From the NCBI GenBank assembly GCA_015065845.1, contig SVPQ01000016.1, positions 1-52,921 of the forward strand: a stretch of DNA of 52,921 bases, read 5' to 3'. The notes below the pieces were generated by a model. It saw nothing but the letters and a program-made list of their open reading frames with translations. It did no database searches and was not told the DNA's origin. Below, in pieces: positions 1 to 52,921 of the stretch. Numbering within the stretch: position 1 is the first letter of the stretch; the number at the start of each line of letters is the position of its first letter. The DNA comes from Oscillospiraceae bacterium (GTDB lineage Bacteria; Bacillota; Clostridia; Oscillospirales; Acutalibacteraceae). The position numbers were made by a program, and so were the translations under genes.

Positions 1-159
1 CCCAACGAAGAGGGCATCGTTGTTTATCATCTTCATGTAGCGGCTGAAGATATGGGCCGTGTTATAGGCAAACAGGGCAGAATTGCAAAAGCTATTCGTA
101 CAGTTATGCGTGCTGCAGCTGTTCGCAAGGATGAGAAAATACAAGTTGACATCGACTAA
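1..159 (+). CDS. khpA: KhpA, KH-domain RNA-binding protein (3' part only)
   Basis: The window opens inside this gene; 52 codons and a TAA stop remain in frame 1. The visible part is the second half of a single KH domain, with the GKQG loop that contacts RNA backbone (context GRVIGKQGRIAKAIR) and a short acidic end VDID. KhpA is a small (about 75-80 residue) RNA chaperone of Firmicutes that pairs with KhpB and affects cell division and sRNA-related regulation. It normally lies between rpsP and rimM-trmD, and rimM and trmD do follow here, so the order supports the call. A structured palindromic element starts two bases after the stop and separates it from rimM. The start and any upstream rpsP lie outside the window. 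Confidence 0.9.
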   Translation, partial: PNEEGIVVYHLHVAAEDMGRVIGKQGRIAKAIRTVMRAAAVRKDEKIQVDID

Positions 160-160
160 A

Positions 161-301
161 CTTAAACTGTTTTTAGCGCAGAACAAAAAGCCCGAAACTC
201 AAAAGTTTCAGGCTTTTTTAGTCATTTTTTCACCCACTCGGCGTACCTTTGTACGCAGTCGGAGTGAAGAAAATGACTTCTGCAACTAAAAACAATTTAA
301 G
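161..301 (+). ncRNA. Candidate structured RNA element, copy 1 (three-way junction)
   Basis: This region is a nested inverted repeat. Outer stem P1 pairs 161-183 with 278-301 (6 bp, one mismatch, 9 bp, a small bulge, 6 bp). Inside it, P2 pairs 185-199 with 204-218, and P3 pairs about 222-250 with 251-276. A second copy at 2178-2315 has the same three-stem layout with different P1 and P2 sequences, so the pairing rather than the sequence is kept. P2 followed by TTTTTT also looks like an intrinsic terminator in the forward direction. The element sits between khpA and rimM, where it could attenuate read-through. The type is inferred; it could instead be a DNA-level palindromic repeat. Confidence 0.6.
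185..219 (+). terminator. Terminator-like hairpin between khpA and rimM (P2 of element copy 1)
   Basis: The arms AAAAAGCC-C-GAAACT and AGTTTC-A-GGCTTTTT form a stem of about 14 bp with one mismatch and a CAAA loop. It ends in a run of six T. It lies within the larger three-stem element. It would terminate or attenuate transcription leaving khpA. Because rimM-trmD usually share this operon, partial read-through is likely. Confidence 0.65.
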
Positions 302-324
302 TTCATTTTTAATAGGTGCAAATT

Positions 325-843
325 ATGATAAAAAAATATCTTGAAATAGGTCAGGTTGTTTCTACTCACGGAATTCGTGGCGAAGTCAGAATAAACCCGT
401 GGTGCAACGGACCTGAATTTGTTAAAAAGTTTAAAACATTATATAAAGATTGTGACGGTAAAGAATGCTTTAAAGTTGTTTCGTGCCGTCCACACAAAAA
501 TGTTGCAATAGCAAAGTTTGAAGGTGTTGACACAGTCGAAATGGCGCAGAGTCTTAAAAATACGGTGCTCTTTATTAAAAGGGAAGATGCACATCTGCCA
601 CAAGGCGAGTGGTTTATAAGCGAACTTTTAGGGTGCAAAGTAATTGACTGTGAAGATGAAACTATCTGCTATGGCGAAATTACAGATGTTGCAGAAACAG
701 GTGCTAATGATGTGTGGTATGTAAAAACCCCATCGGGTGAAGAAGTGCTCATTCCTGCAATACCTGATGTTGTGAAAAAATGTGATGTTGCAGAAGAAAA
801 AGTATATATTCATGCATTAAGGGGGCTTTTCAGTGAGGATTGA
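325..843 (+). CDS. rimM: RimM, 16S rRNA processing protein
   Basis: The 172-residue product matches RimM, which binds ribosomal protein S19 and assists maturation of the 30S head. An N-terminal barrel domain (ending near residue 85) begins EIGQVVSTHGIRGEVRI, a pattern typical of the family. The PRC-barrel domain follows, with GEWFISELLGCKV and ANDVWYV. The ATG at 325 is chosen over an in-frame GTG at 316 because an AGGTG motif sits 6 bases before it and family members start close to the EIGQ segment. Its last 11 bases overlap trmD, so the two are translationally coupled. Copy 1 of the structured element lies directly upstream. Confidence 0.93.
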   Translation: MIKKYLEIGQVVSTHGIRGEVRINPWCNGPEFVKKFKTLYKDCDGKECFKVVSCRPHKNVAIAKFEGVDTVEMAQSLKNTVLFIKREDAHLPQGEWFISELLGCKVIDCEDETICYGEITDVAETGANDVWYVKTPSGEEVLIPAIPDVVKKCDVAEEKVYIHALRGLFSED

Positions 844-1576
844 TATATTAACTCTTTTTCCCGAAATGTGTGAAGCGGTAATGAGTGAAAGTATTATAGG
901 CAGAGCACGAAAAAAAGGTGCAGTTGAAATAAATTTTCACCAGATAAGAGATTTCTCGGTAAATAAACATAATCAGGTTGATGACACCCCTTATGGTGGC
1001 GGTGAAGGTATGCTTATGATGGCACAACCTATATATGATTGTTTTAATAAAGTCTGTAACGAAACAGAAGAAAGACCACACTTTATATATATGTCACCAG
1101 TCGGTAAAACACTCACACAGGAAAGAGTTAAAGAATTGTCAAAATTAGACAATATTGCAATTCTTTGTGGCAGATATGAAGGTGTTGACCAGAGAGTAAT
1201 TGACGAAATAGTTGATGAAGAAATTTCTATTGGTGATTATGTTGTAACAGGTGGCGAGTTACCTGCTATGATATTAGCGGATGCTGTTTCACGGATGTTA
1301 CCAGGAGTGCTTTCTGATGAGCAGGGATTTATCGGTGAAAGTCATTACTCATCTCTTTTGGAATATCCGCAGTACACAAAACCTGTTTCGTGGCATGACA
1401 GAGAAGTGCCGGAGGTTCTGTACTCGGGACATCACGGTAAAATAGAAGAGTGGAAGAAAGAACAATCACTCGAAAGAACATTTTTAAGAAGACCTGAACT
1501 TTTAGAAAAAGCAGAACTCAGTGAAAAAGATAAAAAAATCTTAGCAAAAATCAAAGAAAAACATAGTATGAAATAA
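833..1576 (+). CDS. trmD: TrmD, tRNA (guanine-37-N1)-methyltransferase
   Basis: The 247-residue product is the SPOUT-fold enzyme that transfers a methyl group from S-adenosylmethionine to G37 of tRNAs reading CNN codons and so prevents +1 frameshifting. Diagnostic segments are GGGEGMLMMAQPIYD, YMSPVGKTL, LCGRYEGVDQRVID and the knot region EISIGDYVVTGGELPAM. Length is normal. Translation starts with GTG at 833, inside the end of rimM. The C-terminal domain that grips the tRNA stem (HHGKIEEWKKEQSLERT) is intact. It is the last gene of the rpsP-khpA-rimM-trmD type operon here; no strong terminator follows, but 335 bases of non-coding DNA do. Confidence 0.96.
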   Translation: MRIDILTLFPEMCEAVMSESIIGRARKKGAVEINFHQIRDFSVNKHNQVDDTPYGGGEGMLMMAQPIYDCFNKVCNETEERPHFIYMSPVGKTLTQERVKELSKLDNIAILCGRYEGVDQRVIDEIVDEEISIGDYVVTGGELPAMILADAVSRMLPGVLSDEQGFIGESHYSSLLEYPQYTKPVSWHDREVPEVLYSGHHGKIEEWKKEQSLERTFLRRPELLEKAELSEKDKKILAKIKEKHSMK

Positions 1577-1745
1577 ACAATGTAATGCATAATATATACT
1601 GTAAACCAAGGTTTTGACAGTGAATTGTCATTCAATAACTTGTTGAAGTTTGATATAATAGGTTGAAAATTGTAGTAAATTTGCACAAATCAAAAACTTG
1701 AAAAATGGCACAGTTTAGCATTACCTATGAACTTTCGAAAATTCG

Positions 1746-1773
1746 TTGACTTTAAGCGATTTAGTGATATAAT
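1746..1773 (+). promoter_or_regulatory. Promoter of ptsH
   Basis: TTGACT at 1746-1751 and TATAAT at 1768-1773 are separated by 16 bp, and a TG one base before the -10 box gives an extended -10. The predicted start near 1780 leaves a leader of about 130 bases before the HPr start codon. The rest of the 1577-1911 gap is AT-rich with no gene seen; a further TATAAT at 1654-1659 lacks a good -35 box. Confidence 0.75.
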
Positions 1774-1911
1774 AATCACAGTTAAGGAAACTTAGCAAAA
1801 TTCCCCTGTACCTGACTTTTTACACAAAATGTTGTGTGACGAGTTCAAGAGTACAACCAAATATTCGAAATAGTAAATATGACAAAATTCAGATTTTAGG
1901 AGTAAATTGGT

Positions 1912-2175
1912 ATGTTCGTTAAAGATGTTACAGTTCAGAATCAAGTAGGTCTTCACGCTCGCCCGGCAACATTTTTTATTCAGAAAGCAAATGAATTCAA
2001 ATCATCTATCTGGCTTGAGAAAGAAGAAAGAAGAGTAAACGCAAAAAGTCTTCTTGGTGTTCTTTCACTCGGCATTATGGGTGGTACAGATATCCGCATC
2101 ATCGCTGGTGGTGTAGATGAGGAACAAGCAGTTACTGCACTTGCTGCATTAGTTGACAGCGGTTTCCAAGAATAA
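1912..2175 (+). CDS. ptsH: HPr, phosphocarrier protein of the sugar phosphotransferase system
   Basis: The 87-residue protein carries the active-site histidine in GLHARPATFF, which accepts phosphate from enzyme I and passes it to sugar-specific EIIA domains. It also has the regulatory serine in NAKSLLGVLSLGI, the target of HPr kinase, whose gene lies at 51572-52534. Having the active histidine makes it HPr rather than the Crh paralogue. It is cytoplasmic and of normal length. An AGGAG box lies 9 bases before the ATG. It is monocistronic here, with no ptsI next to it, and is followed at once by copy 2 of the structured element containing a strong terminator. Confidence 0.96.
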   Translation: MFVKDVTVQNQVGLHARPATFFIQKANEFKSSIWLEKEERRVNAKSLLGVLSLGIMGGTDIRIIAGGVDEEQAVTALAALVDSGFQE

Positions 2176-2177
2176 TA

Positions 2178-2315
2178 AGTTTGCTTATTTTAGCGTAGAA
2201 CAAACCCCCGAAGTCACGGACTTCGGGGGTTTTAGTCATTTTTTCACCCGCTCGCAGTATCTATATACAGCTTCGGGGTGAAGAAAATGCCTTCTACATC
2301 TAAATTAAGCAAACT
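2178..2315 (+). ncRNA. Candidate structured RNA element, copy 2 (three-way junction)
   Basis: P1 pairs 2178-2200 with 2292-2315, P2 pairs 2204-2215 with 2219-2230 (12 bp, perfect), and P3 pairs about 2237-2262 with 2264-2289. The layout equals copy 1 at 161-301. Shared sequence is limited to the junction and the base of P3 (TTTAGCG, AGAACAAA, CATTTTTTCACCC, GTGAAGAAAATG). Outer P1 and P2 differ but remain paired. One clear compensatory change is the pair C179-G282 in copy 1, which becomes T2196-A2296 here. It follows ptsH by two bases and probably forms its mRNA 3' end. Confidence 0.6.
2204..2234 (+). terminator. Intrinsic terminator after ptsH (P2 of element copy 2)
   Basis: ACCCCCGAAGTC and GACTTCGGGGGT form a perfect 12-bp GC-rich stem with an ACG loop, followed by TTT. 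It lies about 28 bases after the HPr stop codon. Confidence 0.8.
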
Positions 2316-2451
2316 CTTGAACTCGTTGTTGAGTGGTAAAGAAATTAACTTTTGCATCCAAATTGAACGAATTATACATCCTCTCCAAATTCAACTTATA
2401 ACTACCAAATTATTTAAGTCTTTTTATTTGAATTATATATTCGCGAAAATT

Positions 2452-2494
2452 ACATGTCCTTTTAAGAGTAAGTATATTTGCTCGGAAAGGATGT
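2452..2494 (+). promoter_or_regulatory. Possible RBS-masking hairpin upstream of the Mor-type gene pair
   Basis: ACATGTCCTTTT at 2452-2463 can pair with GGAAAGGATGTGT at 2484-2494, with an inner AGAG/CTC pairing. The right arm contains the only Shine-Dalgarno-like sequence for the small reading frame starting at 2503. If it forms, translation of the small frame, and by coupling of the regulator at 2598, would be reduced. This is an inference from pairing alone. Confidence 0.3.
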
Positions 2495-2502
2495 GTTTTT
2501 TT

Positions 2503-2607
2503 ATGAAAAATGTTGATAAACAAGTAACAGTTTATCAAAAAACAAGTGACAAACATAATGATAATGTCATTTGTTATGTCGAAAGCGGGGTGGTATTATG
2601 TCGATAA
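2503..2607 (+). CDS. Small hypothetical protein, possible leader to Mor-type regulator
   Basis: A 34-codon frame begins ATG AAA AAT and encodes MKNVDKQVTVYQ...SGVVLCR. A GGAAAGG sequence lies about 12 bases upstream, a loose spacing; an in-frame ATG at 2491 is too close to it. Its end overlaps the ATG of the next gene (2598) by 10 bases, the arrangement expected for translational coupling. It is hydrophilic with no recognisable domain. It may be a real small protein, a leader peptide or chance coding. Confidence 0.35.
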   Translation: MKNVDKQVTVYQKTSDKHNDNVICYVESGVVLCR

Positions 2608-2897
2608 ATGAGATTTCATTTGAGTGTCAGGGGGTGCAGAATTTGAAGAATGAGCTTTGTGGTCTTAATGATGTGTATCGTGATATTGCAGATGAAATTG
2701 GTATTGAAAATGCCTTAGCAATTTATAAAATGTTTCACGGAACACAAGTTTCATTTCCTAACAGACTTTTCTCAAAGGACTATACCCACAAGGCTATTAT
2801 CAGTGAATATGACGGCGACAACATACCACAGTTAGCACAAAAATACAATTACTCTGAACGGAGTATATGGCGTATTTTGAAATCAGTAAAGGAATAA
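2598..2897 (+). CDS. Mor-like transcription regulator (helix-turn-helix)
   Basis: The 99-residue protein resembles the Mor/C activator family named after phage Mu and common in Firmicutes as small chromosomal or phage genes. The N-terminal half (IGIENALAIYKMFHGTQVSFP) matches the dimerisation region with its F-H-G-T-x-V-x-F-P stretch. The C-terminal half (GDNIPQLAQKYNYSERSIWRIL) is a helix-turn-helix. The ATG at 2598 is chosen because a GGGGTGG box precedes it; an upstream in-frame start at 2571 would lie inside the preceding frame. It is followed 20 bases later by a lipoprotein gene, so it may control that gene. No phage structural genes are nearby. Confidence 0.75.
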   Translation: MSINEISFECQGVQNLKNELCGLNDVYRDIADEIGIENALAIYKMFHGTQVSFPNRLFSKDYTHKAIISEYDGDNIPQLAQKYNYSERSIWRILKSVKE

Positions 2898-2917
2898 CTT
2901 TTTTGGAGGGTATTTAT

Positions 2918-3775
2918 ATGTTTGAAAAAATTTTATTGATTTGTTTATTAATATTATTTGTGTTTAGTATTACTGCTTGTAGCAATGAAAGAAATGTGAC
3001 ATTAAGTGATAATACAACATCTGTTAGTCGAGAAAACAACACAAAGCAAGCGAATAATCAACTAACTACAGAAAGCGAATCAAAAGAAGATAGTACGATA
3101 AGCACTACCAAAAAAGCAACTGTATCAACAAATGAAAACAAAACAACAAAACCATCAAATACAAAGAAAGAAACTCAAAATGAGTATGATGGATATACTC
3201 TTTGTGCCAATTGTTCAGATACTTGGCTTGAGGGGGATTACAGGTATTGTAGTAGTTGCAAGTGTTCTGTGAGTTCATGTGATAATCTTAAGAGCGGTAA
3301 TTCTGATGATTATTGTTCAGAGCATATATGTGGACAAAGCGGTTGTTTAGGTGTTAGAGAAAATGGTTCATTGTTTTGTCAGTCTCATAATTGCGATGCA
3401 TCAAATTGTAAAGAAGCACGCTCGACTAATTCAAGATATTGTTTGCAACACAAGTGTAGTGAATGTAGTAAACAGAAAGAAAATGGTTCTAATTATTGCG
3501 ATTCTCATAACTGCTCATGGAGTGGGTGTGTTACAGGAAAAAGTAGTAATAGCGGTTACTGCTTTGAACATAAATGCAACGAATCTGGTTGCTCTAATCC
3601 GAAACAAAATGGTGCGAACTATTGCTCAAATCACGATTGTGAACGTTGTACGGGTGACCGAGTTAGTGGGAGTAGGTATTGTGCCGACTGCAAATGTTCA
3701 ATACCTGGTTGCACAAATTGGGGAACTTCGAAAATCGGGGGCATAAATTATTGTGGTAACCATATACCTGAATAA
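2918..3775 (+). CDS. Lipoprotein with eight tandem Cys-Cys-Cys-His (zinc-finger-like) repeats
   Basis: The 285-residue product starts with a lipoprotein signal peptide (MFEKILLICLLILFVFS then lipobox ITAC, Cys about residue 21). A Ser/Thr/Lys/Asn-rich linker follows to about residue 88, then a cysteine-rich region to the end. That region has about eight repeats of 19-25 residues with the pattern C-x(2-4)-C-x(8-11)-[YF]C-x2-[HC], for example KCNESGCSNPKQNGANYCSNH. Three Cys and one His per repeat suggest metal, probably zinc, binding. Such repeats on an exported lipoprotein are unusual, since zinc fingers are mostly intracellular. GGAGGG lies 7 bases before the ATG. It may be co-transcribed with the Mor-like gene. 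No function is assigned; metal binding, adhesion or redox roles are possible. Confidence 0.7.
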   Translation: MFEKILLICLLILFVFSITACSNERNVTLSDNTTSVSRENNTKQANNQLTTESESKEDSTISTTKKATVSTNENKTTKPSNTKKETQNEYDGYTLCANCSDTWLEGDYRYCSSCKCSVSSCDNLKSGNSDDYCSEHICGQSGCLGVRENGSLFCQSHNCDASNCKEARSTNSRYCLQHKCSECSKQKENGSNYCDSHNCSWSGCVTGKSSNSGYCFEHKCNESGCSNPKQNGANYCSNHDCERCTGDRVSGSRYCADCKCSIPGCTNWGTSKIGGINYCGNHIPE

Positions 3776-3834
3776 AATATTGATTTATAAACATTAAAAA
3801 AGAAATTTTGTGGATACTCATTCATATTGAACAA

Positions 3835-3866
3835 AAAGGGGCTGATAGCAAATCAGCTCCTTTGTA
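3835..3866 (+). terminator. Terminator-like hairpin after the Cys-rich lipoprotein gene
   Basis: AAAGGGGCTGAT (3835-3846) pairs with ATCAGCTCCTTT (3852-3863) around a 5-base loop, with one G-T pair. The T tract is short and interrupted, so efficiency is uncertain. Confidence 0.5.
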
Positions 3867-3927
3867 TTGCAAAATGTCGAAAATTGTAATAAAATGTAGA
3901 AAATAAGATTTGAATAGGGGTGTAATT

Positions 3928-4653
3928 GTGGAAAATAATTTAAAAGATACAATTGAAAAGGGTAAAGAAAATATAAAACAGGCTAAAATAGAACATAACG
4001 AAAAGAAAACATTAAAAAAGAAAAGGAAGTTTGTGTTAAAAATATTTAGAAGTATAATAGCAATATTAGTGCTTGTGTTATTGATATTAGTTGTAAAGCA
4101 CTTTGTTACACAAAAATCTGACGACACGACAACCGATGCATCATATACATCAAAACCACAAATAATTGATGTTAATGATATTGCAAAATTACAAGTTGCT
4201 AATATTACATATAATTCTGTTGCTACAATTGATAAAGATGGTAATTTAACTCAAGGGAAAATAGAGGATAAAGATATCAATAAAAAAGTTTCTTATTATG
4301 TAGCGTACGAAGGTGTGATTGAGGTTGATTTTGATTTGAAAAGAACTGAAATCAAAAAGGATGATAAAAACAAAAAATACATTGTTTCAATACCTAATCC
4401 GAAATTAACGCCAATTGTTTTGAATGAAGATTTTCAACATATTTTTATAGATTCAAAGGCAGAAGAAAAATATTCGCCAACTAAGACTAAATCTGAGTGT
4501 GAAAAAGATCTTAATTTAAAGCTAAATAAAGAAAGAGCAGTTATAGAAGAACAGTCAAAATCAAATTTAAAATCAATATTGGATTCATATCTCAATCCAT
4601 TGATTGAAGATGAATATCAACTTGAATACGAGTTTTATGAGGTAGAAGAGTGA
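3928..4653 (+). CDS. DUF4230 membrane-anchored protein
   Basis: The 241-residue protein has a Lys/Glu-rich N-terminus (about 40 residues), one membrane helix (SIIAILVLVLLILVV, about residues 44-58) and an outside domain. The domain runs from about 75 to 200 and fits DUF4230: an N-terminal strand pair (VANITYNSVATI), VAYEGVIEVDFDLKRTEI, and YIVSIPNPKLTPIVLNED. The family is of unknown function and is usually found beside envelope genes. GTG at 3928 is preferred over a TTG at 3910 because GGGG sits 7 bases before it. The stop overlaps the next ATG by one base (TGATG), so the pair is co-translated, and the next gene carries the same domain. Confidence 0.7.
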   Translation: MENNLKDTIEKGKENIKQAKIEHNEKKTLKKKRKFVLKIFRSIIAILVLVLLILVVKHFVTQKSDDTTTDASYTSKPQIIDVNDIAKLQVANITYNSVATIDKDGNLTQGKIEDKDINKKVSYYVAYEGVIEVDFDLKRTEIKKDDKNKKYIVSIPNPKLTPIVLNEDFQHIFIDSKAEEKYSPTKTKSECEKDLNLKLNKERAVIEEQSKSNLKSILDSYLNPLIEDEYQLEYEFYEVEE

Positions 4654-5288
4654 TGGAAAAGTTTGTAAAAAATATTACTGCGGTAGTAGTTTTGTTAATA
4701 TTTATTTCGTTAATAGCTTGTTCAAAAACCACAAATTCGCAAGATGTAGAAGAGACTGCAAAACCAGAAATAATAATGACGGAAGAAGATTTAAATAGTA
4801 AAATACGTTTGAATAGTGAACTTGCAACTCTTGAAATTAAGTATAATAATGTGGCAATAGGTAATGTAAAAGCCAAAGAAGGTTTTGGACACTGGGGAGA
4901 AAAAGATAGAAGTTTTTGGGTAGAATATAGCGGAACAGCAAAATTGGGTTGCGATTTATCAAAAGTTAATGTTGTAGTGAAAAACGAAAGTGTTATAGTA
5001 ACTATACCTGAAATCCAAATTATTGGAAATCTTGATTGGGAAACAAATAGTGCAAGAGAATATATTACACCAGATTCAAAATTCAATTCTAATGAGATTT
5101 CTCCTGATGTTAAAAATCAAACAGTGAATCGCGCACAAAAGGATATGAAAGAAAAAATACTAAACGATGAAAAACTTTGTAGTAAAGCGGAAGAGAATTT
5201 GAAAAATATCATTGAATCTTATGTAAAAGAGATGAGTAGATTGAACGGGGTAGAATATAAAATTGAGTGGGAAAAGCAGAGTGATTGA
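4653..5288 (+). CDS. DUF4230 lipoprotein
   Basis: The 211-residue protein begins with a lipoprotein signal (MEKFVKNITAVVVLLIFISLIAC; Cys about residue 23). The mature domain again matches DUF4230 (ELATLEIKYNNVAIG, FWVEYSGTAKLGCDLSKVNV, VIVTIPEIQIIG), so it is a distant paralogue of the preceding membrane-anchored protein, here held by lipid. The start is the ATG overlapping the previous stop; a GTG three bases earlier is possible. The two proteins may act together on the outer face of the membrane. Function is unknown. Confidence 0.7.
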   Translation: MEKFVKNITAVVVLLIFISLIACSKTTNSQDVEETAKPEIIMTEEDLNSKIRLNSELATLEIKYNNVAIGNVKAKEGFGHWGEKDRSFWVEYSGTAKLGCDLSKVNVVVKNESVIVTIPEIQIIGNLDWETNSAREYITPDSKFNSNEISPDVKNQTVNRAQKDMKEKILNDEKLCSKAEENLKNIIESYVKEMSRLNGVEYKIEWEKQSD

Positions 5289-5294
5289 ACAAGA

Positions 5295-5335
5295 AAACAA
5301 CTGGTATCTTGGCGGGGACAAGATATCAGTTGTTT
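5295..5335. terminator. Bidirectional terminator between convergent genes
   Basis: A 17-bp stem (5295-5311 with 5319-5335, one G-T pair, 7-base loop) lies between the DUF4230 pair on the plus strand and the small minus-strand gene ending at 5334. On the minus strand the stem is followed by TTTTCTTGTT, a fair U tract; the plus-strand tract is weaker. The last bases of the stem overlap the minus-strand stop codon. Confidence 0.65.
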
Positions 5336-5483
5336 ATAATTTAAATTTGTTCTCTATTCGTTCAAATACTTCTTCTGTAGAACTATATTCTTTGTTTTTT
5401 ATCGCAATCAAACCTTCTTCTAAAAGGTTGTGTAATTCTGTATATGAATTAGTGTTTGTGTTTTTAGAATTTGTATTATTCAT
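5334..5483 (-). CDS. Small hypothetical protein (49 aa), antitoxin-like appearance
   Basis: On the minus strand a GGGAGATG Shine-Dalgarno precedes an ATG at 5483 opening a 49-codon frame: MNNTNSKNTNTNSYTELHNL then LEEGLIAIKNKEYSSTEEVF and ERIENKFKL, ending TAA. A TATAAT box with TG one base upstream (5504-5509, minus) supplies an extended -10 promoter. The Asn/Thr-rich start is followed by what looks like two helices, a shape seen in small antitoxins and regulators, but no toxin partner is adjacent. It is divergent from uvrC. The combination of promoter, RBS and terminator supports it being real. Confidence 0.6.
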   Translation of the reverse strand: MNNTNSKNTNTNSYTELHNLLEEGLIAIKNKEYSSTEEVFERIENKFKL

Positions 5484-5611
5484 TTTAACATCTCCCTTTA
5501 CATATTATAGCACATTAAATTCCAATTTTGAACACCATAAATTATTATCTTTATTTTTACTTAAAACTATTGTATAATACTAAATATAAATTTTGAAAGG
5601 AAGTGAGAACC

Positions 5612-7450
5612 ATGCAAGACCAACGATTGAAAAGATTAAAGGACAAAGCGAATAAATTGCCGCTTAACCCGGGTGTATATATAATGCGTGATTCTCACAA
5701 TGAGATTATTTATATCGGCAAGGCAAAGGCTTTGAAAAATCGTGTTACGCAATATTTTGGCTCTCAGGAAAAGCATTTGCCAAAGGTTCGCAAGATGGTC
5801 GAGAATGTTCAGGATTTTGATTACATCTTAACAGACAGCGAATTTGAAGCACTTGTGTTAGAGTGTAGCTTAATAAAGCAAAATATGCCGAAGTACAACA
5901 TTCTTTTAAAGGATGATAAAGGTTATAGTTATATAAAAATCACCAAAAGACCTTGGCGTAATATAAAGGCGGTATTTCAGAAAACAGACGATGGCTCTGA
6001 GTATTTGGGACCATATACCGCTGGGTATTCTGTAAAAAATGCAGTAGATGAAGCAAAGAAAATTTATAAACTTCCTACTTGCAACAAAGTTTTTCCAAGG
6101 GATATAAAAAAAGAACGCCCTTGTCTTAATTCACATCTTGATTTGTGCTGTGCGGTGTGTGCCGGTAAAATAACTGAAAGTGAATATGACGAGAGAGTAG
6201 AAGAAGCAATTGAATTTTTAAAACTTGGCACACAGGATACTGTTCGCAAATTAAAACAAGAAATGGAAAAAGCGGCGGAAGAATTAAACTTTGAAAAAGC
6301 GGCAAAACTCCGTGATACTATAAGGGGTATTGAGAAAGTTAAATCAAAGCAAAAGGTTGTTTCTTCAACTTATAAAGAGCAGGATGTTTTTGCTTTAAGC
6401 GTAGTTGAAAATAAAGTGTGTATTGCAGTTCTTCGTTTTTCAGACAATCAACTTTGTGATACAGAGCATTTTATATTTGAAGAAAATGGTACACCCGAAA
6501 ATATGAGAGCAGAGTTTTTAACTTCTTATTACTCTTTAAACAGAACAATTCCACCAAGAATTGAAATTGATGGCGAAATTGAAGACAGAGAAGTGTTGGA
6601 AAAATGGCTCTCTGAAAAAAGAAATACCAATGTGCAGATTGTAATTCCACAAAAAGGTGACCAGTTAAAACTTATTACAATGTGCAAAAATAACGCTACC
6701 CAAAAACTTTTAGAAAAACTTTCAAGTAGCGAAAAAACTAAAAATGCACTTGAAGAACTGGCACTTATGTTGGGAATGAAAAGTATTCCACAGTATATTG
6801 AATCTTATGATATTTCTCACACAGGCGGTAGCGACAATGTTGCGGGTATGGTTGTATTTAAAGATGGCAGACCATACAAAAAAGCATACAGGCGTTTTGC
6901 TATTAAAGGTTTTTCTGGTCAGGATGACTACGCGTCTATGGAAGAAGTATTAAGACGCAGATTCACCGAATATTTCAATAACAAAGATAGTAATGAAGAA
7001 TATGGTTTTGGTAAGTTGCCTGACTTAATTTTGCTTGATGGTGGAAAAGGTCAGGTTAATGCAGTTTTGCCACTTTTACAGGAGTTTAATTTAGATATAC
7101 CAATTTTTGGTATGGTTAAAGATAACAAACACCGCACTTCTGCAATTTCTACAAGCGGTGGCAGAATAGAGTTTAACTCAAAGCGAAAAGCATTTTCACT
7201 CGTTACACAAATTCAGGACGAAGTTCACAGATTTTCGGTTGAATATCACAGAAAGAAGCACACAAAATCTGCTTTAGAAAATTCTCTCACACAGATTAAG
7301 GGCATTGGCGAGAAAAAGGCAAAAACACTTATAGTGAAATTCAGAACGATTGATAATATAAGAAATGCAAGTGTAGAAGAATTAGAAAGTGTGCAGGGAA
7401 TTTCAAAAGCGGATGCAGATGAAATTTATAAGACATTTCATGGTGAATAG
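5612..7450 (+). CDS. uvrC: UvrC, excinuclease ABC subunit C
   Basis: The 612-residue protein makes the two incisions in nucleotide excision repair. From N to C it shows the GIY-YIG nuclease domain (NPGVYIMRD...IIYIGKAKAL, about residues 17-40), a cysteine cluster that binds an Fe-S centre in the family (C-N-K-V...RPCLN...LCCAVCAG, about 157-182), the UVR domain (EELNFEKAAKLRD), the RNase H-like C-terminal nuclease (ESYDISHTGG, LPDLILLDGGKGQV) and a helix-hairpin-helix pair (IKGIGEKKAKTL, VQGISKADAD). The ATG at 5612 is chosen with GGAAG 8 bases upstream; a GTG at 5603 is too close to that site. A TATAAT at 5573-5578 may be its -10 box. Length is normal. Confidence 0.97.
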   Translation: MQDQRLKRLKDKANKLPLNPGVYIMRDSHNEIIYIGKAKALKNRVTQYFGSQEKHLPKVRKMVENVQDFDYILTDSEFEALVLECSLIKQNMPKYNILLKDDKGYSYIKITKRPWRNIKAVFQKTDDGSEYLGPYTAGYSVKNAVDEAKKIYKLPTCNKVFPRDIKKERPCLNSHLDLCCAVCAGKITESEYDERVEEAIEFLKLGTQDTVRKLKQEMEKAAEELNFEKAAKLRDTIRGIEKVKSKQKVVSSTYKEQDVFALSVVENKVCIAVLRFSDNQLCDTEHFIFEENGTPENMRAEFLTSYYSLNRTIPPRIEIDGEIEDREVLEKWLSEKRNTNVQIVIPQKGDQLKLITMCKNNATQKLLEKLSSSEKTKNALEELALMLGMKSIPQYIESYDISHTGGSDNVAGMVVFKDGRPYKKAYRRFAIKGFSGQDDYASMEEVLRRRFTEYFNNKDSNEEYGFGKLPDLILLDGGKGQVNAVLPLLQEFNLDIPIFGMVKDNKHRTSAISTSGGRIEFNSKRKAFSLVTQIQDEVHRFSVEYHRKKHTKSALENSLTQIKGIGEKKAKTLIVKFRTIDNIRNASVEELESVQGISKADADEIYKTFHGE

Positions 7451-7485
7451 TTGCAAGTATGCAAGTGTGCAAGTTGCAAGTGTTA
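7451..7485 (+). repeat. TGCAAGT short tandem array
   Basis: Four units of the type TGCAAGT with 2-4 base spacers lie between uvrC and the NUDIX gene. The same array type recurs at about 8139-8176 and 28745-28776, always between genes. Confidence 0.7.
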
Positions 7486-7495
7486 GGAGTATATT

Positions 7496-7969
7496 ATGGC
7501 AAAATTTGAATTAACAAATATGATTATGATACAAAATCCTCAAACTCAGGAGGTTGTTGTGCAGAAAAGAGTAAAATACTGGTGTGGTTGTACTTTCCCG
7601 GGTGGTCATGTTGAAAATGGTGAGAGTATTTATGACAGTGCAGTAAGAGAAGCAAAAGAAGAAACAGGTCTTATTGTACGCAATTTAAAATATTGCGGTA
7701 TGATGCACTGGCACAACACAGACACTAATGACAAATATTTTGTTCATTTTTATAAAACGACTGATTACACAGGTGAATTGATAGACAAAACTGATGAGGG
7801 TGAAGTGTTTTTCGCAAGTATTGAAGATTTAAAGAAAATGGAACTCTCACCCAATTTTAGTAAATATCTCACAATGTTTTTAAGCGACGAACATTTTGAA
7901 ATATTTTGCAACTGGAATGAAGAAATGAAAAAAGACGGCGAACCAGAGTGGAACTTTCAATTCAATTGA
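7496..7969 (+). CDS. NUDIX hydrolase (MutT/8-oxo-dGTPase-like)
   Basis: The 157-residue protein has a complete NUDIX box, G-x5-E-x7-REAKEETGL ([15 protein letters not shown] then REAKEETGL, about residues 37-59), which binds the metal that hydrolyses nucleoside-diphosphate-linked substrates. The pattern FPGGHVE with the downstream [11 protein letters not shown] resembles MutT/YtkD-type 8-oxo-dGTP diphosphatases, but the substrate cannot be set by reading. GTTAGGAG lies about 9 bases before the ATG. It follows uvrC by 45 bases, so a shared transcript of two DNA-maintenance genes is plausible. The stop codon is directly followed by a long repeat array. Confidence 0.88.
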
Positions 7970-7970
7970 G

Positions 7971-8281
7971 GTTCAGGAACTAGGAATTAGGAACTAGGAA
8001 TTAGGAACTAGGAATTAGGAACTAGGAATTAGGAACTAGGAATTAGGAACTAGGAATTAGGAACTAGGAATTAGGAATTAGGAATCAGGAATCAGAAATC
8101 AGAAATCAGAAATAAAGAAAGTGCATCCTATCATTTATACAAGTTACAAGTGTGCAAGTATGCAAGTTGCAAGTATCTTAAATACAACTCATCCTATCAT
8201 TTAAAGTTTTTTCGTAAACCAAAAATGATAGGATGTACTTTTTATCTAGTTCCTAGTTCCTAATTCCTATTTCCTGATCCC
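7971..8281. repeat. Composite palindromic repeat element A
   Basis: This fills the 380-base gap before glgP. It starts GGTTCAGGAAC and contains seven exact or near-exact 14-bp units GGAACTAGGAATTA (7976-8073), then decaying 7-bp units (GGAATCA, GAAATCA) to about 8112. A first CATCCTATCATTT arm follows at 8123-8135, then a TGCAAGT array (8139-8176) and a 13-bp perfect hairpin CATCCTATCATTT/AAATGATAGGATG (8190-8202 with 8223-8235). The inverse array TCTAGTTCCTAGTTCCTAATTCC ends it at about 8278. The ends are therefore inverse copies of one another. Related elements lie at 13502 and 28744. Confidence 0.85.
8190..8244 (+). terminator. Terminator-like hairpin in repeat element A
   Basis: A 13-bp perfect stem with a 20-base loop is followed by TACTTTTTATC. 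It probably ends the uvrC-NUDIX transcript. Confidence 0.55.
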
Positions 8282-8292
8282 TAAATTAATTC

Positions 8293-8321
8293 TTGCATTT
8301 CAGCATAAAATAGTGTAAAAT
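8293..8321 (+). promoter_or_regulatory. Promoter of glgP
   Basis: TTGCAT (8293-8298) and TAAAAT (8316-8321) are 17 bp apart with TG directly before the -10 box. The start would fall about 20 bases before the glgP ATG. Confidence 0.7.
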
Positions 8322-8349
8322 AAAGCTATCTATTTTTTGGAGTGATACT

Positions 8350-10755
8350 ATGAATTATAAACTTACAAAGAAACAGGCAAAAGAGATGCTTGAGAACAGG
8401 CTTCTCCATTTCTTTGGTGTTTCTACAGATAATGCTACAAACGAGCAGTATTACAGGGCAATTGCTATGATTCTCAGAGATATGATGACAATGGGCAGAG
8501 GCGAAACTGTCAAAAAATCTGACGAAACCGGCAAAAAGAATGTTTATTATCTTTCAATGGAATTCCTTATGGGTCGTTCCCTTAAAAATAACCTTTATAA
8601 CCTTAATCTTACAGATACTTTCAAAAGCGTTCTTAAAGATTTAGGAATTAAATTAGATGACCTTTATGAATGTGAACCAGACGCTGGTCTCGGTAACGGT
8701 GGTCTTGGCAGACTTGCTGCCTGCTACCTTGATGGTCTTGCAACGCAAGGCTATTCTGCACGCGGTTACTCTATTCTTTATGAATATGGTATTTTCCGTC
8801 AGAAACTCATTGACGGTAAACAAACAGAACTCCCTGACAACTGGCTCCCGGGTGGAGATGTATGGCTTGTACCAAGAGAAAGCAGTTCTGTAGATATTAC
8901 ATTTGAAGGTAATGTAAAAGATACCTGGGAAAATCAGTACCACCATGTTGAAATTGAAAATGGTACAGTTATAAAAGCTGTTCCTTACGATATGTTCGTT
9001 CCCGGTAAAGATGGTAAATGTGTCAGCATTCTCCGTCTCTGGACGGCACGTGCCCCTGAGTTTGATATGAAACTCTTTAACGAGGGCGACTACATTCGTT
9101 CAATGGAACGACAGGCTATGGCAGAAGTTATAAGTAAAGTACTTTATCCGTCAGACAATCACCCTGAAGGCAAGGCTTTAAGACTTCGTCAGCAATATTT
9201 CCTTGTGTCTGCTTCTGTTCAGGATATTGTCCGTCACCATTTAAGAGTAAATGGCACACTCAATAATTTCTCTGACAGAGTTGCAATTCATATTAACGAT
9301 ACACATCCGACGATGGCAATTCCTGAACTTATGAGAATTCTTCTTGACGAATGTGGTTACGGTTGGGATGAAGCATGGAACATTGTTACAAAAACAATGG
9401 CTTACACAAACCATACTGTTATGAGCGAAGCACTTGAATGCTGGAGTGAAGAACTTGTTAAAAGACTTATTCCACGCGTTTATGAAATTATTAAAGAAAT
9501 TGATAACCGTTTCAGAAGTTATATATGGGAAACAACTCACGACGCAGACTATGTAGAAAGAACTGCAATTATTTCTGGTGGCGTTGTTCGTATGGCAAAC
9601 CTCTGTGTTGCGACTTGTCACAGTGTTAATGGTGTTTCTGCACTTCACAGTCAGATTTTAAAAGACACACTCTTTAACGATTACTATCGTTTAATGCCTG
9701 ATAAGTTCACAAATGTAACAAATGGTATTGCTCACAGACGCTGGCTCTGTCAGGCAAACCCAAGACTTTCCAAATATTTAAAAGAACTTCTTGGTAACGA
9801 TAAATTTGTTTACGATGCAGATAATCTTTCAAAACTTAACGATTATAAAAATGACAAAGATGTTCTTAATAAATTAGCTGAGATTAAAATGGAAAACAAA
9901 AAAGATTTTGCTGACTTTATTAAGAAAACTACTGGTCAGGAACTTGATGTTAATTCAATTTTCGATGTTCAGGTTAAACGACTTCACGAGTACAAACGCC
10001 AACATCTTAACGCATTTAACATTGTGCTTGACTACCTTACAATCAAAGAAAATCCGGAGAAAGAATTCACACCGCACACTTATATTTTTGGTGCGAAAGC
10101 AGCTCCTGGTTACCATGTAGCACAAAGAATTATTTCATTTATTTTAGCACTCGCTGATTTAATAAATAATGACCCTGATGTAAAAGGCAGACTTAAAGTT
10201 TTCTATGTAGAAGATTACAATGTAAGTAATGCAGAAAAACTTATGCCTGCAGCAGATGTTTCAGAGCAGATTTCTTTAGCGGGTAAAGAAGCAAGTGGTA
10301 CCGGTAATATGAAACTTATGATGAACGGTGCTATTACTATTGGTACACTTGACGGTGCTAATGTTGAAATTCACGAAGCGGTCGGCGATGATAATATGTT
10401 CCTCTTTGGTATGAAAACTGAAGAAGTGAATTCTTTGAGAAGTCGTGGCTATGACCCGATGAATTATTACAACAATAACGAAGATATAAGAAAAGTTCTC
10501 GACTTTATTTCTCACGGAATTAATGGTCAGAATTTCTCAGATATCAGCGGTACTATTATGCACCACGACCCATATATGGTTCTTGCGGATTTTGCAGATT
10601 ACAGACGCGCACAACTTAAAATGGTTGAAACATTTAATGATAAGAAAAAATGGAACCAGATGATGCTTTCTAATATTGCAAATTCAGGCAGATTTGCTGC
10701 TGACAGAGCTATAAATGAGTATGCAAAAGATATATGGAATGCACAAAAAATCTAA
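8350..10755 (+). CDS. glgP: Glycogen/starch/alpha-glucan phosphorylase
   Basis: The 801-residue enzyme removes glucose units from alpha-1,4-glucans with phosphate, giving glucose 1-phosphate, using pyridoxal phosphate. Family landmarks are YYLSMEFLMGRSL, the glycine-rich EPDAGLGNGGLGRLAACY, HINDTHPTMAIPELMR, VQVKRLHEYKRQHLN and the cofactor-lysine region EASGTGNMKLMMNG (Lys about residue 654). The length fits the GT35 family. GGAGTG lies 5-6 bases before the ATG. It stands alone behind its own promoter, without the usual glgB/C/A/D genes next to it. Codons are C-ending more often than in the neighbours, as expected for high expression. Confidence 0.97.
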   Translation: MNYKLTKKQAKEMLENRLLHFFGVSTDNATNEQYYRAIAMILRDMMTMGRGETVKKSDETGKKNVYYLSMEFLMGRSLKNNLYNLNLTDTFKSVLKDLGIKLDDLYECEPDAGLGNGGLGRLAACYLDGLATQGYSARGYSILYEYGIFRQKLIDGKQTELPDNWLPGGDVWLVPRESSSVDITFEGNVKDTWENQYHHVEIENGTVIKAVPYDMFVPGKDGKCVSILRLWTARAPEFDMKLFNEGDYIRSMERQAMAEVISKVLYPSDNHPEGKALRLRQQYFLVSASVQDIVRHHLRVNGTLNNFSDRVAIHINDTHPTMAIPELMRILLDECGYGWDEAWNIVTKTMAYTNHTVMSEALECWSEELVKRLIPRVYEIIKEIDNRFRSYIWETTHDADYVERTAIISGGVVRMANLCVATCHSVNGVSALHSQILKDTLFNDYYRLMPDKFTNVTNGIAHRRWLCQANPRLSKYLKELLGNDKFVYDADNLSKLNDYKNDKDVLNKLAEIKMENKKDFADFIKKTTGQELDVNSIFDVQVKRLHEYKRQHLNAFNIVLDYLTIKENPEKEFTPHTYIFGAKAAPGYHVAQRIISFILALADLINNDPDVKGRLKVFYVEDYNVSNAEKLMPAADVSEQISLAGKEASGTGNMKLMMNGAITIGTLDGANVEIHEAVGDDNMFLFGMKTEEVNSLRSRGYDPMNYYNNNEDIRKVLDFISHGINGQNFSDISGTIMHHDPYMVLADFADYRRAQLKMVETFNDKKKWNQMMLSNIANSGRFAADRAINEYAKDIWNAQKI

Positions 10756-10772
10756 TCTATATTAGTCTTTTT
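10752..10772 (+). terminator. Weak terminator after glgP
   Basis: CTAAT/ATTAG form a 5-bp stem with a CTAT loop, followed by TCTTTTT. The stem overlaps the stop codon. Confidence 0.4.
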
Positions 10773-10823
10773 GCCGATTTTTACAAAAACTTAACAAATC
10801 AGCAATGAATTGTCGAAAAAATA

Positions 10824-10852
10824 TTGACTTTTTCGGGAAATTAATGTATCTT
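10824..10852 (+). promoter_or_regulatory. Promoter of first stalk-protein gene
   Basis: TTGACT (10824-10829) and TATCTT (10847-10852) are 17 bp apart, with TG directly before the -10 box. Confidence 0.65.
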
Positions 10853-10915
10853 TATTCTGTAATATAAAAAATTATTGGAAATTTTCCAGAATTTTCGAAA
10901 GGGGTATTTTTACCA

Positions 10916-11950
10916 ATGAAAAGTTCAGATTTAAAAGTAGTTGCTATTATACTCAGTATTGCATTGTTCTTCACAATCATTACAAGTAATGCTGTTTCAA
11001 TAGCTTCAGTTGTTATCCTTGCAAAAGGTGGCTCAGGTACAGGTGCTGCTACACAGACAGTTGCTCCTGGCACAGGTGACCAACAAGGTGCAACAAACAA
11101 TGGCGGTGGCACAACTTCAACAACACCAGGTGGCACAACTTCAACAACACCAGGTGACACATCATCAACAACACCAGGCGGTACAACTTCAACAACACCA
11201 GGCGGTACAACTTCAACAACACCAGGTGGTAGTACTTCAACAACACCAGGTGGCACAACTCAGACAACACCAGGTGGTAGTACATCAACTCAACAAGGCG
11301 GTACAACTCAACAAGGTGGTAACGCTGCTGATGCAAACGACCCAATTATAAAAGACCCACTCGGTACTTACCAGAAGGCTGCAAAAGCAATTAACCAGAA
11401 TGGTATTGCAGGTTATAACAAAATCGGTTGGCAGGTACCTTTGAAAATTGAGGGTCTTGGTTTCCTCGACAGTGTGATTATGCCTATTTTAGAGGGCTTT
11501 ATGACAACAGAAGATGAAGCTGAAGTAAAAGTTAACGCAAAAGGTTCAGACGATGCTAAAAACCGTATGCCTCCAAGCGATTGCTCAGCAAGTCATGTTA
11601 AGAGTGCAACAGCAGAAAAATTAAGTAATGGTAACTACAAAGTTGTTATTGTTATGAAGGAAGTTAGTAACCCATCATATCAGGATACAGATGGTCTTGT
11701 AAAAATGTCAAAAGAATTCCTTGACTATGCGGATGTTCAGAAGGAAGCTAAGAATATTCCTATAGTTAAGAGTCTTGAGGGTGAAATCAAATATGTTGAT
11801 TACACAATTACAGCTGAAATGACAAAAGATGGTAAATTTGTAAGCATTACTCACCAGGGTATTGGTTATATTAAAGCAAATCTTAACGGTTCAATCAATG
11901 CTACGGGTGAACTTGAATTCAATGCAAAATACACTGATTTCCAATATTAA
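10916..11950 (+). CDS. Exported/membrane-anchored protein with Thr-Pro-Gly repeat stalk (paralogue 1)
   Basis: The 344-residue protein has one N-terminal hydrophobic segment (VVAIILSIALFFTIITSNAV, about residues 8-27) that could be a signal peptide or anchor. A Thr/Gly/Pro-rich stalk follows (about 63-126) of eight 8-residue units (TTSTTPGG type). A globular C-terminal domain (about 145-344) contains FMTTEDEAEVKV, AKGSDDAKNR and EMTKDGKFVSITHQ. The domain is not recognised. The next gene is a paralogue with a nearly identical N-terminus and a related C-terminal domain, so the pair arose by tandem duplication. An AAAGGGG box lies 11 bases upstream in both. Surface display is inferred. Confidence 0.75.
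   Translation: MKSSDLKVVAIILSIALFFTIITSNAVSIASVVILAKGGSGTGAATQTVAPGTGDQQGATNNGGGTTSTTPGGTTSTTPGDTSSTTPGGTTSTTPGGTTSTTPGGSTSTTPGGTTQTTPGGSTSTQQGGTTQQGGNAADANDPIIKDPLGTYQKAAKAINQNGIAGYNKIGWQVPLKIEGLGFLDSVIMPILEGFMTTEDEAEVKVNAKGSDDAKNRMPPSDCSASHVKSATAEKLSNGNYKVVIVMKEVSNPSYQDTDGLVKMSKEFLDYADVQKEAKNIPIVKSLEGEIKYVDYTITAEMTKDGKFVSITHQGIGYIKANLNGSINATGELEFNAKYTDFQY
11105..11296 (+). repeat. 24-bp in-frame minisatellite
   Basis: Eight units based on GGTGGCACAACTTCAACAAC+ACCA encode the TTSTTPGG stalk of the protein above. Units differ by a few bases. The repeat length is a multiple of three, so unit gain or loss changes stalk length without a frameshift. Confidence 0.9.
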
Positions 11951-11969
11951 TTTGAGAAATAAATTACAT

Positions 11970-12005
11970 AAAGACCAATTCGTGCAAACGAGTTGGTCTT
12001 TTTTG
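11970..12005 (+). terminator. Intrinsic terminator after paralogue 1
   Basis: AAAGACCAATTCGT (11970-11983) pairs with ACGAGTTGGTCTTT (11988-12001) around GCAA, with one T-G pair, followed by TTTTG. Confidence 0.85.
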
Positions 12006-12034
12006 TTATATCTGACAATATGTTAAATATAGTA

Positions 12035-12063
12035 TTGACATTTTTTGAAATTTAAGGTAATCT
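12035..12063 (+). promoter_or_regulatory. Promoter of second stalk-protein gene
   Basis: TTGACA (12035-12040) and TAATCT (12058-12063) are separated by 17 bp. Each of the two paralogues thus has its own promoter and terminator. Confidence 0.7.
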
Positions 12064-12122
12064 ATTACTATTGAGAAATATGCCTATTATTGTGGGCAGA
12101 AATTGAAAGGGGTATAATACCA

Positions 12123-13142
12123 ATGAAAAGTTCAGACTTAAAAGTTGTTGCTATTATTCTCAGTATTGCTTTATTCTTCACAATTATTACAAGTAATGCT
12201 GTTTCAATAGCTTCAGTTGTTATTCTTGCAAAAGGTGGCACAGGTGCACAAACTCAGACAGTTGCTCCTGGAACAGACGCTCAGCAACAGCAGAGCACAC
12301 AGACAACACCAGATGGAAATACATCAACACCAGGAACAGTAACACCAAGTGGTGATGCCAACACAAACACTAATACAAGTACTGACACAAATACAAACAC
12401 AAGTACTAATACAAATACAAATACAAATACAAATACAAACACCAACACCAACACAAACACAAACACAAATACTAACACTAATACAAACAACAATGCAAGT
12501 GCAAATAACAATTCAAATCAGTGGAGTAAAGAACAAACTTTTGAATTTTACAAAAAGTCTGCGCATGAAATGGCAACAACAGGTAAAGCGGCTTACAATA
12601 AAATTGAATGGCAAGTTCTTGAGAATCTTAAAGTTGGTTCAGTTGGTGGGATTCTTCAACCGGTTATTGATAGTTTTATGACAACAGAAGAAGAGGCAGA
12701 AGTACAAGTTCAGGCTAAAGGTTCTGATGATGCAAAAAATCGTTTTCCTGACTGTACTCTTACAGATATGTCTAAAGTAGCAAGTGCTACAAAGAAAGAC
12801 CTTCCAAATGGTAACTATGAAATCACAATTATTATGATGGATGAAGATACTCCAATGAACGAAGAATCAAGTTTCCTTGCAAAAGTTACAACTTCTGTTC
12901 TTTTCTGGGAAGATATTCAAAGAACAATCGATGAAGATGTTCCAGTAGTTAGTGCGGTTAACAGCCGTTCAGTAAACTATAAAGGTTATAAAATTGTTGC
13001 TGAAATGACAAAAGACGGTAAATTTGTTTCACTTGGTCACTACGCAACGGTAGAGATTGCTGCAAATGCAAAAATCGGTTTCAATATTGATATCGGTGGT
13101 ACTCTTTATAATAACTGTAAATATTCAGAATTCCAATACTAA
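12123..13142 (+). CDS. Exported/membrane-anchored protein with Thr-Asn repeat stalk (paralogue 2)
   Basis: The 339-residue protein repeats the design of the preceding gene. The first 37 residues are identical (MKSSDLKVVAIILSIALFFT onward), the C-terminal domain is related (FMTTEEEAEVQVQAKGSDDAKNR, EMTKDGKFVSLGHY, ending SEFQY), and the stalk is replaced by a long alternating Thr-Asn tract (about residues 80-125). ATG at 12123 is chosen because the sequence around it matches the start of paralogue 1; a GTG at 12090 would add 11 residues absent there. Recent duplication followed by stalk replacement is inferred. Confidence 0.75.
   Translation: MKSSDLKVVAIILSIALFFTIITSNAVSIASVVILAKGGTGAQTQTVAPGTDAQQQQSTQTTPDGNTSTPGTVTPSGDANTNTNTSTDTNTNTSTNTNTNTNTNTNTNTNTNTNTNTNTNTNNNASANNNSNQWSKEQTFEFYKKSAHEMATTGKAAYNKIEWQVLENLKVGSVGGILQPVIDSFMTTEEEAEVQVQAKGSDDAKNRFPDCTLTDMSKVASATKKDLPNGNYEITIIMMDEDTPMNEESSFLAKVTTSVLFWEDIQRTIDEDVPVVSAVNSRSVNYKGYKIVAEMTKDGKFVSLGHYATVEIAANAKIGFNIDIGGTLYNNCKYSEFQY
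12362..12490 (+). repeat. ACAAAT/ACAAAC hexanucleotide microsatellite
   Basis: About 20 hexamers of ACAAAT, ACAAAC, ACTAAT or ACCAAC encode the Thr-Asn stalk. Both repeat unit and amino acid pair are in frame, so slippage by whole units would vary stalk length. Confidence 0.9.
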
Positions 13143-13149
13143 GAAAAAT

Positions 13150-13177
13150 GAAAACCATCTCATTTGAGATGGTTTTC
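13150..13177 (+). terminator. Intrinsic terminator after paralogue 2
   Basis: GAAAACCATCTC pairs with GAGATGGTTTTC around an ATTT loop. The start codon of the next gene follows 18 bases later. Confidence 0.7.
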
Positions 13178-13195
13178 TGAATTAGGTGATATATT

Positions 13196-13522
13196 ATGAA
13201 ATTAAAAATATTATCAATACTTTTTGCGGTTATATCCTGCGTTTCACTTTTTATAGTACCGGTAAGTGCAAGTGGTTCTGTTGAGTTACCAATAGATGTA
13301 AACGAAAGATATACCGACATAAGTTATGTTGATGAAACAAATGTCTACGGTGAAGTTGTTACAGAAGAAGAGCAACAAGAGTTAGAAACTAAGAGGACAG
13401 TTTATATTGCAGTGCTTTCAGTTCTCCTCGTAATTTCAATTATAATTCTTATTGTTACAGTTAAAAGAGCGAAAGAAGATAAACTTCTTAAAGAGGAAGA
13501 GGGTTCAGGAACTAGGAATTAG
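13196..13522 (+). CDS. Small exported membrane protein, hypothetical
   Basis: The 108-residue product has a signal peptide (MKLKILSILFAVISCVSLFI then VPVSASG), a short acidic outside segment (about residues 26-67), a membrane helix (VYIAVLSVLLVISIIILIVTV, about 70-90) and a basic inner tail. AGGTG lies 5 bases before the ATG. Its last five codons (GSGTRN region) lie inside the GGTTCAGGAACTAGGAATTA repeat that begins element B, so the repeat has supplied the present C-terminus and stop. No known family was recognised. It may be co-expressed with the paralogous stalk proteins. Confidence 0.6.
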   Translation: MKLKILSILFAVISCVSLFIVPVSASGSVELPIDVNERYTDISYVDETNVYGEVVTEEEQQELETKRTVYIAVLSVLLVISIIILIVTVKRAKEDKLLKEEEGSGTRN

Positions 13523-13655
13523 GAATTAGGAAACAGGAAATAGGAAATAGGAAATAGGAAATAGGAAATAGATAAAAACAACTACATTCTATCATTTGTG
13601 ATTTATGATGGAGTGTAGTTTTTTTAAATCTTCCTAATTCCTAATTCCTGAAATA
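13502..13655. repeat. Composite palindromic repeat element B
   Basis: The element starts GGTTCAGGAACTAGGAATTA, the same left boundary as element A, and runs through degenerating GGAAATA units to about 13571. It has a 16-bp hairpin AACTACATTCTATCAT/ATGATGGAGTGTAGTT (13580-13595 with 13605-13620, two G-U pairs) followed by seven T. It ends with the inverse array TTCCTAATTCCTAATTCCTG. The left array overlaps the 3' end of the gene at 13196. Confidence 0.85.
13580..13626 (+). terminator. Strong terminator in repeat element B
   Basis: A 16-bp stem with a 9-base loop is followed by TTTTTTT, a well-formed intrinsic terminator ending the preceding transcript. Confidence 0.8.
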
Positions 13656-13670
13656 ATTTTACAAATATCA

Positions 13671-13699
13671 TTGAAAAATAAAACAATCTATGCTACAAT
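13671..13699 (+). promoter_or_regulatory. Promoter of the GH109-kinase-GH4 operon
   Basis: TTGAAA (13671-13676) and TACAAT (13694-13699) are 17 bp apart, with TG one base before the -10 box. No clear operator palindrome is seen around it. Confidence 0.7.
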
Positions 13700-13737
13700 G
13701 AACCTGTATGTTTAAATTATTTTAAAAGGTGATTTTT

Positions 13738-15003
13738 ATGGCAAACAAAGTACAAAAAATTGGTTTTATCGGTATAAGCGGCAGAGGTTCAAGTATGCTC
13801 GATTTACTCCTTCAGGTTGAGGGTGTAAAAGTTCCTGCAGTTTGTGACCTTATTGTAGAAAGAGCAGAAAAAGGTATTGAAATTGTTGAGGAAAGAAACA
13901 ACAAAGAATACCCTGTAACTGCTTACCTTGATTATAAAGAAATGTTCCAGAAAGAAGAACTCGATGCGGTTTTAATTGCAACAACATGGATTACACACTC
14001 AAGAATTGCTGTAGATGCAATGAAAGCTGGTCTTCATGTTGCCATGGAAGTAGGCGGTGCGGCGTCAATTGAAGAGTGCTGGCAGTTAGTCAGAACAAGT
14101 GAAGAAACAGGCAAAATTTGTATGCTCCTTGAAAACTGCTGTTATGACAGAAACGAAATGGCTGTTTTCAATATGGTAAGAAAAGGTCTTTTAGGCGAAA
14201 TTATTCACCTTGAGGGTGGTTACCGTCACGATTTAAGAGATGAAATCGTTTTAGGTAGAGAAAATATTCATGGCAGACTCTTTAACTTTATGATGCGTAA
14301 CGGTGAACTTTACCCAACACATCAGTTAGGCCCTATTGCTAAACTTATCGGTATTAACCGTGGTAACCGTTTTGTTTCTCTTTCTTCTGTTTCAAGCAAA
14401 TCAAAGGGACTTAATGTATGGATTAAAGAAAATAAAGGTGAAGACTATGACCTTTATGGCACAGACTTTAATTGCGGTGATGTTACTACTACAATTATCA
14501 AATGTGCAAATGGTGAAACAATCACATTAAATCACGACTGTTGCTTACCAAGACCATATTCAAGAGATTATATGGTGCAAGGCACAAAAGGTATTTACGA
14601 AGAAGCACCTGACGGATACGGCAGAATTTACATAGAAGGCCAGTCAGAAAAACAACACGAGTGGGATAGCTTCAAAACCTGGAGAGAAAAGTATGAACAT
14701 CCATTATGGCAGGCTTATGAAAACGATGGTATCAAAGCAGGTCACGGCGGTATGGACTTCTTAGTTCTTTCTGCTTATGTTGATAGTTTAAATCACGGTA
14801 GTTCACCAATTGATGTTTATGATACTGCAGCGTGGATGGCAGTTACTTGCCTTTCAGAACAATCAGTTGCTTTAGGTGGTGCACCTGTTGCATTCCCTGA
14901 CTTTACAAATGGTAAATGGATTGACAGAGAACCATACAGAAAAGGCACATATTGCCTTAACGAAGTTTGCGAAGTAAGCGAAGAACATAAAGAAAATAAA
15001 TAA
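13738..15003 (+). CDS. Gfo/Idh/MocA-family protein, GH109-like glycosidase
   Basis: The 421-residue protein starts with a NAD-binding Rossmann fold (IGFIGISGRGSSM) and has the oxidoreductase-like C-terminal domain. Segments GGYRHDLRDE, HPLWQAYE, AGHGGMDFLVL and PDFTNGKW follow the GH109 alpha-N-acetylgalactosaminidase pattern; those enzymes cleave by NAD-dependent oxidation and elimination. No signal peptide is seen, so it would act in the cytoplasm on imported sugars, unlike many secreted GH109 enzymes. ATG at 13738 follows AAAAGGTG by 7 bases. It is the first gene of a three-gene operon with a sugar kinase and a GH4 enzyme. A plain sugar dehydrogenase role cannot be excluded. Confidence 0.8.
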   Translation: MANKVQKIGFIGISGRGSSMLDLLLQVEGVKVPAVCDLIVERAEKGIEIVEERNNKEYPVTAYLDYKEMFQKEELDAVLIATTWITHSRIAVDAMKAGLHVAMEVGGAASIEECWQLVRTSEETGKICMLLENCCYDRNEMAVFNMVRKGLLGEIIHLEGGYRHDLRDEIVLGRENIHGRLFNFMMRNGELYPTHQLGPIAKLIGINRGNRFVSLSSVSSKSKGLNVWIKENKGEDYDLYGTDFNCGDVTTTIIKCANGETITLNHDCCLPRPYSRDYMVQGTKGIYEEAPDGYGRIYIEGQSEKQHEWDSFKTWREKYEHPLWQAYENDGIKAGHGGMDFLVLSAYVDSLNHGSSPIDVYDTAAWMAVTCLSEQSVALGGAPVAFPDFTNGKWIDREPYRKGTYCLNEVCEVSEEHKENK

Positions 15004-15018
15004 TCGGAGTAAATAATT

Positions 15019-15954
15019 ATGAAATTTTATATTGGTGTTGATGGTGGCGGAACAAAAACCGCATTTGCACTTTTTGATGAAAATAAAAATATGTTAGAAC
15101 TTCACGAAGGTCCTGCTTCTAACCACGAAAATATGGAAGGAAGTTTCCCTCAGGCGGCAGATATTATTACCGCTGGTGTTGATGAACTTCTTAAAAAGAC
15201 AGGTAAAACCCGTAATGATATTACTGGTATGCTTATGGGTCTTGCAGGTATTGACCACCCATATCAGCATGACGCTATGTGCGAAGAATTAACTAAACGC
15301 GGTCTTAAAAATTTCAGAATTTATAACGATGGTTTCATTGTTATCAAAGCAGGTGGCAAAGCGGGTGCTGGTATTGGCTACAACTGCGGTACAGGTACTT
15401 GCTGTAACTCAATTGACAGTCGTGGCGAAATGCTTCAGATTGGCGGTTTTGACCGTCTTTCAGGCGACAAGGGTAATGGTCACTGGGTTGCAAATGAAAC
15501 TTTCAGAATTGTTTATGATGATGTTTGCTTAGGCAAAAGAGAAAGTAAAATAACTGCTTTACTTACTGAAAAATTAGGTATTAAAGACAGAGAAACTTTA
15601 CTTGATTCTATTCAGATTATTGAAGATGAAGAGAAGAGCGAAGCATTTATCCGCGTTCTTATTGGCAGTTTCTTTGAAGCGGCAAATGAGGGTGATGAAG
15701 CGGCTTTGGAAGTTATTGAAGAAATGGCACAGCGTGGTGCAGATTTCATTGGTGGTCATATAAAGAAAATGCAGTTCGATGAAGAAACAGTAAATGTTGT
15801 TCTTTCAGGTTCAATGCACACAAAACTCCCTTCTGATATTTACATAAACAGAATGAGCGAACTTTTACACGAAAGAACAAACAAAAAATTCAACTTCATT
15901 AAACTTACAGCGGCACCTGTAACAGGTTGCATTAACTGGTTATTGGAAGACTAA
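15019..15954 (+). CDS. BadF/BcrA-type ATPase, probable N-acetylhexosamine kinase
   Basis: The 311-residue protein has the ASKHA sugar-kinase fold: phosphate-1 loop YIGVDGGGTKTAFALFD at the start, a second glycine-rich phosphate loop IGYNCGTGTCC (about residue 120), LSGDKGNGHWV, and the adenosine loop VNVVLSGSMHT near the end. These match N-acetylglucosamine kinases of the BadF/BcrA family. It lies between two glycosidase-type genes, 15 bases after the first, which suggests it phosphorylates the sugar or glycoside handled there. The exact substrate (GlcNAc, GalNAc or another hexose) cannot be read from sequence. Confidence 0.85.
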   Translation: MKFYIGVDGGGTKTAFALFDENKNMLELHEGPASNHENMEGSFPQAADIITAGVDELLKKTGKTRNDITGMLMGLAGIDHPYQHDAMCEELTKRGLKNFRIYNDGFIVIKAGGKAGAGIGYNCGTGTCCNSIDSRGEMLQIGGFDRLSGDKGNGHWVANETFRIVYDDVCLGKRESKITALLTEKLGIKDRETLLDSIQIIEDEEKSEAFIRVLIGSFFEAANEGDEAALEVIEEMAQRGADFIGGHIKKMQFDEETVNVVLSGSMHTKLPSDIYINRMSELLHERTNKKFNFIKLTAAPVTGCINWLLED

Positions 15955-15998
15955 TTTGTTATTTATATTTTGATAATTATTTTAAAGGACTGATATAA

Positions 15999-17282
15999 AT
16001 GAAAGAAATTAATGTTACAGTTATCGGTTCAGGTAGTACATATTGCCCTGAACTCATTTACGGATTTATAGAAGCAAAAGATTCTTTAAAACTTAAAAGA
16101 GTTGCTTTTATGGATATTGATGAAAGAAAACGCGAAATTGTTGGTTCTCTTTGCGTTCGTATGTTAAAGAGTGCAGGAATTGACTGCGAAGTTGTAATGA
16201 CAGATGACCTTGATTTAGCATTACAGGGTGCAGATTTCGTTGTTACACAAATTCGTGTAGGTAAACTTCCTTGCCGTCACATTGACGAATCAATTCCGTT
16301 AAAACACGACCTTATCGGTCAGGAAACTACTGGTATCGGCGGTTTCTTCAAAGCATTAAGAACTATTCCTGTTATGGCTCATATTGCAGAAAGAATTGAA
16401 GCAATTTGCCCGAATGCATGGCTTATTAACTTCACAAACCCATCAGGTATTATTTCTGAATTCCTTATTAACCACACAAATGTTAAGACAATGGGTCTTT
16501 GCAATGTTCCTATTGCTATGATTGATGATGTTAAAGCGGCAGTTGGTGAAGATGCAAAAATTACATATTTAGGTCTTAACCACTTGAGCTGGATTACTTC
16601 AGTTAAAGTAAATGGTGTTGAAAATATCGACAAAATCTTTGACGATGATTTTGCACCAACAGTTATGAAAAATATTCACGATGATGGTTTCGATATGGAG
16701 TGCCTTAACGCTTGTAAAGGCTTCCCGTCATCATATCTTCAATATTACTACAGCCGTCAGGCAAAATTACAACACTTAAAAGCAGGTTCAAAGAGCAGAG
16801 CACAAGTTTGTATGGAAATTGAAGAAGAACTTCTTAAATTGTATAGCGATAATGACCTTGTTATTAAACCTGCACTTCTTGAAGAACGCGGTGGTTATAA
16901 ATATTCACTTGCAGCAGTTTCTCTTATTGATGCTATTGCAAATGATAAACAAGAAGTTCACGTTGTAAACATTAAAAACAACGGTACTCTCAAATTTATG
17001 GATGATGACGATATTGTTGAAATTGCAGCAGTTATCGGTGCAGATGGTGCAAAGCCTGTAGAAATTGAAGAATTCAACAACCGTCATATTATAAGTCTTA
17101 TGAGAACAGTTAAATCTTACGAGAAATATACTGTTGATGCAGCAATGAAAGGCTCTGACGAAGATGCTCTTAATGCACTTATGCTTCACCCGCTTTGCGG
17201 CGACTTTGCTCAGGCAAAATCTTGCTATGAAGAAATGAAAGCGGCACACAAAGCATATCTTCCACAATTCTTTAAAGATTGA
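15999..17282 (+). CDS. GH4 family glycosidase (6-phospho-beta-glucosidase type)
   Basis: The 427-residue enzyme has the GH4 NAD-binding start VTVIGSGSTYCPELI, GGFFKALRTIP, the metal-binding cysteine segment GLCNVP, and the histidine segment LGLNHLSW. GH4 enzymes need NAD and Mn2+ and usually hydrolyse 6-phosphoglycosides in the cytoplasm. The CNVP rather than CHS-type motif fits the 6-phospho-beta-glucosidase (LicH/CelF) branch. It follows the kinase by 44 bases and completes the operon. A PTS transporter, the usual source of phosphorylated substrate, is not in this operon; the kinase next door could supply the phosphate instead. Confidence 0.9.
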   Translation: MKEINVTVIGSGSTYCPELIYGFIEAKDSLKLKRVAFMDIDERKREIVGSLCVRMLKSAGIDCEVVMTDDLDLALQGADFVVTQIRVGKLPCRHIDESIPLKHDLIGQETTGIGGFFKALRTIPVMAHIAERIEAICPNAWLINFTNPSGIISEFLINHTNVKTMGLCNVPIAMIDDVKAAVGEDAKITYLGLNHLSWITSVKVNGVENIDKIFDDDFAPTVMKNIHDDGFDMECLNACKGFPSSYLQYYYSRQAKLQHLKAGSKSRAQVCMEIEEELLKLYSDNDLVIKPALLEERGGYKYSLAAVSLIDAIANDKQEVHVVNIKNNGTLKFMDDDDIVEIAAVIGADGAKPVEIEEFNNRHIISLMRTVKSYEKYTVDAAMKGSDEDALNALMLHPLCGDFAQAKSCYEEMKAAHKAYLPQFFKD

Positions 17283-17322
17283 TTAAAGGAGTTAACGGGT
17301 TACCGTTTAATTGATAATAATT

Positions 17323-17973
17323 ATGGCAAAGAATAAAAAGAAAAAGCCACAGGCACAGCAAAAACCACCAAAATCAAATGTGGCGGATGCAGAATTTAAA
17401 AAGAAAGTAACTATATTTAACGGTTGTCTTCTGCTTGTATTTATAATTGCACTTGTGTCATTCCTTATATATAGTGCGGCTAAAACCGAAAGTCTTGATG
17501 AGCGTTTTAATGCAGAGGTTGAAGCGGTAAAACAAGCTGTTTCTGAAGCGGGTGACGACAAAAGCATTGTAACTATAGAAGTTTCTGATGAAATGTTTAT
17601 AGATTGGTCAGAAACAATCTTCCATTCATATCAGGAACACACTCATGAAAATGAAGAAAGTGCCCACATTGAACACGGTTGTTTTGAAGGTTGCACAATT
17701 CACATTCAGGGTGTTTTTGAAACTGTAGACTATGGCGGTGTCGAGCAATATCAGATATACAGAAAATATATTGATGTTGACGGTAAAGAAAATAAGGTTC
17801 CTACCGAAATTATTTTTGAAGGCGGAAAACCTGAGAAAAATAAACTGCCAAAAAATGGCGACTGGGTAGATGTTGTCGGAATAGTGTCTTCAAACAGTAA
17901 CGATCTTTCTTGCATAAAAGATGCAAAAGTTACTATTTTAGATATTGAAGATAAAAAAGAATTTGCAAAATAA
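17323..17973 (+). CDS. Single-pass membrane protein with OB-like outside domain, hypothetical
   Basis: The 216-residue product has a Lys/Gln-rich inner N-terminus (about 30 residues), one membrane helix (VTIFNGCLLLVFIIALVSFL, about residues 27-48) and an outer domain. The outer domain contains a His-rich stretch (HSYQEHTHENEESAHIEHGC) and an end with OB-fold character (GDWVDVVGIVSSNS then DAKVTILDIED). The histidine cluster may bind metal. The start is uncertain: ATG at 17323 and TTG at 17311 both lack a close Shine-Dalgarno, the nearest (AAAGGAG) being over 25 bases upstream. It follows the GH4 gene by 40 bases. No family was recognised. Confidence 0.6.
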   Translation: MAKNKKKKPQAQQKPPKSNVADAEFKKKVTIFNGCLLLVFIIALVSFLIYSAAKTESLDERFNAEVEAVKQAVSEAGDDKSIVTIEVSDEMFIDWSETIFHSYQEHTHENEESAHIEHGCFEGCTIHIQGVFETVDYGGVEQYQIYRKYIDVDGKENKVPTEIIFEGGKPEKNKLPKNGDWVDVVGIVSSNSNDLSCIKDAKVTILDIEDKKEFAK

Positions 17974-17975
17974 TT

Positions 17976-18013
17976 AAAATGCGTGTGAATCAATGGATTT
18001 TACACGCATTTTT
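17976..18013 (+). terminator. Intrinsic terminator
   Basis: AAAATGCGTGT (17976-17986) pairs with ACACGCATTTTT (18002-18013). It ends the transcript before rfbF. A TATAAT at 18068-18073 is the likely -10 box of rfbF. Confidence 0.85.
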
Positions 18014-18097
18014 ACATCTGTTTTTACTTTAGTTTTTTTGTTTTCGTAGAATAATATTATTATAGACTATAATTGTAACTAAATCAGGGGTGATATT

Positions 18098-18874
18098 ATG
18101 AAAGTTGTAATTTTAGCGGGTGGTTTTGGTACAAGAATAAGTGAAGAAAGTCACTTGAAACCAAAGCCGATGATTGGTATTGGTGATAACCCGATTTTAT
18201 GGCATATTATGAAATATTATTCATCATTTGGTTTTAATGATTTTATAATTTGCTGTGGTTATAAAGGTTATGTAATAAAAGAATATTTTGCCGATTACTA
18301 TTTACACCGCTCAGATATCACTTTTGATTTTACAGAAGAAAACAAAATGATAATTCACAACAATATAGCAGAACCCTGGAAAGTTACTGTTGTGGATACA
18401 GGTCTTAATGCACAGACAGGGGCGAGAATCAAACGCGTTCATAAGTACATAGGTGATGAACCGTTTATGCTCACTTATGGTGATGGCGTTTCAGATGTAG
18501 ATATTAATAAACTTATTGATTTCCATAAGAAAATTGGAAAAACTGTTACACTTACAGCGATTCAACCAGGCGGTAAATTTGGTGTGCTTGATATTGACGA
18601 TACAGATACAATTAAACAATTTACCGAAAAAGGTAAAGAAGATGGCGGTTGGATAAATGGTGGTTTTATGGTTGTTGAACCTGAAATTTTCAATTATCTT
18701 ACTGATGAAGAAAATCTGGTGTTTGAGAGAAAACCACTTGAAACACTTGCAAAAGAAGGGAAACTTGGTGCTTTCAAGCACGACGGTTTCTGGCAGTGTA
18801 TGGATACTTTAAGAGATAAAATGTACCTTGAAAGATTGGTTGCAAACGGAGAAGCACCGTGGGTGGTGTGGTGA
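18098..18874 (+). CDS. rfbF: RfbF, glucose-1-phosphate cytidylyltransferase
   Basis: The 258-residue enzyme joins CTP and glucose 1-phosphate to CDP-glucose, the entry to CDP-dideoxysugars. The nucleotidyltransferase start VVILAGGFGTRISEES, then KPKPMIGIG, LTYGDGVSDV, GGKFGVLDI and FWQCMDTLRDK match RfbF closely, and the length is normal. GGGGTG lies before the ATG. The usual partners rfbG (CDP-glucose 4,6-dehydratase) and rfbH are absent; glycosyltransferase and radical SAM genes follow after an inserted cassette. The stop codon is the first base of the repeat bordering that cassette, so the insertion lies exactly at the gene's end. Confidence 0.93.
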   Translation: MKVVILAGGFGTRISEESHLKPKPMIGIGDNPILWHIMKYYSSFGFNDFIICCGYKGYVIKEYFADYYLHRSDITFDFTEENKMIIHNNIAEPWKVTVVDTGLNAQTGARIKRVHKYIGDEPFMLTYGDGVSDVDINKLIDFHKKIGKTVTLTAIQPGGKFGVLDIDDTDTIKQFTEKGKEDGGWINGGFMVVEPEIFNYLTDEENLVFERKPLETLAKEGKLGAFKHDGFWQCMDTLRDKMYLERLVANGEAPWVVW

Positions 18875-18968
18875 TGCGAAGCATCACCGCGATATAAATC
18901 CTAAAGGATTTGCGATATGTTTTTGACGCGATATACTTCGTGCGATATGTTTGCTTACGCAAACGAGA
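18874..18968 (+). repeat. 95-bp GCGATAT-type repeat, left copy
   Basis: The copy starts at the last base of the rfbF stop with ATGCGAAGCATCACCGCGATATAAATCC-type sequence and contains four GCGATAT units, each next to a small palindrome (AAATCCTAAAGGATTT, the GGTGATGCGAAGCATCACC hairpin). It matches 19439-19533 at 91 of 95 positions in the same orientation. From 18969 to 19065, four inverted ATATCGC units follow, making the left flank a large palindrome. Confidence 0.9.
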
Positions 18969-19079
18969 ATACAGGATTTATATCATATCGCATACAAATG
19001 AAGTGCAGTATATATCGCAACTGCATTTATGCAGTTATATCGCGCGAGAGAAACGAGCATATCGCAAAAGGAAAAAAGT

Positions 19080-19421
19080 ATGGATAAAACAATAAAGGAA
19101 TTGGCAGTCGAACTTACTGTTGAACTTACTGGTATTTGTGATACTATAAAAGGGCGCGCTGTGTTTACTAACCAGGTTTTACGTTCATGCTCTTCAATAG
19201 GGGCAAACTCATTTGAAGCAAAATATGCACAAAGCAGAGCAGATTTTATTAATAAGTTAGAAATCGCTCTTAAGGAATGTTATGAAACAGAGTATTGGCT
19301 TGAAATTATTTTTAAAACAGGTTCTGTCAGTGAGGAACAATATATAGATTTAATTGAAAAATGTGGTAGAATACGTCGGAAACTTATAGCATCTATAACT
19401 ACAGCAAAAAGAAATAAGTAG
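19080..19421 (+). CDS. Four-helix-bundle protein (23S rRNA intervening sequence protein family)
   Basis: The 113-residue protein is predicted all-helical. It contains the family core SIGAN-x2-EA-x3-QS-x2-DF-x4-IALKE-x2-ETEYWLE (about residues 39-79). The family was first found as ORFs inside 23S rRNA intervening sequences; relatives include the Avd protein of diversity-generating retroelements. Here it is outside any rRNA gene. ATG at 19080 has AAAAGGA 7 bases upstream. It is a clear paralogue of the protein at 35139-35486. Its function, possibly nucleic-acid binding as a small ring-like oligomer, is inferred from the family. Confidence 0.85.
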   Translation: MDKTIKELAVELTVELTGICDTIKGRAVFTNQVLRSCSSIGANSFEAKYAQSRADFINKLEIALKECYETEYWLEIIFKTGSVSEEQYIDLIEKCGRIRRKLIASITTAKRNK

Positions 19422-19438
19422 TTTGATTTAATTTAAAA

Positions 19439-19533
19439 ATGCGAAGCATCACCGCGATATAAATCCTAAAGGATTTGCGATATGTTTTTGATGCGATATA
19501 CTTAGTGCGATATGTTTGCTTGCACAAACGAGA
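19439..19533 (+). repeat. 95-bp GCGATAT-type repeat, right copy
   Basis: This is a direct copy of 18874-18968 with four substitutions. It ends about 20 bases before the next gene's start codon, so it may influence expression of the glycosyltransferase gene. Confidence 0.9.
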
Positions 19534-19553
19534 TTGAAAAAGGAGTTGAAAAA

Positions 19554-20465
19554 ATGAACATTCCCGAAATCAGCGTAATAATGCTTACATATAACCGTGA
19601 AACTATGGTTTCTCATATGATTGAATGTATTTTAAACCAGACATTTAAAGATTTTGAGTTTATTATAGTAGATAACGGTTCAAGTGATAAAAGTGGTGAA
19701 ATAGCAGAAAGTTATGCTGAAAAAGACAAAAGAATAAAAGTGTTTCATTTAGAAAAAAGCACCATAAGTCGCGGTCGAAATAAAGGTCTTGAGGAAGCAA
19801 AAGGCAAATACATTGCATTTGTTGATGATGATGATGAATGTACCGAAGATTTTTTAGAGTTTCTTTATAATCTCATAGAAGAAAATGATGCAGATGTTGC
19901 AATTTGCGGTTCTACTACAAAAGATTTTGATGAAAAGAAAATAATGAATAACGAAGAAGCAATAGAAACACTTCTTTGGCGTAAATATTACAATGTTGCT
20001 TTCCCGACTAAACTTATAAAAGCAGAACTTTTTAATGAAAATAGATTTTTAGAAACTACAAAATATGATGATATTTACTTGATGCCTAAAATTTTAGGTG
20101 ATGCAAAAAGAGTAGCATATCATGGTAACTCAAAGTACAATTTTTATCGTCACGCTAATAATAACTCTGCGTGGACTCAAAACCACAAACTTTTAGATAA
20201 AGCAACTTTAGAAGAATATCTTGAAGTGTATGAAAATCGTACAAAATGGTTAATAGAAAAATTCCCTAATAAAAAATCAACATGGGAATATTTCAATTGG
20301 TCTTTTATGATTTCTATGGTAGAAAAAGTTATTCGGCTTGAATTACCAAATTGCGAAAACCCACTTGAATTTATGAAAGCAGTTTTAAAAGAACATAAAA
20401 ACGAATTTTTACAAAATGAAAATTTGTTGGATTTTGAAAAAGAATGGTTAGGAAAATATATATAG
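19554..20465 (+). CDS. GT2-family glycosyltransferase
   Basis: The 303-residue protein has a GT-A fold: nucleotide-sugar-binding start EISVIMLTYNRETMV, ILNQTFKDFEFIIVDNGSSD, and the metal-binding acidic motif VDDDDECTEDF (about residue 95). A C-terminal region of about 130 residues with WxxxxF-type helices is less defined. It is cytoplasmic with no membrane helix. ATG at 19554 has AGGAG 8 bases upstream. The sugar donor and acceptor are unknown. It is the first glycan gene after the inserted cassette and is followed 15 bases later by a radical SAM gene, so they form one operon. Confidence 0.88.
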   Translation: MNIPEISVIMLTYNRETMVSHMIECILNQTFKDFEFIIVDNGSSDKSGEIAESYAEKDKRIKVFHLEKSTISRGRNKGLEEAKGKYIAFVDDDDECTEDFLEFLYNLIEENDADVAICGSTTKDFDEKKIMNNEEAIETLLWRKYYNVAFPTKLIKAELFNENRFLETTKYDDIYLMPKILGDAKRVAYHGNSKYNFYRHANNNSAWTQNHKLLDKATLEEYLEVYENRTKWLIEKFPNKKSTWEYFNWSFMISMVEKVIRLELPNCENPLEFMKAVLKEHKNEFLQNENLLDFEKEWLGKYI

Positions 20466-20480
20466 GTAGGTTAATTTGTA

Positions 20481-21521
20481 ATGGAATATTATAGTTGTGA
20501 CTACATACAAAATTTTTATCTTATGTTCAATGGAGATTTGGATAGAGAAAAATTTATGGCGTTATGTTGTGAACCTTTGCCGATTATTCCGAGTGTTTCA
20601 ATTAAAGATAAAGAACCATCAGAAATTTTAGATGCTTTTTTAGAAATGAGAAATAATCTTATTGAGTATGCTAAAGAATATGAGGAGCTTCACCCCGGTG
20701 AAAAACCACCAATAGACGGATGTAAAGATTGTTCACAATTTAGAAAAGGTGCATGGAGCCCTAAAGAAAAAACTCCGTATATAAATTTTTCAATGTATCC
20801 GTCACCTTGTCAATGTAAGTGTATTTATTGTAATGTGTGTACACCAAAAGTGGAGTTTACAGAAGAATTAAAACAAAAATATGAAAAAGTTTTTTCTGTG
20901 GTGGATGAAGCAATAAATCGTGATTTACTTGCTCCTAACACCAGATTTCAGGTTGCTTGCGGAGAAATTACTATTCATCCTTATAAAGAAAAAATTTATA
21001 AGTACGTTGAAAATAGATGCGCTACATTTTATACTAATGCATTTAAATTTGATGAAAAAATAGCCGAGTTTCTTAGCAAATCGCCTTTAAATACTATAAA
21101 TCTTTCAATTGATGCAGGTCTTTCTGACACTTGGGAAAAAGTTAAGGGATTTAATAATTTCGAAAAGGTTTTAGATAATTTGTATAAGTATTATAAGGCC
21201 TCAAATTCTCATAATCAAATTGCAATAAAATACATAGTACTTCCGGGAATAAATGATAGTGAAGAAGATTTTAAAAATCTTATAAATATTCTTAAACGTT
21301 TGAAAATTGCAAAATTAGATGTATCACGTGATACAAATTACAAGTATGATAAGTCCTACGATAAAACAAAATTGATTTATTCAGTTGCTATTTTATATAT
21401 CTTATGTAAGTTAAATAAAATTAACCCTATTCTATACAATACTTTTTCTAAAGAAGAACAATTTATGATATTAGAAACCGCCAAAATAATAGCAAAAGGA
21501 ATTAATGGTTCATCTAATTAA
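20481..21521 (+). CDS. Radical SAM protein in glycan cluster (type 1)
   Basis: The 346-residue protein has the radical SAM cluster motif CX3CX2C (CQCKCIYC, about residues 111-118) within SMYPSPCQCKCIYCNVC. Later radical SAM barrel strands include VACGEITIHPYK, ATFYTNAFKF, TINLSIDAG and IAIKYIVLPGIND. It would bind a 4Fe-4S cluster and cleave S-adenosylmethionine. The N-terminal 100 residues contain an extra C-K-D-C pair (GCKDCSQF). The substrate is unknown; position among glycosyltransferases suggests modification of a sugar or a glycan-bearing peptide. It differs from the two related radical SAM proteins downstream. Confidence 0.82.
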   Translation: MEYYSCDYIQNFYLMFNGDLDREKFMALCCEPLPIIPSVSIKDKEPSEILDAFLEMRNNLIEYAKEYEELHPGEKPPIDGCKDCSQFRKGAWSPKEKTPYINFSMYPSPCQCKCIYCNVCTPKVEFTEELKQKYEKVFSVVDEAINRDLLAPNTRFQVACGEITIHPYKEKIYKYVENRCATFYTNAFKFDEKIAEFLSKSPLNTINLSIDAGLSDTWEKVKGFNNFEKVLDNLYKYYKASNSHNQIAIKYIVLPGINDSEEDFKNLINILKRLKIAKLDVSRDTNYKYDKSYDKTKLIYSVAILYILCKLNKINPILYNTFSKEEQFMILETAKIIAKGINGSSN

Positions 21522-21600
21522 AATGTGTTATTATTTTAATTTTGCAATATAAAATAAAGAATATGTTAGAAAATAGATTTTATAAAGTGAGTTTTTTAAT

Positions 21601-22668
21601 ATGAAACATTATCTTTTTTATGGTCACGGTGGTGCTTATAATCACGGGTCTGAAGCATCTTTAATTTGTGGAATTAAACTTTTAAGAGAATTAGAGCCAA
21701 ATTGCAAAATTACAGTTTCTTCACATTTTCCCGAGCAAGATGTTGAGTTTAATTTACCCGCTGATGAAATAGTCGGCAGAGATTTAAACGGCACAACAAA
21801 TGAAGAAATTTATAAACCGACAATTGATAAAATAACACCAGAAACCGTGTGCATTAGTGCAGGTGGTGACAACTACTGTTATAACAATTGGGAGCGCTAT
21901 GCTTTAATTCACAAAAAAGCAATAGAAAAAGGTGCAAAAAGCATTTTGTGGAGTTGTTCGTTAGAACCATCTATGATAGATGAAAAAATGCTCGAAGTTT
22001 TAAAAACACACCATTTAATTACCGCTCGTGAAAGTTTTACAGAAAATGCACTTTTAGAAAAGGGTTTAAAAAATGTCGTAAGAGTAGCAGATATTGCATT
22101 TTTATTAGAACCAAAAGAAACCCTAATACCAAAAGGAAAATATATTGCTATAAATTTAAGTCCTTTAGTATTAAGAAAAAATCCTGATGCTTTAATTGCT
22201 TATCAGGATTTGGTAGATTACATATTAAATGAAACATGCTATAATATTGCTTTGGTTCCTCACGTTGTAATGCCAATGGATAATGACATAGAAGCACTGT
22301 CTATGTTAAAAGGTGATGAAAAAAGAATTTTCAGGGCAAGTGAAAAATTAAATGCTCGGGAATATAAATACATAATTTCAAAAGCAGAAATTCTTATAGC
22401 GTCAAGAACTCACGCGACAATTGGTGCGTGGTCAACAGGAGTACCGACAATAGCAGTCGGTTACAGTAATAAAGCGGTAGGTATTTCTTCTGACTTGGGT
22501 CAGGAAAAATATTTACTCGATATAAATACTTTAACAGGTCAAAAACTTTGCGAAGTATTTAAAGAAATAGAACAAAATAAAGAAAACATAAAAAAAGAAC
22601 TTTTGGAAAAATCAGTTGTTTGTAAAAAAATGACTGTAAGTGAAAAAGTACTTGCAATATTTAAATAA
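21601..22668 (+). CDS. Polysaccharide pyruvyl transferase family protein
   Basis: The 355-residue protein fits the family of CsaB/WcaK-like enzymes that add ketal-linked pyruvate to surface polysaccharide. It shows an N-terminal glycine-rich start (YGHGGAYNHGSEA), CISAGGDNYCYNN, a middle segment YIAINLSPLVLR, and the C-terminal SRTHATIGAWSTGVPTIAVGYSNK (the R-x-H block and the G-x-P turn conserved in the family). It is cytoplasmic. It lies between two radical SAM genes, 79 bases after the first and 15 before the second. Pyruvylation is family-based inference. Confidence 0.85.
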   Translation: MKHYLFYGHGGAYNHGSEASLICGIKLLRELEPNCKITVSSHFPEQDVEFNLPADEIVGRDLNGTTNEEIYKPTIDKITPETVCISAGGDNYCYNNWERYALIHKKAIEKGAKSILWSCSLEPSMIDEKMLEVLKTHHLITARESFTENALLEKGLKNVVRVADIAFLLEPKETLIPKGKYIAINLSPLVLRKNPDALIAYQDLVDYILNETCYNIALVPHVVMPMDNDIEALSMLKGDEKRIFRASEKLNAREYKYIISKAEILIASRTHATIGAWSTGVPTIAVGYSNKAVGISSDLGQEKYLLDINTLTGQKLCEVFKEIEQNKENIKKELLEKSVVCKKMTVSEKVLAIFK

Positions 22669-22683
22669 AGAGAGGTTTTTATT

Positions 22684-23517
22684 ATGGAAAGAATAGAAAT
22701 AAAAGAATGTAAAGACGGTCTTATTATTCCTCATACCGGCGTATGTTTAACCTATGCTTGTAATTTGAGATGTAAGTTGTGCTGTACAGGTTCACCTTAT
22801 ATGCAAGAATACAATAAAGAATTTAGTTACGATGTTATTATAAAATCAATTGATGAATATTTTAAGATGTTTCATCATGTAGGTAAATTTTCATTTGGCG
22901 GTGGTGAACCACAGTTGAGAAACGATTTACCTGAGATAATTGAATATACTATGCAATATAAAGATAAATTTGATATGCTCGAGGTATTAACTAACGGAAG
23001 AATCATTTTTAGTGATAGATTATTGGAAGTGCTTGAAAAGTATAAAGACAAGATGTTCGTAATGGTGGATAATTACGGTGAAGACTTATCATTAAAAGCA
23101 AAAGAGTTATATGATATTTTGAAGTCAAAAGGGATAACCTGTGAGTTGCGAAAATATTACGGTGAGGATTCTCACTGCGGTGGCTGGGTAGATTTAGGTG
23201 ATTTATCTCAGAAGCATTTTACCGAAGAAGAAACTATAGAGCAATTCAAAAAATGCGCTTACGGTAAACGCATAGGTTATGCTATTGTCGCAGGTATTTT
23301 TAGCTTTTGCGGAAGATACACACGAACTGTTCTTTGTGGTGTTGTAGATAAAATACCGGGTGAATATGTTGATTTGTTAGATGATAGTATTTCTGTAGAA
23401 GAAAAAAGAAGACAGTTTTTAAATTTGTCAAAAGTAAGTCATCTTTCTGCGTGTGCTTATTGTAATGGTTATTCAGAAGATTCAGAAAGATTTGAACCTG
23501 CAGAGCAAATAAAATAA
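22684..23517 (+). CDS. Radical SAM protein with C-terminal cysteine cluster (type 2a)
   Basis: The 277-residue protein has the CX3CX2C motif (CNLRCKLC, about residues 26-33), KFSFGGGEPQL, and VLTNGRI, typical of the radical SAM barrel. The C-terminal third has more cysteines (SHCGGWVDLGDL, KKCAYG, SFCGRY, VLCGVVD, SACAYCNG), a SPASM/twitch-like arrangement for an auxiliary Fe-S cluster. It is a paralogue of the protein at 24686 (shared SHCGGW-x-DLGDL, LLD-x-S, LSACA-x-CNG). SPASM-type members modify peptides or carry out sugar redox chemistry; here a glycan or glycolipid substrate is inferred from context. Confidence 0.83.
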   Translation: MERIEIKECKDGLIIPHTGVCLTYACNLRCKLCCTGSPYMQEYNKEFSYDVIIKSIDEYFKMFHHVGKFSFGGGEPQLRNDLPEIIEYTMQYKDKFDMLEVLTNGRIIFSDRLLEVLEKYKDKMFVMVDNYGEDLSLKAKELYDILKSKGITCELRKYYGEDSHCGGWVDLGDLSQKHFTEEETIEQFKKCAYGKRIGYAIVAGIFSFCGRYTRTVLCGVVDKIPGEYVDLLDDSISVEEKRRQFLNLSKVSHLSACAYCNGYSEDSERFEPAEQIK

Positions 23518-23533
23518 ATATAAGGGTGTTTTT

Positions 23534-24607
23534 ATGACTGAAAAGTATTTAAGGTTACTAACCGAAAGCAAAAATATATTATTATACGGCGCAGGAAGTT
23601 TAGGCAAAATAATGTTGCCTTATGTTAAGGAGCAGTTTAATATTTCTGGCTTTGCAGTTACCAATGAAAAGAATATAACTGAAAAAGAAATACTAGGATT
23701 TACCGTTGATTCTATAAAAAATTGGGTTCAAAAATTAGGTGTGGAAAATGTAACTGTGTTAATTACTATTTCCGAACATCACCATAAAGAAATAATAGAT
23801 GTTTTAACAGCTTTAGGTGTTGAAAACATTATTCCTTTAACTAAAGAGCTTCGCGACAGATTAGTTGAAATTTATAGTATTCAGGTTTTTGAAAGTCATG
23901 GTGTGAAATTAGATGGTGAAATTATGACACTCGAAAATATGAATGTTGTAAATCCATTGAAATACGATTATAAATTTGCAAGGAATTTATTTATACAAAT
24001 TGCAGATTTTATTTTCCCATCATTATATAATGACTTCTCAATGATTACCGAAGGTCCTTATGAATATAAAAATGTAAAAGTGAATGCAGGTGAAACGGTT
24101 TTTGACTGTGGTGCAAATATGGGTGCTTTTTCTGCATATGCAGCATCTAAAAACTGTATTGTTTATGCTTTTGAACCAACACCGGAGTTACATCCTATTT
24201 TAACTAAGCATTCTGAGCTTAACAAAAATAAAATAAATATAGTTCCTTTTGCAGTTTCAAATGTTACAGGTGAGTGCGATTTAAGAATTTGCGACTATAC
24301 TGTCGGTGGTAATTCACTAGTAATGGAAAACGGTTTCACAGATACCTTGAAAATTAAAACTGTTACAATAGATGAGTTTGTAAAAGAAAACAATTTAAAG
24401 GTTGATTTTATAAAAGCTGATATTGAGGGTGCTGAAAGATTAATGTTAGAGGGTGCAAAAAACACACTTAAAGAGCAAGCACCAAAACTAAGTGTTTGTA
24501 CATATCATTATAAAGATGATCCGGAGGTTTTGAAGGATATTATTTTATCTGCGAATCCAAATTATAAAATTGAATTTAAATATCAAAAGCTCTATGCTCA
24601 CATTTGA
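23534..24607 (+). CDS. FkbM-family methyltransferase with N-terminal Rossmann segment
   Basis: The 357-residue protein has two parts. Residues 1-120 contain a nucleotide-binding-like start (NILLYGAGSLGKIML) and resemble the N-terminal domain often attached to sugar-modifying enzymes. Residues 190-357 are an FkbM methyltransferase: VFDCGANMGAFSAYAA (SAM-binding), VYAFEPTPELH, IVPFAVSN, and VDFIKADIEGAERLML. FkbM proteins O-methylate hydroxyls of sugars and polyketides. It follows the radical SAM gene by 16 bases, in the same operon. Methylation of a surface glycan is the inferred role. Confidence 0.86.
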   Translation: MTEKYLRLLTESKNILLYGAGSLGKIMLPYVKEQFNISGFAVTNEKNITEKEILGFTVDSIKNWVQKLGVENVTVLITISEHHHKEIIDVLTALGVENIIPLTKELRDRLVEIYSIQVFESHGVKLDGEIMTLENMNVVNPLKYDYKFARNLFIQIADFIFPSLYNDFSMITEGPYEYKNVKVNAGETVFDCGANMGAFSAYAASKNCIVYAFEPTPELHPILTKHSELNKNKINIVPFAVSNVTGECDLRICDYTVGGNSLVMENGFTDTLKIKTVTIDEFVKENNLKVDFIKADIEGAERLMLEGAKNTLKEQAPKLSVCTYHYKDDPEVLKDIILSANPNYKIEFKYQKLYAHI

Positions 24608-24685
24608 GTATAAAACAACAAATGAATAGAGTTTTGAAATTAATAAAAGGGATTTTAAATTGTTAAAACAAAAAGGTGATAAATA

Positions 24686-25579
24686 ATGGATAAATTTGTA
24701 ATGGAAAGATCTGGAGTAACGGTAACAAATGTTTGTAATCTTGATTGTGCTCGATGTGCATCGTATATACCATATCATAAGAAACCGGTTTTTGTTTCAG
24801 TTGAAAAATTAACCGAATATATTGAAAAGTATTTTTCAATAGTTGACTTTGTAAAAAAATTTATAATAACTGGTGGAGAGCCATTGTTGCATCCAGAAAT
24901 AGAAAAAATTGTTGATGTATTACTAAAATATGAATCACAAATAGGAGATTTGCAAATAATTTCTAATGGTACAAAAGTACCTAATGAAAAACTTATTTCT
25001 TCATTTTCGCAGTTTAAAGATAAAGCTAATTTTTTAATAGATAATTATGGTGCTGGTATATCGGTTGCAATTAAAGATATAGACGAAACTTTAAGTAAAA
25101 CAAATATAAGGTATGTTATAAGAGAAAATAATTCTGAAAAATCACATTGCGGTGGTTGGATAGATTTGGGCGATTTAACAGAAAAAAGATGTGTTACTAA
25201 AGAAGAAGCAGTAAAAGTTTACAATATGTGTGCCTATGCACAAAAACTTAATTTTTGCTTTGTTATGTCGGTAGATGGTATTATGAATCCGTGCCCGCCT
25301 TCGAAGCGTTGCAGAGAATTGGGTTCAATAGAAGATAATTATGATGAATATATAGATTTATTAGATGAAAGTCTTACTATAGAAGAACAGAGAGAAAAAA
25401 TTAATAGAATTTATAATTTTGATAGTTTGAGTGCCTGCGCTTTTTGTAATGGTTTGAATGATTATTCAGAACGCTTTGTTCCGGGTGTGCAATTGACCAA
25501 AGAAGAAAAAGAGTGTGTTAAATTAGGTGCAAATCAATATTGCGAAGTAAGACGAATGTTAGAAAAAAATGGTTTATAA
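24686..25579 (+). CDS. Radical SAM protein with C-terminal cysteine cluster (type 2b)
   Basis: The 297-residue protein is a paralogue of the one at 22684. It has CNLDCARC (about residues 17-24), KFIITGGEPLLHPE, IISNGTKV, then SHCGGWIDLGDL and a C-terminal auxiliary cluster region (MCAYA, NPCPPSKRC, SACAFCNG). The segment MSVDGIMNPCP resembles the SPASM pattern G-x-(3-5)-C. The presence of two related but diverged copies in one operon suggests they act on two positions or two related substrates. AAAGGTG lies about 10 bases before the ATG. It is followed 17 bases later by a GT2 gene. Confidence 0.83.
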   Translation: MDKFVMERSGVTVTNVCNLDCARCASYIPYHKKPVFVSVEKLTEYIEKYFSIVDFVKKFIITGGEPLLHPEIEKIVDVLLKYESQIGDLQIISNGTKVPNEKLISSFSQFKDKANFLIDNYGAGISVAIKDIDETLSKTNIRYVIRENNSEKSHCGGWIDLGDLTEKRCVTKEEAVKVYNMCAYAQKLNFCFVMSVDGIMNPCPPSKRCRELGSIEDNYDEYIDLLDESLTIEEQREKINRIYNFDSLSACAFCNGLNDYSERFVPGVQLTKEEKECVKLGANQYCEVRRMLEKNGL

Positions 25580-25596
25580 AAGGATTAATGTAATAA

Positions 25597-27162
25597 ATGG
25601 ATAATAAAAAAATAACAGTTTATACCCAAGTGTATAATACAGAAAAATATTTAAAAAAATGTCTTGATAGTGTAGTAAATCAAACTTACCCCATATATCA
25701 ATACATATTAGTAGATAATGCTTGTACTGATAGTAGTAGCGAGATTATAAAAGAATATGCGGAAAAGTACGATTTTATTGAGGTTATCAGGTACGAAAAA
25801 AACCAGCGAGGCCTTTGGTATAAAATAATAAGCGAAAAAGCAACGGGTGATTACGTTGCTGTAATAGATTCTGACGACTGGTGGGAATTAGATTATCTTG
25901 AAAAATTAGTTTTTTTTATAGAAGATAATAATTTAGATTTAGCAGTTACAGGTTCGCTTAAATATATTGAAGAAACTGGTGAGAGAAAATCACACTCACC
26001 AACTATAGAAAAAAATGTGGTTTTAACGCAAAAAGATTTTGCTGAAAATTATGGGATGTATCAAATCTTCCCTGCGGCTTTGTGGGCAACTCTAATGAAG
26101 ACGGATATTTATAAAGGTGTAGATTTTGATAATTGGTTCGACCAAATAAAATCTATGCCACTTGATACTGTTTTCATGTTAGAATATATAAAAAAATGCA
26201 ATAAAATTGGCATTAGAAGCGATAAACTATATAATTACAGAATTAGAAAAAACAGTGCTACTTTTGAATACGTCCAAGAACGCTTTCCGTCTGCTTTAGG
26301 TTACAGAGAAGTTTTAATTGACCTTTTTAAGAAAAATGATGTATTCGATGATGTTCATCAGGAATGTGTGAAAATGCTTTTCCTCTATTTTATAGATGCA
26401 ATTATTTCTATTATCACAAAAACAGACTTATCTGCTGAAGTGAAAATAAGTGAAGCTCTGAGGGTTTTTAAACATGAGGTTGTTATGCAAACCCTGGAGA
26501 ATTATTCGGGTAGAAATAAAGATGCATTTTTAATAAAAATTAAGCTCTTGTTAAATCAAAATGTTGAAAAACTTGAAACCGCAGAATCCAGGTCTCAATT
26601 TAAAGAAATGTTAGAATTGCTTGCTAATAATTGTGGAAAACTTTTTGATTATCAACATCTGGATTTGTATATAGAAAACCCAAATTTATGGAATGCGTTA
26701 TTAAATGATGAGATTAAAGAATTTACTTATATTATTCTGGATTTTGTAGAAAAAGCTTTGTATAAAAATATTGATTTAGCTGACTTAATAATGAAAGCAA
26801 CGCACGAAAATACAATTATGTGTGAAATAAAAAACAAAGAGTTTTTTATTAGTTATCCAGAAATAAGTAAACTGCTTTTAGTTTCAAAAAATATTGAAGC
26901 ATTGACTAAAATGACAATAATTCTTTTAAGCGGTAATGAACCTGATTGTCCCGAAGACTTTTTTAATCTTTATATAAAAGTTGCGACTATAGAAAAACAT
27001 GTTGAAATATTTTTGCTGGGTAGCATTAAGAAAGCATCTTTTTTCATTAATGAAAAAAGATATGATGAAGCAAGACAAGTTGTCGATAACCTTATAAAAA
27101 TGGGTGCAGGCGACAGAGAAGATGTTATTAAACTTCAAGAACTATTAAATAATCAAACATAA
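25597..27162 (+). CDS. GT2-family glycosyltransferase with long helical C-terminal domain (copy 1)
   Basis: The 521-residue protein has an N-terminal GT-A domain (ITVYTQVYNTEKYLKKCLDS, YILVDNACTDSSSEI, and the acidic metal motif VAVIDSDDWWELDYL, about residue 90). A large, mainly helical region follows (about 240-521), unlike the usual short GT2 tail. The next gene encodes a paralogue of the same size and layout, and the last 90 residues are especially alike (NEKRYDEARQVVDNLIKMGA). The helical tail may bind a protein partner or a glycan acceptor. It is in the operon of radical SAM and FkbM genes. Confidence 0.86.
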   Translation: MDNKKITVYTQVYNTEKYLKKCLDSVVNQTYPIYQYILVDNACTDSSSEIIKEYAEKYDFIEVIRYEKNQRGLWYKIISEKATGDYVAVIDSDDWWELDYLEKLVFFIEDNNLDLAVTGSLKYIEETGERKSHSPTIEKNVVLTQKDFAENYGMYQIFPAALWATLMKTDIYKGVDFDNWFDQIKSMPLDTVFMLEYIKKCNKIGIRSDKLYNYRIRKNSATFEYVQERFPSALGYREVLIDLFKKNDVFDDVHQECVKMLFLYFIDAIISIITKTDLSAEVKISEALRVFKHEVVMQTLENYSGRNKDAFLIKIKLLLNQNVEKLETAESRSQFKEMLELLANNCGKLFDYQHLDLYIENPNLWNALLNDEIKEFTYIILDFVEKALYKNIDLADLIMKATHENTIMCEIKNKEFFISYPEISKLLLVSKNIEALTKMTIILLSGNEPDCPEDFFNLYIKVATIEKHVEIFLLGSIKKASFFINEKRYDEARQVVDNLIKMGAGDREDVIKLQELLNNQT

Positions 27163-27172
27163 GAAAGTTGGT

Positions 27173-28732
27173 ATGGATTTGAATAAGAAAATAACGGTTT
27201 ATATGCAGGCTTATAATGCAGAAAAATATTTAAGACAGTGTCTTGATAGTGTTGTGAATCAAACATACCCAATAAACCAATTTATATTAGTAAATGATAA
27301 TAGTAAAGATAACACTAAAAAAATATTGGAAGAATATTCAAGTAAATATGATTATATTACTCTGATGTCTTATGATAATAATAAACTGACGCGATATATG
27401 GATATTATTCCCGAAATCGCAGAAGGTGATTATCTGACAATAATTGATGCTGATGACTGGTGGGAACCTGATTACCTTGAAAAAATGGTTTCTTTTTTAG
27501 AAGATAACGATTTGGATTTAGCTGTAACAGGTGTTCAGGGTTTTTATGAAGATACAAAAGAAAGTTTTGTCGCAAGAAAGTTGGAAAAACCCTTACTGTT
27601 AACACAGAAAGAGTTTGCAGATAACTATCCGCAGTTGTGGATTTATCCTAGCACAAACTGGGGTTGTCTTTTTAAAACTGATATGTATAAAAGTTTCGAC
27701 AGAAATCGTATTTTGAATAAAATAAGCACTTATGGTTGCGATACTGTTAATACACTTGAGTACATAAAACATTGCAAAAAAATTGGTATTGATAACTCAG
27801 CGTTATATCATTATCGTCAACATCCGCAAAGTGTTTCATATAATTATGACTCAAAAAGATTTCAGTCTAACATTGGTTATTATGAATCTATGAAAGAATT
27901 CCTTGAAAACAATGATTCTTTTGATTCTCAAAAACAAGAATACTTAAAACGTGTACATCTGGGCTCATTATATATGACAATGGAGACCCTGGCAAAATCT
28001 AAACTTTCTCCAGAAAAGAAAATGGAGGAAGCAATAAGAATTCTTACAGATAGTTTAACAAAATATGTCTATGAAAAAGAATGTGAAGAAAAAGAAAGAT
28101 TAAAAATCTATACAAGGCAGATTATAAATGAAAATATAGCAGAACTTACAGGAACGAAGCACGAAAATGTTGTTTTAGAATTTATTGCAGAATTTTTACC
28201 AAATTGTGCGAAAGCATTTGATTTCAGTCTTATGCCATTGTTTATTAAAGAAGAATTATTCTGGGATGCTTTCGTGCGTGATGACAACGAAAAAATGCTT
28301 GAAATGGCACTCGGTTTTATTGATAAAAATGCAAAATACAGACGCGATTATAACTTGCCGGGTGTGGTTAAAGCACTTGTACCGGAGGGTACTCCTGTTT
28401 CAGAAATTAAAGACGAAAAATTCTTTAATTTATATGCCGGTATTTGTAAATTGGTTCTTGATTTACAAAACACAGAAGCACTCGAAAAAATGACAGAAAT
28501 TCTTTTCAGTGGTAAAGAACTTAACTGTCCGGAAGATTTCCTTAATCTTTATGTTACTCTTGCGGCATTAGAAAATCACGTAGAAGCATTTTTATTCGGT
28601 AACATTCAGAAAGCGTATCTTTTCATTGATGAAAAGCGTTTAGACGAAGCAAAACAAATTGTTAATGACCTTATTGAAATGGGCGCAGGCGAAACAGACG
28701 ATGTTGTTGAGCTTATAAGAATGTTGAATTAA
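27173..28732 (+). CDS. GT2-family glycosyltransferase with long helical C-terminal domain (copy 2)
   Basis: The 519-residue protein is a tandem paralogue of the preceding gene, starting 10 bases after its stop. The GT-A domain has ITVYMQAYNAEKYLRQCLDS, FILVNDNSKDNT and LTIIDADDWWEPDYLEKM. The helical tail ends DEKRLDEAKQIVNDLIEMGA. Differences in the middle of the catalytic domain suggest a changed donor or acceptor. It is the last gene of the glycan cluster and is followed by palindromic element C, which carries a terminator-like hairpin. Confidence 0.86.
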   Translation: MDLNKKITVYMQAYNAEKYLRQCLDSVVNQTYPINQFILVNDNSKDNTKKILEEYSSKYDYITLMSYDNNKLTRYMDIIPEIAEGDYLTIIDADDWWEPDYLEKMVSFLEDNDLDLAVTGVQGFYEDTKESFVARKLEKPLLLTQKEFADNYPQLWIYPSTNWGCLFKTDMYKSFDRNRILNKISTYGCDTVNTLEYIKHCKKIGIDNSALYHYRQHPQSVSYNYDSKRFQSNIGYYESMKEFLENNDSFDSQKQEYLKRVHLGSLYMTMETLAKSKLSPEKKMEEAIRILTDSLTKYVYEKECEEKERLKIYTRQIINENIAELTGTKHENVVLEFIAEFLPNCAKAFDFSLMPLFIKEELFWDAFVRDDNEKMLEMALGFIDKNAKYRRDYNLPGVVKALVPEGTPVSEIKDEKFFNLYAGICKLVLDLQNTEALEKMTEILFSGKELNCPEDFLNLYVTLAALENHVEAFLFGNIQKAYLFIDEKRLDEAKQIVNDLIEMGAGETDDVVELIRMLN

Positions 28733-28743
28733 GTGGTTTGTTC

Positions 28744-28970
28744 AGTTGCAAGTGTGCAAGTGGCAAGTTGCAAGTATTACTCAGGAACCAGCATTCGTAA
28801 TTCGGAATTGAAGTGGCAATTATAATATTATAAAAATAACTACATCCTATCATTTAAAGTCGGTTTTAGTACCGACTAAAAATGATAGGATGAATTCATT
28901 TATATAACTCTAATTCCTTATTCCTGACCACTGACCACTGACTCACTGACCACTGACTTACTGATCAATT
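28744..28970. repeat. Composite palindromic repeat element C
   Basis: The 239-base gap between convergent genes holds a TGCAAGT array (28745-28776) and a fragment CGTAATTCGGAATTGAAG that matches part of the 35-bp repeat at 35057. It also holds a hairpin CATCCTATCATTT/AAATGATAGGATG (28843-28855 with 28880-28892) with an inner AGTCGGT/ACCGACT stem. The inverse array CTAATTCCTTATTCCTG follows, then a tandem of ACCACTG/ACTCACTG-type 7-8-mers (28926-28965). Several repeat families are thus stacked here. Confidence 0.8.
28843..28892. terminator. Terminator-like hairpin in repeat element C
   Basis: A 13-bp perfect stem, identical in sequence to that of element A, encloses a second 7-bp stem. It lies between convergent genes and could act in both directions, though no long T tract follows. 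Confidence 0.5.
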
Positions 28971-28971
28971 T

Positions 28972-29823
28972 CTACTTTGTAACGAATTCTTTTATTTCTT
29001 CCAATTGTTTTAAAGCTGTTTCTCTGCCAATGTCATAAGCAATCTGCAATTTGTCGGGGTTGTGTTCAACTCTGCCAACAGGTAATTTTTCTGGTGGTCT
29101 TATAACTAAAACATCACCATTTTTTTCTGCCTCTTCTATTTTTTCTATTGTGCTGTTGTAATCATTGTGTCGATTTGCCATTGTTTTATACACATTAGGG
29201 TATTCTTTTAAAGAAACTTTAATAAGTGGCAAAGCCTTGCTCGGCTTTTTAATATAACCCTTAGGTTGCGTTAAAATAACAACATTTTTGTTGTAGCCAA
29301 TGCTTTCAAAATATTCTAAAGGAATTGAGTCTGAAATACCACCATCAAGCAATTTGTAGTCTGTTGCTTCTACTACTTTTGAAGCAATCGGCATAGATGC
29401 AGATGCTCTTATCCAGGTTAAGTCTTCATCACGACCAGTTATACATTTTCTGTAAACGGGTTTGCCGGTTTCAACATCAGTACATACAACATAGAATTCC
29501 ATTGGGTTTTCTAAATATGCCTTGCAGTCGAATAAATCTAATTCATAGGGAATGGTAATATAACAGAATTCTGCACCGTACAAGTCACCGGTCTTAATAA
29601 GTGAACGGATACTGCAAAAACGAGGGTCTTTGCAGTATTTTTTATTGTAGCGGAGAACTCTGCCCGGTTGATTTGATTTTATGTTGCATCCGAAAGCCGC
29701 GCCGGCAGATACACCAATTGCACCATCAAAATGTATTTCGTTTTCCATTAAAACATCCATTACACCGGCGGTGAACATTCCGCGCATAGCGCCGCCTTCC
29801 ATAATTAAACCGTATTTGCTCAT
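28972..29823 (-). CDS. Patatin-like phospholipase
   Basis: The 283-residue protein has the patatin Ser-Asp dyad and oxyanion loop: GGAMRG (residues 10-15), the nucleophile in GVSAGA (G-x-S-x-G, about 36-41) and the aspartate in LLDGGISDSIP. Bacterial relatives of the RssA/YlbK type are lipid acyl hydrolases. ATG at 29823 is chosen with GAAGG 7 bases before it; a TTG 21 bases earlier lacks a site. It follows an endonuclease/exonuclease/phosphatase-fold gene by 21 bases on the same strand, so the two share a transcript. No signal peptide is seen. Confidence 0.9.
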   Translation of the reverse strand: MSKYGLIMEGGAMRGMFTAGVMDVLMENEIHFDGAIGVSAGAAFGCNIKSNQPGRVLRYNKKYCKDPRFCSIRSLIKTGDLYGAEFCYITIPYELDLFDCKAYLENPMEFYVVCTDVETGKPVYRKCITGRDEDLTWIRASASMPIASKVVEATDYKLLDGGISDSIPLEYFESIGYNKNVVILTQPKGYIKKPSKALPLIKVSLKEYPNVYKTMANRHNDYNSTIEKIEEAEKNGDVLVIRPPEKLPVGRVEHNPDKLQIAYDIGRETALKQLEEIKEFVTK

Positions 29824-29844
29824 TTTTTTACCTTCAATATACAA

Positions 29845-30723
29845 TTATTTTATGTACAAATCTGCATATACAGGGAAATGGTCTGAAACATACTTTCCGT
29901 CAATGCCACTGGTTACTACTCTATAAGTATCGGCAGAAAATCTGTCATTAATCATTACATAGTCAATAATTGATTTTTCTTGTTCTGATGGGTGAGTGTC
30001 GTGATATGTAAGGTAACTCACACTGTTTGCTGCTTTATATTTAGTGTCATACATAAAACCCGAATTTACAAACTGAAGGTAGTTCTCTTCACCTTCTAAA
30101 ATATTCATATCAGCAGTGAATACCGCAGGAATGTCGTTGTAATTTTTCAGATGCTCAAGCATAAGTTCAACACCATATCTTCGTGCTAAAACTCCGCGGT
30201 GGTCAAGGTGAGTGTTCACATGCACATATTTTTCTTTTGTTGCTTTGTTTTCTAAAACTGCCCAGGTGCATATTCTGTAGCAGGCAGCGTCCCAGCCTTT
30301 TGATTCTTTTTCCGGAGTTTCTGAAAGCCAGAAGTTACCGCTTTCTGTTACTGTGTATTTATCTTTAAGATAAAATATTGATGAGTATTCACCATCGTCT
30401 TCACGGGGAATTCCTACATAATCATATTTGTCGCTTAACGCAGTTTTCAAGTATTCCATCCATTCAGGAGTTGCTTCCTGAATTCCTACTGAATCAGGCG
30501 CACCTTTAAAAATAGTATCACTTACTAACTTGTAACGTGACTCTGCAGTTTGTACACCAACATCTCCGCAGCGTATATTAAAAGACATAATTCTTATTAC
30601 ATTTTCTTTTTTAGGGAGAAAATCGAAAATTTTATCTTGTGGTACAAGTTCAATTTCACCACTTTCAATATCTCTTTTAATAAGCTCGTCAATTTTTTTC
30701 ATTTTTTCTGGGGTTGGTAACAT
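29845..30723 (-). CDS. Endonuclease/exonuclease/phosphatase family hydrolase
   Basis: The 292-residue protein has the EEP fold: IRIMSFNIRCGD (metal Asn), VGIQEATPEWM (catalytic Glu), NTHLDHRG, VFTADMNI (Asp/Asn pair), and SDHFPVYADL (terminal Asp-His). Such proteins include DNases, sphingomyelinase-type phosphodiesterases and phosphatases. About 50 residues precede the domain; no clear signal peptide is present with ATG at 30723, whose Shine-Dalgarno is weak. An earlier start would add about 26 residues. Its operon partner is a patatin-like lipase, which hints at lipid or phosphodiester turnover, but a substrate cannot be named. Confidence 0.85.
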   Translation of the reverse strand: MLPTPEKMKKIDELIKRDIESGEIELVPQDKIFDFLPKKENVIRIMSFNIRCGDVGVQTAESRYKLVSDTIFKGAPDSVGIQEATPEWMEYLKTALSDKYDYVGIPREDDGEYSSIFYLKDKYTVTESGNFWLSETPEKESKGWDAACYRICTWAVLENKATKEKYVHVNTHLDHRGVLARRYGVELMLEHLKNYNDIPAVFTADMNILEGEENYLQFVNSGFMYDTKYKAANSVSYLTYHDTHPSEQEKSIIDYVMINDRFSADTYRVVTSGIDGKYVSDHFPVYADLYIK

Positions 30724-30756
30724 AAAACTCACACTCACTCTACAATTATTTACAAA

Positions 30757-30785
30757 ATTATAACATAATTTTACCAGTGAGTAAA
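30757..30785 (-). promoter_or_regulatory. Promoter of the EEP hydrolase-patatin operon
   Basis: On the minus strand TTTACT and TATAAT are separated by 17 bp. It is back to back with the plus-strand promoter at 30795-30823, with 9 bases between them. Confidence 0.65.
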
Positions 30786-30794
30786 TAATTTTTA

Positions 30795-30823
30795 TTGACA
30801 ATAATCGTATATATCTATAAAAT
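30795..30823 (+). promoter_or_regulatory. Promoter of the ABC exporter operon
   Basis: TTGACA (30795-30800) and TAAAAT (30818-30823) are 17 bp apart. The predicted start leaves a leader of about 29 bases. Confidence 0.75.
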
Positions 30824-30858
30824 AATAGAGTTAAAAAATTTATGGAGAAAATTTTGAG

Positions 30859-32694
30859 ATGAATTTAAAGAAAGAAAAGAAACCGCGTGAAAAAGCACAC
30901 ATAATAAAAAACACGCTTTTTATGTTGGGTTGTGCTTTTAAATCTGCACCATTGTCACTTTTTATAATATACTTTTCTTACATTACAGAAAATGTGTACT
31001 ATTCAGTTGTAATAAATGTTATGTTTCTTGAAACTGCACTTTCTGTTATAGAAGGTAATGGTACATTTGCTGAGTTTGTAATAAGAATTTGTATTATAAT
31101 TTTTGGTAAACTGTTTGTTGACCTTTTGGGTTATATAGATGTTTACACAATAAGAGTAAAATTTGAAATAAAGTGCGAGAGTTATATAAATTCACTTATA
31201 TTTAAAAAAGCACAGGAGGTAGAACTCGGTTGTTACGAAAATCCTGAGTTTTTTGATGATTACAATAGAGCAACCTGGGTTGTTGACCGTGGTGGATTTA
31301 AAAGAATTATAGAGGGCTCTGCGTGGACTTTAGGTTCACTTATAAGTCTTATTTTCCTTGTAATTTACCTTATGTCAATAGACCCGATTCTTATAGTGTT
31401 TATTTTGTGTCCTGTAGTTGTTGTTATTTTCAGAGTTCTCAAAAATAATCTTGAACTCGAAAAAGAAAAAGAAATGACACCTTACGAAAGACAGAAAGAC
31501 TATGTAAGAAGAACTATTCTTTTAAAAGATTTTGCAAAAGAAATTAAGACAACCAATATATTTGTTGTTATGGAAAAACGCTTTAAACAGGCAATCAGCA
31601 AAAATATTGATGTTATAAAAAAATACGGCTGGAAAATTGCAATTCTTGAAATTATCTCTGACTATTTTGCAGAAATAGTGCCAATCGGCGGTGGATTTAT
31701 TTATGGTTGTTACCGTCTTATTGTGCTCGAAAATTTACCGGTTTCAGAATTCTCTGTGCTCGTTTCTGCTATAACTACCTGTAGAAATAAAATAGGACAT
31801 TTAGCAAGATATTTTGCAATGCAACAAAAACATTGTCTTTGGGTGCAGAATTTAAGAAACTTTTTAGAGTATGAACCACAAATTAAAAGTGGTACAGTTA
31901 TTCCTGAAGATTTCGAGAGCATTGAATTTAAAAATGTATCTTTCAGATATACTGAAGATATGGACTATATTATTAAAAATGTATCTTTTAAAATCCAGAA
32001 AGGGCAGACCGTTGCTGTGGTAGGTCACAACGGTGCGGGTAAAACTACACTTTCAAAACTTTTAATGCGTCTTTATGATGTTACAGAAGGTGAAATTCTT
32101 TATAACGGAAGAAATATAAAAGAGTATGACTTATTGAAATACCGTGAGAAATTTGCGGCAGTATTTCAGGACTATAAAGTGTTTGCAATGACTGTTTCTG
32201 AAAATGTTCTGACAGAAGAAGTAACAGATGAAAATAAGGAAATTGCAGTAAATGCACTTAAAATGTCAGGTGCTTACGAAAAAATCGGCAGATTGCCTGA
32301 AAAAGAAAACTCGTTGCTTACAAAGGAATTTGATAAAGAAGGTGTTCTTCTTTCAGGTGGCGAAACACAAAAAGTCACAATTGCAAGACTTTTTGCGAGA
32401 GATTTTTCTGTTGCAGTTCTTGACGAGCCATCTTCTGCGCTTGACCCTGTTGCAGAAAGCAGAATGTATGATGCTTTAATGGAGGGTACAAAAGGAAAAA
32501 CTGTTATTTATATCTCTCACAGACTTTCAAGCGCTACCCATTCAGATAAAATTCTTGTTTTCAATAAAGGTAAACTGACCGAGCAGGGTACTCACGAAGA
32601 ATTAATTGCGAAAAATGGCGAGTATGCAGAAATGTTCACACTTCAGGCATCGGGCTATACTCAGGATGAGGAGGTGTCTGACATTGAAGAATAA
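30859..32694 (+). CDS. ABC transporter half (membrane plus ATPase domains), subunit 1
   Basis: The 611-residue protein has an N-terminal type-IV exporter membrane domain (about residues 20-330, several helices such as LIVFILCPVVVVIF) and a C-terminal ATPase. The ATPase has Walker A GHNGAGKTT, Q-loop AAVFQDYKV, signature LSGGETQKV, Walker B VAVLDEPSSALDP and switch His ISHRLSS. It overlaps the next gene by 11 bases, which encodes the matching half, so they probably form a heterodimeric exporter. The substrate is unknown; such pairs export peptides, lipids or drugs. No bacteriocin precursor or modifying enzyme was seen beside it. Confidence 0.93.
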   Translation: MNLKKEKKPREKAHIIKNTLFMLGCAFKSAPLSLFIIYFSYITENVYYSVVINVMFLETALSVIEGNGTFAEFVIRICIIIFGKLFVDLLGYIDVYTIRVKFEIKCESYINSLIFKKAQEVELGCYENPEFFDDYNRATWVVDRGGFKRIIEGSAWTLGSLISLIFLVIYLMSIDPILIVFILCPVVVVIFRVLKNNLELEKEKEMTPYERQKDYVRRTILLKDFAKEIKTTNIFVVMEKRFKQAISKNIDVIKKYGWKIAILEIISDYFAEIVPIGGGFIYGCYRLIVLENLPVSEFSVLVSAITTCRNKIGHLARYFAMQQKHCLWVQNLRNFLEYEPQIKSGTVIPEDFESIEFKNVSFRYTEDMDYIIKNVSFKIQKGQTVAVVGHNGAGKTTLSKLLMRLYDVTEGEILYNGRNIKEYDLLKYREKFAAVFQDYKVFAMTVSENVLTEEVTDENKEIAVNALKMSGAYEKIGRLPEKENSLLTKEFDKEGVLLSGGETQKVTIARLFARDFSVAVLDEPSSALDPVAESRMYDALMEGTKGKTVIYISHRLSSATHSDKILVFNKGKLTEQGTHEELIAKNGEYAEMFTLQASGYTQDEEVSDIEE

Positions 32695-34474
32695 AAAAGA
32701 AGAAAAAGTAAGTTCTTTAAAAAACTATATCTATATGCTTAAATTTATAAGCAAACACACACCACTTCTTGTAGTAGGTTATTTGCTTATAGATGTTCTG
32801 GCAAATCTCCCGTGGACACTTTCAAATGTTGTTTTGCTTAAATATATATTGGATGTAGTAGAAGAAGGTACAGGTTACGAAAGAATTCTTTTTGCACTTA
32901 TTTTCTTTGCTTCATTTGTTGTTATAACAAATCTTTTAACAACAGTATTTTACGAGATAAGTATGCCTAAACAAAAAGAAAAACTTTACTACGCAATTTA
33001 CAGAACAATTTACGAAAAAGCTGCAAAAATGGATTATGAAGCGTATGACAACCCTGAATATTATAACGACCTTGTTCTTGCGATGAATTCTATGAATGAA
33101 AGAGCGTATTCCGTTCTTTCAAATACACAGAGCATTTTTACCGAATTTATAGGAATTGTAACAATAGGTGCAGTTATTATTTCAATTGACCCTATATGTC
33201 TTTTGTTTGTTGCGGTGTGCGTTGCATTTATGATTCCTATGGGTAGAGTGATTGCAAAAATCAATGTTAAGAGAACTGAAGCGATGATTCCACTTGACAG
33301 AAAAAATTTATATTTCAGTCGTGTATTTTATCTTCAGGATTACGCAAAGGAATTAAGACTTTCCGGTGCTGGTGAAATGATTGAAAGAAGATATAATAAA
33401 AATATCTTCGATAGAATTGACACTATAATGCCTTACCTTTCAAAACAATGGAAGTTATATTTCTGTCAGGAAGCATTACCAATGACACTCCTAATTTATC
33501 TTGGTATAACTTTGCTTATGGGGTATAAGGCAATTGTTACTAAAGACATAGGTCTTGGCGATTTCGCCGCAACATTCAATGGTGCAACCGCTATAAGTAA
33601 CAGTGTTTTTGCCATTACAAGTCAGTTTGCTATTCACATAAGAGAAAACGGACTTTATATTGAAAAATTCCGTAAGTTTATGAATGCAAAAGAAAAAATG
33701 GTTTCCGGTACAAACACTACTGTATTTGAAAAACCTGTTACTATTAAATTCGAGAATGTTTCATTCAAATATCCTGGTACAGAAAAATATGTGCTTAAAA
33801 ATATCAATCTCGAATTATCACCATATAAAAAAATAGCACTTGTAGGTTACAATGGTGCAGGTAAAACTACGCTTACAAATCTCATTTTGCGTCTTTATGA
33901 TGTTACAGAGGGCGTTATTACTATAAATGGTGTGGATATAAGAGAATGGGATATTAAAGAGTACCACAAAAACTTTGCAGCAGTATTTCAGGACTTTTCA
34001 CTCTTTGGCGCTACTCTTGGTGAAAATATTTCTATGGATGATACTCCGGATGCAGAAAAGGCAGAAGAAGCACTTGAAAAAGCAAACTTTAACAGAGAAT
34101 TACCGAATGGTACAGACAGTATTCTTTTAAGAGAATTTGACGATGATGGTGTTTCTCTTTCTGGTGGTGAAGCACAGAAAATTGCGATTGCCAGAGCATT
34201 TTATAAGAATTGCCCATTTGCAATTCTTGACGAACCAAGTGCAAATCTTGACCCTGTTGCAGAGTATGCGCTCAATCAGTCTATGTCAAAAGCGGCAGAC
34301 AAAAAAACAGTTGTATTTATTTCACACAGACTTTCAACAACTGTTATGGCTGACGAAATTTATATGCTCGAAAAAGGCGAAATAATTGAACACGGCTCAC
34401 ACGATGAGTTAATGTCACTTGATGGCAAATATGCTTATATGTTCCGTTTACAAGCGGAGAAGTATAAGAAGTGA
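32684..34474 (+). CDS. ABC transporter half (membrane plus ATPase domains), subunit 2
   Basis: The 596-residue protein is the partner of the preceding exporter half. Walker A is GYNGAGKTT, the signature LSGGEAQKI, Walker B FAILDEPSANLDP and switch His ISHRLST; both halves look catalytically complete. TTG at 32684 is chosen because GAGGAGGTG lies 7 bases before it inside the upstream gene and no ATG fits; the resulting N-terminus KNKKEEKVSSLKNYIYMLKF resembles that of related exporters. The 11-base overlap implies coupled translation. A terminator follows 10 bases after the stop. Confidence 0.92.
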   Translation: MKNKKEEKVSSLKNYIYMLKFISKHTPLLVVGYLLIDVLANLPWTLSNVVLLKYILDVVEEGTGYERILFALIFFASFVVITNLLTTVFYEISMPKQKEKLYYAIYRTIYEKAAKMDYEAYDNPEYYNDLVLAMNSMNERAYSVLSNTQSIFTEFIGIVTIGAVIISIDPICLLFVAVCVAFMIPMGRVIAKINVKRTEAMIPLDRKNLYFSRVFYLQDYAKELRLSGAGEMIERRYNKNIFDRIDTIMPYLSKQWKLYFCQEALPMTLLIYLGITLLMGYKAIVTKDIGLGDFAATFNGATAISNSVFAITSQFAIHIRENGLYIEKFRKFMNAKEKMVSGTNTTVFEKPVTIKFENVSFKYPGTEKYVLKNINLELSPYKKIALVGYNGAGKTTLTNLILRLYDVTEGVITINGVDIREWDIKEYHKNFAAVFQDFSLFGATLGENISMDDTPDAEKAEEALEKANFNRELPNGTDSILLREFDDDGVSLSGGEAQKIAIARAFYKNCPFAILDEPSANLDPVAEYALNQSMSKAADKKTVVFISHRLSTTVMADEIYMLEKGEIIEHGSHDELMSLDGKYAYMFRLQAEKYKK

Positions 34475-34482
34475 TTAAATAT

Positions 34483-34523
34483 AAAAAAGGGATGTAAAAA
34501 CGAAAGTTTTTACATCCTTTTTT
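34483..34523 (+). terminator. Intrinsic terminator after the ABC exporter operon
   Basis: GGATGTAAAAAC pairs with GTTTTTACATCC around GAAA, flanked by A and T runs (AAAAAAG... and TTTTTT). Confidence 0.88.
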
Positions 34524-34593
34524 GACTTGCATTCTGACTTGCATTTTTTATAAGAATATGTTTTTTTGGAAATTTTTAAAGAATAAATAATAA

Positions 34594-34674
34594 ATAAGAG
34601 ATAATAGAGAATAGTACAAAAGCGTACTGACTACAACGAATTTTAACTATTCGTTATTCTCTATTATCTCTTAT
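34594..34674. repeat. Palindromic element D with three-stem fold
   Basis: Perfect 20-bp inverted arms (34594-34613 and 34655-34674, ATAAGAGATAATAGAGAATA and its complement) enclose two small hairpins, AGTAC/GTACT (34613-34617 with 34624-34628) and CGAAT/ATTCG (34637-34641 with 34649-34653). It lies between the ABC operon and the 3' end of tmRNA, which are convergent. The layout resembles the three-stem elements at 161 and 2178, but the sequence is unrelated. Nothing else is seen in 34524-34698 apart from a short GCCAC/GTGGC hairpin next to tmRNA. Confidence 0.75.
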
Positions 34675-34698
34675 CTTAGCCACCTTGTGTGGCGCTTT

Positions 34699-35049
34699 TG
34701 GTGGAGATGGCGAGATTCGAACTCGCGTCCGAAGACTTATTCCTCAAACTTTCTACGAGCGTAGTTTATCTTTTTTGTTTCCCCTTTAAAATCGCCGATA
34801 AACAGGCTAAATTAAAGGGTAGCCCTTTAAATCCGTACAAGCTACAAGGCTCTCACTTGTGCCGGTGCACCGCTAAGATGACACCCTTAACTGAACCGCG
34901 GTACTTTCAGTCAGGATGAGCCGCCATTAAGCAGCAGCTAAAACTGTTTTATTATTGTCAGTTATTTTTAAGTTGTGACTTTTATAGTGGTGCCACTCCA
35001 CTGCTCGCTTATCTGGGTTCAAAATCCCCGTCGAAATCCTTTCATCCCC
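34699..35049 (-). ncRNA. ssrA: tmRNA
   Basis: On the minus strand the 5' end GGGGATGAAAGGATTTCGAC and the 3' end TTCGAATCTCGCCATCTCCACCA-type sequence form the tRNA-like domain; GGGGATG pairs with CATCTCC and CCA is encoded. The gene is about 351 nt. The tag reading frame ends DNNKTVLAAA then TAA, a typical degradation tag end, about 90-123 nt from the 5' end; the exact resume codon is not certain. tmRNA rescues stalled ribosomes with SmpB, whose gene lies upstream on the same strand but is separated by a repeat-bounded cassette. Confidence 0.96.
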
Positions 35050-35056
35050 GGGTATA

Positions 35057-35091
35057 TAATTCGGAATTCGAAATGCGTAATTCGGAATTAT
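35057..35091 (+). repeat. 35-bp inverted repeat, left copy
   Basis: TAATTCGGAATTCGAAATGC and the following 15 bases are the reverse complement of 35535-35569 except for one position (34/35). The repeat itself contains two copies of TAATTCGGAATT. It begins 7 bases upstream of the 5' end of tmRNA. A minus-strand TATAAT at 35090-35095 overlaps its edge and could be the tmRNA -10 box. Confidence 0.92.
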
Positions 35092-35138
35092 TATAAAATT
35101 TAATGCATTTTTCCAAATTACTGTAACGAATGTCCGTA

Positions 35139-35486
35139 TTAGTTGTTTTGAGTTTTCGTAATAGATACAAGTATCTTTATTATTTCTTCACATTCGGGAT
35201 ATATACTATTAAATTCTTGTGAAGTTATGTATTCACTTTCAAAAAGCAATTCTAACCAGTATTCTGTTTCACTTGCTTCTTTTAAAGCAATGTTCATTTT
35301 TGAGTAAAAATCTGGTTTGCTTTGTGCTCTTATCGCTTCTTTTACATTTGCACCAATACTTGTTCCACTTTTTAAGATTTGCCTTGATAAAACAAATTCA
35401 TTTTTGTCATTGGTCAAATATTTAGAAAGTTTGATTATTCTGAGAGCAAAAGATTTGCTTTTATCAACGATGATGTTATTTTCCAT
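35139..35486 (-). CDS. Four-helix-bundle protein (23S rRNA intervening sequence protein family)
   Basis: The 115-residue, all-helical protein carries the same core as the gene at 19080: SGTSIGANVKEA, QSKPDFYSKMNIALKE and ETEYWLELLFES. The N-terminus (KSKSFALRIIKLSKYL) is the usual first helix of the family. Relatives occur inside 23S rRNA genes, as stand-alone genes and, as Avd, in diversity-generating retroelements; no reverse transcriptase is seen in this window. AAGGAT lies about 6 bases before the ATG. It is the only gene inside a pair of 35-bp inverted repeats. Confidence 0.86.
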   Translation of the reverse strand: MENNIIVDKSKSFALRIIKLSKYLTNDKNEFVLSRQILKSGTSIGANVKEAIRAQSKPDFYSKMNIALKEASETEYWLELLFESEYITSQEFNSIYPECEEIIKILVSITKTQNN

Positions 35487-35534
35487 AAATATAATCCTTA
35501 TAAAGAGTTTATATAATGCCGCACGCAGTGCCCG

Positions 35535-35569
35535 ATAATTCCGAATTACGCATTACGAATTCCGAATTA
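35535..35569 (-). repeat. 35-bp inverted repeat, right copy
   Basis: This is the inverse match of 35057-35091 (34/35). It ends 5 bases from the smpB stop codon. Confidence 0.92.
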
Positions 35570-35574
35570 GTGCG

Positions 35575-36045
35575 TCAGCCTTTCTCTCGAAGGGAGCGTT
35601 CTATATTTCTTTGGGCATCTTTTCTTGCTGCATCTTCGCGTTTGTCGTAGAGTTTTTTACCTTTGCAAAGACCTACTTGCATTTTTGCTCTGCCCTGAGA
35701 ATTAAAATATATGGAAAGTGGAATTAAAGCACAACCTTGTTGTTTAACTTCACCCATAAGACGCATAATTTCTTTTTTGTGCATTAAAAGTCTTTTAGGT
35801 CTTAACGGGTCGCGGTTAAAACGGTTGCCGTGGTCGTAAGGTGAAATATGCACACCATTTGCGAGCATTTCACCATTTACAACACTGCACCATGAATCTT
35901 TGAGATTGACTTTGCCTAGTCTTAAAGATTTAACTTCTGTACCACAAAGTTCAATCCCTGCTTCATAAGTTTCAAGGACGAAATAATCGTGGTATGCTTT
36001 TTTGTTTTGTGCAACTGTTTTGCTTTCCGCTTTTGGCATAATCAT
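35575..36045 (-). CDS. smpB: SmpB, SsrA-binding protein
   Basis: The 156-residue protein binds tmRNA and brings it to stalled ribosomes. Family landmarks are NKKAYHDYFVLETYEAGIEL, GTEVKSLRLGKVNLKDS, HISPYDHGNRFNRDPLRPKR and the basic C-terminus (GKKLYDKREDAARKDAQRNI) that enters the mRNA channel. ATG at 36045 with AAGGA about 5 bases upstream is used; an in-frame ATG at 36039 is also possible. It follows recR by 30 bases on the same strand and lies before ssrA, from which it is split by cassette 2. Confidence 0.95.
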   Translation of the reverse strand: MIMPKAESKTVAQNKKAYHDYFVLETYEAGIELCGTEVKSLRLGKVNLKDSWCSVVNGEMLANGVHISPYDHGNRFNRDPLRPKRLLMHKKEIMRLMGEVKQQGCALIPLSIYFNSQGRAKMQVGLCKGKKLYDKREDAARKDAQRNIERSLREKG

Positions 36046-36075
36046 TTCATCCTTTCTTATTTTTTAGCATTAAAT

Positions 36076-36678
36076 TTATAATTCGCGTCTGCCTTCAAGA
36101 GCACGAAGAAGTGTAACATCGTCTGCGTACTCTATATCAGCACCGACAGGAATACCATAAGCAAGTCTTGTAACTTTTACTTCAAAAGGTTTTAAGAGTT
36201 TGCCTATGTACATTGCAGTTGTGTCACCCTCTAAGGTAGGGTTTGTTGCCATAATAACTTCTTTTATTTCGCCATTTGCAACTCTTTCTACAAGTGACTT
36301 TATAGTAAGTTGCTCAGGACCTACACCATTCATTGGCGAAATTGTACCGTGTAAAACATGGTAAACACCCTGAAACTCTCTTGTTCTTTCGAGTGCAGGA
36401 ACATCTCTTGGGTCTTCAACTACGCAAAGAAGGGAATGGTCACGCGTCTGACTTTCACAAATAGGACAAAGTTCATTTTCTGTTAAATTGTGACAGAGTG
36501 AACAATGGTGTATTTTTGTGTGTGCCTCCATTATTGCATCGGCAAATTCCTTTGCTTCATTATCAGGCAAATCAAGAACATGAAAAGCCATTCTCTGTGC
36601 AGTTTTTCTGCCGATAGATGGTATTTTTTGAAACTGCTCTACTAATTTTTCGAGCGCCGCTACATCATAAGTTGCCAT
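36076..36678 (-). CDS. recR: RecR, recombination mediator
   Basis: The 200-residue protein acts with RecF and RecO to load RecA on gapped DNA. It has the N-terminal helix-hairpin-helix (FQKIPSIGRKTAQRMAFHVL), the four-cysteine zinc finger (CSLCHNLTENELCPIC, about residues 57-72), the Toprim domain (LLCVVEDPRDVPALERT) and the C-terminal RLAYGIPVGADIEYAD. Length is normal. It is 3 bases downstream of ybaB, completing the dnaX-ybaB-recR set. Confidence 0.97.
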   Translation of the reverse strand: MATYDVAALEKLVEQFQKIPSIGRKTAQRMAFHVLDLPDNEAKEFADAIMEAHTKIHHCSLCHNLTENELCPICESQTRDHSLLCVVEDPRDVPALERTREFQGVYHVLHGTISPMNGVGPEQLTIKSLVERVANGEIKEVIMATNPTLEGDTTAMYIGKLLKPFEVKVTRLAYGIPVGADIEYADDVTLLRALEGRREL

Positions 36679-36681
36679 AGA

Positions 36682-37026
36682 TTAAAAACCGAAACCAGCA
36701 GGAAGTCCGAGGCCACTTGTAACGCCACCCATTTTTTGTTCCATTGTTTCAGATGCTTTTCTTAATGCTTCATTAGTTGCAGCAACAATCATATCTGAAA
36801 GAATTTCAACATCATCAGGGTCAACAACTTCAGGTTTTATGTTAACTGAAAGAATTTCGTGTTTACCATTTACTTTAACTTCAACAGCACCGCCACCTGA
36901 ACAGGCTTCGAATTCACTCTCTTCAACTTCTTGTTGAACGCGTGCCATTTCGTTCTGCATATCCTGAATTTTTTTCATCATATTTGCTTGTGAGTTACCG
37001 CCCTGGTTTGGAATTCTTGCTTTCAT
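36682..37026 (-). CDS. ybaB: YbaB/EbfC nucleoid-associated protein
   Basis: The 114-residue protein is a small dimeric DNA-binding protein. It has the N-terminal helix NMMKKIQDMQNEMARVQQEV, the central strand region GGGAVEVKVNGKHEILSVNI and helix LSDMIVAATNEALRKASE, followed by a Gly/Leu-rich tail. It sits between dnaX and recR as in most Firmicutes, 26 bases after dnaX. Its exact role, in nucleoid structure or alongside RecR, is not settled in the family. Confidence 0.94.
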   Translation of the reverse strand: MKARIPNQGGNSQANMMKKIQDMQNEMARVQQEVEESEFEACSGGGAVEVKVNGKHEILSVNIKPEVVDPDDVEILSDMIVAATNEALRKASETMEQKMGGVTSGLGLPAGFGF

Positions 37027-37052
37027 TTTATTGTACCGTCCTTTTTTTAAAT

Positions 37053-38798
37053 TTATTCTTCAACTATAAAATCTATTTGCATTTTATTGAGTTTTGAAAT
37101 TAAAACATCAACAGGCTCCAGATTTTCATTTGCAGTAGGTGACTGACCGTCATTATAAATAGCAGGTCTTAATTTTTCACCGGTTGCTCTCATAATAGCT
37201 TCCTGAATCTGTTCAAAATTCATTTTGTTTTTAAAGAGTGCAGGGAATGCAGGACTCTTTGATTTTATAAATATAGTGTTACCCGCCCTGAAAGCTTCAG
37301 AACCTTGTAGCATCGGGTAAAGCGGTTTGTTTATTTTACCAAATTGCTCTACACAATTGCTCCAAGCTGTAAAGGGTAATGCCTTGTCAGATTCTGTTAC
37401 GAGTGTCATATCAACTGTTGCTTTAGGGGTAATAGGTTCTTCAATTACCGGTGCTGAAACAGGTGGTTCTGATGGTAATGGTGGCTCTTCATCCCTTGTG
37501 TATTGCGGTTTCTCGTTCTGTAAAGGTGTTTCACTTGTCAGCTTTGGTGCTTCTACAACTGGTGGTTTTTCTTCAACAACTGGAGTTTCTCTTATAATTT
37601 CAGTTTGTTGCGGTTGAGAAATAACAGGTGTTGCAGAAACTCCGTTGGCTTTTAACATCATTATCTGAGCCTGTAACTCATCAATTCTTGCAACAAGTGC
37701 AGAATTATCTGTTGAAAGTGCGGGGGAGCAGAGTCTTATAAGTGTTGTTTCAACTTTTGCTCTCTGGTGAGCACTGTATTTAAGTTGTGAAGACTCTGTG
37801 CAAAGAGTTTCCATTATATAAAGAATTGTTCCATAAGTTATATCAGAAGCGAATTCTTTGTAACGATTTAATTCATCTGGTGTGCAGACAACAAATTCTT
37901 CAGGTTTTTTAGTTGTCTTTACAATCATAATGTTTCTGAAATGGTTAACGAGTTCACTAACAAGTCTTTCCATATCACAGGAAGATGCGTGAAGTCGGTC
38001 TATTATATTAAGAATAGTACTGCTATCCTGATTTTTTATGGCGTCAGAAATCTCAAAAAGATAATCTTTACCTAAAAGACCTGCCGCTTTACTTACAGTA
38101 TTGACAGAAATATCTTCACTGAAACTTGCACACTGGTCAAGAATTGAAAGTGCATCTCTCAATGCACCATCTGCAATTCTTGCAATAAGCATTGCGGCAT
38201 CTTCCGCTAAAGTGATTTTCTCGTTCTCTGCTACAAGTAAAAGTCTTTTGGCTATATCTTCAGGTGGAATTCTTCTGAAGTCAAAGCGTTGACATCTTGA
38301 AAGAATAGTAGCGGGGAGCATATGAACTTCTGTTGTTGCAAGAATGAAAAGTACGTGACTTGGTGGTTCTTCGAGTGTTTTTAAAAGTGCATTGAAAGCA
38401 CCGGTTGAAAGCATGTGAACCTCGTCTATGATGTAAACTCTGTACTTTGCAACTGCAGGGGTAAAGTTCGCTTCTTCTCTTAAATCACGGATGTTGTCAA
38501 CACCGTTGTTACTTGCTGCGTCAATCTCGGTTACATCTAAAATCGAACCATCGTCAATACCACGACATACTTCACATTCATTACAAGGGTTACCGTTTTT
38601 GGGATTAAGACAGTTAACTGCCTTTGAGAGTATTTTTGCACAAGTTGTTTTACCTGTACCACGGGAACCTGTAAAAAGATACGCGTGAGAAAGTCTGCCT
38701 GCCTCAACCTCGTGCATCAATGTTTCTGTAATATGACTTTGCCCTGAAACATCGCTGAAAACCTGTGGACGCCACTTTCTGTAAAGTGCCTTATGCAT
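37053..38798 (-). CDS. dnaX: DNA polymerase III subunits gamma/tau
   Basis: The 581-residue clamp-loader subunit has ALYRKWRPQVFSDV at the start, Walker A GSRGTGKTTCAK, a four-cysteine zinc site (CLNPKNGNPCNECEVC), Walker B IDEVHML, and the sensor region ILSRCQRFDFRR. Residues about 370-450 are a Pro/Glu-rich linker, and the end is the tau-specific region. ATG at 38798 is used with GGGGTGAG upstream; the GTG inside that site would add two residues. No strong A6G slippery site for a shorter gamma form was noticed. SRP RNA lies just upstream on the same strand. Confidence 0.96.
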   Translation of the reverse strand: MHKALYRKWRPQVFSDVSGQSHITETLMHEVEAGRLSHAYLFTGSRGTGKTTCAKILSKAVNCLNPKNGNPCNECEVCRGIDDGSILDVTEIDAASNNGVDNIRDLREEANFTPAVAKYRVYIIDEVHMLSTGAFNALLKTLEEPPSHVLFILATTEVHMLPATILSRCQRFDFRRIPPEDIAKRLLLVAENEKITLAEDAAMLIARIADGALRDALSILDQCASFSEDISVNTVSKAAGLLGKDYLFEISDAIKNQDSSTILNIIDRLHASSCDMERLVSELVNHFRNIMIVKTTKKPEEFVVCTPDELNRYKEFASDITYGTILYIMETLCTESSQLKYSAHQRAKVETTLIRLCSPALSTDNSALVARIDELQAQIMMLKANGVSATPVISQPQQTEIIRETPVVEEKPPVVEAPKLTSETPLQNEKPQYTRDEEPPLPSEPPVSAPVIEEPITPKATVDMTLVTESDKALPFTAWSNCVEQFGKINKPLYPMLQGSEAFRAGNTIFIKSKSPAFPALFKNKMNFEQIQEAIMRATGEKLRPAIYNDGQSPTANENLEPVDVLISKLNKMQIDFIVEE

Positions 38799-38829
38799 TT
38801 TGCTCACCCCTTGTAAAAAAATAAAATAA

Positions 38830-38972
38830 TACACTCAACTCGGTCATACGACGAATAGGCGGACTGTGGCGCACAGAACTATCCGCTTAATGCTGCTCGG
38901 TTCCCCGCCTGACATGGTTCACGGTGCCCCGTCGCACAGGACCCACTCGTCGCATGACGGAGCTGAGTGTGC
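38830..38972 (-). ncRNA. ffs: SRP RNA (4.5S-like)
   Basis: On the minus strand the universally conserved domain IV is visible: CCATGTCAGGCGGGGAACCG then AGCAGCA, the Ffh-binding hairpin. The ends ACACTCAGCTCCGTCATGCG and the complementary 3' end form one long irregular rod. At about 143 nt without an Alu-type 5' domain it is the short form, shorter than the Bacillus scRNA. Its place before dnaX is the classic Firmicute order. End points are accurate to a few bases. Confidence 0.93.
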
Positions 38973-38983
38973 TTTAGGTAAGT

Positions 38984-39012
38984 ATTATAACTTATTTGAA
39001 TTCAAAAATCAA
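38984..39012 (-). promoter_or_regulatory. Promoter of SRP RNA
   Basis: On the minus strand TTGATT and TATAAT are separated by 17 bp; the expected start falls about 5 bases before the SRP RNA 5' end. It may also drive dnaX-ybaB-recR. Confidence 0.7.
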
Positions 39013-39040
39013 TAGAAATTGTATGAAATTCAGTTGAAAA

Positions 39041-39784
39041 TTAACCTTCGTATTCGTCTTCGTTTTCCCAGTTATGCCAGATTGCCTGAATATCGTCATT
39101 ATCTTCAAACATTTCTAACATTCTGCTCATTTGTTTCATCTGGTCTTGGTCTTCAAGACGAGTGTAGGTCTGTGGAATGTAAGCAACTTCTGCAGAAACA
39201 AATTTGTAGCCTTTTGCTTCAAGGTCACCGCTTACAGCACCTAAATCGTTAGGTTCTGTACGGATTTCAAAGATTTCTTCATCATCTGTAAGGAAATCTG
39301 TTGCACCACATTCAATAGCATCTTCCATAAGTTTTTCTTCGTCAATGCCTTCTTTTTCAACAATGATAACACCGAAACGGTCAAACATAAACATAACGCA
39401 ACCGGATGTACCCATATTACCACCGAACTTGTCGAAGTAGTGACGAACATCACCAGCGGTACGGTTACGGTTATCTGTAAGTGCTTCAACAACTACTGCA
39501 ATACCAGCCGGGCCATAGCCTTCGTATACGATATTTTCATAGTTTTCAGTTGAGTTATCACCAGCAGCTTTTTTTATGATTCTTTCAATGTTTTCGTTAG
39601 GAACATTGTTTGCTTTAGCTTTTGCAATAACATCTTTTAATTTAGAGTTACCAGCAGGGTCTGGGCCGCCTTCACGAACAGCAACTGCGATTTCTCTACC
39701 GATTTTTGTAAAGACTTTTGCTCTTGCACCGTCAGTTTTTTCTTTCTTTCTTTTAATTGTGCTCCATTTTGAATGTCCTGACAT
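39041..39784 (-). CDS. yebC: YebC/PmpR family protein
   Basis: The 247-residue protein has the family start MSGHSKWSTIKRKKEKTDGA and RAKVFTKIGREIAVAVREGG, then NVPNENIERIIKKA, IVYEGYGPAGIAVVVEALTD, and GGNMGTSGCVMFMF. The family was long called a transcriptional regulator; several members are now linked to translation of difficult sequences on the ribosome. AAAGGAG lies 9 bases before the ATG. It is a single gene divergent from the M16 gene at 39931. Confidence 0.95.
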   Translation of the reverse strand: MSGHSKWSTIKRKKEKTDGARAKVFTKIGREIAVAVREGGPDPAGNSKLKDVIAKAKANNVPNENIERIIKKAAGDNSTENYENIVYEGYGPAGIAVVVEALTDNRNRTAGDVRHYFDKFGGNMGTSGCVMFMFDRFGVIIVEKEGIDEEKLMEDAIECGATDFLTDDEEIFEIRTEPNDLGAVSGDLEAKGYKFVSAEVAYIPQTYTRLEDQDQMKQMSRMLEMFEDNDDIQAIWHNWENEDEYEG

Positions 39785-39887
39785 TTATAAAACTCCTTTA
39801 AAAAGAAATATAATGTAATTTAACTGCAATATATTATCACATAGTTTGTAGTTTGTCAATTGTAACTGGTGCATAGTTATGTAAAAT

Positions 39888-39916
39888 TTGGCAATAATAC
39901 TAACAAAATATATAGT
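39888..39916 (+). promoter_or_regulatory. Possible promoter of the yfmF-yfmH-lgt-folD operon
   Basis: TTGGCA (39888-39893) and TATAGT (39911-39916) are 17 bp apart. The predicted start would fall about 8 bases before the ATG and cut into the GAGGA Shine-Dalgarno. An alternative with TAAAAT at 39882-39887 and TTGTAA 16 bp upstream would leave a longer leader. Confidence 0.4.
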
Positions 39917-39930
39917 ATGAGGATATTTGT

Positions 39931-41307
39931 ATGAAAAATAATAAAAAACTATGGAAATATTTAGTAAAATGTGGTAAAATAAACGGAATTAATGTTTATC
40001 CGTTTAGGAGTGATTCTTTGAAATACACATTTGACTTTAAAAATATAGGTGAAGCAACGGAATTCTGCACTGTTAAGGCAGAAGGTTTTAAAACTGCGTG
40101 TGCGTCAGTAAGTTTTATGATTCCGCTTTCAGAAGATGCTTCGGTTTTTGCTTTGATACCAAATATTCTTACTCGTTCTTCAGAAAAATACCCTACAGTT
40201 ACATTACTCGAAAAGAAGCTGGCAACTCTTTATGGAGCAGAAATTTTAGCAGATGTTTCTAAAATCGGTGAAAATCAGGTTTTAAAACTTGCTATTGCTT
40301 CTATTGATGACAGATTTGCACTTGATAACGAAAGTATTGTGACAGAATGTTGTCGTGTTCTTTTTGAATTGATTTTTAACCCTAAATTTGTGAATAACAC
40401 TTTTGACAATGATGAAGTCGAAAGCGAAAAACGACTTTTAGCAGAGCAGTTGGGTGCTGAAATGAGTGATAAGAGAACTTATGCTAAAAATCGTCTTGAA
40501 GAAATAATGTGTGAAGAAGAACTTTATGGTATCAACAGATTAGGTACTGTTGATAAAATAAATGCTGTAACAAAAGAAAGTCTTACAGATGCATATAAAA
40601 AAGTTTTAAGTACAGCAAAAATTCTTGTATCTGTAAGTGCTAATGGTAATATTGAAACAGAAAATATAAAAAATCTATTTTTGGAATATGCAAAAGGAAT
40701 TGAGAGAAAACCTGAAAAGCAAGAAACTCTTTATGTTGAAAATGCAGAAGATGTTACTTATGTAAAAGAAACTGCACCTGTAAAACAGGGCAAACTTGTT
40801 ATGGGATTCAGATTGGGTATGAAAGACCGTAATGATGACTACGCTGCAAAGAGAATTATGTCTGATGTTTTCGGTGGTAACCCTAACTCGAAACTTTTTA
40901 AAGTTGTGAGAGAAGAAATGAGCCTTTGCTACTATTGTTCTTCAAGAATGATAAGAGCAAAAGGTATAATGATTGTGCAGAGTGGTATTGAAAGTTTTAA
41001 TGAAGAAAAGGCTAAAAATGCTATTTTAGACCAACTTGAAGAAATTAAAAAAGGTAATTTTACAGAAGAAGATTTAGAAGCGTCTAAAAAATCACTTGAA
41101 GATGCATTCAAAAGTGTGAGTGATAGTCCTGAAGGACTTGATTCATGGTTTACAACTCAACTTGAACACAGTGAATATCTGTATCCTGAAGATTATATAA
41201 ATATGTTTAAAGGTGTTACAAAAGAAGATGTTATAAGAGCAGCAAATGATGTAACTCTAGACACTGTATTTATGTTAGAGGGTACTGAAGAAGGGGATGA
41301 AGAATAA
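39931..41307 (+). CDS. yfmF: M16-like protein without catalytic site (YfmF type)
   Basis: The 458-residue protein has the two-lobed M16 peptidase fold (about 1-225 and 226-458) but lacks the zinc-binding H-x-x-E-H motif at its N-terminal position, where it reads ACASVSFMIPL. That fits the non-catalytic member of the YfmF/YfmH pair, named in databases for association with modification of elongation factor P. RLGTVDKINAVTKESL and GNPNSKLFKVVREEMSLCYY are typical M16 segments. Its stop overlaps the start of the catalytic partner by one base. The biochemical role of the pair is unsure. Confidence 0.85.
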   Translation: MKNNKKLWKYLVKCGKINGINVYPFRSDSLKYTFDFKNIGEATEFCTVKAEGFKTACASVSFMIPLSEDASVFALIPNILTRSSEKYPTVTLLEKKLATLYGAEILADVSKIGENQVLKLAIASIDDRFALDNESIVTECCRVLFELIFNPKFVNNTFDNDEVESEKRLLAEQLGAEMSDKRTYAKNRLEEIMCEEELYGINRLGTVDKINAVTKESLTDAYKKVLSTAKILVSVSANGNIETENIKNLFLEYAKGIERKPEKQETLYVENAEDVTYVKETAPVKQGKLVMGFRLGMKDRNDDYAAKRIMSDVFGGNPNSKLFKVVREEMSLCYYCSSRMIRAKGIMIVQSGIESFNEEKAKNAILDQLEEIKKGNFTEEDLEASKKSLEDAFKSVSDSPEGLDSWFTTQLEHSEYLYPEDYINMFKGVTKEDVIRAANDVTLDTVFMLEGTEEGDEE

Positions 41308-42581
41308 TGGAATATATCAAAAACGATATTTTAGATGAAGGTTATTATTCAATAGACCATAAATCAGGACTTAAAATTTTTGTTTATCCTAAAAAAGATT
41401 ATGCTTCTACCTATGCTGTATTCGGTACAAAATACGGTTCTATTGATACTCGTTTCAAAAGAAGTGATAAAGATGAATTTATTGAAATTCCTGAGGGTAC
41501 TGCACACTTTTTAGAGCATAAACTTTTTGAAAGTGAAGAACTCGATGCCTTTCAGAGATATGCAAAAACAGGTGCATCGGCAAATGCTTACACAAGTTTT
41601 GACAGAACCTGCTACCTTTTTACTTGCACAGGTCATTTTAAAGAGAATTTTGAAATATTGCTTGACTTTGTAAAACACCCGTATTTTACAGAAGAGACTG
41701 TGCAGAAAGAACAAGGTATTATAGGTCAGGAAATAGATATGTACAAAGATTTACCTGACTGGGTTTGTCTTTTTAATATGCTTTCGGGTATGTATCATAA
41801 TCATCCTGTAAAAATTGATATTGCAGGTACAAAACAATCTATTTCACAGATTACTGCAAAAATGCTTTTTGATTGTTATGACACTTTTTATAATCTTTCA
41901 AATATGGCACTTGCAGTTGCAGGTAATGTAACACCTGAAGAGGTAATTGAAATTGCCGACAGACTTTTAGAAAAAGAAGAAAAAGTTACGGTTGAGAGGG
42001 CATTTAAAAATGAACCTGAGACAATTGTAAAACAATATGTCGAAGAAAAACTTGCGCTCGTAACACCTGTTTTCTGTCTTGGTTATAAGGAAAATTATGA
42101 AACTCCGGAAAGAACAATAAAAGAAACTATCGGTAAAAGTTTGCTTTTGGATATGATTGCGGGGCAGAGTTCTGATTTATATAAAGAACTTCTTGATTGT
42201 GGTCTTATAAACGACAGTTTTTCAACAGAATATTTCAACGGTCATGGGTATGCTACACCAATGTTTTCAGGCGAGTCTCTTGACCCTAAAAAAGTTGCAA
42301 AACTTATTGATGAAAAAATTTCTCATTATAAAGAAAAAGGTTTCACAAGTGAAGAATTTGAAATTGTTAGAAAGAAACATTATGGCAAGACGGTAAGAGC
42401 ATTTACGGATGTTGACACTATTGCGAATGGTCTTGTTGTATCACATTTTGATAATGACGACCTCTTTTCAGAATTTAAAGTGTTACAGGAAATTACGGCA
42501 GAATATTGCTATGAATTATTGAAAAATTCATTTAACAAAGATTTGGCAGTGCTTTCAGTAGTAATGCCAAAAGAAATATAG
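41307..42581 (+). CDS. yfmH: M16 family zinc metallopeptidase (YfmH type)
   Basis: The 424-residue protein has the inverted zinc motif H-F-L-E-H (GTAHFLEHKLFES, about residue 67), SANAYTSFDRTCYLFT, and the downstream glutamate region (VQKEQGIIGQEIDMY). It is the catalytic partner of the preceding inactive M16 protein, an arrangement like mitochondrial processing-peptidase pairs. It is cytoplasmic with no signal peptide. It is followed 9 bases later by lgt in the same operon. The native substrate is unknown. Confidence 0.9.
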   Translation: MEYIKNDILDEGYYSIDHKSGLKIFVYPKKDYASTYAVFGTKYGSIDTRFKRSDKDEFIEIPEGTAHFLEHKLFESEELDAFQRYAKTGASANAYTSFDRTCYLFTCTGHFKENFEILLDFVKHPYFTEETVQKEQGIIGQEIDMYKDLPDWVCLFNMLSGMYHNHPVKIDIAGTKQSISQITAKMLFDCYDTFYNLSNMALAVAGNVTPEEVIEIADRLLEKEEKVTVERAFKNEPETIVKQYVEEKLALVTPVFCLGYKENYETPERTIKETIGKSLLLDMIAGQSSDLYKELLDCGLINDSFSTEYFNGHGYATPMFSGESLDPKKVAKLIDEKISHYKEKGFTSEEFEIVRKKHYGKTVRAFTDVDTIANGLVVSHFDNDDLFSEFKVLQEITAEYCYELLKNSFNKDLAVLSVVMPKEI

Positions 42582-42590
42582 GAGTTTATT

Positions 42591-43625
42591 ATGATTGAAT
42601 GGTTTGCAGACTTTTCAAGAGTGTCCTTTGGTGGAATTGAAAATGTCTTTGATGTATCATCAGTTTTTTGCGAATTTTATGTAGGCGGTAATCTTTATTC
42701 TATCAAATGGTATGGTGTTATTATTGCCTTCGGTTTGGTTCTGGCGGCACTTTTTGGTGGTAGAATTGCTTATACCTGGAAAATGGATTTAAGCAAAATG
42801 GTCGATGTTTTAATATATGGTATGTTCGGCGGAATAATTTGCGCAAGAGCATATTATGTTGCTTTTGAGTGGGATTATTACAGTGTTCATCCTGATGAAA
42901 TTTTTCAGATATGGCGTGGTGGTCTTGCAATTTACGGTGGTATTATAGGTGGACTTATTGCTGCATTTATCACTTGTAAAGTTGAAAAACTCAATTTTTA
43001 TAATTTGCTTGACTGTGCGGGAATGTCGCTTTTAATAGGTCAGGGTATAGGCAGATGGGGTAACTACGCTAATCAGGAAGCATTCGGTGTATTTACAAAT
43101 GGCAATTACGGAATGATGAGTGATAAAGTCATTTCGTACATAGAAAAAAATCCTGAACTTTACGGACTTCAGGGTGTAGAGAATATACCGGAGTATATTG
43201 AGGCAAATAATTTGTTTGTTCATCCTACTTTCTTTTACGAATTCGCGTGGTGTATGCTAGGTGTTTTAGTGCTTTATATTATTACACGCAAATTCAGAAA
43301 GTTCAGCGGTCAGACATTTTTGTGTTACGGTATATGGTACGGAATTGAAAGAGCATTTGTAGAAGGACTTCGCACAGACAGTCTTTATATTGGTGGTACT
43401 GGTTTAAGAGTTTCACAAGTTTTATCAGTTGCAATTGTAGCAGTTTGTGCGGTTATTCTTGTAGTTAAACTTTTAAGTTTAAGAAAGAAACCTGTTTTGA
43501 TTGAAGGTGTTGACTATTTCCCTGCAGATGAAAAACAAGTGAAAAAAGAAAAGAAAAACAAACCTGTAAAAGCGGAAAATGAAACCGTAGATTTTGCTGA
43601 TGAAGATAAAAAAGGTGAAGAATAA
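42591..43625 (+). CDS. lgt: Lgt, prolipoprotein diacylglyceryl transferase
   Basis: The 344-residue, multi-helix membrane enzyme moves diacylglycerol from phosphatidylglycerol to the lipobox cysteine of prelipoproteins. Signature segments are YSIKWYGVIIAFGLVLA, the conserved LIGQGIGRWGNYANQEAFG (about residues 147-165), HPTFFYEFAW and the arginine region GIERAFVEGLRTDSL. A charged, Lys-rich cytoplasmic tail of about 50 residues (KKEKKNKPVKAENE) is longer than usual. At least two lipoproteins, at 2918 and 4653, are encoded in this window. Its stop overlaps the folD start by one base. Confidence 0.95.
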   Translation: MIEWFADFSRVSFGGIENVFDVSSVFCEFYVGGNLYSIKWYGVIIAFGLVLAALFGGRIAYTWKMDLSKMVDVLIYGMFGGIICARAYYVAFEWDYYSVHPDEIFQIWRGGLAIYGGIIGGLIAAFITCKVEKLNFYNLLDCAGMSLLIGQGIGRWGNYANQEAFGVFTNGNYGMMSDKVISYIEKNPELYGLQGVENIPEYIEANNLFVHPTFFYEFAWCMLGVLVLYIITRKFRKFSGQTFLCYGIWYGIERAFVEGLRTDSLYIGGTGLRVSQVLSVAIVAVCAVILVVKLLSLRKKPVLIEGVDYFPADEKQVKKEKKNKPVKAENETVDFADEDKKGEE

Positions 43626-44464
43626 TGGCAATTATAATTGATGGTAAAGAAGTTGCAAAAGAAAAAAGAGAACAGATTAAAAGTCGTGTTGAATCTTTAA
43701 AATCACAAGGAAAAACAGCTGGTCTTGCAGTTATTATTGTTGGTGAAAATCCTGCTTCAAGAGTTTATGTTAATAATAAGAAAAAAGGTTGTCTTGAAGT
43801 TGGAATTGAGTCTTTTGAATATGCTCTGCCGGAGAATACAACAGAGCAGGAATTAAAAGAACTTGTTGAAAAACTTAATAATGACGATAAAGTAAATGGT
43901 ATTTTGTGTCAATTGCCTTTACCAAAACATATAAACGAAGATGCAGTTATAAATACTATTTCGCCAGAGAAAGATGTTGATGCATTCCATCCGCAGAATG
44001 TAGGCCATATCATGATTGGTGACTATACATTTTTGCCTTGTACTCCTGCTGGTATTATGGAAATGCTTAAGTTTTATAATATTTCTGTAAGTGGTAAAAA
44101 ATGTGTTGTAATAGGCAGAAGTAATATTGTAGGTAAACCTATGGCGATGCTTTTGCTTAAAGAAAATGGCACAGTTGAAATCTGCCACTCAAGAACAGAA
44201 AATTTAAAAGAGGAAACACTTTCTGCTGATATTTTAGTTGCTGCAGTAGGTAAAACAAAGTTTGTGACAGAAGACATGGTAAAACAAGGTGCAGTAGTAA
44301 TTGATGTTGGTATGAACAGAGATGAAAATGGTAAACTTTGTGGTGATGTTGACTTTGAAAATGTAAAAGAAAAGGCATCGTATATAACGCCTGTGCCAGG
44401 TGGTGTTGGGCCTATGACAATTACAATGCTTCTTGAAAATACAGTGCGAGCGGTAGAAGATTAA
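43625..44464 (+). CDS. folD: FolD, methylenetetrahydrofolate dehydrogenase/cyclohydrolase
   Basis: The 279-residue bifunctional enzyme interconverts 5,10-methylene-, methenyl- and 10-formyl-tetrahydrofolate with NADP. It has the catalytic lysine segment SRVYVNNKKKGCLEVGI, QLPLPKHINEDAVI, PEKDVDAFHPQNVG, LPCTPAGIMEML, the nucleotide-binding VVIGRSNIVGKPMAMLL, and the end segment TPVPGGVGPMTITMLL. Length is normal. It is the last gene of the yfmF-yfmH-lgt-folD operon and is followed by a strong terminator. Confidence 0.97.
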   Translation: MAIIIDGKEVAKEKREQIKSRVESLKSQGKTAGLAVIIVGENPASRVYVNNKKKGCLEVGIESFEYALPENTTEQELKELVEKLNNDDKVNGILCQLPLPKHINEDAVINTISPEKDVDAFHPQNVGHIMIGDYTFLPCTPAGIMEMLKFYNISVSGKKCVVIGRSNIVGKPMAMLLLKENGTVEICHSRTENLKEETLSADILVAAVGKTKFVTEDMVKQGAVVIDVGMNRDENGKLCGDVDFENVKEKASYITPVPGGVGPMTITMLLENTVRAVED

Positions 44465-44523
44465 AAATATAGTGTAACTTACACATAAAATCAATGTAAA
44501 TTTTGGTTAATTTTAAAACATAA

Positions 44524-44572
44524 AACCCCGTTCAGTTACAAGCTGATTGCTTGACAACTGAATGGGGTTATT
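44524..44572 (+). terminator. Terminator after folD, overlapping the next promoter
   Basis: AACCCCGTTCAGTT (44524-44537) pairs with AACTGAATGGGGTT (44556-44569), and the loop holds a second stem CAAGC/GCTTG. The T tract is short (TTATTGT). The right arm lies within the promoter of the next gene. Confidence 0.75.
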
Positions 44573-44579
44573 GTATAAT
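44551..44579 (+). promoter_or_regulatory. Consensus promoter of the LRR protein gene
   Basis: A perfect TTGACA (44551-44556) and a perfect TATAAT (44574-44579) are 17 bp apart with TG just before the -10 box. This is the closest to consensus in the window. The -35 box is in the loop and right arm of the folD terminator. A leader of about 64 bases precedes the ATG. Confidence 0.9.
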
Positions 44580-44649
44580 AATGTGGTATGTAAACTAGTG
44601 TAATAGTTTGTATTATGCAGAATTTTTTAGTGGAAGGGATGCGTGTTAA

Positions 44650-47600
44650 ATGACAGCATTGAAAAAACCTTTGAGTGGCATTTTAGCGTTTATATTAGTA
44701 TTCGCTTTTGTGGCTGTCACTCCAATTGTAGCTTTTGCGGAAGATGAAGTAATTGAATTTTCCAAAGAAGAAATCGAACTTAACAAAAAGCAAGAAGATG
44801 GCTTTGAGTATGTTAGAACTTCTGACGGTTCAGCAGCTATTTTAGTAGGCTATGTTGGTACTGAAACTGAAGTTAAAATTCCATCTTCAATCAATAACCT
44901 TAAAGTTATTGAAATTGCTGATGAAGCATTTATGAATAACACATCAATCACTAAAGTAACAGCAACTAACAATATTGTTACAATCGGTGACAGAGTGTTT
45001 ATGGGTTGTACTTCTCTTAAAGAAGTAAAAGCAATTAAGGCAGTTACTTCTATGGGTGAATCAGTATTTGAAGGTTGTACTTCTCTTACAGATGTTACAA
45101 TTCCTGATACAGTTGTTAAAATTCCGGCTCGTACATTCTATGGTTGTTCTGCTCTTGCAGAAGCAGTGGCACACAAAAACTTAAAAGGTGTTTCTCCTGA
45201 TGCTTTAACAGGAACAGCCTGGGAACAAAGTCAACCAGATGGTGCTTTGGCTTTCGGTAGAATTTGCTACGGTTATAAAGGTAATGTAACAAACCTTGTT
45301 ATTCCAGAAGGCGTTTCAATCATTGAACCTTATGCATTCCTTGGTTGCGAACAAATAAAAACAGTTGAATTTGGTCCTGATGTTGAAGAAATTGGTCTTT
45401 ATGCATTCCAGAATTGCGTAAACCTTGAAACAATGGTTTGCAGTTCAGCAGTTTCAATTATCGGTGCGGGTGCGTTCAAAGGTTGTTCTTCACTTAAAGA
45501 AGCAGATTTTTCTGAATGTACTATTTCAACAATCGGTTACGAAAGTTTTGCTGGTTGTTCATCTCTTGCAAGTGTTAAACTTCATGAAACCCTCAGTGAT
45601 ATCGGTGTAAGAGCATTTGAAGGTACAGCAGTTAAAACTATTGAATTAGGTAAGAATGTTAATTCAATTGGCAAAGATGTATTCCTTAACAACAAAGTTT
45701 TTGAAGGATTTACAGTTGTAGATAAAAATAAAGATTATTCAACAGTTGATGGTGTTCTTTATAATAAAGATGGTAACAGTATTATAATGTTCCCGGCAGG
45801 TAAAACTGGTGCATTCCAGCTTCCACAGGGTGTTTCTGAAATCCGTGAAGGTGCTTTCAAAAACTCTGCAATTACAGAAATAAATATTCCACAGGATTCT
45901 GCACTTGATACAATTGGTAATAATGCATTTGAATCAGCAAAAATCACTTCAATCTCTCTTCCGGAAGCAGTAACAGTAATCAATTCTGAAACATTCAAGA
46001 ATGCAGAAAATCTTAAAGCAGTTGAACTCGGTTCAAATGTTTCAAAAATCAGTAAATCTGCTTTTGAAGGAACAAAATCATTAACCGAAATTAATCTCCC
46101 TGATACACTCAGTGATGTTTCTGCTTACGCATTCAAAAACACAGGTCTTGTTACTGTGAATATTGGTAACGGTGTTGTAAGAATCGGCACAGAGGCTTTT
46201 GCAGATAACAAAGCACTTAAAGAAGTTATTTTAGGTGAAAATCTTGAAAAACTTGGTACTGGTTCATTTAAGAACTGCGTTGCTCTTTCAAAGATTAATC
46301 TTCCCGTTAATGTAAATAATTTTGATATGACTGCTTTTGAAGGTTGTAAAGCTCTTAAAAAGATTGCAGTTTCAAACGATAACCAGAACTTCAAAGTTGC
46401 AGCAGGTGCTATTTATTCTGCTGATGGTAAAACTCTTGTAGCGGTTGCAAACAATGCACTTACTGAACTTACAATTGCAGATGGTACAGAAGTTATTGCT
46501 GCTAATGCATTTGATTTAGCAACAGGTATAAATAAAATCACATTCCCTGCAACTCTTGTAAATGTAAAGAATGGTGCCCTTGATGTTACAAACTGGTTCA
46601 AAGCACAAGGCGATGCGGTTTACGCAGGTCCTGTTCTCTACAAAGTAACAGGTAATGTAGCAGAACTTGCAATTGCTGACAAAACAACTTCAATTGCAGA
46701 TAATGCAGTAAATAATAAAACAGTTAAAGCAGTGACAATTCCTGCAACAGTTAAAACTATCGGTGCTTATGCATTTGCAGATTCAGGTGTTTCAGCGATT
46801 GTAATTCCTGATTCAGTAACAGTAATCGGAAACAATGCATTCCAGGGTGCAAAGTCACTTAAAAAGATTACACTTTCAAAAGCACTTGAAATAATGGGCA
46901 AAGCAATGTTTAAAGGTTGCGTAGCACTTACTTCAGTTAAAATTCCTGCAACAGTTAAAAATATTCCGGTTGATGCATTCCTTAACTGTAAATCACTTGT
47001 TAAAGTAGATTTAGGTTCAGTTGAAACAATTGCAAAATATGCATTCTCAAATTGTGAAAAACTTATAACAATTGAACTTCCTCAGACACTTACAGAACTT
47101 GACCCAATGAGCTTCTTTGGTTGTAAAGAACTTGAGGCAGTTAATGTAAAAGAAGGTAACGCAAAGTTCAAGTCAGTAGATGGTGTTGTTATTACAACAA
47201 ACGAAGAAAATGTATTTGATACAATTGCAATGTATCCTGCTGGTAAACTTGGTGGATATACAGTTGCTGATGACATTAAAGTTGTTGCAGACAGAGCATT
47301 CTATGATTGTGATAATCTTGCAGAAGTTACATTCCCTTCAGGTATAGAAAGAATTGGTAATGAAGCATTCTTCGATTGCGACCAACTTCTTTCAATCACA
47401 CTCCCAGAAGGTGCAAGAAATGTAGGCGACTATGCTTTCGCTTCTTGTAACGAACTTCGTGAGTTTATTGTAAACAGTAACCTTACAGAGTATTCAGACA
47501 ATGTATTTGATGGTTGCTACTACTTCAATAAAGAGTTAGTTACAATCAATGTTACAGAAAGTTCAGCAGTATTTATTATTGGTATTGTTTTAATCTTCGT

Positions 47601-47742
47601 AGTAATTGGTGTTATCTGGTACTTCAGATATCAGAAGAAACAAGTTAAGTTAGAACAAGAAGTAAAAGCAGCTATTGCTGAAAGAGAACTTCTTGAAAAG
47701 GCTAGAAAGATTAAAGAAGAACAAGAAGCTACAAAAGAATAA
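44650..47742 (+). CDS. BspA-type leucine-rich repeat surface protein
   Basis: The 1030-residue protein has a signal peptide (LSGILAFILVFAFVAVTPIV then AFAEDE), followed by about 35 LRR_5 repeats of 22-24 residues (pattern I-x2-xAFxGCxSLxxVxIPxxVxxIG) from about residue 65 to 975. Two long insert repeats (GVLYNKDGNSIIMFPAGKTG and VDGVVITTNEENVFDTIAMY) include the YPAGK type seen in this family. At the end is a membrane helix (VFIIGIVLIFVVIGVIWYFR, about 976-995) and a charged helical tail. There is no LPxTG signal, so the protein is anchored by its own C-terminal helix. BspA-like proteins bind host matrix or other cells; that role is inferred. Confidence 0.9.
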   Translation: MTALKKPLSGILAFILVFAFVAVTPIVAFAEDEVIEFSKEEIELNKKQEDGFEYVRTSDGSAAILVGYVGTETEVKIPSSINNLKVIEIADEAFMNNTSITKVTATNNIVTIGDRVFMGCTSLKEVKAIKAVTSMGESVFEGCTSLTDVTIPDTVVKIPARTFYGCSALAEAVAHKNLKGVSPDALTGTAWEQSQPDGALAFGRICYGYKGNVTNLVIPEGVSIIEPYAFLGCEQIKTVEFGPDVEEIGLYAFQNCVNLETMVCSSAVSIIGAGAFKGCSSLKEADFSECTISTIGYESFAGCSSLASVKLHETLSDIGVRAFEGTAVKTIELGKNVNSIGKDVFLNNKVFEGFTVVDKNKDYSTVDGVLYNKDGNSIIMFPAGKTGAFQLPQGVSEIREGAFKNSAITEINIPQDSALDTIGNNAFESAKITSISLPEAVTVINSETFKNAENLKAVELGSNVSKISKSAFEGTKSLTEINLPDTLSDVSAYAFKNTGLVTVNIGNGVVRIGTEAFADNKALKEVILGENLEKLGTGSFKNCVALSKINLPVNVNNFDMTAFEGCKALKKIAVSNDNQNFKVAAGAIYSADGKTLVAVANNALTELTIADGTEVIAANAFDLATGINKITFPATLVNVKNGALDVTNWFKAQGDAVYAGPVLYKVTGNVAELAIADKTTSIADNAVNNKTVKAVTIPATVKTIGAYAFADSGVSAIVIPDSVTVIGNNAFQGAKSLKKITLSKALEIMGKAMFKGCVALTSVKIPATVKNIPVDAFLNCKSLVKVDLGSVETIAKYAFSNCEKLITIELPQTLTELDPMSFFGCKELEAVNVKEGNAKFKSVDGVVITTNEENVFDTIAMYPAGKLGGYTVADDIKVVADRAFYDCDNLAEVTFPSGIERIGNEAFFDCDQLLSITLPEGARNVGDYAFASCNELREFIVNSNLTEYSDNVFDGCYYFNKELVTINVTESSAVFIIGIVLIFVVIGVIWYFRYQKKQVKLEQEVKAAIAERELLEKARKIKEEQEATKE

Positions 47743-47747
47743 AAATG

Positions 47748-47782
47748 TGAACCCGATTGATAAAATTTATCAATCGGGTTCA
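47748..47782. terminator. Bidirectional terminator between LRR gene and rluD-like gene
   Basis: TGAACCCGATTGATA (47748-47762) pairs perfectly with TATCAATCGGGTTCA (47768-47782). A runs on one side and T runs on the other give U tracts in both directions. Confidence 0.9.
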
Positions 47783-47787
47783 TAATT

Positions 47788-48753
47788 TTATAACTTACCA
47801 TTCAGAAATTCATTCTTAAACCAGACATCTTCTACATGGAATTCTTTGTGATTAAGATAATTTAAAATACCAGCGTCGGTGGTAAAATCGAAAACCAGTT
47901 TATAAGAATATAAAAACTGCTTTTTGTATCCACCAAATTTTTTGTTTTGTTCATTTGTGCCATATTTACCATCACCTAAAAGTGGATGTCCAAGTGAACT
48001 CATATGTGCCCTTATCTGGTGGGTTCTGCCTGTAAGTAATTCTATTTCAACAAGCGAAAGTCCGTTTTTGGAAGATAAAACTTTATATTTTGTTGCAATC
48101 TCTTTACTATCATTTGTCTTCTGACTTGAAACATAAACTTTATTTTGCTTTTCATTTTTCTGAAGATAATCTTTTAAAATACCTTCTTTTTGTTTTGGAG
48201 TGCCTATGACTACACAAAGGTAAAGTTTATGTAATTCGCGTTGTTTTAATTTTTCGTTGAGAATTCTTAAAGCTTCTGCGTTTTTAGCGGCTATTATAAT
48301 TCCGCTTGTGTTCCTGTCAATTCTGTTGACGAGCGCAGGGGTGAAACTCATCTCATCATCAGGGATGTATTCTTTCTTTTCATAGAGATAACGCTTTATT
48401 CTTGAAATAGCGGTATCATTATATTCGCCTTCGTTAGGGTGAGAGAGAAGTCCTTGTGGCTTATCACAAAGTAAAATATTTTCATCTTCATATACTATTT
48501 TAAGCGTTTTTCCAGCACTTAAAAAATCGTATTTAGGTTCTTTGCTACCGAAGAATTCATCATTTATATAGAGAGAAATAACATCGTTTTCTTGTAGTTT
48601 ATAACTTATTTCACCGCGTTTACCATTTACTTTTATTCTCTTGCTTCTTATATATTTGTACATTAGAGATTGTGGTAACAGCGGAAAAGATTTTGTAAGA
48701 TATTTGTCGAGTCTTTGACCTGCGTCATTCTTTTTTATTATGAATTCTTTCAT
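47788..48753 (-). CDS. RluA/RluD-family pseudouridine synthase
   Basis: The 321-residue protein has an N-terminal S4 RNA-binding domain (GQRLDKYLTKSFPLLPQSLM, KYIRSKRIKVNGKR) and the pseudouridine synthase domain. The catalytic aspartate is in VNRIDRNTSGIIIAAKN (about residues 137-153; the usual H-R-L-D is N-R-I-D here). GRTHQIRAHMSSLGHPLLGD follows. Targets of the family are uridines in 23S rRNA or tRNA; which one cannot be said. Its start codon overlaps the whiA stop by four bases (ATGA), the fifth gene in the hprK operon. Confidence 0.92.
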   Translation of the reverse strand: MKEFIIKKNDAGQRLDKYLTKSFPLLPQSLMYKYIRSKRIKVNGKRGEISYKLQENDVISLYINDEFFGSKEPKYDFLSAGKTLKIVYEDENILLCDKPQGLLSHPNEGEYNDTAISRIKRYLYEKKEYIPDDEMSFTPALVNRIDRNTSGIIIAAKNAEALRILNEKLKQRELHKLYLCVVIGTPKQKEGILKDYLQKNEKQNKVYVSSQKTNDSKEIATKYKVLSSKNGLSLVEIELLTGRTHQIRAHMSSLGHPLLGDGKYGTNEQNKKFGGYKKQFLYSYKLVFDFTTDAGILNYLNHKEFHVEDVWFKNEFLNGKL

Positions 48754-49664
48754 CTTTTATCAATTTCCTCTTTAATATCTTTTAATTTTTTGAAACGGCG
48801 ACTGACGGCAGAACGCGAAAGGGGAGTTGACATCATTTTACCAAGTTCATCAATGGATGCTTCAGGGTTTTCAAGTCGTAAAGTGCAAAGTTCTGCTAAA
48901 TCTTCAGTCATATCGGTTAATTTGATTTTAGATAGAATGTGCTCTATAAGTTCAATCTGTGCAATACCTGCTTCAATTGTTCTGCTTAAATTTGCCGCTT
49001 CAAAATTTGTACGGCGATTTATTTTGTTTTTAACTTGTTTTATTGCCCGTGTTTCCATTAAGAAAAAGAATGATTTAGTAGCACCGATTTTACCAATGCA
49101 ATCTTCAATTCCTTCAGATTCTTTGCAATAAACGAGTTGGGTGCTGTTTCTTACAAGGGTTTTCATTTTTAAATCTATTTCTTTTAAAACAGTTAAGAAT
49201 TCTGATGCTAATTTCATTCTTGATATATTGAATTCAAGGTGGTATTCTTTTTCGGGATTTGTTATATTACCACATACTAAAAATGCACCGCGTACAAAAG
49301 CACAGTAACAACAATTTTCTTCTTCATCAGTGTTTTCAAAATTCCCGAAATTAATAGAAAGTGAAATTTCTTTGCCTGTGTATCCGAAAAATTCCAGTAT
49401 TTTTTTTCGGTCTTCTTTTTTGTCGATTCTGACTTTATGATTACCCGCCTTTGAGTAAGCTATGACAGGGGATACACCAGTCAATTCATAAATTAAATTG
49501 CAGTATCTCATAGCAACGCAGTTAAGTTCTGTCATAAACGAAATATCGGTTAATGAAAAACTTCTACCAAAAATGAGCATACCTAAAGCCTCTGCCTTTT
49601 TACAACAGGCAGAGGCGGATTGCAATTCACATAATTCTTCTTTAATATCTGTTGAGAATGACAT
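48750..49664 (-). CDS. whiA: WhiA, DNA-binding protein
   Basis: The 304-residue protein combines a LAGLIDADG-homing-endonuclease-like N-terminal domain (SFSTDIKEELCEL, NCCYCAFVRGAFLVCGNIT) with a C-terminal helix-turn-helix (SIDELGKMMSTPLSRSAVSR then RFKKL). It is a regulator of cell division and sporulation-linked genes in Gram-positive bacteria. It starts 3 bases after murB, with GAGG of its ribosome site inside the murB end. In many Firmicutes rapZ and a gluconeogenesis factor (YvcK) lie directly before whiA; both are absent here. Confidence 0.95.
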   Translation of the reverse strand: MSFSTDIKEELCELQSASACCKKAEALGMLIFGRSFSLTDISFMTELNCVAMRYCNLIYELTGVSPVIAYSKAGNHKVRIDKKEDRKKILEFFGYTGKEISLSINFGNFENTDEEENCCYCAFVRGAFLVCGNITNPEKEYHLEFNISRMKLASEFLTVLKEIDLKMKTLVRNSTQLVYCKESEGIEDCIGKIGATKSFFFLMETRAIKQVKNKINRRTNFEAANLSRTIEAGIAQIELIEHILSKIKLTDMTEDLAELCTLRLENPEASIDELGKMMSTPLSRSAVSRRFKKLKDIKEEIDKR

Positions 49665-49667
49665 AAA

Positions 49668-50582
49668 TTACCTCAAAAATCTTACTTCCGGTGTAAGTGT
49701 AACACCTTTTTCTTTTTCTACAGTTTCTTTAACATAATCCATAAGTTTTAAAATATCGTCTGAAGAGGCGTTATCATAATTTATAATGAAACCAGCGTGT
49801 TTCTCGCTGACCATAGCACCACCAATCTGTTTACCCTTTAAACCACATTCTTCAATGAATGCACCGGCAAAACCTACCGCAGGCCTTTTAAAAGTGCTAC
49901 CGGCACTCGGGTATTCAAGTGGTTGTTTATCTTTTCTTCTGCCAAGAAGGTCAGTCATTTTTTCTTTTATTTCAGTTTTGTTTCCTTTTTGTAAAGATAA
50001 TTCAACACCTGTAATGATATAACCATTTTCTTCATAAGCAGATTTACGGTAACTGAATGAAAGATTGTCGCCGATTAAACAACCCTCGTTACCATCTTTA
50101 TCAATATGATAAACTTTTGTGACAACATCTTTCATTTCACCACCATAAGCACCGGCATTCATAAAGATAGCACCACCTACAGAACCAGGAATTCCAAAAG
50201 CAAATTCAAGACCTGAAAGAGAGTTGTCAAGTGCAAAATTGCAAAGTGTGCCTAGCTTTACACCTGCTTCGCAGTAAATAGTAGTATCATTTAAAAGTTT
50301 GATATCACTTAAACCTTCAGCAATATAGATGACGATACCGTTCAAACCATCGTCACTTACTAAAACATTACTGCCATTACCTAAAACAGTGTAAGGTATA
50401 TTCTTTTTATTACATTCTTTTACTATTTCACCTAATGCATCAGTTGAAGTTGGAGAAATGAGAAGTTCGCAATTACCACCGGTTTTAAAAGTGGTGTAAT
50501 CTTTCATCGCAACATTTTCTTTTACTTCACAACCAAGAGTGAGTGCTTTGTTTTTAAGTTCAGTAATGTTAATCACCATCAT
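49668..50582 (-). CDS. murB: MurB, UDP-N-acetylenolpyruvoylglucosamine reductase
   Basis: The 304-residue flavoenzyme makes UDP-N-acetylmuramate for peptidoglycan, using NADPH. It shows FAD-binding TVLGNGSNVLVSDDG and GIPGSVGGAIFMNAGAYGGE, the substrate Tyr/Arg region SFSYRKSAYEE, the catalytic serine in YPSAGSTFKRP, and the final glutamate in TLTPEVRFL. It is the short, type II form typical of Firmicutes. Its start overlaps the glucokinase stop by four bases (ATGA), so translation is coupled; an in-frame ATG three bases later is equally possible. Confidence 0.96.
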   Translation of the reverse strand: MMVINITELKNKALTLGCEVKENVAMKDYTTFKTGGNCELLISPTSTDALGEIVKECNKKNIPYTVLGNGSNVLVSDDGLNGIVIYIAEGLSDIKLLNDTTIYCEAGVKLGTLCNFALDNSLSGLEFAFGIPGSVGGAIFMNAGAYGGEMKDVVTKVYHIDKDGNEGCLIGDNLSFSYRKSAYEENGYIITGVELSLQKGNKTEIKEKMTDLLGRRKDKQPLEYPSAGSTFKRPAVGFAGAFIEECGLKGKQIGGAMVSEKHAGFIINYDNASSDDILKLMDYVKETVEKEKGVTLTPEVRFLR

Positions 50583-51526
50583 TCATCAAGGAGTGCGGCA
50601 CCAATGATACCTGCATCGTTGCCTAATTGAGCAGGGAGGATAATCGTCTGTTTGTTTGAGTGAACACTGTAGCGTTCTTCTGTTACGAAGCCTCTGATAG
50701 GGCGGAGAATTTTTTCGCCCTGACCACTTATGCCACCACCAACGCAGATAATTTCAGGTTGAAGTGCATTTATAATATTACCAATACCTACTGATACATA
50801 GTAGAGGTATCTGTCAACAACTTTTTTAGCGGTAGCGTCACCTAAATCGAGTGCTTCAAAGATTGTTTTACCCTCAACTTTATTAAGGTCGCCATCACAA
50901 GTTTTCCAGAGAAGGCTTGTTTTGTTGTTTTGCATTGCTTCAACTGCCTGTGAAACGAGAGCGGTAGCAGAAGCGTATTTTTCCCAACAACCTTTTCTGC
51001 CACAGTTGCATTGAATACCATCAACACTTATTACCATATGACCCATTTCACCACCGCAGTAGTTAGAACCACGGATTATTTTACCGTCAATAATAATACC
51101 GCTACCAACACCTGTACCAAGTGTAACTGCAACGAAGTCTTTAACACCGTTACCGCAACCGGCAACCGCCTCACCTAATGCAGCACAGTTAGCATCATTT
51201 TCAAGATAAACAGGCTTTTTAAGTCTTGCTTCAAGCATTTCTTTTGCTGGAACATTGTTGAATTGAAGATTGTTTGAAAATTCAATTTCGCCTGTTGCTT
51301 TATTAACAGAACCAGGAGTACCAATACCAATAGACAGAACTTCGTCAATAGAAATACCAGCATCTTCAAGTGCCATTTCTACTGATTCTTTGATTGAGTC
51401 GAAAATTTCAGGTGCAGGACGAGGAGCTCTTGTTTTAACTTTACCTCTGCCTACGATTTCATTGTTTTCATTAAGTACACCTGTAGCGATATTTGTACCG
51501 CCAAGGTCAACACCTATTCTATACAT
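50579..51526 (-). CDS. glcK: ROK-family glucokinase
   Basis: The 315-residue kinase phosphorylates glucose (or a close hexose) with ATP. The phosphate loop GVDLGGTNIATGVL starts the protein. VYLENDANCAALGEA, TLGTGVGSGIIIDG and the ROK zinc site (GGEMGHMVI, then CNCGRKGCWEKYAS) follow, then the adenosine segment ICVGGGISGQGEK. GGAGGT lies about 8 bases before the ATG. It is between hprK and murB; linking glucose phosphorylation with HPr kinase fits carbon control, and glucose 6-phosphate can also arise from glgP product. Confidence 0.92.
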   Translation of the reverse strand: MYRIGVDLGGTNIATGVLNENNEIVGRGKVKTRAPRPAPEIFDSIKESVEMALEDAGISIDEVLSIGIGTPGSVNKATGEIEFSNNLQFNNVPAKEMLEARLKKPVYLENDANCAALGEAVAGCGNGVKDFVAVTLGTGVGSGIIIDGKIIRGSNYCGGEMGHMVISVDGIQCNCGRKGCWEKYASATALVSQAVEAMQNNKTSLLWKTCDGDLNKVEGKTIFEALDLGDATAKKVVDRYLYYVSVGIGNIINALQPEIICVGGGISGQGEKILRPIRGFVTEERYSVHSNKQTIILPAQLGNDAGIIGAALLDE

Positions 51527-51571
51527 AATTATATACCTCCGAATTGTAATTATTACAATTTATTTTTTATA

Positions 51572-52534
51572 TTAAAACCAAAGTTCAAGTTCTGTTGGCG
51601 GTAAATCAAAATCTTCCATACCAACTCTTTGTAAAAACTCTTTTGCTGCGTTGTAGCCCATCTTTTTCTGACGATGGTTCATAGCGGCAATTTCTATTAT
51701 AATTGAAAGGTTTCTACCAGGTTTAACAGGAACAACAGTTGCAGGAACTTTAATTCCTAAGATTGTAGCGTACACATCTTCAGTACCCAGAGTATCGTAA
51801 GATTTTGTGGCATCCCATTGTTCGAGCTGAATAACCATATCAATTTTTTCAGTTTGTTTGACAGCACCCATACCGAAAATGTTTCGAGCGTCAATAATAC
51901 CAGGACCGCGCAACGCTACGAAGTGACGACTGTTGTCAGGTGCAGAACCAACAAGTGATTTTGAAGAAACCTTCTTTATTAAAACTTCATCATCGGCAAT
52001 AAGACGATGACCGCGTTTTATAAGTTCAACAGCAGTTTCACTTTTACCAACTGCACTGTCACCAACTATTAGAATACCTTCACCATAAACTTCAACAAGT
52101 ACACCGTGGCGTGAAATTCTTTCTGCTAATTCAACGCCTAAATAAGAAATGATTGTTGACATTATTTCGGATGTGGTTTCGTTACTTTTTAAAAGAGGAA
52201 CTTCGTATTGCTCAGCAAACTTTAAAAAAGTTTCAGGAATTTCAATACCGCGTGTAACTATAACAGCAGGTGGTTTTAATTCGAAAAAATTACGAAGACG
52301 AGCTTTACTCGTTTCTTCATCTAACTCTTTTAAGTAATCCATTTCACCAAGACCTAAAAACTCAAGTCTGTCGGGGTCGAAGTGTTTACTGTAACCTGCA
52401 AACATAAGACCAGGACGATTAACATCCTGAGAACGAATCAATAATTCATTTTCGGGTTTATTTGGCATATAGACAGTTTCTAAACTGTTGTCGTGAATAA
52501 GTTTAGATAATGTAACAGAATATTTACCAGCCAT
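51572..52534 (-). CDS. hprK: HPr kinase/phosphorylase
   Basis: The 320-residue bifunctional enzyme phosphorylates and dephosphorylates the regulatory serine of HPr in response to glycolytic state, feeding CcpA-type catabolite control. The C-terminal domain has Walker A GDSAVGKSETAVELI (about residue 152), RLIADDEV, and the family signature RGPGIIDARNIFGMGAV. The N-terminal domain (VIVTRGIEIPETFLKFAEQY) is MurF-like. ATG at 52534 is used with GGAG 8 bases upstream; a GTG at 52543 is too close to it. Its substrate HPr is encoded at 1912-2175. Confidence 0.96.
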   Translation of the reverse strand: MAGKYSVTLSKLIHDNSLETVYMPNKPENELLIRSQDVNRPGLMFAGYSKHFDPDRLEFLGLGEMDYLKELDEETSKARLRNFFELKPPAVIVTRGIEIPETFLKFAEQYEVPLLKSNETTSEIMSTIISYLGVELAERISRHGVLVEVYGEGILIVGDSAVGKSETAVELIKRGHRLIADDEVLIKKVSSKSLVGSAPDNSRHFVALRGPGIIDARNIFGMGAVKQTEKIDMVIQLEQWDATKSYDTLGTEDVYATILGIKVPATVVPVKPGRNLSIIIEIAAMNHRQKKMGYNAAKEFLQRVGMEDFDLPPTELELWF

Positions 52535-52580
52535 TGCTTTCACTCCTTTAAAAGTGATGATTTGTAAAAACGCTTATACT

Positions 52581-52609
52581 ATTATAATATATATTCGCGA
52601 TAATTCCAA
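52581..52609 (-). promoter_or_regulatory. Promoter of the hprK operon
   Basis: On the minus strand TTGGAA and TATAAT are 17 bp apart, giving a leader of about 40 bases before hprK. Confidence 0.7.
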
Positions 52610-52706
52610 TACCTAAATTTAAATTTGTTAAAAATAGTATTTAGTTGCATTTTTTGTCTTTAAAAGGACTCTGTTTTATTCAAAATGCCATATTTTAAGA
52701 AAATGC

Positions 52707-52735
52707 TTGACTAATAAACTTGCGTGTGATATACT
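52707..52735 (+). promoter_or_regulatory. Promoter of rpmG
   Basis: TTGACT (52707-52712) and TATACT (52730-52735) are separated by 17 bp. The predicted start is about 52742, right at the foot of a small hairpin with a T tract. Confidence 0.8.
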
Positions 52736-52742
52736 CATAGCA

Positions 52743-52790
52743 CCTCTCGTAGAGGGTTCTTTTTTTGTACCCTAAATTTGGAGAGGGAGG
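52743..52790 (+). promoter_or_regulatory. Possible attenuator in the rpmG leader
   Basis: CCTCT (52743-52747) pairs with AGAGG (52751-52755), followed by a T run, a terminator-like hairpin only a few bases from the predicted transcript start. CCTCTC can instead pair with GAGAGG at 52781-52786, and GGGT (52754-52757) with ACCC (52769-52772), so alternative folds exist. Regulatory function is inferred. Confidence 0.4.
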
Positions 52791-52816
52791 CTAATCAGAA
52801 ATTGGAGGTGCCGTTC

Positions 52817-52921
52817 GTGAGAGTTAAAATTACACTTTCCTGCACAGAATGTAAACAACGCAATTACAACACTATGAAGGAAAAGAAAAACAACCCGGAT
52901 AGGTTGGAGATGAAGAAGTAT
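52817..52921 (+). CDS. rpmG: Ribosomal protein L33 (5' part only)
   Basis: Thirty-five codons are present before the window ends. GTG at 52817 follows GGAGGTG by 6 bases. [20 protein letters not shown] matches L33, with the first C-x2-C pair of the zinc-binding form; the second pair would lie beyond the window end. In Firmicutes this gene usually leads rpmG-secE-nusG. It is divergent from hprK. Confidence 0.93.

Follow-up and report, generated by a model that had tools for sequence, protein, structure and literature searches.

Two regions of the window (the whole 52,921-nt stretch of DNA that was analysed), 160-302 at the 3′ end of khpA and 2178-2315 at the 3′ end of ptsH, are copies of one folded element, and this element belongs to a dispersed family of hairpins. 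Drawing on the mismatches in these hairpins and on analogy with REP and attC sites, we tentatively prefer the explanation in which the template (antisense) strand, when folded, is the conserved form, probably recognised by a protein as single-stranded DNA. A repeat family that is placed at stop codons and carries a template-strand fold is unusual. Gene names used here (khpA, ptsH, rimM, groEL, pgk, tpiA, rpsR and oadB) are those of the original prediction or were given by reading protein ends.

The original prediction, made from the letters of the window, had described two look-alike folded elements at 161-301 and 2178-2315. Folding bore this out: each copy has an outer stem running into a stem P1, a terminator-like hairpin P2 and a longer hairpin P3, with z-scores of -10.6 for copy 1 and -8.4 for copy 2 and none of 200 shuffles equally stable. 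A 20-base motif of P3, TTTTAGTCATTTTTTCACCC, occurs twice in the window against 0.03 occurrences expected from shuffles. The pair change that had been called was also right, as C179-G282 in copy 1 corresponds in sequence to T2196-A2296 in copy 2. In both copies, again as foreseen, the outer arms are unlike between the copies yet self-paired within each, and P2 differs in sequence while its pairing is kept. Sequence and folds agree that P2 of both copies is a GC-rich hairpin followed by a T tract, as in an intrinsic terminator. The features are as follows, copy by copy:

157..159, plus strand: khpA stop codon, read from the sequence; the outer stem of copy 1 begins at the next base
160..176, plus strand: copy 1, 5′ outer arm and outer 5′ half of P1, pairing with 286-302 with one mismatch (167/295), from the fold
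177..177, plus strand: copy 1, conserved C facing the two bases 284-285, from fold and comparison
178..182, plus strand: copy 1, inner P1 GCAGA, pairing with 279-283, from the fold
185..218, plus strand: copy 1, P2, a terminator-like hairpin between A and T tracts, from the fold; missing in many relatives
220..278, plus strand: copy 1, P3 with the conserved tip CTCGGCGTACCTTTGTACGCAGTCGG, from fold and comparison
279..302, plus strand: copy 1, 3′ half of P1 and 3′ outer arm, from the fold
2173..2175, plus strand: ptsH stop codon, read from the sequence; the outer stem of copy 2 begins at 2178
2178..2200, plus strand: copy 2, 5′ outer arm and 5′ half of P1, from the fold
2202..2232, plus strand: copy 2, P2, a terminator-like hairpin differing in sequence from P2 of copy 1, from the fold
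2235..2290, plus strand: copy 2, P3 with the conserved tip, from fold and comparison
2292..2315, plus strand: copy 2, 3′ half of P1 and 3′ outer arm, from the fold
2329..2373, plus strand: probable remnant, the 3′ half of another element, by eye; a similar stretch lies 3′ of ptsH in the relative G018

Several features recur in the core when copies are compared by eye: a C facing AU, a mismatched U.C, a G bulged out of P3 and the P3 tip, which reads CTCG..GTAYCNNNRTAC..TCGG. A 3-bp helix lies between C/AU and U.C, and its central pair is free to change (C-G in 40, A-U in 19 and U-A in 7 of 83 rows). P2 is optional, being missing from array copies and from many single copies; at the groEL site the P2-less form is present in G000 (the window's own genome) and G011 and the P2 form in G018, with similar outer arms. 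The three-way junction originally proposed therefore describes P2-bearing copies but not the many P2-less relatives, each of which is one long interrupted hairpin. A second scaffold with the same tip is about 280 nt long, with closely similar copies in G008 and G014. At two loci of G008 (L451 and L462), near two contig ends, an apparent insertion sequence sits in the terminator hairpin that ends a second-scaffold element. In G000, one element (L007/L017; C21:41736-42059) is split within P3 by around 200 nt rich in small palindromes.

BLAST at E<=3e-4 gave 21 matches in G000 (2.18 Mb), a pair of them being the two halves of one element, and tandem arrays of the element lie on contigs C36 (period of around 100 nt) and C3. 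The element was matched in 18 of 40 genomes, its own counted. Within the genus, a covariance model made from 13 copies that lack P2 (R1) had matches at E<=0.01 in 20 of 22 genomes, own counted, with 35 in G000, and a broader covariance model (R2) matched 30 of 295 genomes of the order, own counted, spread over 8 families; within the window's own family, G000 and G233 were the only genomes matching R2 among the 22 listed. Copies with covarying pairs at gene 3′ ends, which had been named as the support to look for, were found in this search of related genomes. When named genomes were scanned with the tip pattern, the matches listed came mainly from MAGs of Clostridia or Oscillospiraceae, many titled ruminant gut, and from one isolate, Bifidobacterium leontopitheci LMG 31471, in which the model matches three times in tandem (at 44.2, 29.0 and 24.9 bits), the first match lying immediately 3′ of a stop codon. 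The tip pattern also matched 6 stretches in a viral collection, one Parcubacteria contig and one Acidobacteriota contig. No family of Rfam 15 (4227 families) matched the element at its gathering score, the window giving only tmRNA and SRP RNA, and eight element loci compared with Rfam at E<=1 gave 8 matches, none reaching its gathering score, in keeping with the earlier remark that no named RNA family was recognised in it. Searching by title or abstract opening, with supplements and most subscription papers beyond reach, we found no paper describing the family, and as a repeat family of gut Clostridia it is apparently undescribed.

Both window copies follow a gene end, as had been noted, and the family likewise lies mostly at stop codons. 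Placement was counted with mechanical open frames of at least 60 codons on 49 R1 hits chosen among the matches listed in 8 genomes, which gave 41 sites, one of which was dropped at a contig edge. A same-strand open frame ends within -12 to +15 nt of the element's 5′ end at 27 of the 40 sites and within -60 to +25 at 33, the corresponding number for this wider range on the other side being 9; at 7 sites no open frame ends in range on the gene side. The outer stem may take in the stop codon itself. Second-scaffold elements start -7 to +2 nt from a same-strand stop in 14 of the 16 loci (15 in G008, 1 in G014), out of 20, that show the 5′ end. The 28 matches at tip-pattern loci and 29 in the order were mixed, some being stop-anchored in the same manner and others, with other scaffolds, not.

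Individual sites were compared by eye across genomes. The pgk-tpiA intergenic site carries the element in 15 of 21 genomes, a presence that fits a host function and a parasite equally. At the khpA site 8 of the 20 genomes that could be read carry the element (with P2 in 5, without it in 3; G010 and G019 were not readable), as do 5 of 19 at the ptsH site (G017 was unreadable, G009 had no match and G021 was cut off) and 3 of 19 at the groEL site; most other genomes have a plain terminator at khpA and ptsH. A plain terminator also occupies the second-scaffold site at oadB of G008 in 13 of 14 relatives, and the other second-scaffold site of G008 in about 8 or 9 of 11, with one further off and one misread. 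The copies are inferred to have been inserted, and P2 is probably the host gene's terminator. A different palindrome-rich repeat (ATGAAGTAAATCCCTTTCGGGATTTAATGAAG) lies 3′ of groEL in G021 and G001 (L169 and L172), where sister genomes carry the element.

Pairing across copies was assessed at the pgk site in a structure-blind alignment of 15 copies (14 distinct rows), with the structure taken from folds of the same sequences. Over 25 pairs 91.4% of cells were paired, 9 of the 25 showed changes in both partners, and the covariation score was 0.275 versus 0.094 when shuffled; further pair types were not above shuffles (11 versus 11.1). An 85-row alignment fitted to the model, which holds one antisense row (L404 1210-1314), has double changes at 27 of 29 pairs. 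Covariation alone can be mimicked by template switching and should not be read as selection on RNA. Template switching during replication is reported to create hairpins and to maintain or repair them (PMC8794818). At pgk the last part of the coding region doubles as the 5′ arm, and the changes in it are followed by the 3′ arm (GATAAATAA/TTATTTATG in G000, AACAAGTAA/TTACTTGTT in G001); the rpsR site in G011 is a near-perfect palindrome. Because the 3′ arm copies the gene end, the G011 site is palindromic and template switching can make such arms, we do not take the outer arms as evidence for RNA. The possibility, raised at the outset, that each arm is simply a local inverted duplication holds in part for the outer arms (rpsR in G011 and the pgk 3′ arm) but not for the core, in which bulges, mismatches and the hairpin tip are conserved while most pairs change.

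A simple comparison of G.T with A.C mismatches separates the two strands. Arms were aligned symmetrically and isolated mismatches, with two pairs flanking each side, were counted, starting from the 112 elements left after removal of duplicates and skipping those too close to a sequence end. The gene strand has 73 A.C, 23 G.T, 136 T.C/C.T and 10 G.A/A.G mismatches, and looser mismatch rules gave 200 A.C and 83 G.T. The A.C cases are spread over around 60 different contexts; many of the T.C/C.T cases are a fixed motif mismatch (49 T.C in that one bin). In stems of a structured sense RNA, G.U should exceed A.C on the transcribed strand. Control terminator-like hairpins oriented by their T run have this excess (G.T 69, A.C 27; G.T 15 and A.C 10 in those with an A tract as well) and the elements have the reverse, a difference whose Fisher p of 3e-11 is too small, since orthologs and tandem copies among the rows are not independent. 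The same holds for the p of 4e-4 that separates the core (A.C 63, G.T 11) from the outer arms (10 and 12). With one locus taken from each of 29 genomes outside the genus, there were 17 A.C and 1 G.T, and the antisense fold was more stable in 28.

A.C and T.C on the gene strand are G.T and G.A on the other strand, and we therefore lean to the template strand; the mismatch pattern suggests that the strand conserved as a fold is not that of the gene. Of the two options first offered, a structured RNA or a palindromic DNA element, what stands is an element that is structured, recurrent and covarying, and the mismatches lean to DNA and to its template strand. Stability points the same way and carries less weight: the antisense strand was more stable in 96 of 112 elements with RNA parameters and in 104 with DNA parameters, and in a minimum-free-energy control of 22 tRNAs the sense strand was more stable in 20 (RNA) and 13 (DNA). 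Composition accounts for part of this strand difference, which we downgraded as evidence because the z-scores of both strands are alike in the window copies. Strong strand mutation bias is not evident, given the little G/C skew (788/866) at codon third positions of 15 plus-strand window frames.

The strand result bears on each of three rival explanations. In one, the element acts in mRNA on the sense strand, a 3′-UTR hairpin around the stop codon that ends, stabilises or tunes the upstream cistron, with P2 terminating. Such a role would account for the mostly single orientation and the placement at stop codons, for the sites behind khpA, ptsH, groEL, pgk and rpsR, for the likeness of P2 to an intrinsic terminator and for the covarying pairs, and it has a parallel in E. 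coli, where REP sequences lie near stop codons and those less than 16 nt from the stop are reported to lower translation (PMC12306157). It is weakened by gene-strand mismatches of the A.C and T.C kinds instead of G.U, opposite to terminators, and by P2-less pgk-tpiA copies that, by eye, have no T tract behind them; we consider it rather unlikely, while ranking it the strongest competitor. An antisense RNA, read from the opposite strand into the 3′ end of the gene and working as a structured molecule, would place the G.T and G.A pairs on its own strand and agrees with the better antisense fold under RNA parameters. In P2-bearing copies its transcript, however, would meet P2, which has A/T tracts on both sides, before the last arm of P1, and yet P1 is kept; we rate this explanation as improbable. 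We give slightly less credence still to neutral palindromes, self-complementary only through replication template switching and with no recognised structure. The G011 rpsR palindrome, the pgk 3′ arm that tracks the coding end, the absence of strand preference in the outer arms and the reported action of template switching are all as such an origin predicts, but template switching would erase mismatches, whereas the C/AU bulge, the U.C mismatch, the bulged G and the tip recur across copies and genomes, and the core is strand-biased.

Protein recognition of single-stranded DNA gives the best fit because the copies are many, their spread is patchy, they lie mostly in one orientation and P1 is kept even though P2 would interrupt an antisense transcript. 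Among the points against it is that one prevailing gene-end orientation is also expected of a sense mRNA element. Under the preferred reading, a transposase, recombinase or reverse transcriptase would carry copies to the place behind genes where terminators lie. Once a copy has landed, template switching during replication may copy the gene end into the 3′ arm and lengthen the outer stem, and the P2 form would bring its own intrinsic terminator, so that the host gene could still end transcription. If recognition of single-stranded DNA is right, a mobilising enzyme is at work at the ends of genes in gut bacteria, and the acquisition of attC-like sites becomes testable.

Among known systems, REP/BIME sequences and integron attC sites come nearest in logic. 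REP/BIME palindromes are likewise scattered between genes, alone or in clusters, and some of them lie within 15 nt of a stop codon; the element is unlike them in lying mostly in one orientation. To our knowledge, its tip is not the sequence of any REP family. In E. coli, REPs within 15 nt of a stop are reported as 446 of 4,072 by one count and 260 of 496 in an earlier study (PMC12306157). The element is around 80-140 nt long, versus 20-40 nt for REPs, and its ends are locus-specific. REP types carry the terminal tags GTAG or CGTC; CGTC-type REPs are described as likewise lacking a dedicated transposase (PMC3733652). Y1 matches were found in 17 of 40 genomes, the window's own being one of the 40, and none in that genome itself (82% complete) or in the copy-rich G008 and G002. 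Four loci (L116-L119, in G018, G020, G011 and G006) have clear RAYT-like frames, encoding related Y1 proteins of around 250 aa. No RAYT flanked by the element was encountered among 8 Y1 loci scanned for the tip and ends, which gave one stray left-end-like match (L121), and a RAYT/Y1 link was set aside because neither tip nor ends turned up next to the loci examined, L116-L119 included.

Integron attC sites are imperfect palindromes that lie behind a gene in one orientation, with the R boxes RYYYAAC and GTTRRRY. The strand test and the placement counts agree with a bottom-strand fold behind a gene, as at attC sites, and a protein would be predicted to recognise that strand; attC recombination uses only the bottom strand (PMC2727003). 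The integron integrase model TIGR02249 had no match over its cut-off in any of 22 genomes, with weaker matches in 21 of the 22 and in 14 of 14 control genomes. Across 131 model-aligned rows, a few of them antisense, an R box was found on the left in 1, on the right in 3 and on both sides in 0, with 0.09 expected for both from shuffling. A link to integrons was rejected because there was neither an integrase over the cut-off nor an R-box pair; moreover, the genes that host the element look like housekeeping genes, whereas integron attC sits with cassettes. The search for a partner enzyme gave none: the element does not flank the Y1 loci that were examined, and no integron integrase reached the cut-off. 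A more far-reaching version, which we rate as unlikely, is that attC-like tagging of ordinary chromosomal gene ends occurs outside integrons, by a recombination or transposition system without a known enzyme that would use folded template-strand hairpins at stop codons, in one orientation, in Clostridia and a Bifidobacterium. Were it true, such tagging could reveal the way in which genes come by sites of this kind.

ERIC, RUP, Correia/NEMIS and similar MITEs are also long dispersed intergenic palindromes; the element differs from them in its anchoring at stop codons, its conserved internal loops and its template-strand bias. P2 resembles intrinsic terminators in its GC-rich stem with an A tract before and a T tract after it, but the element departs from them in that P2 is optional, P1 and P3 lie outside the terminator and the mismatch bias is reversed. 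Group IIC introns insert at terminators in one orientation; unlike these, the element gave no Rfam intron match in the window or the eight loci scanned.

The window contains further repeats and RNAs. Two copies of a 95-nt repeat (18874-18968 and 19439-19533; 96% identical) with GATGCGAAGCATC- and GCGATAT-like units perhaps represent another palindromic family. Tandem arrays of a 14-nt TAGGAATTAGGAAC-type unit lie at 7926-8153, 8239-8291 and 13458-13615, with an inverted stretch nearby, and AGGAA-type runs resembling these arrays occur elsewhere in G000 and in relatives. The two genes matched by Rfam, for tmRNA (34699-35049) and the small SRP RNA (38850-38948), are both on the minus strand.
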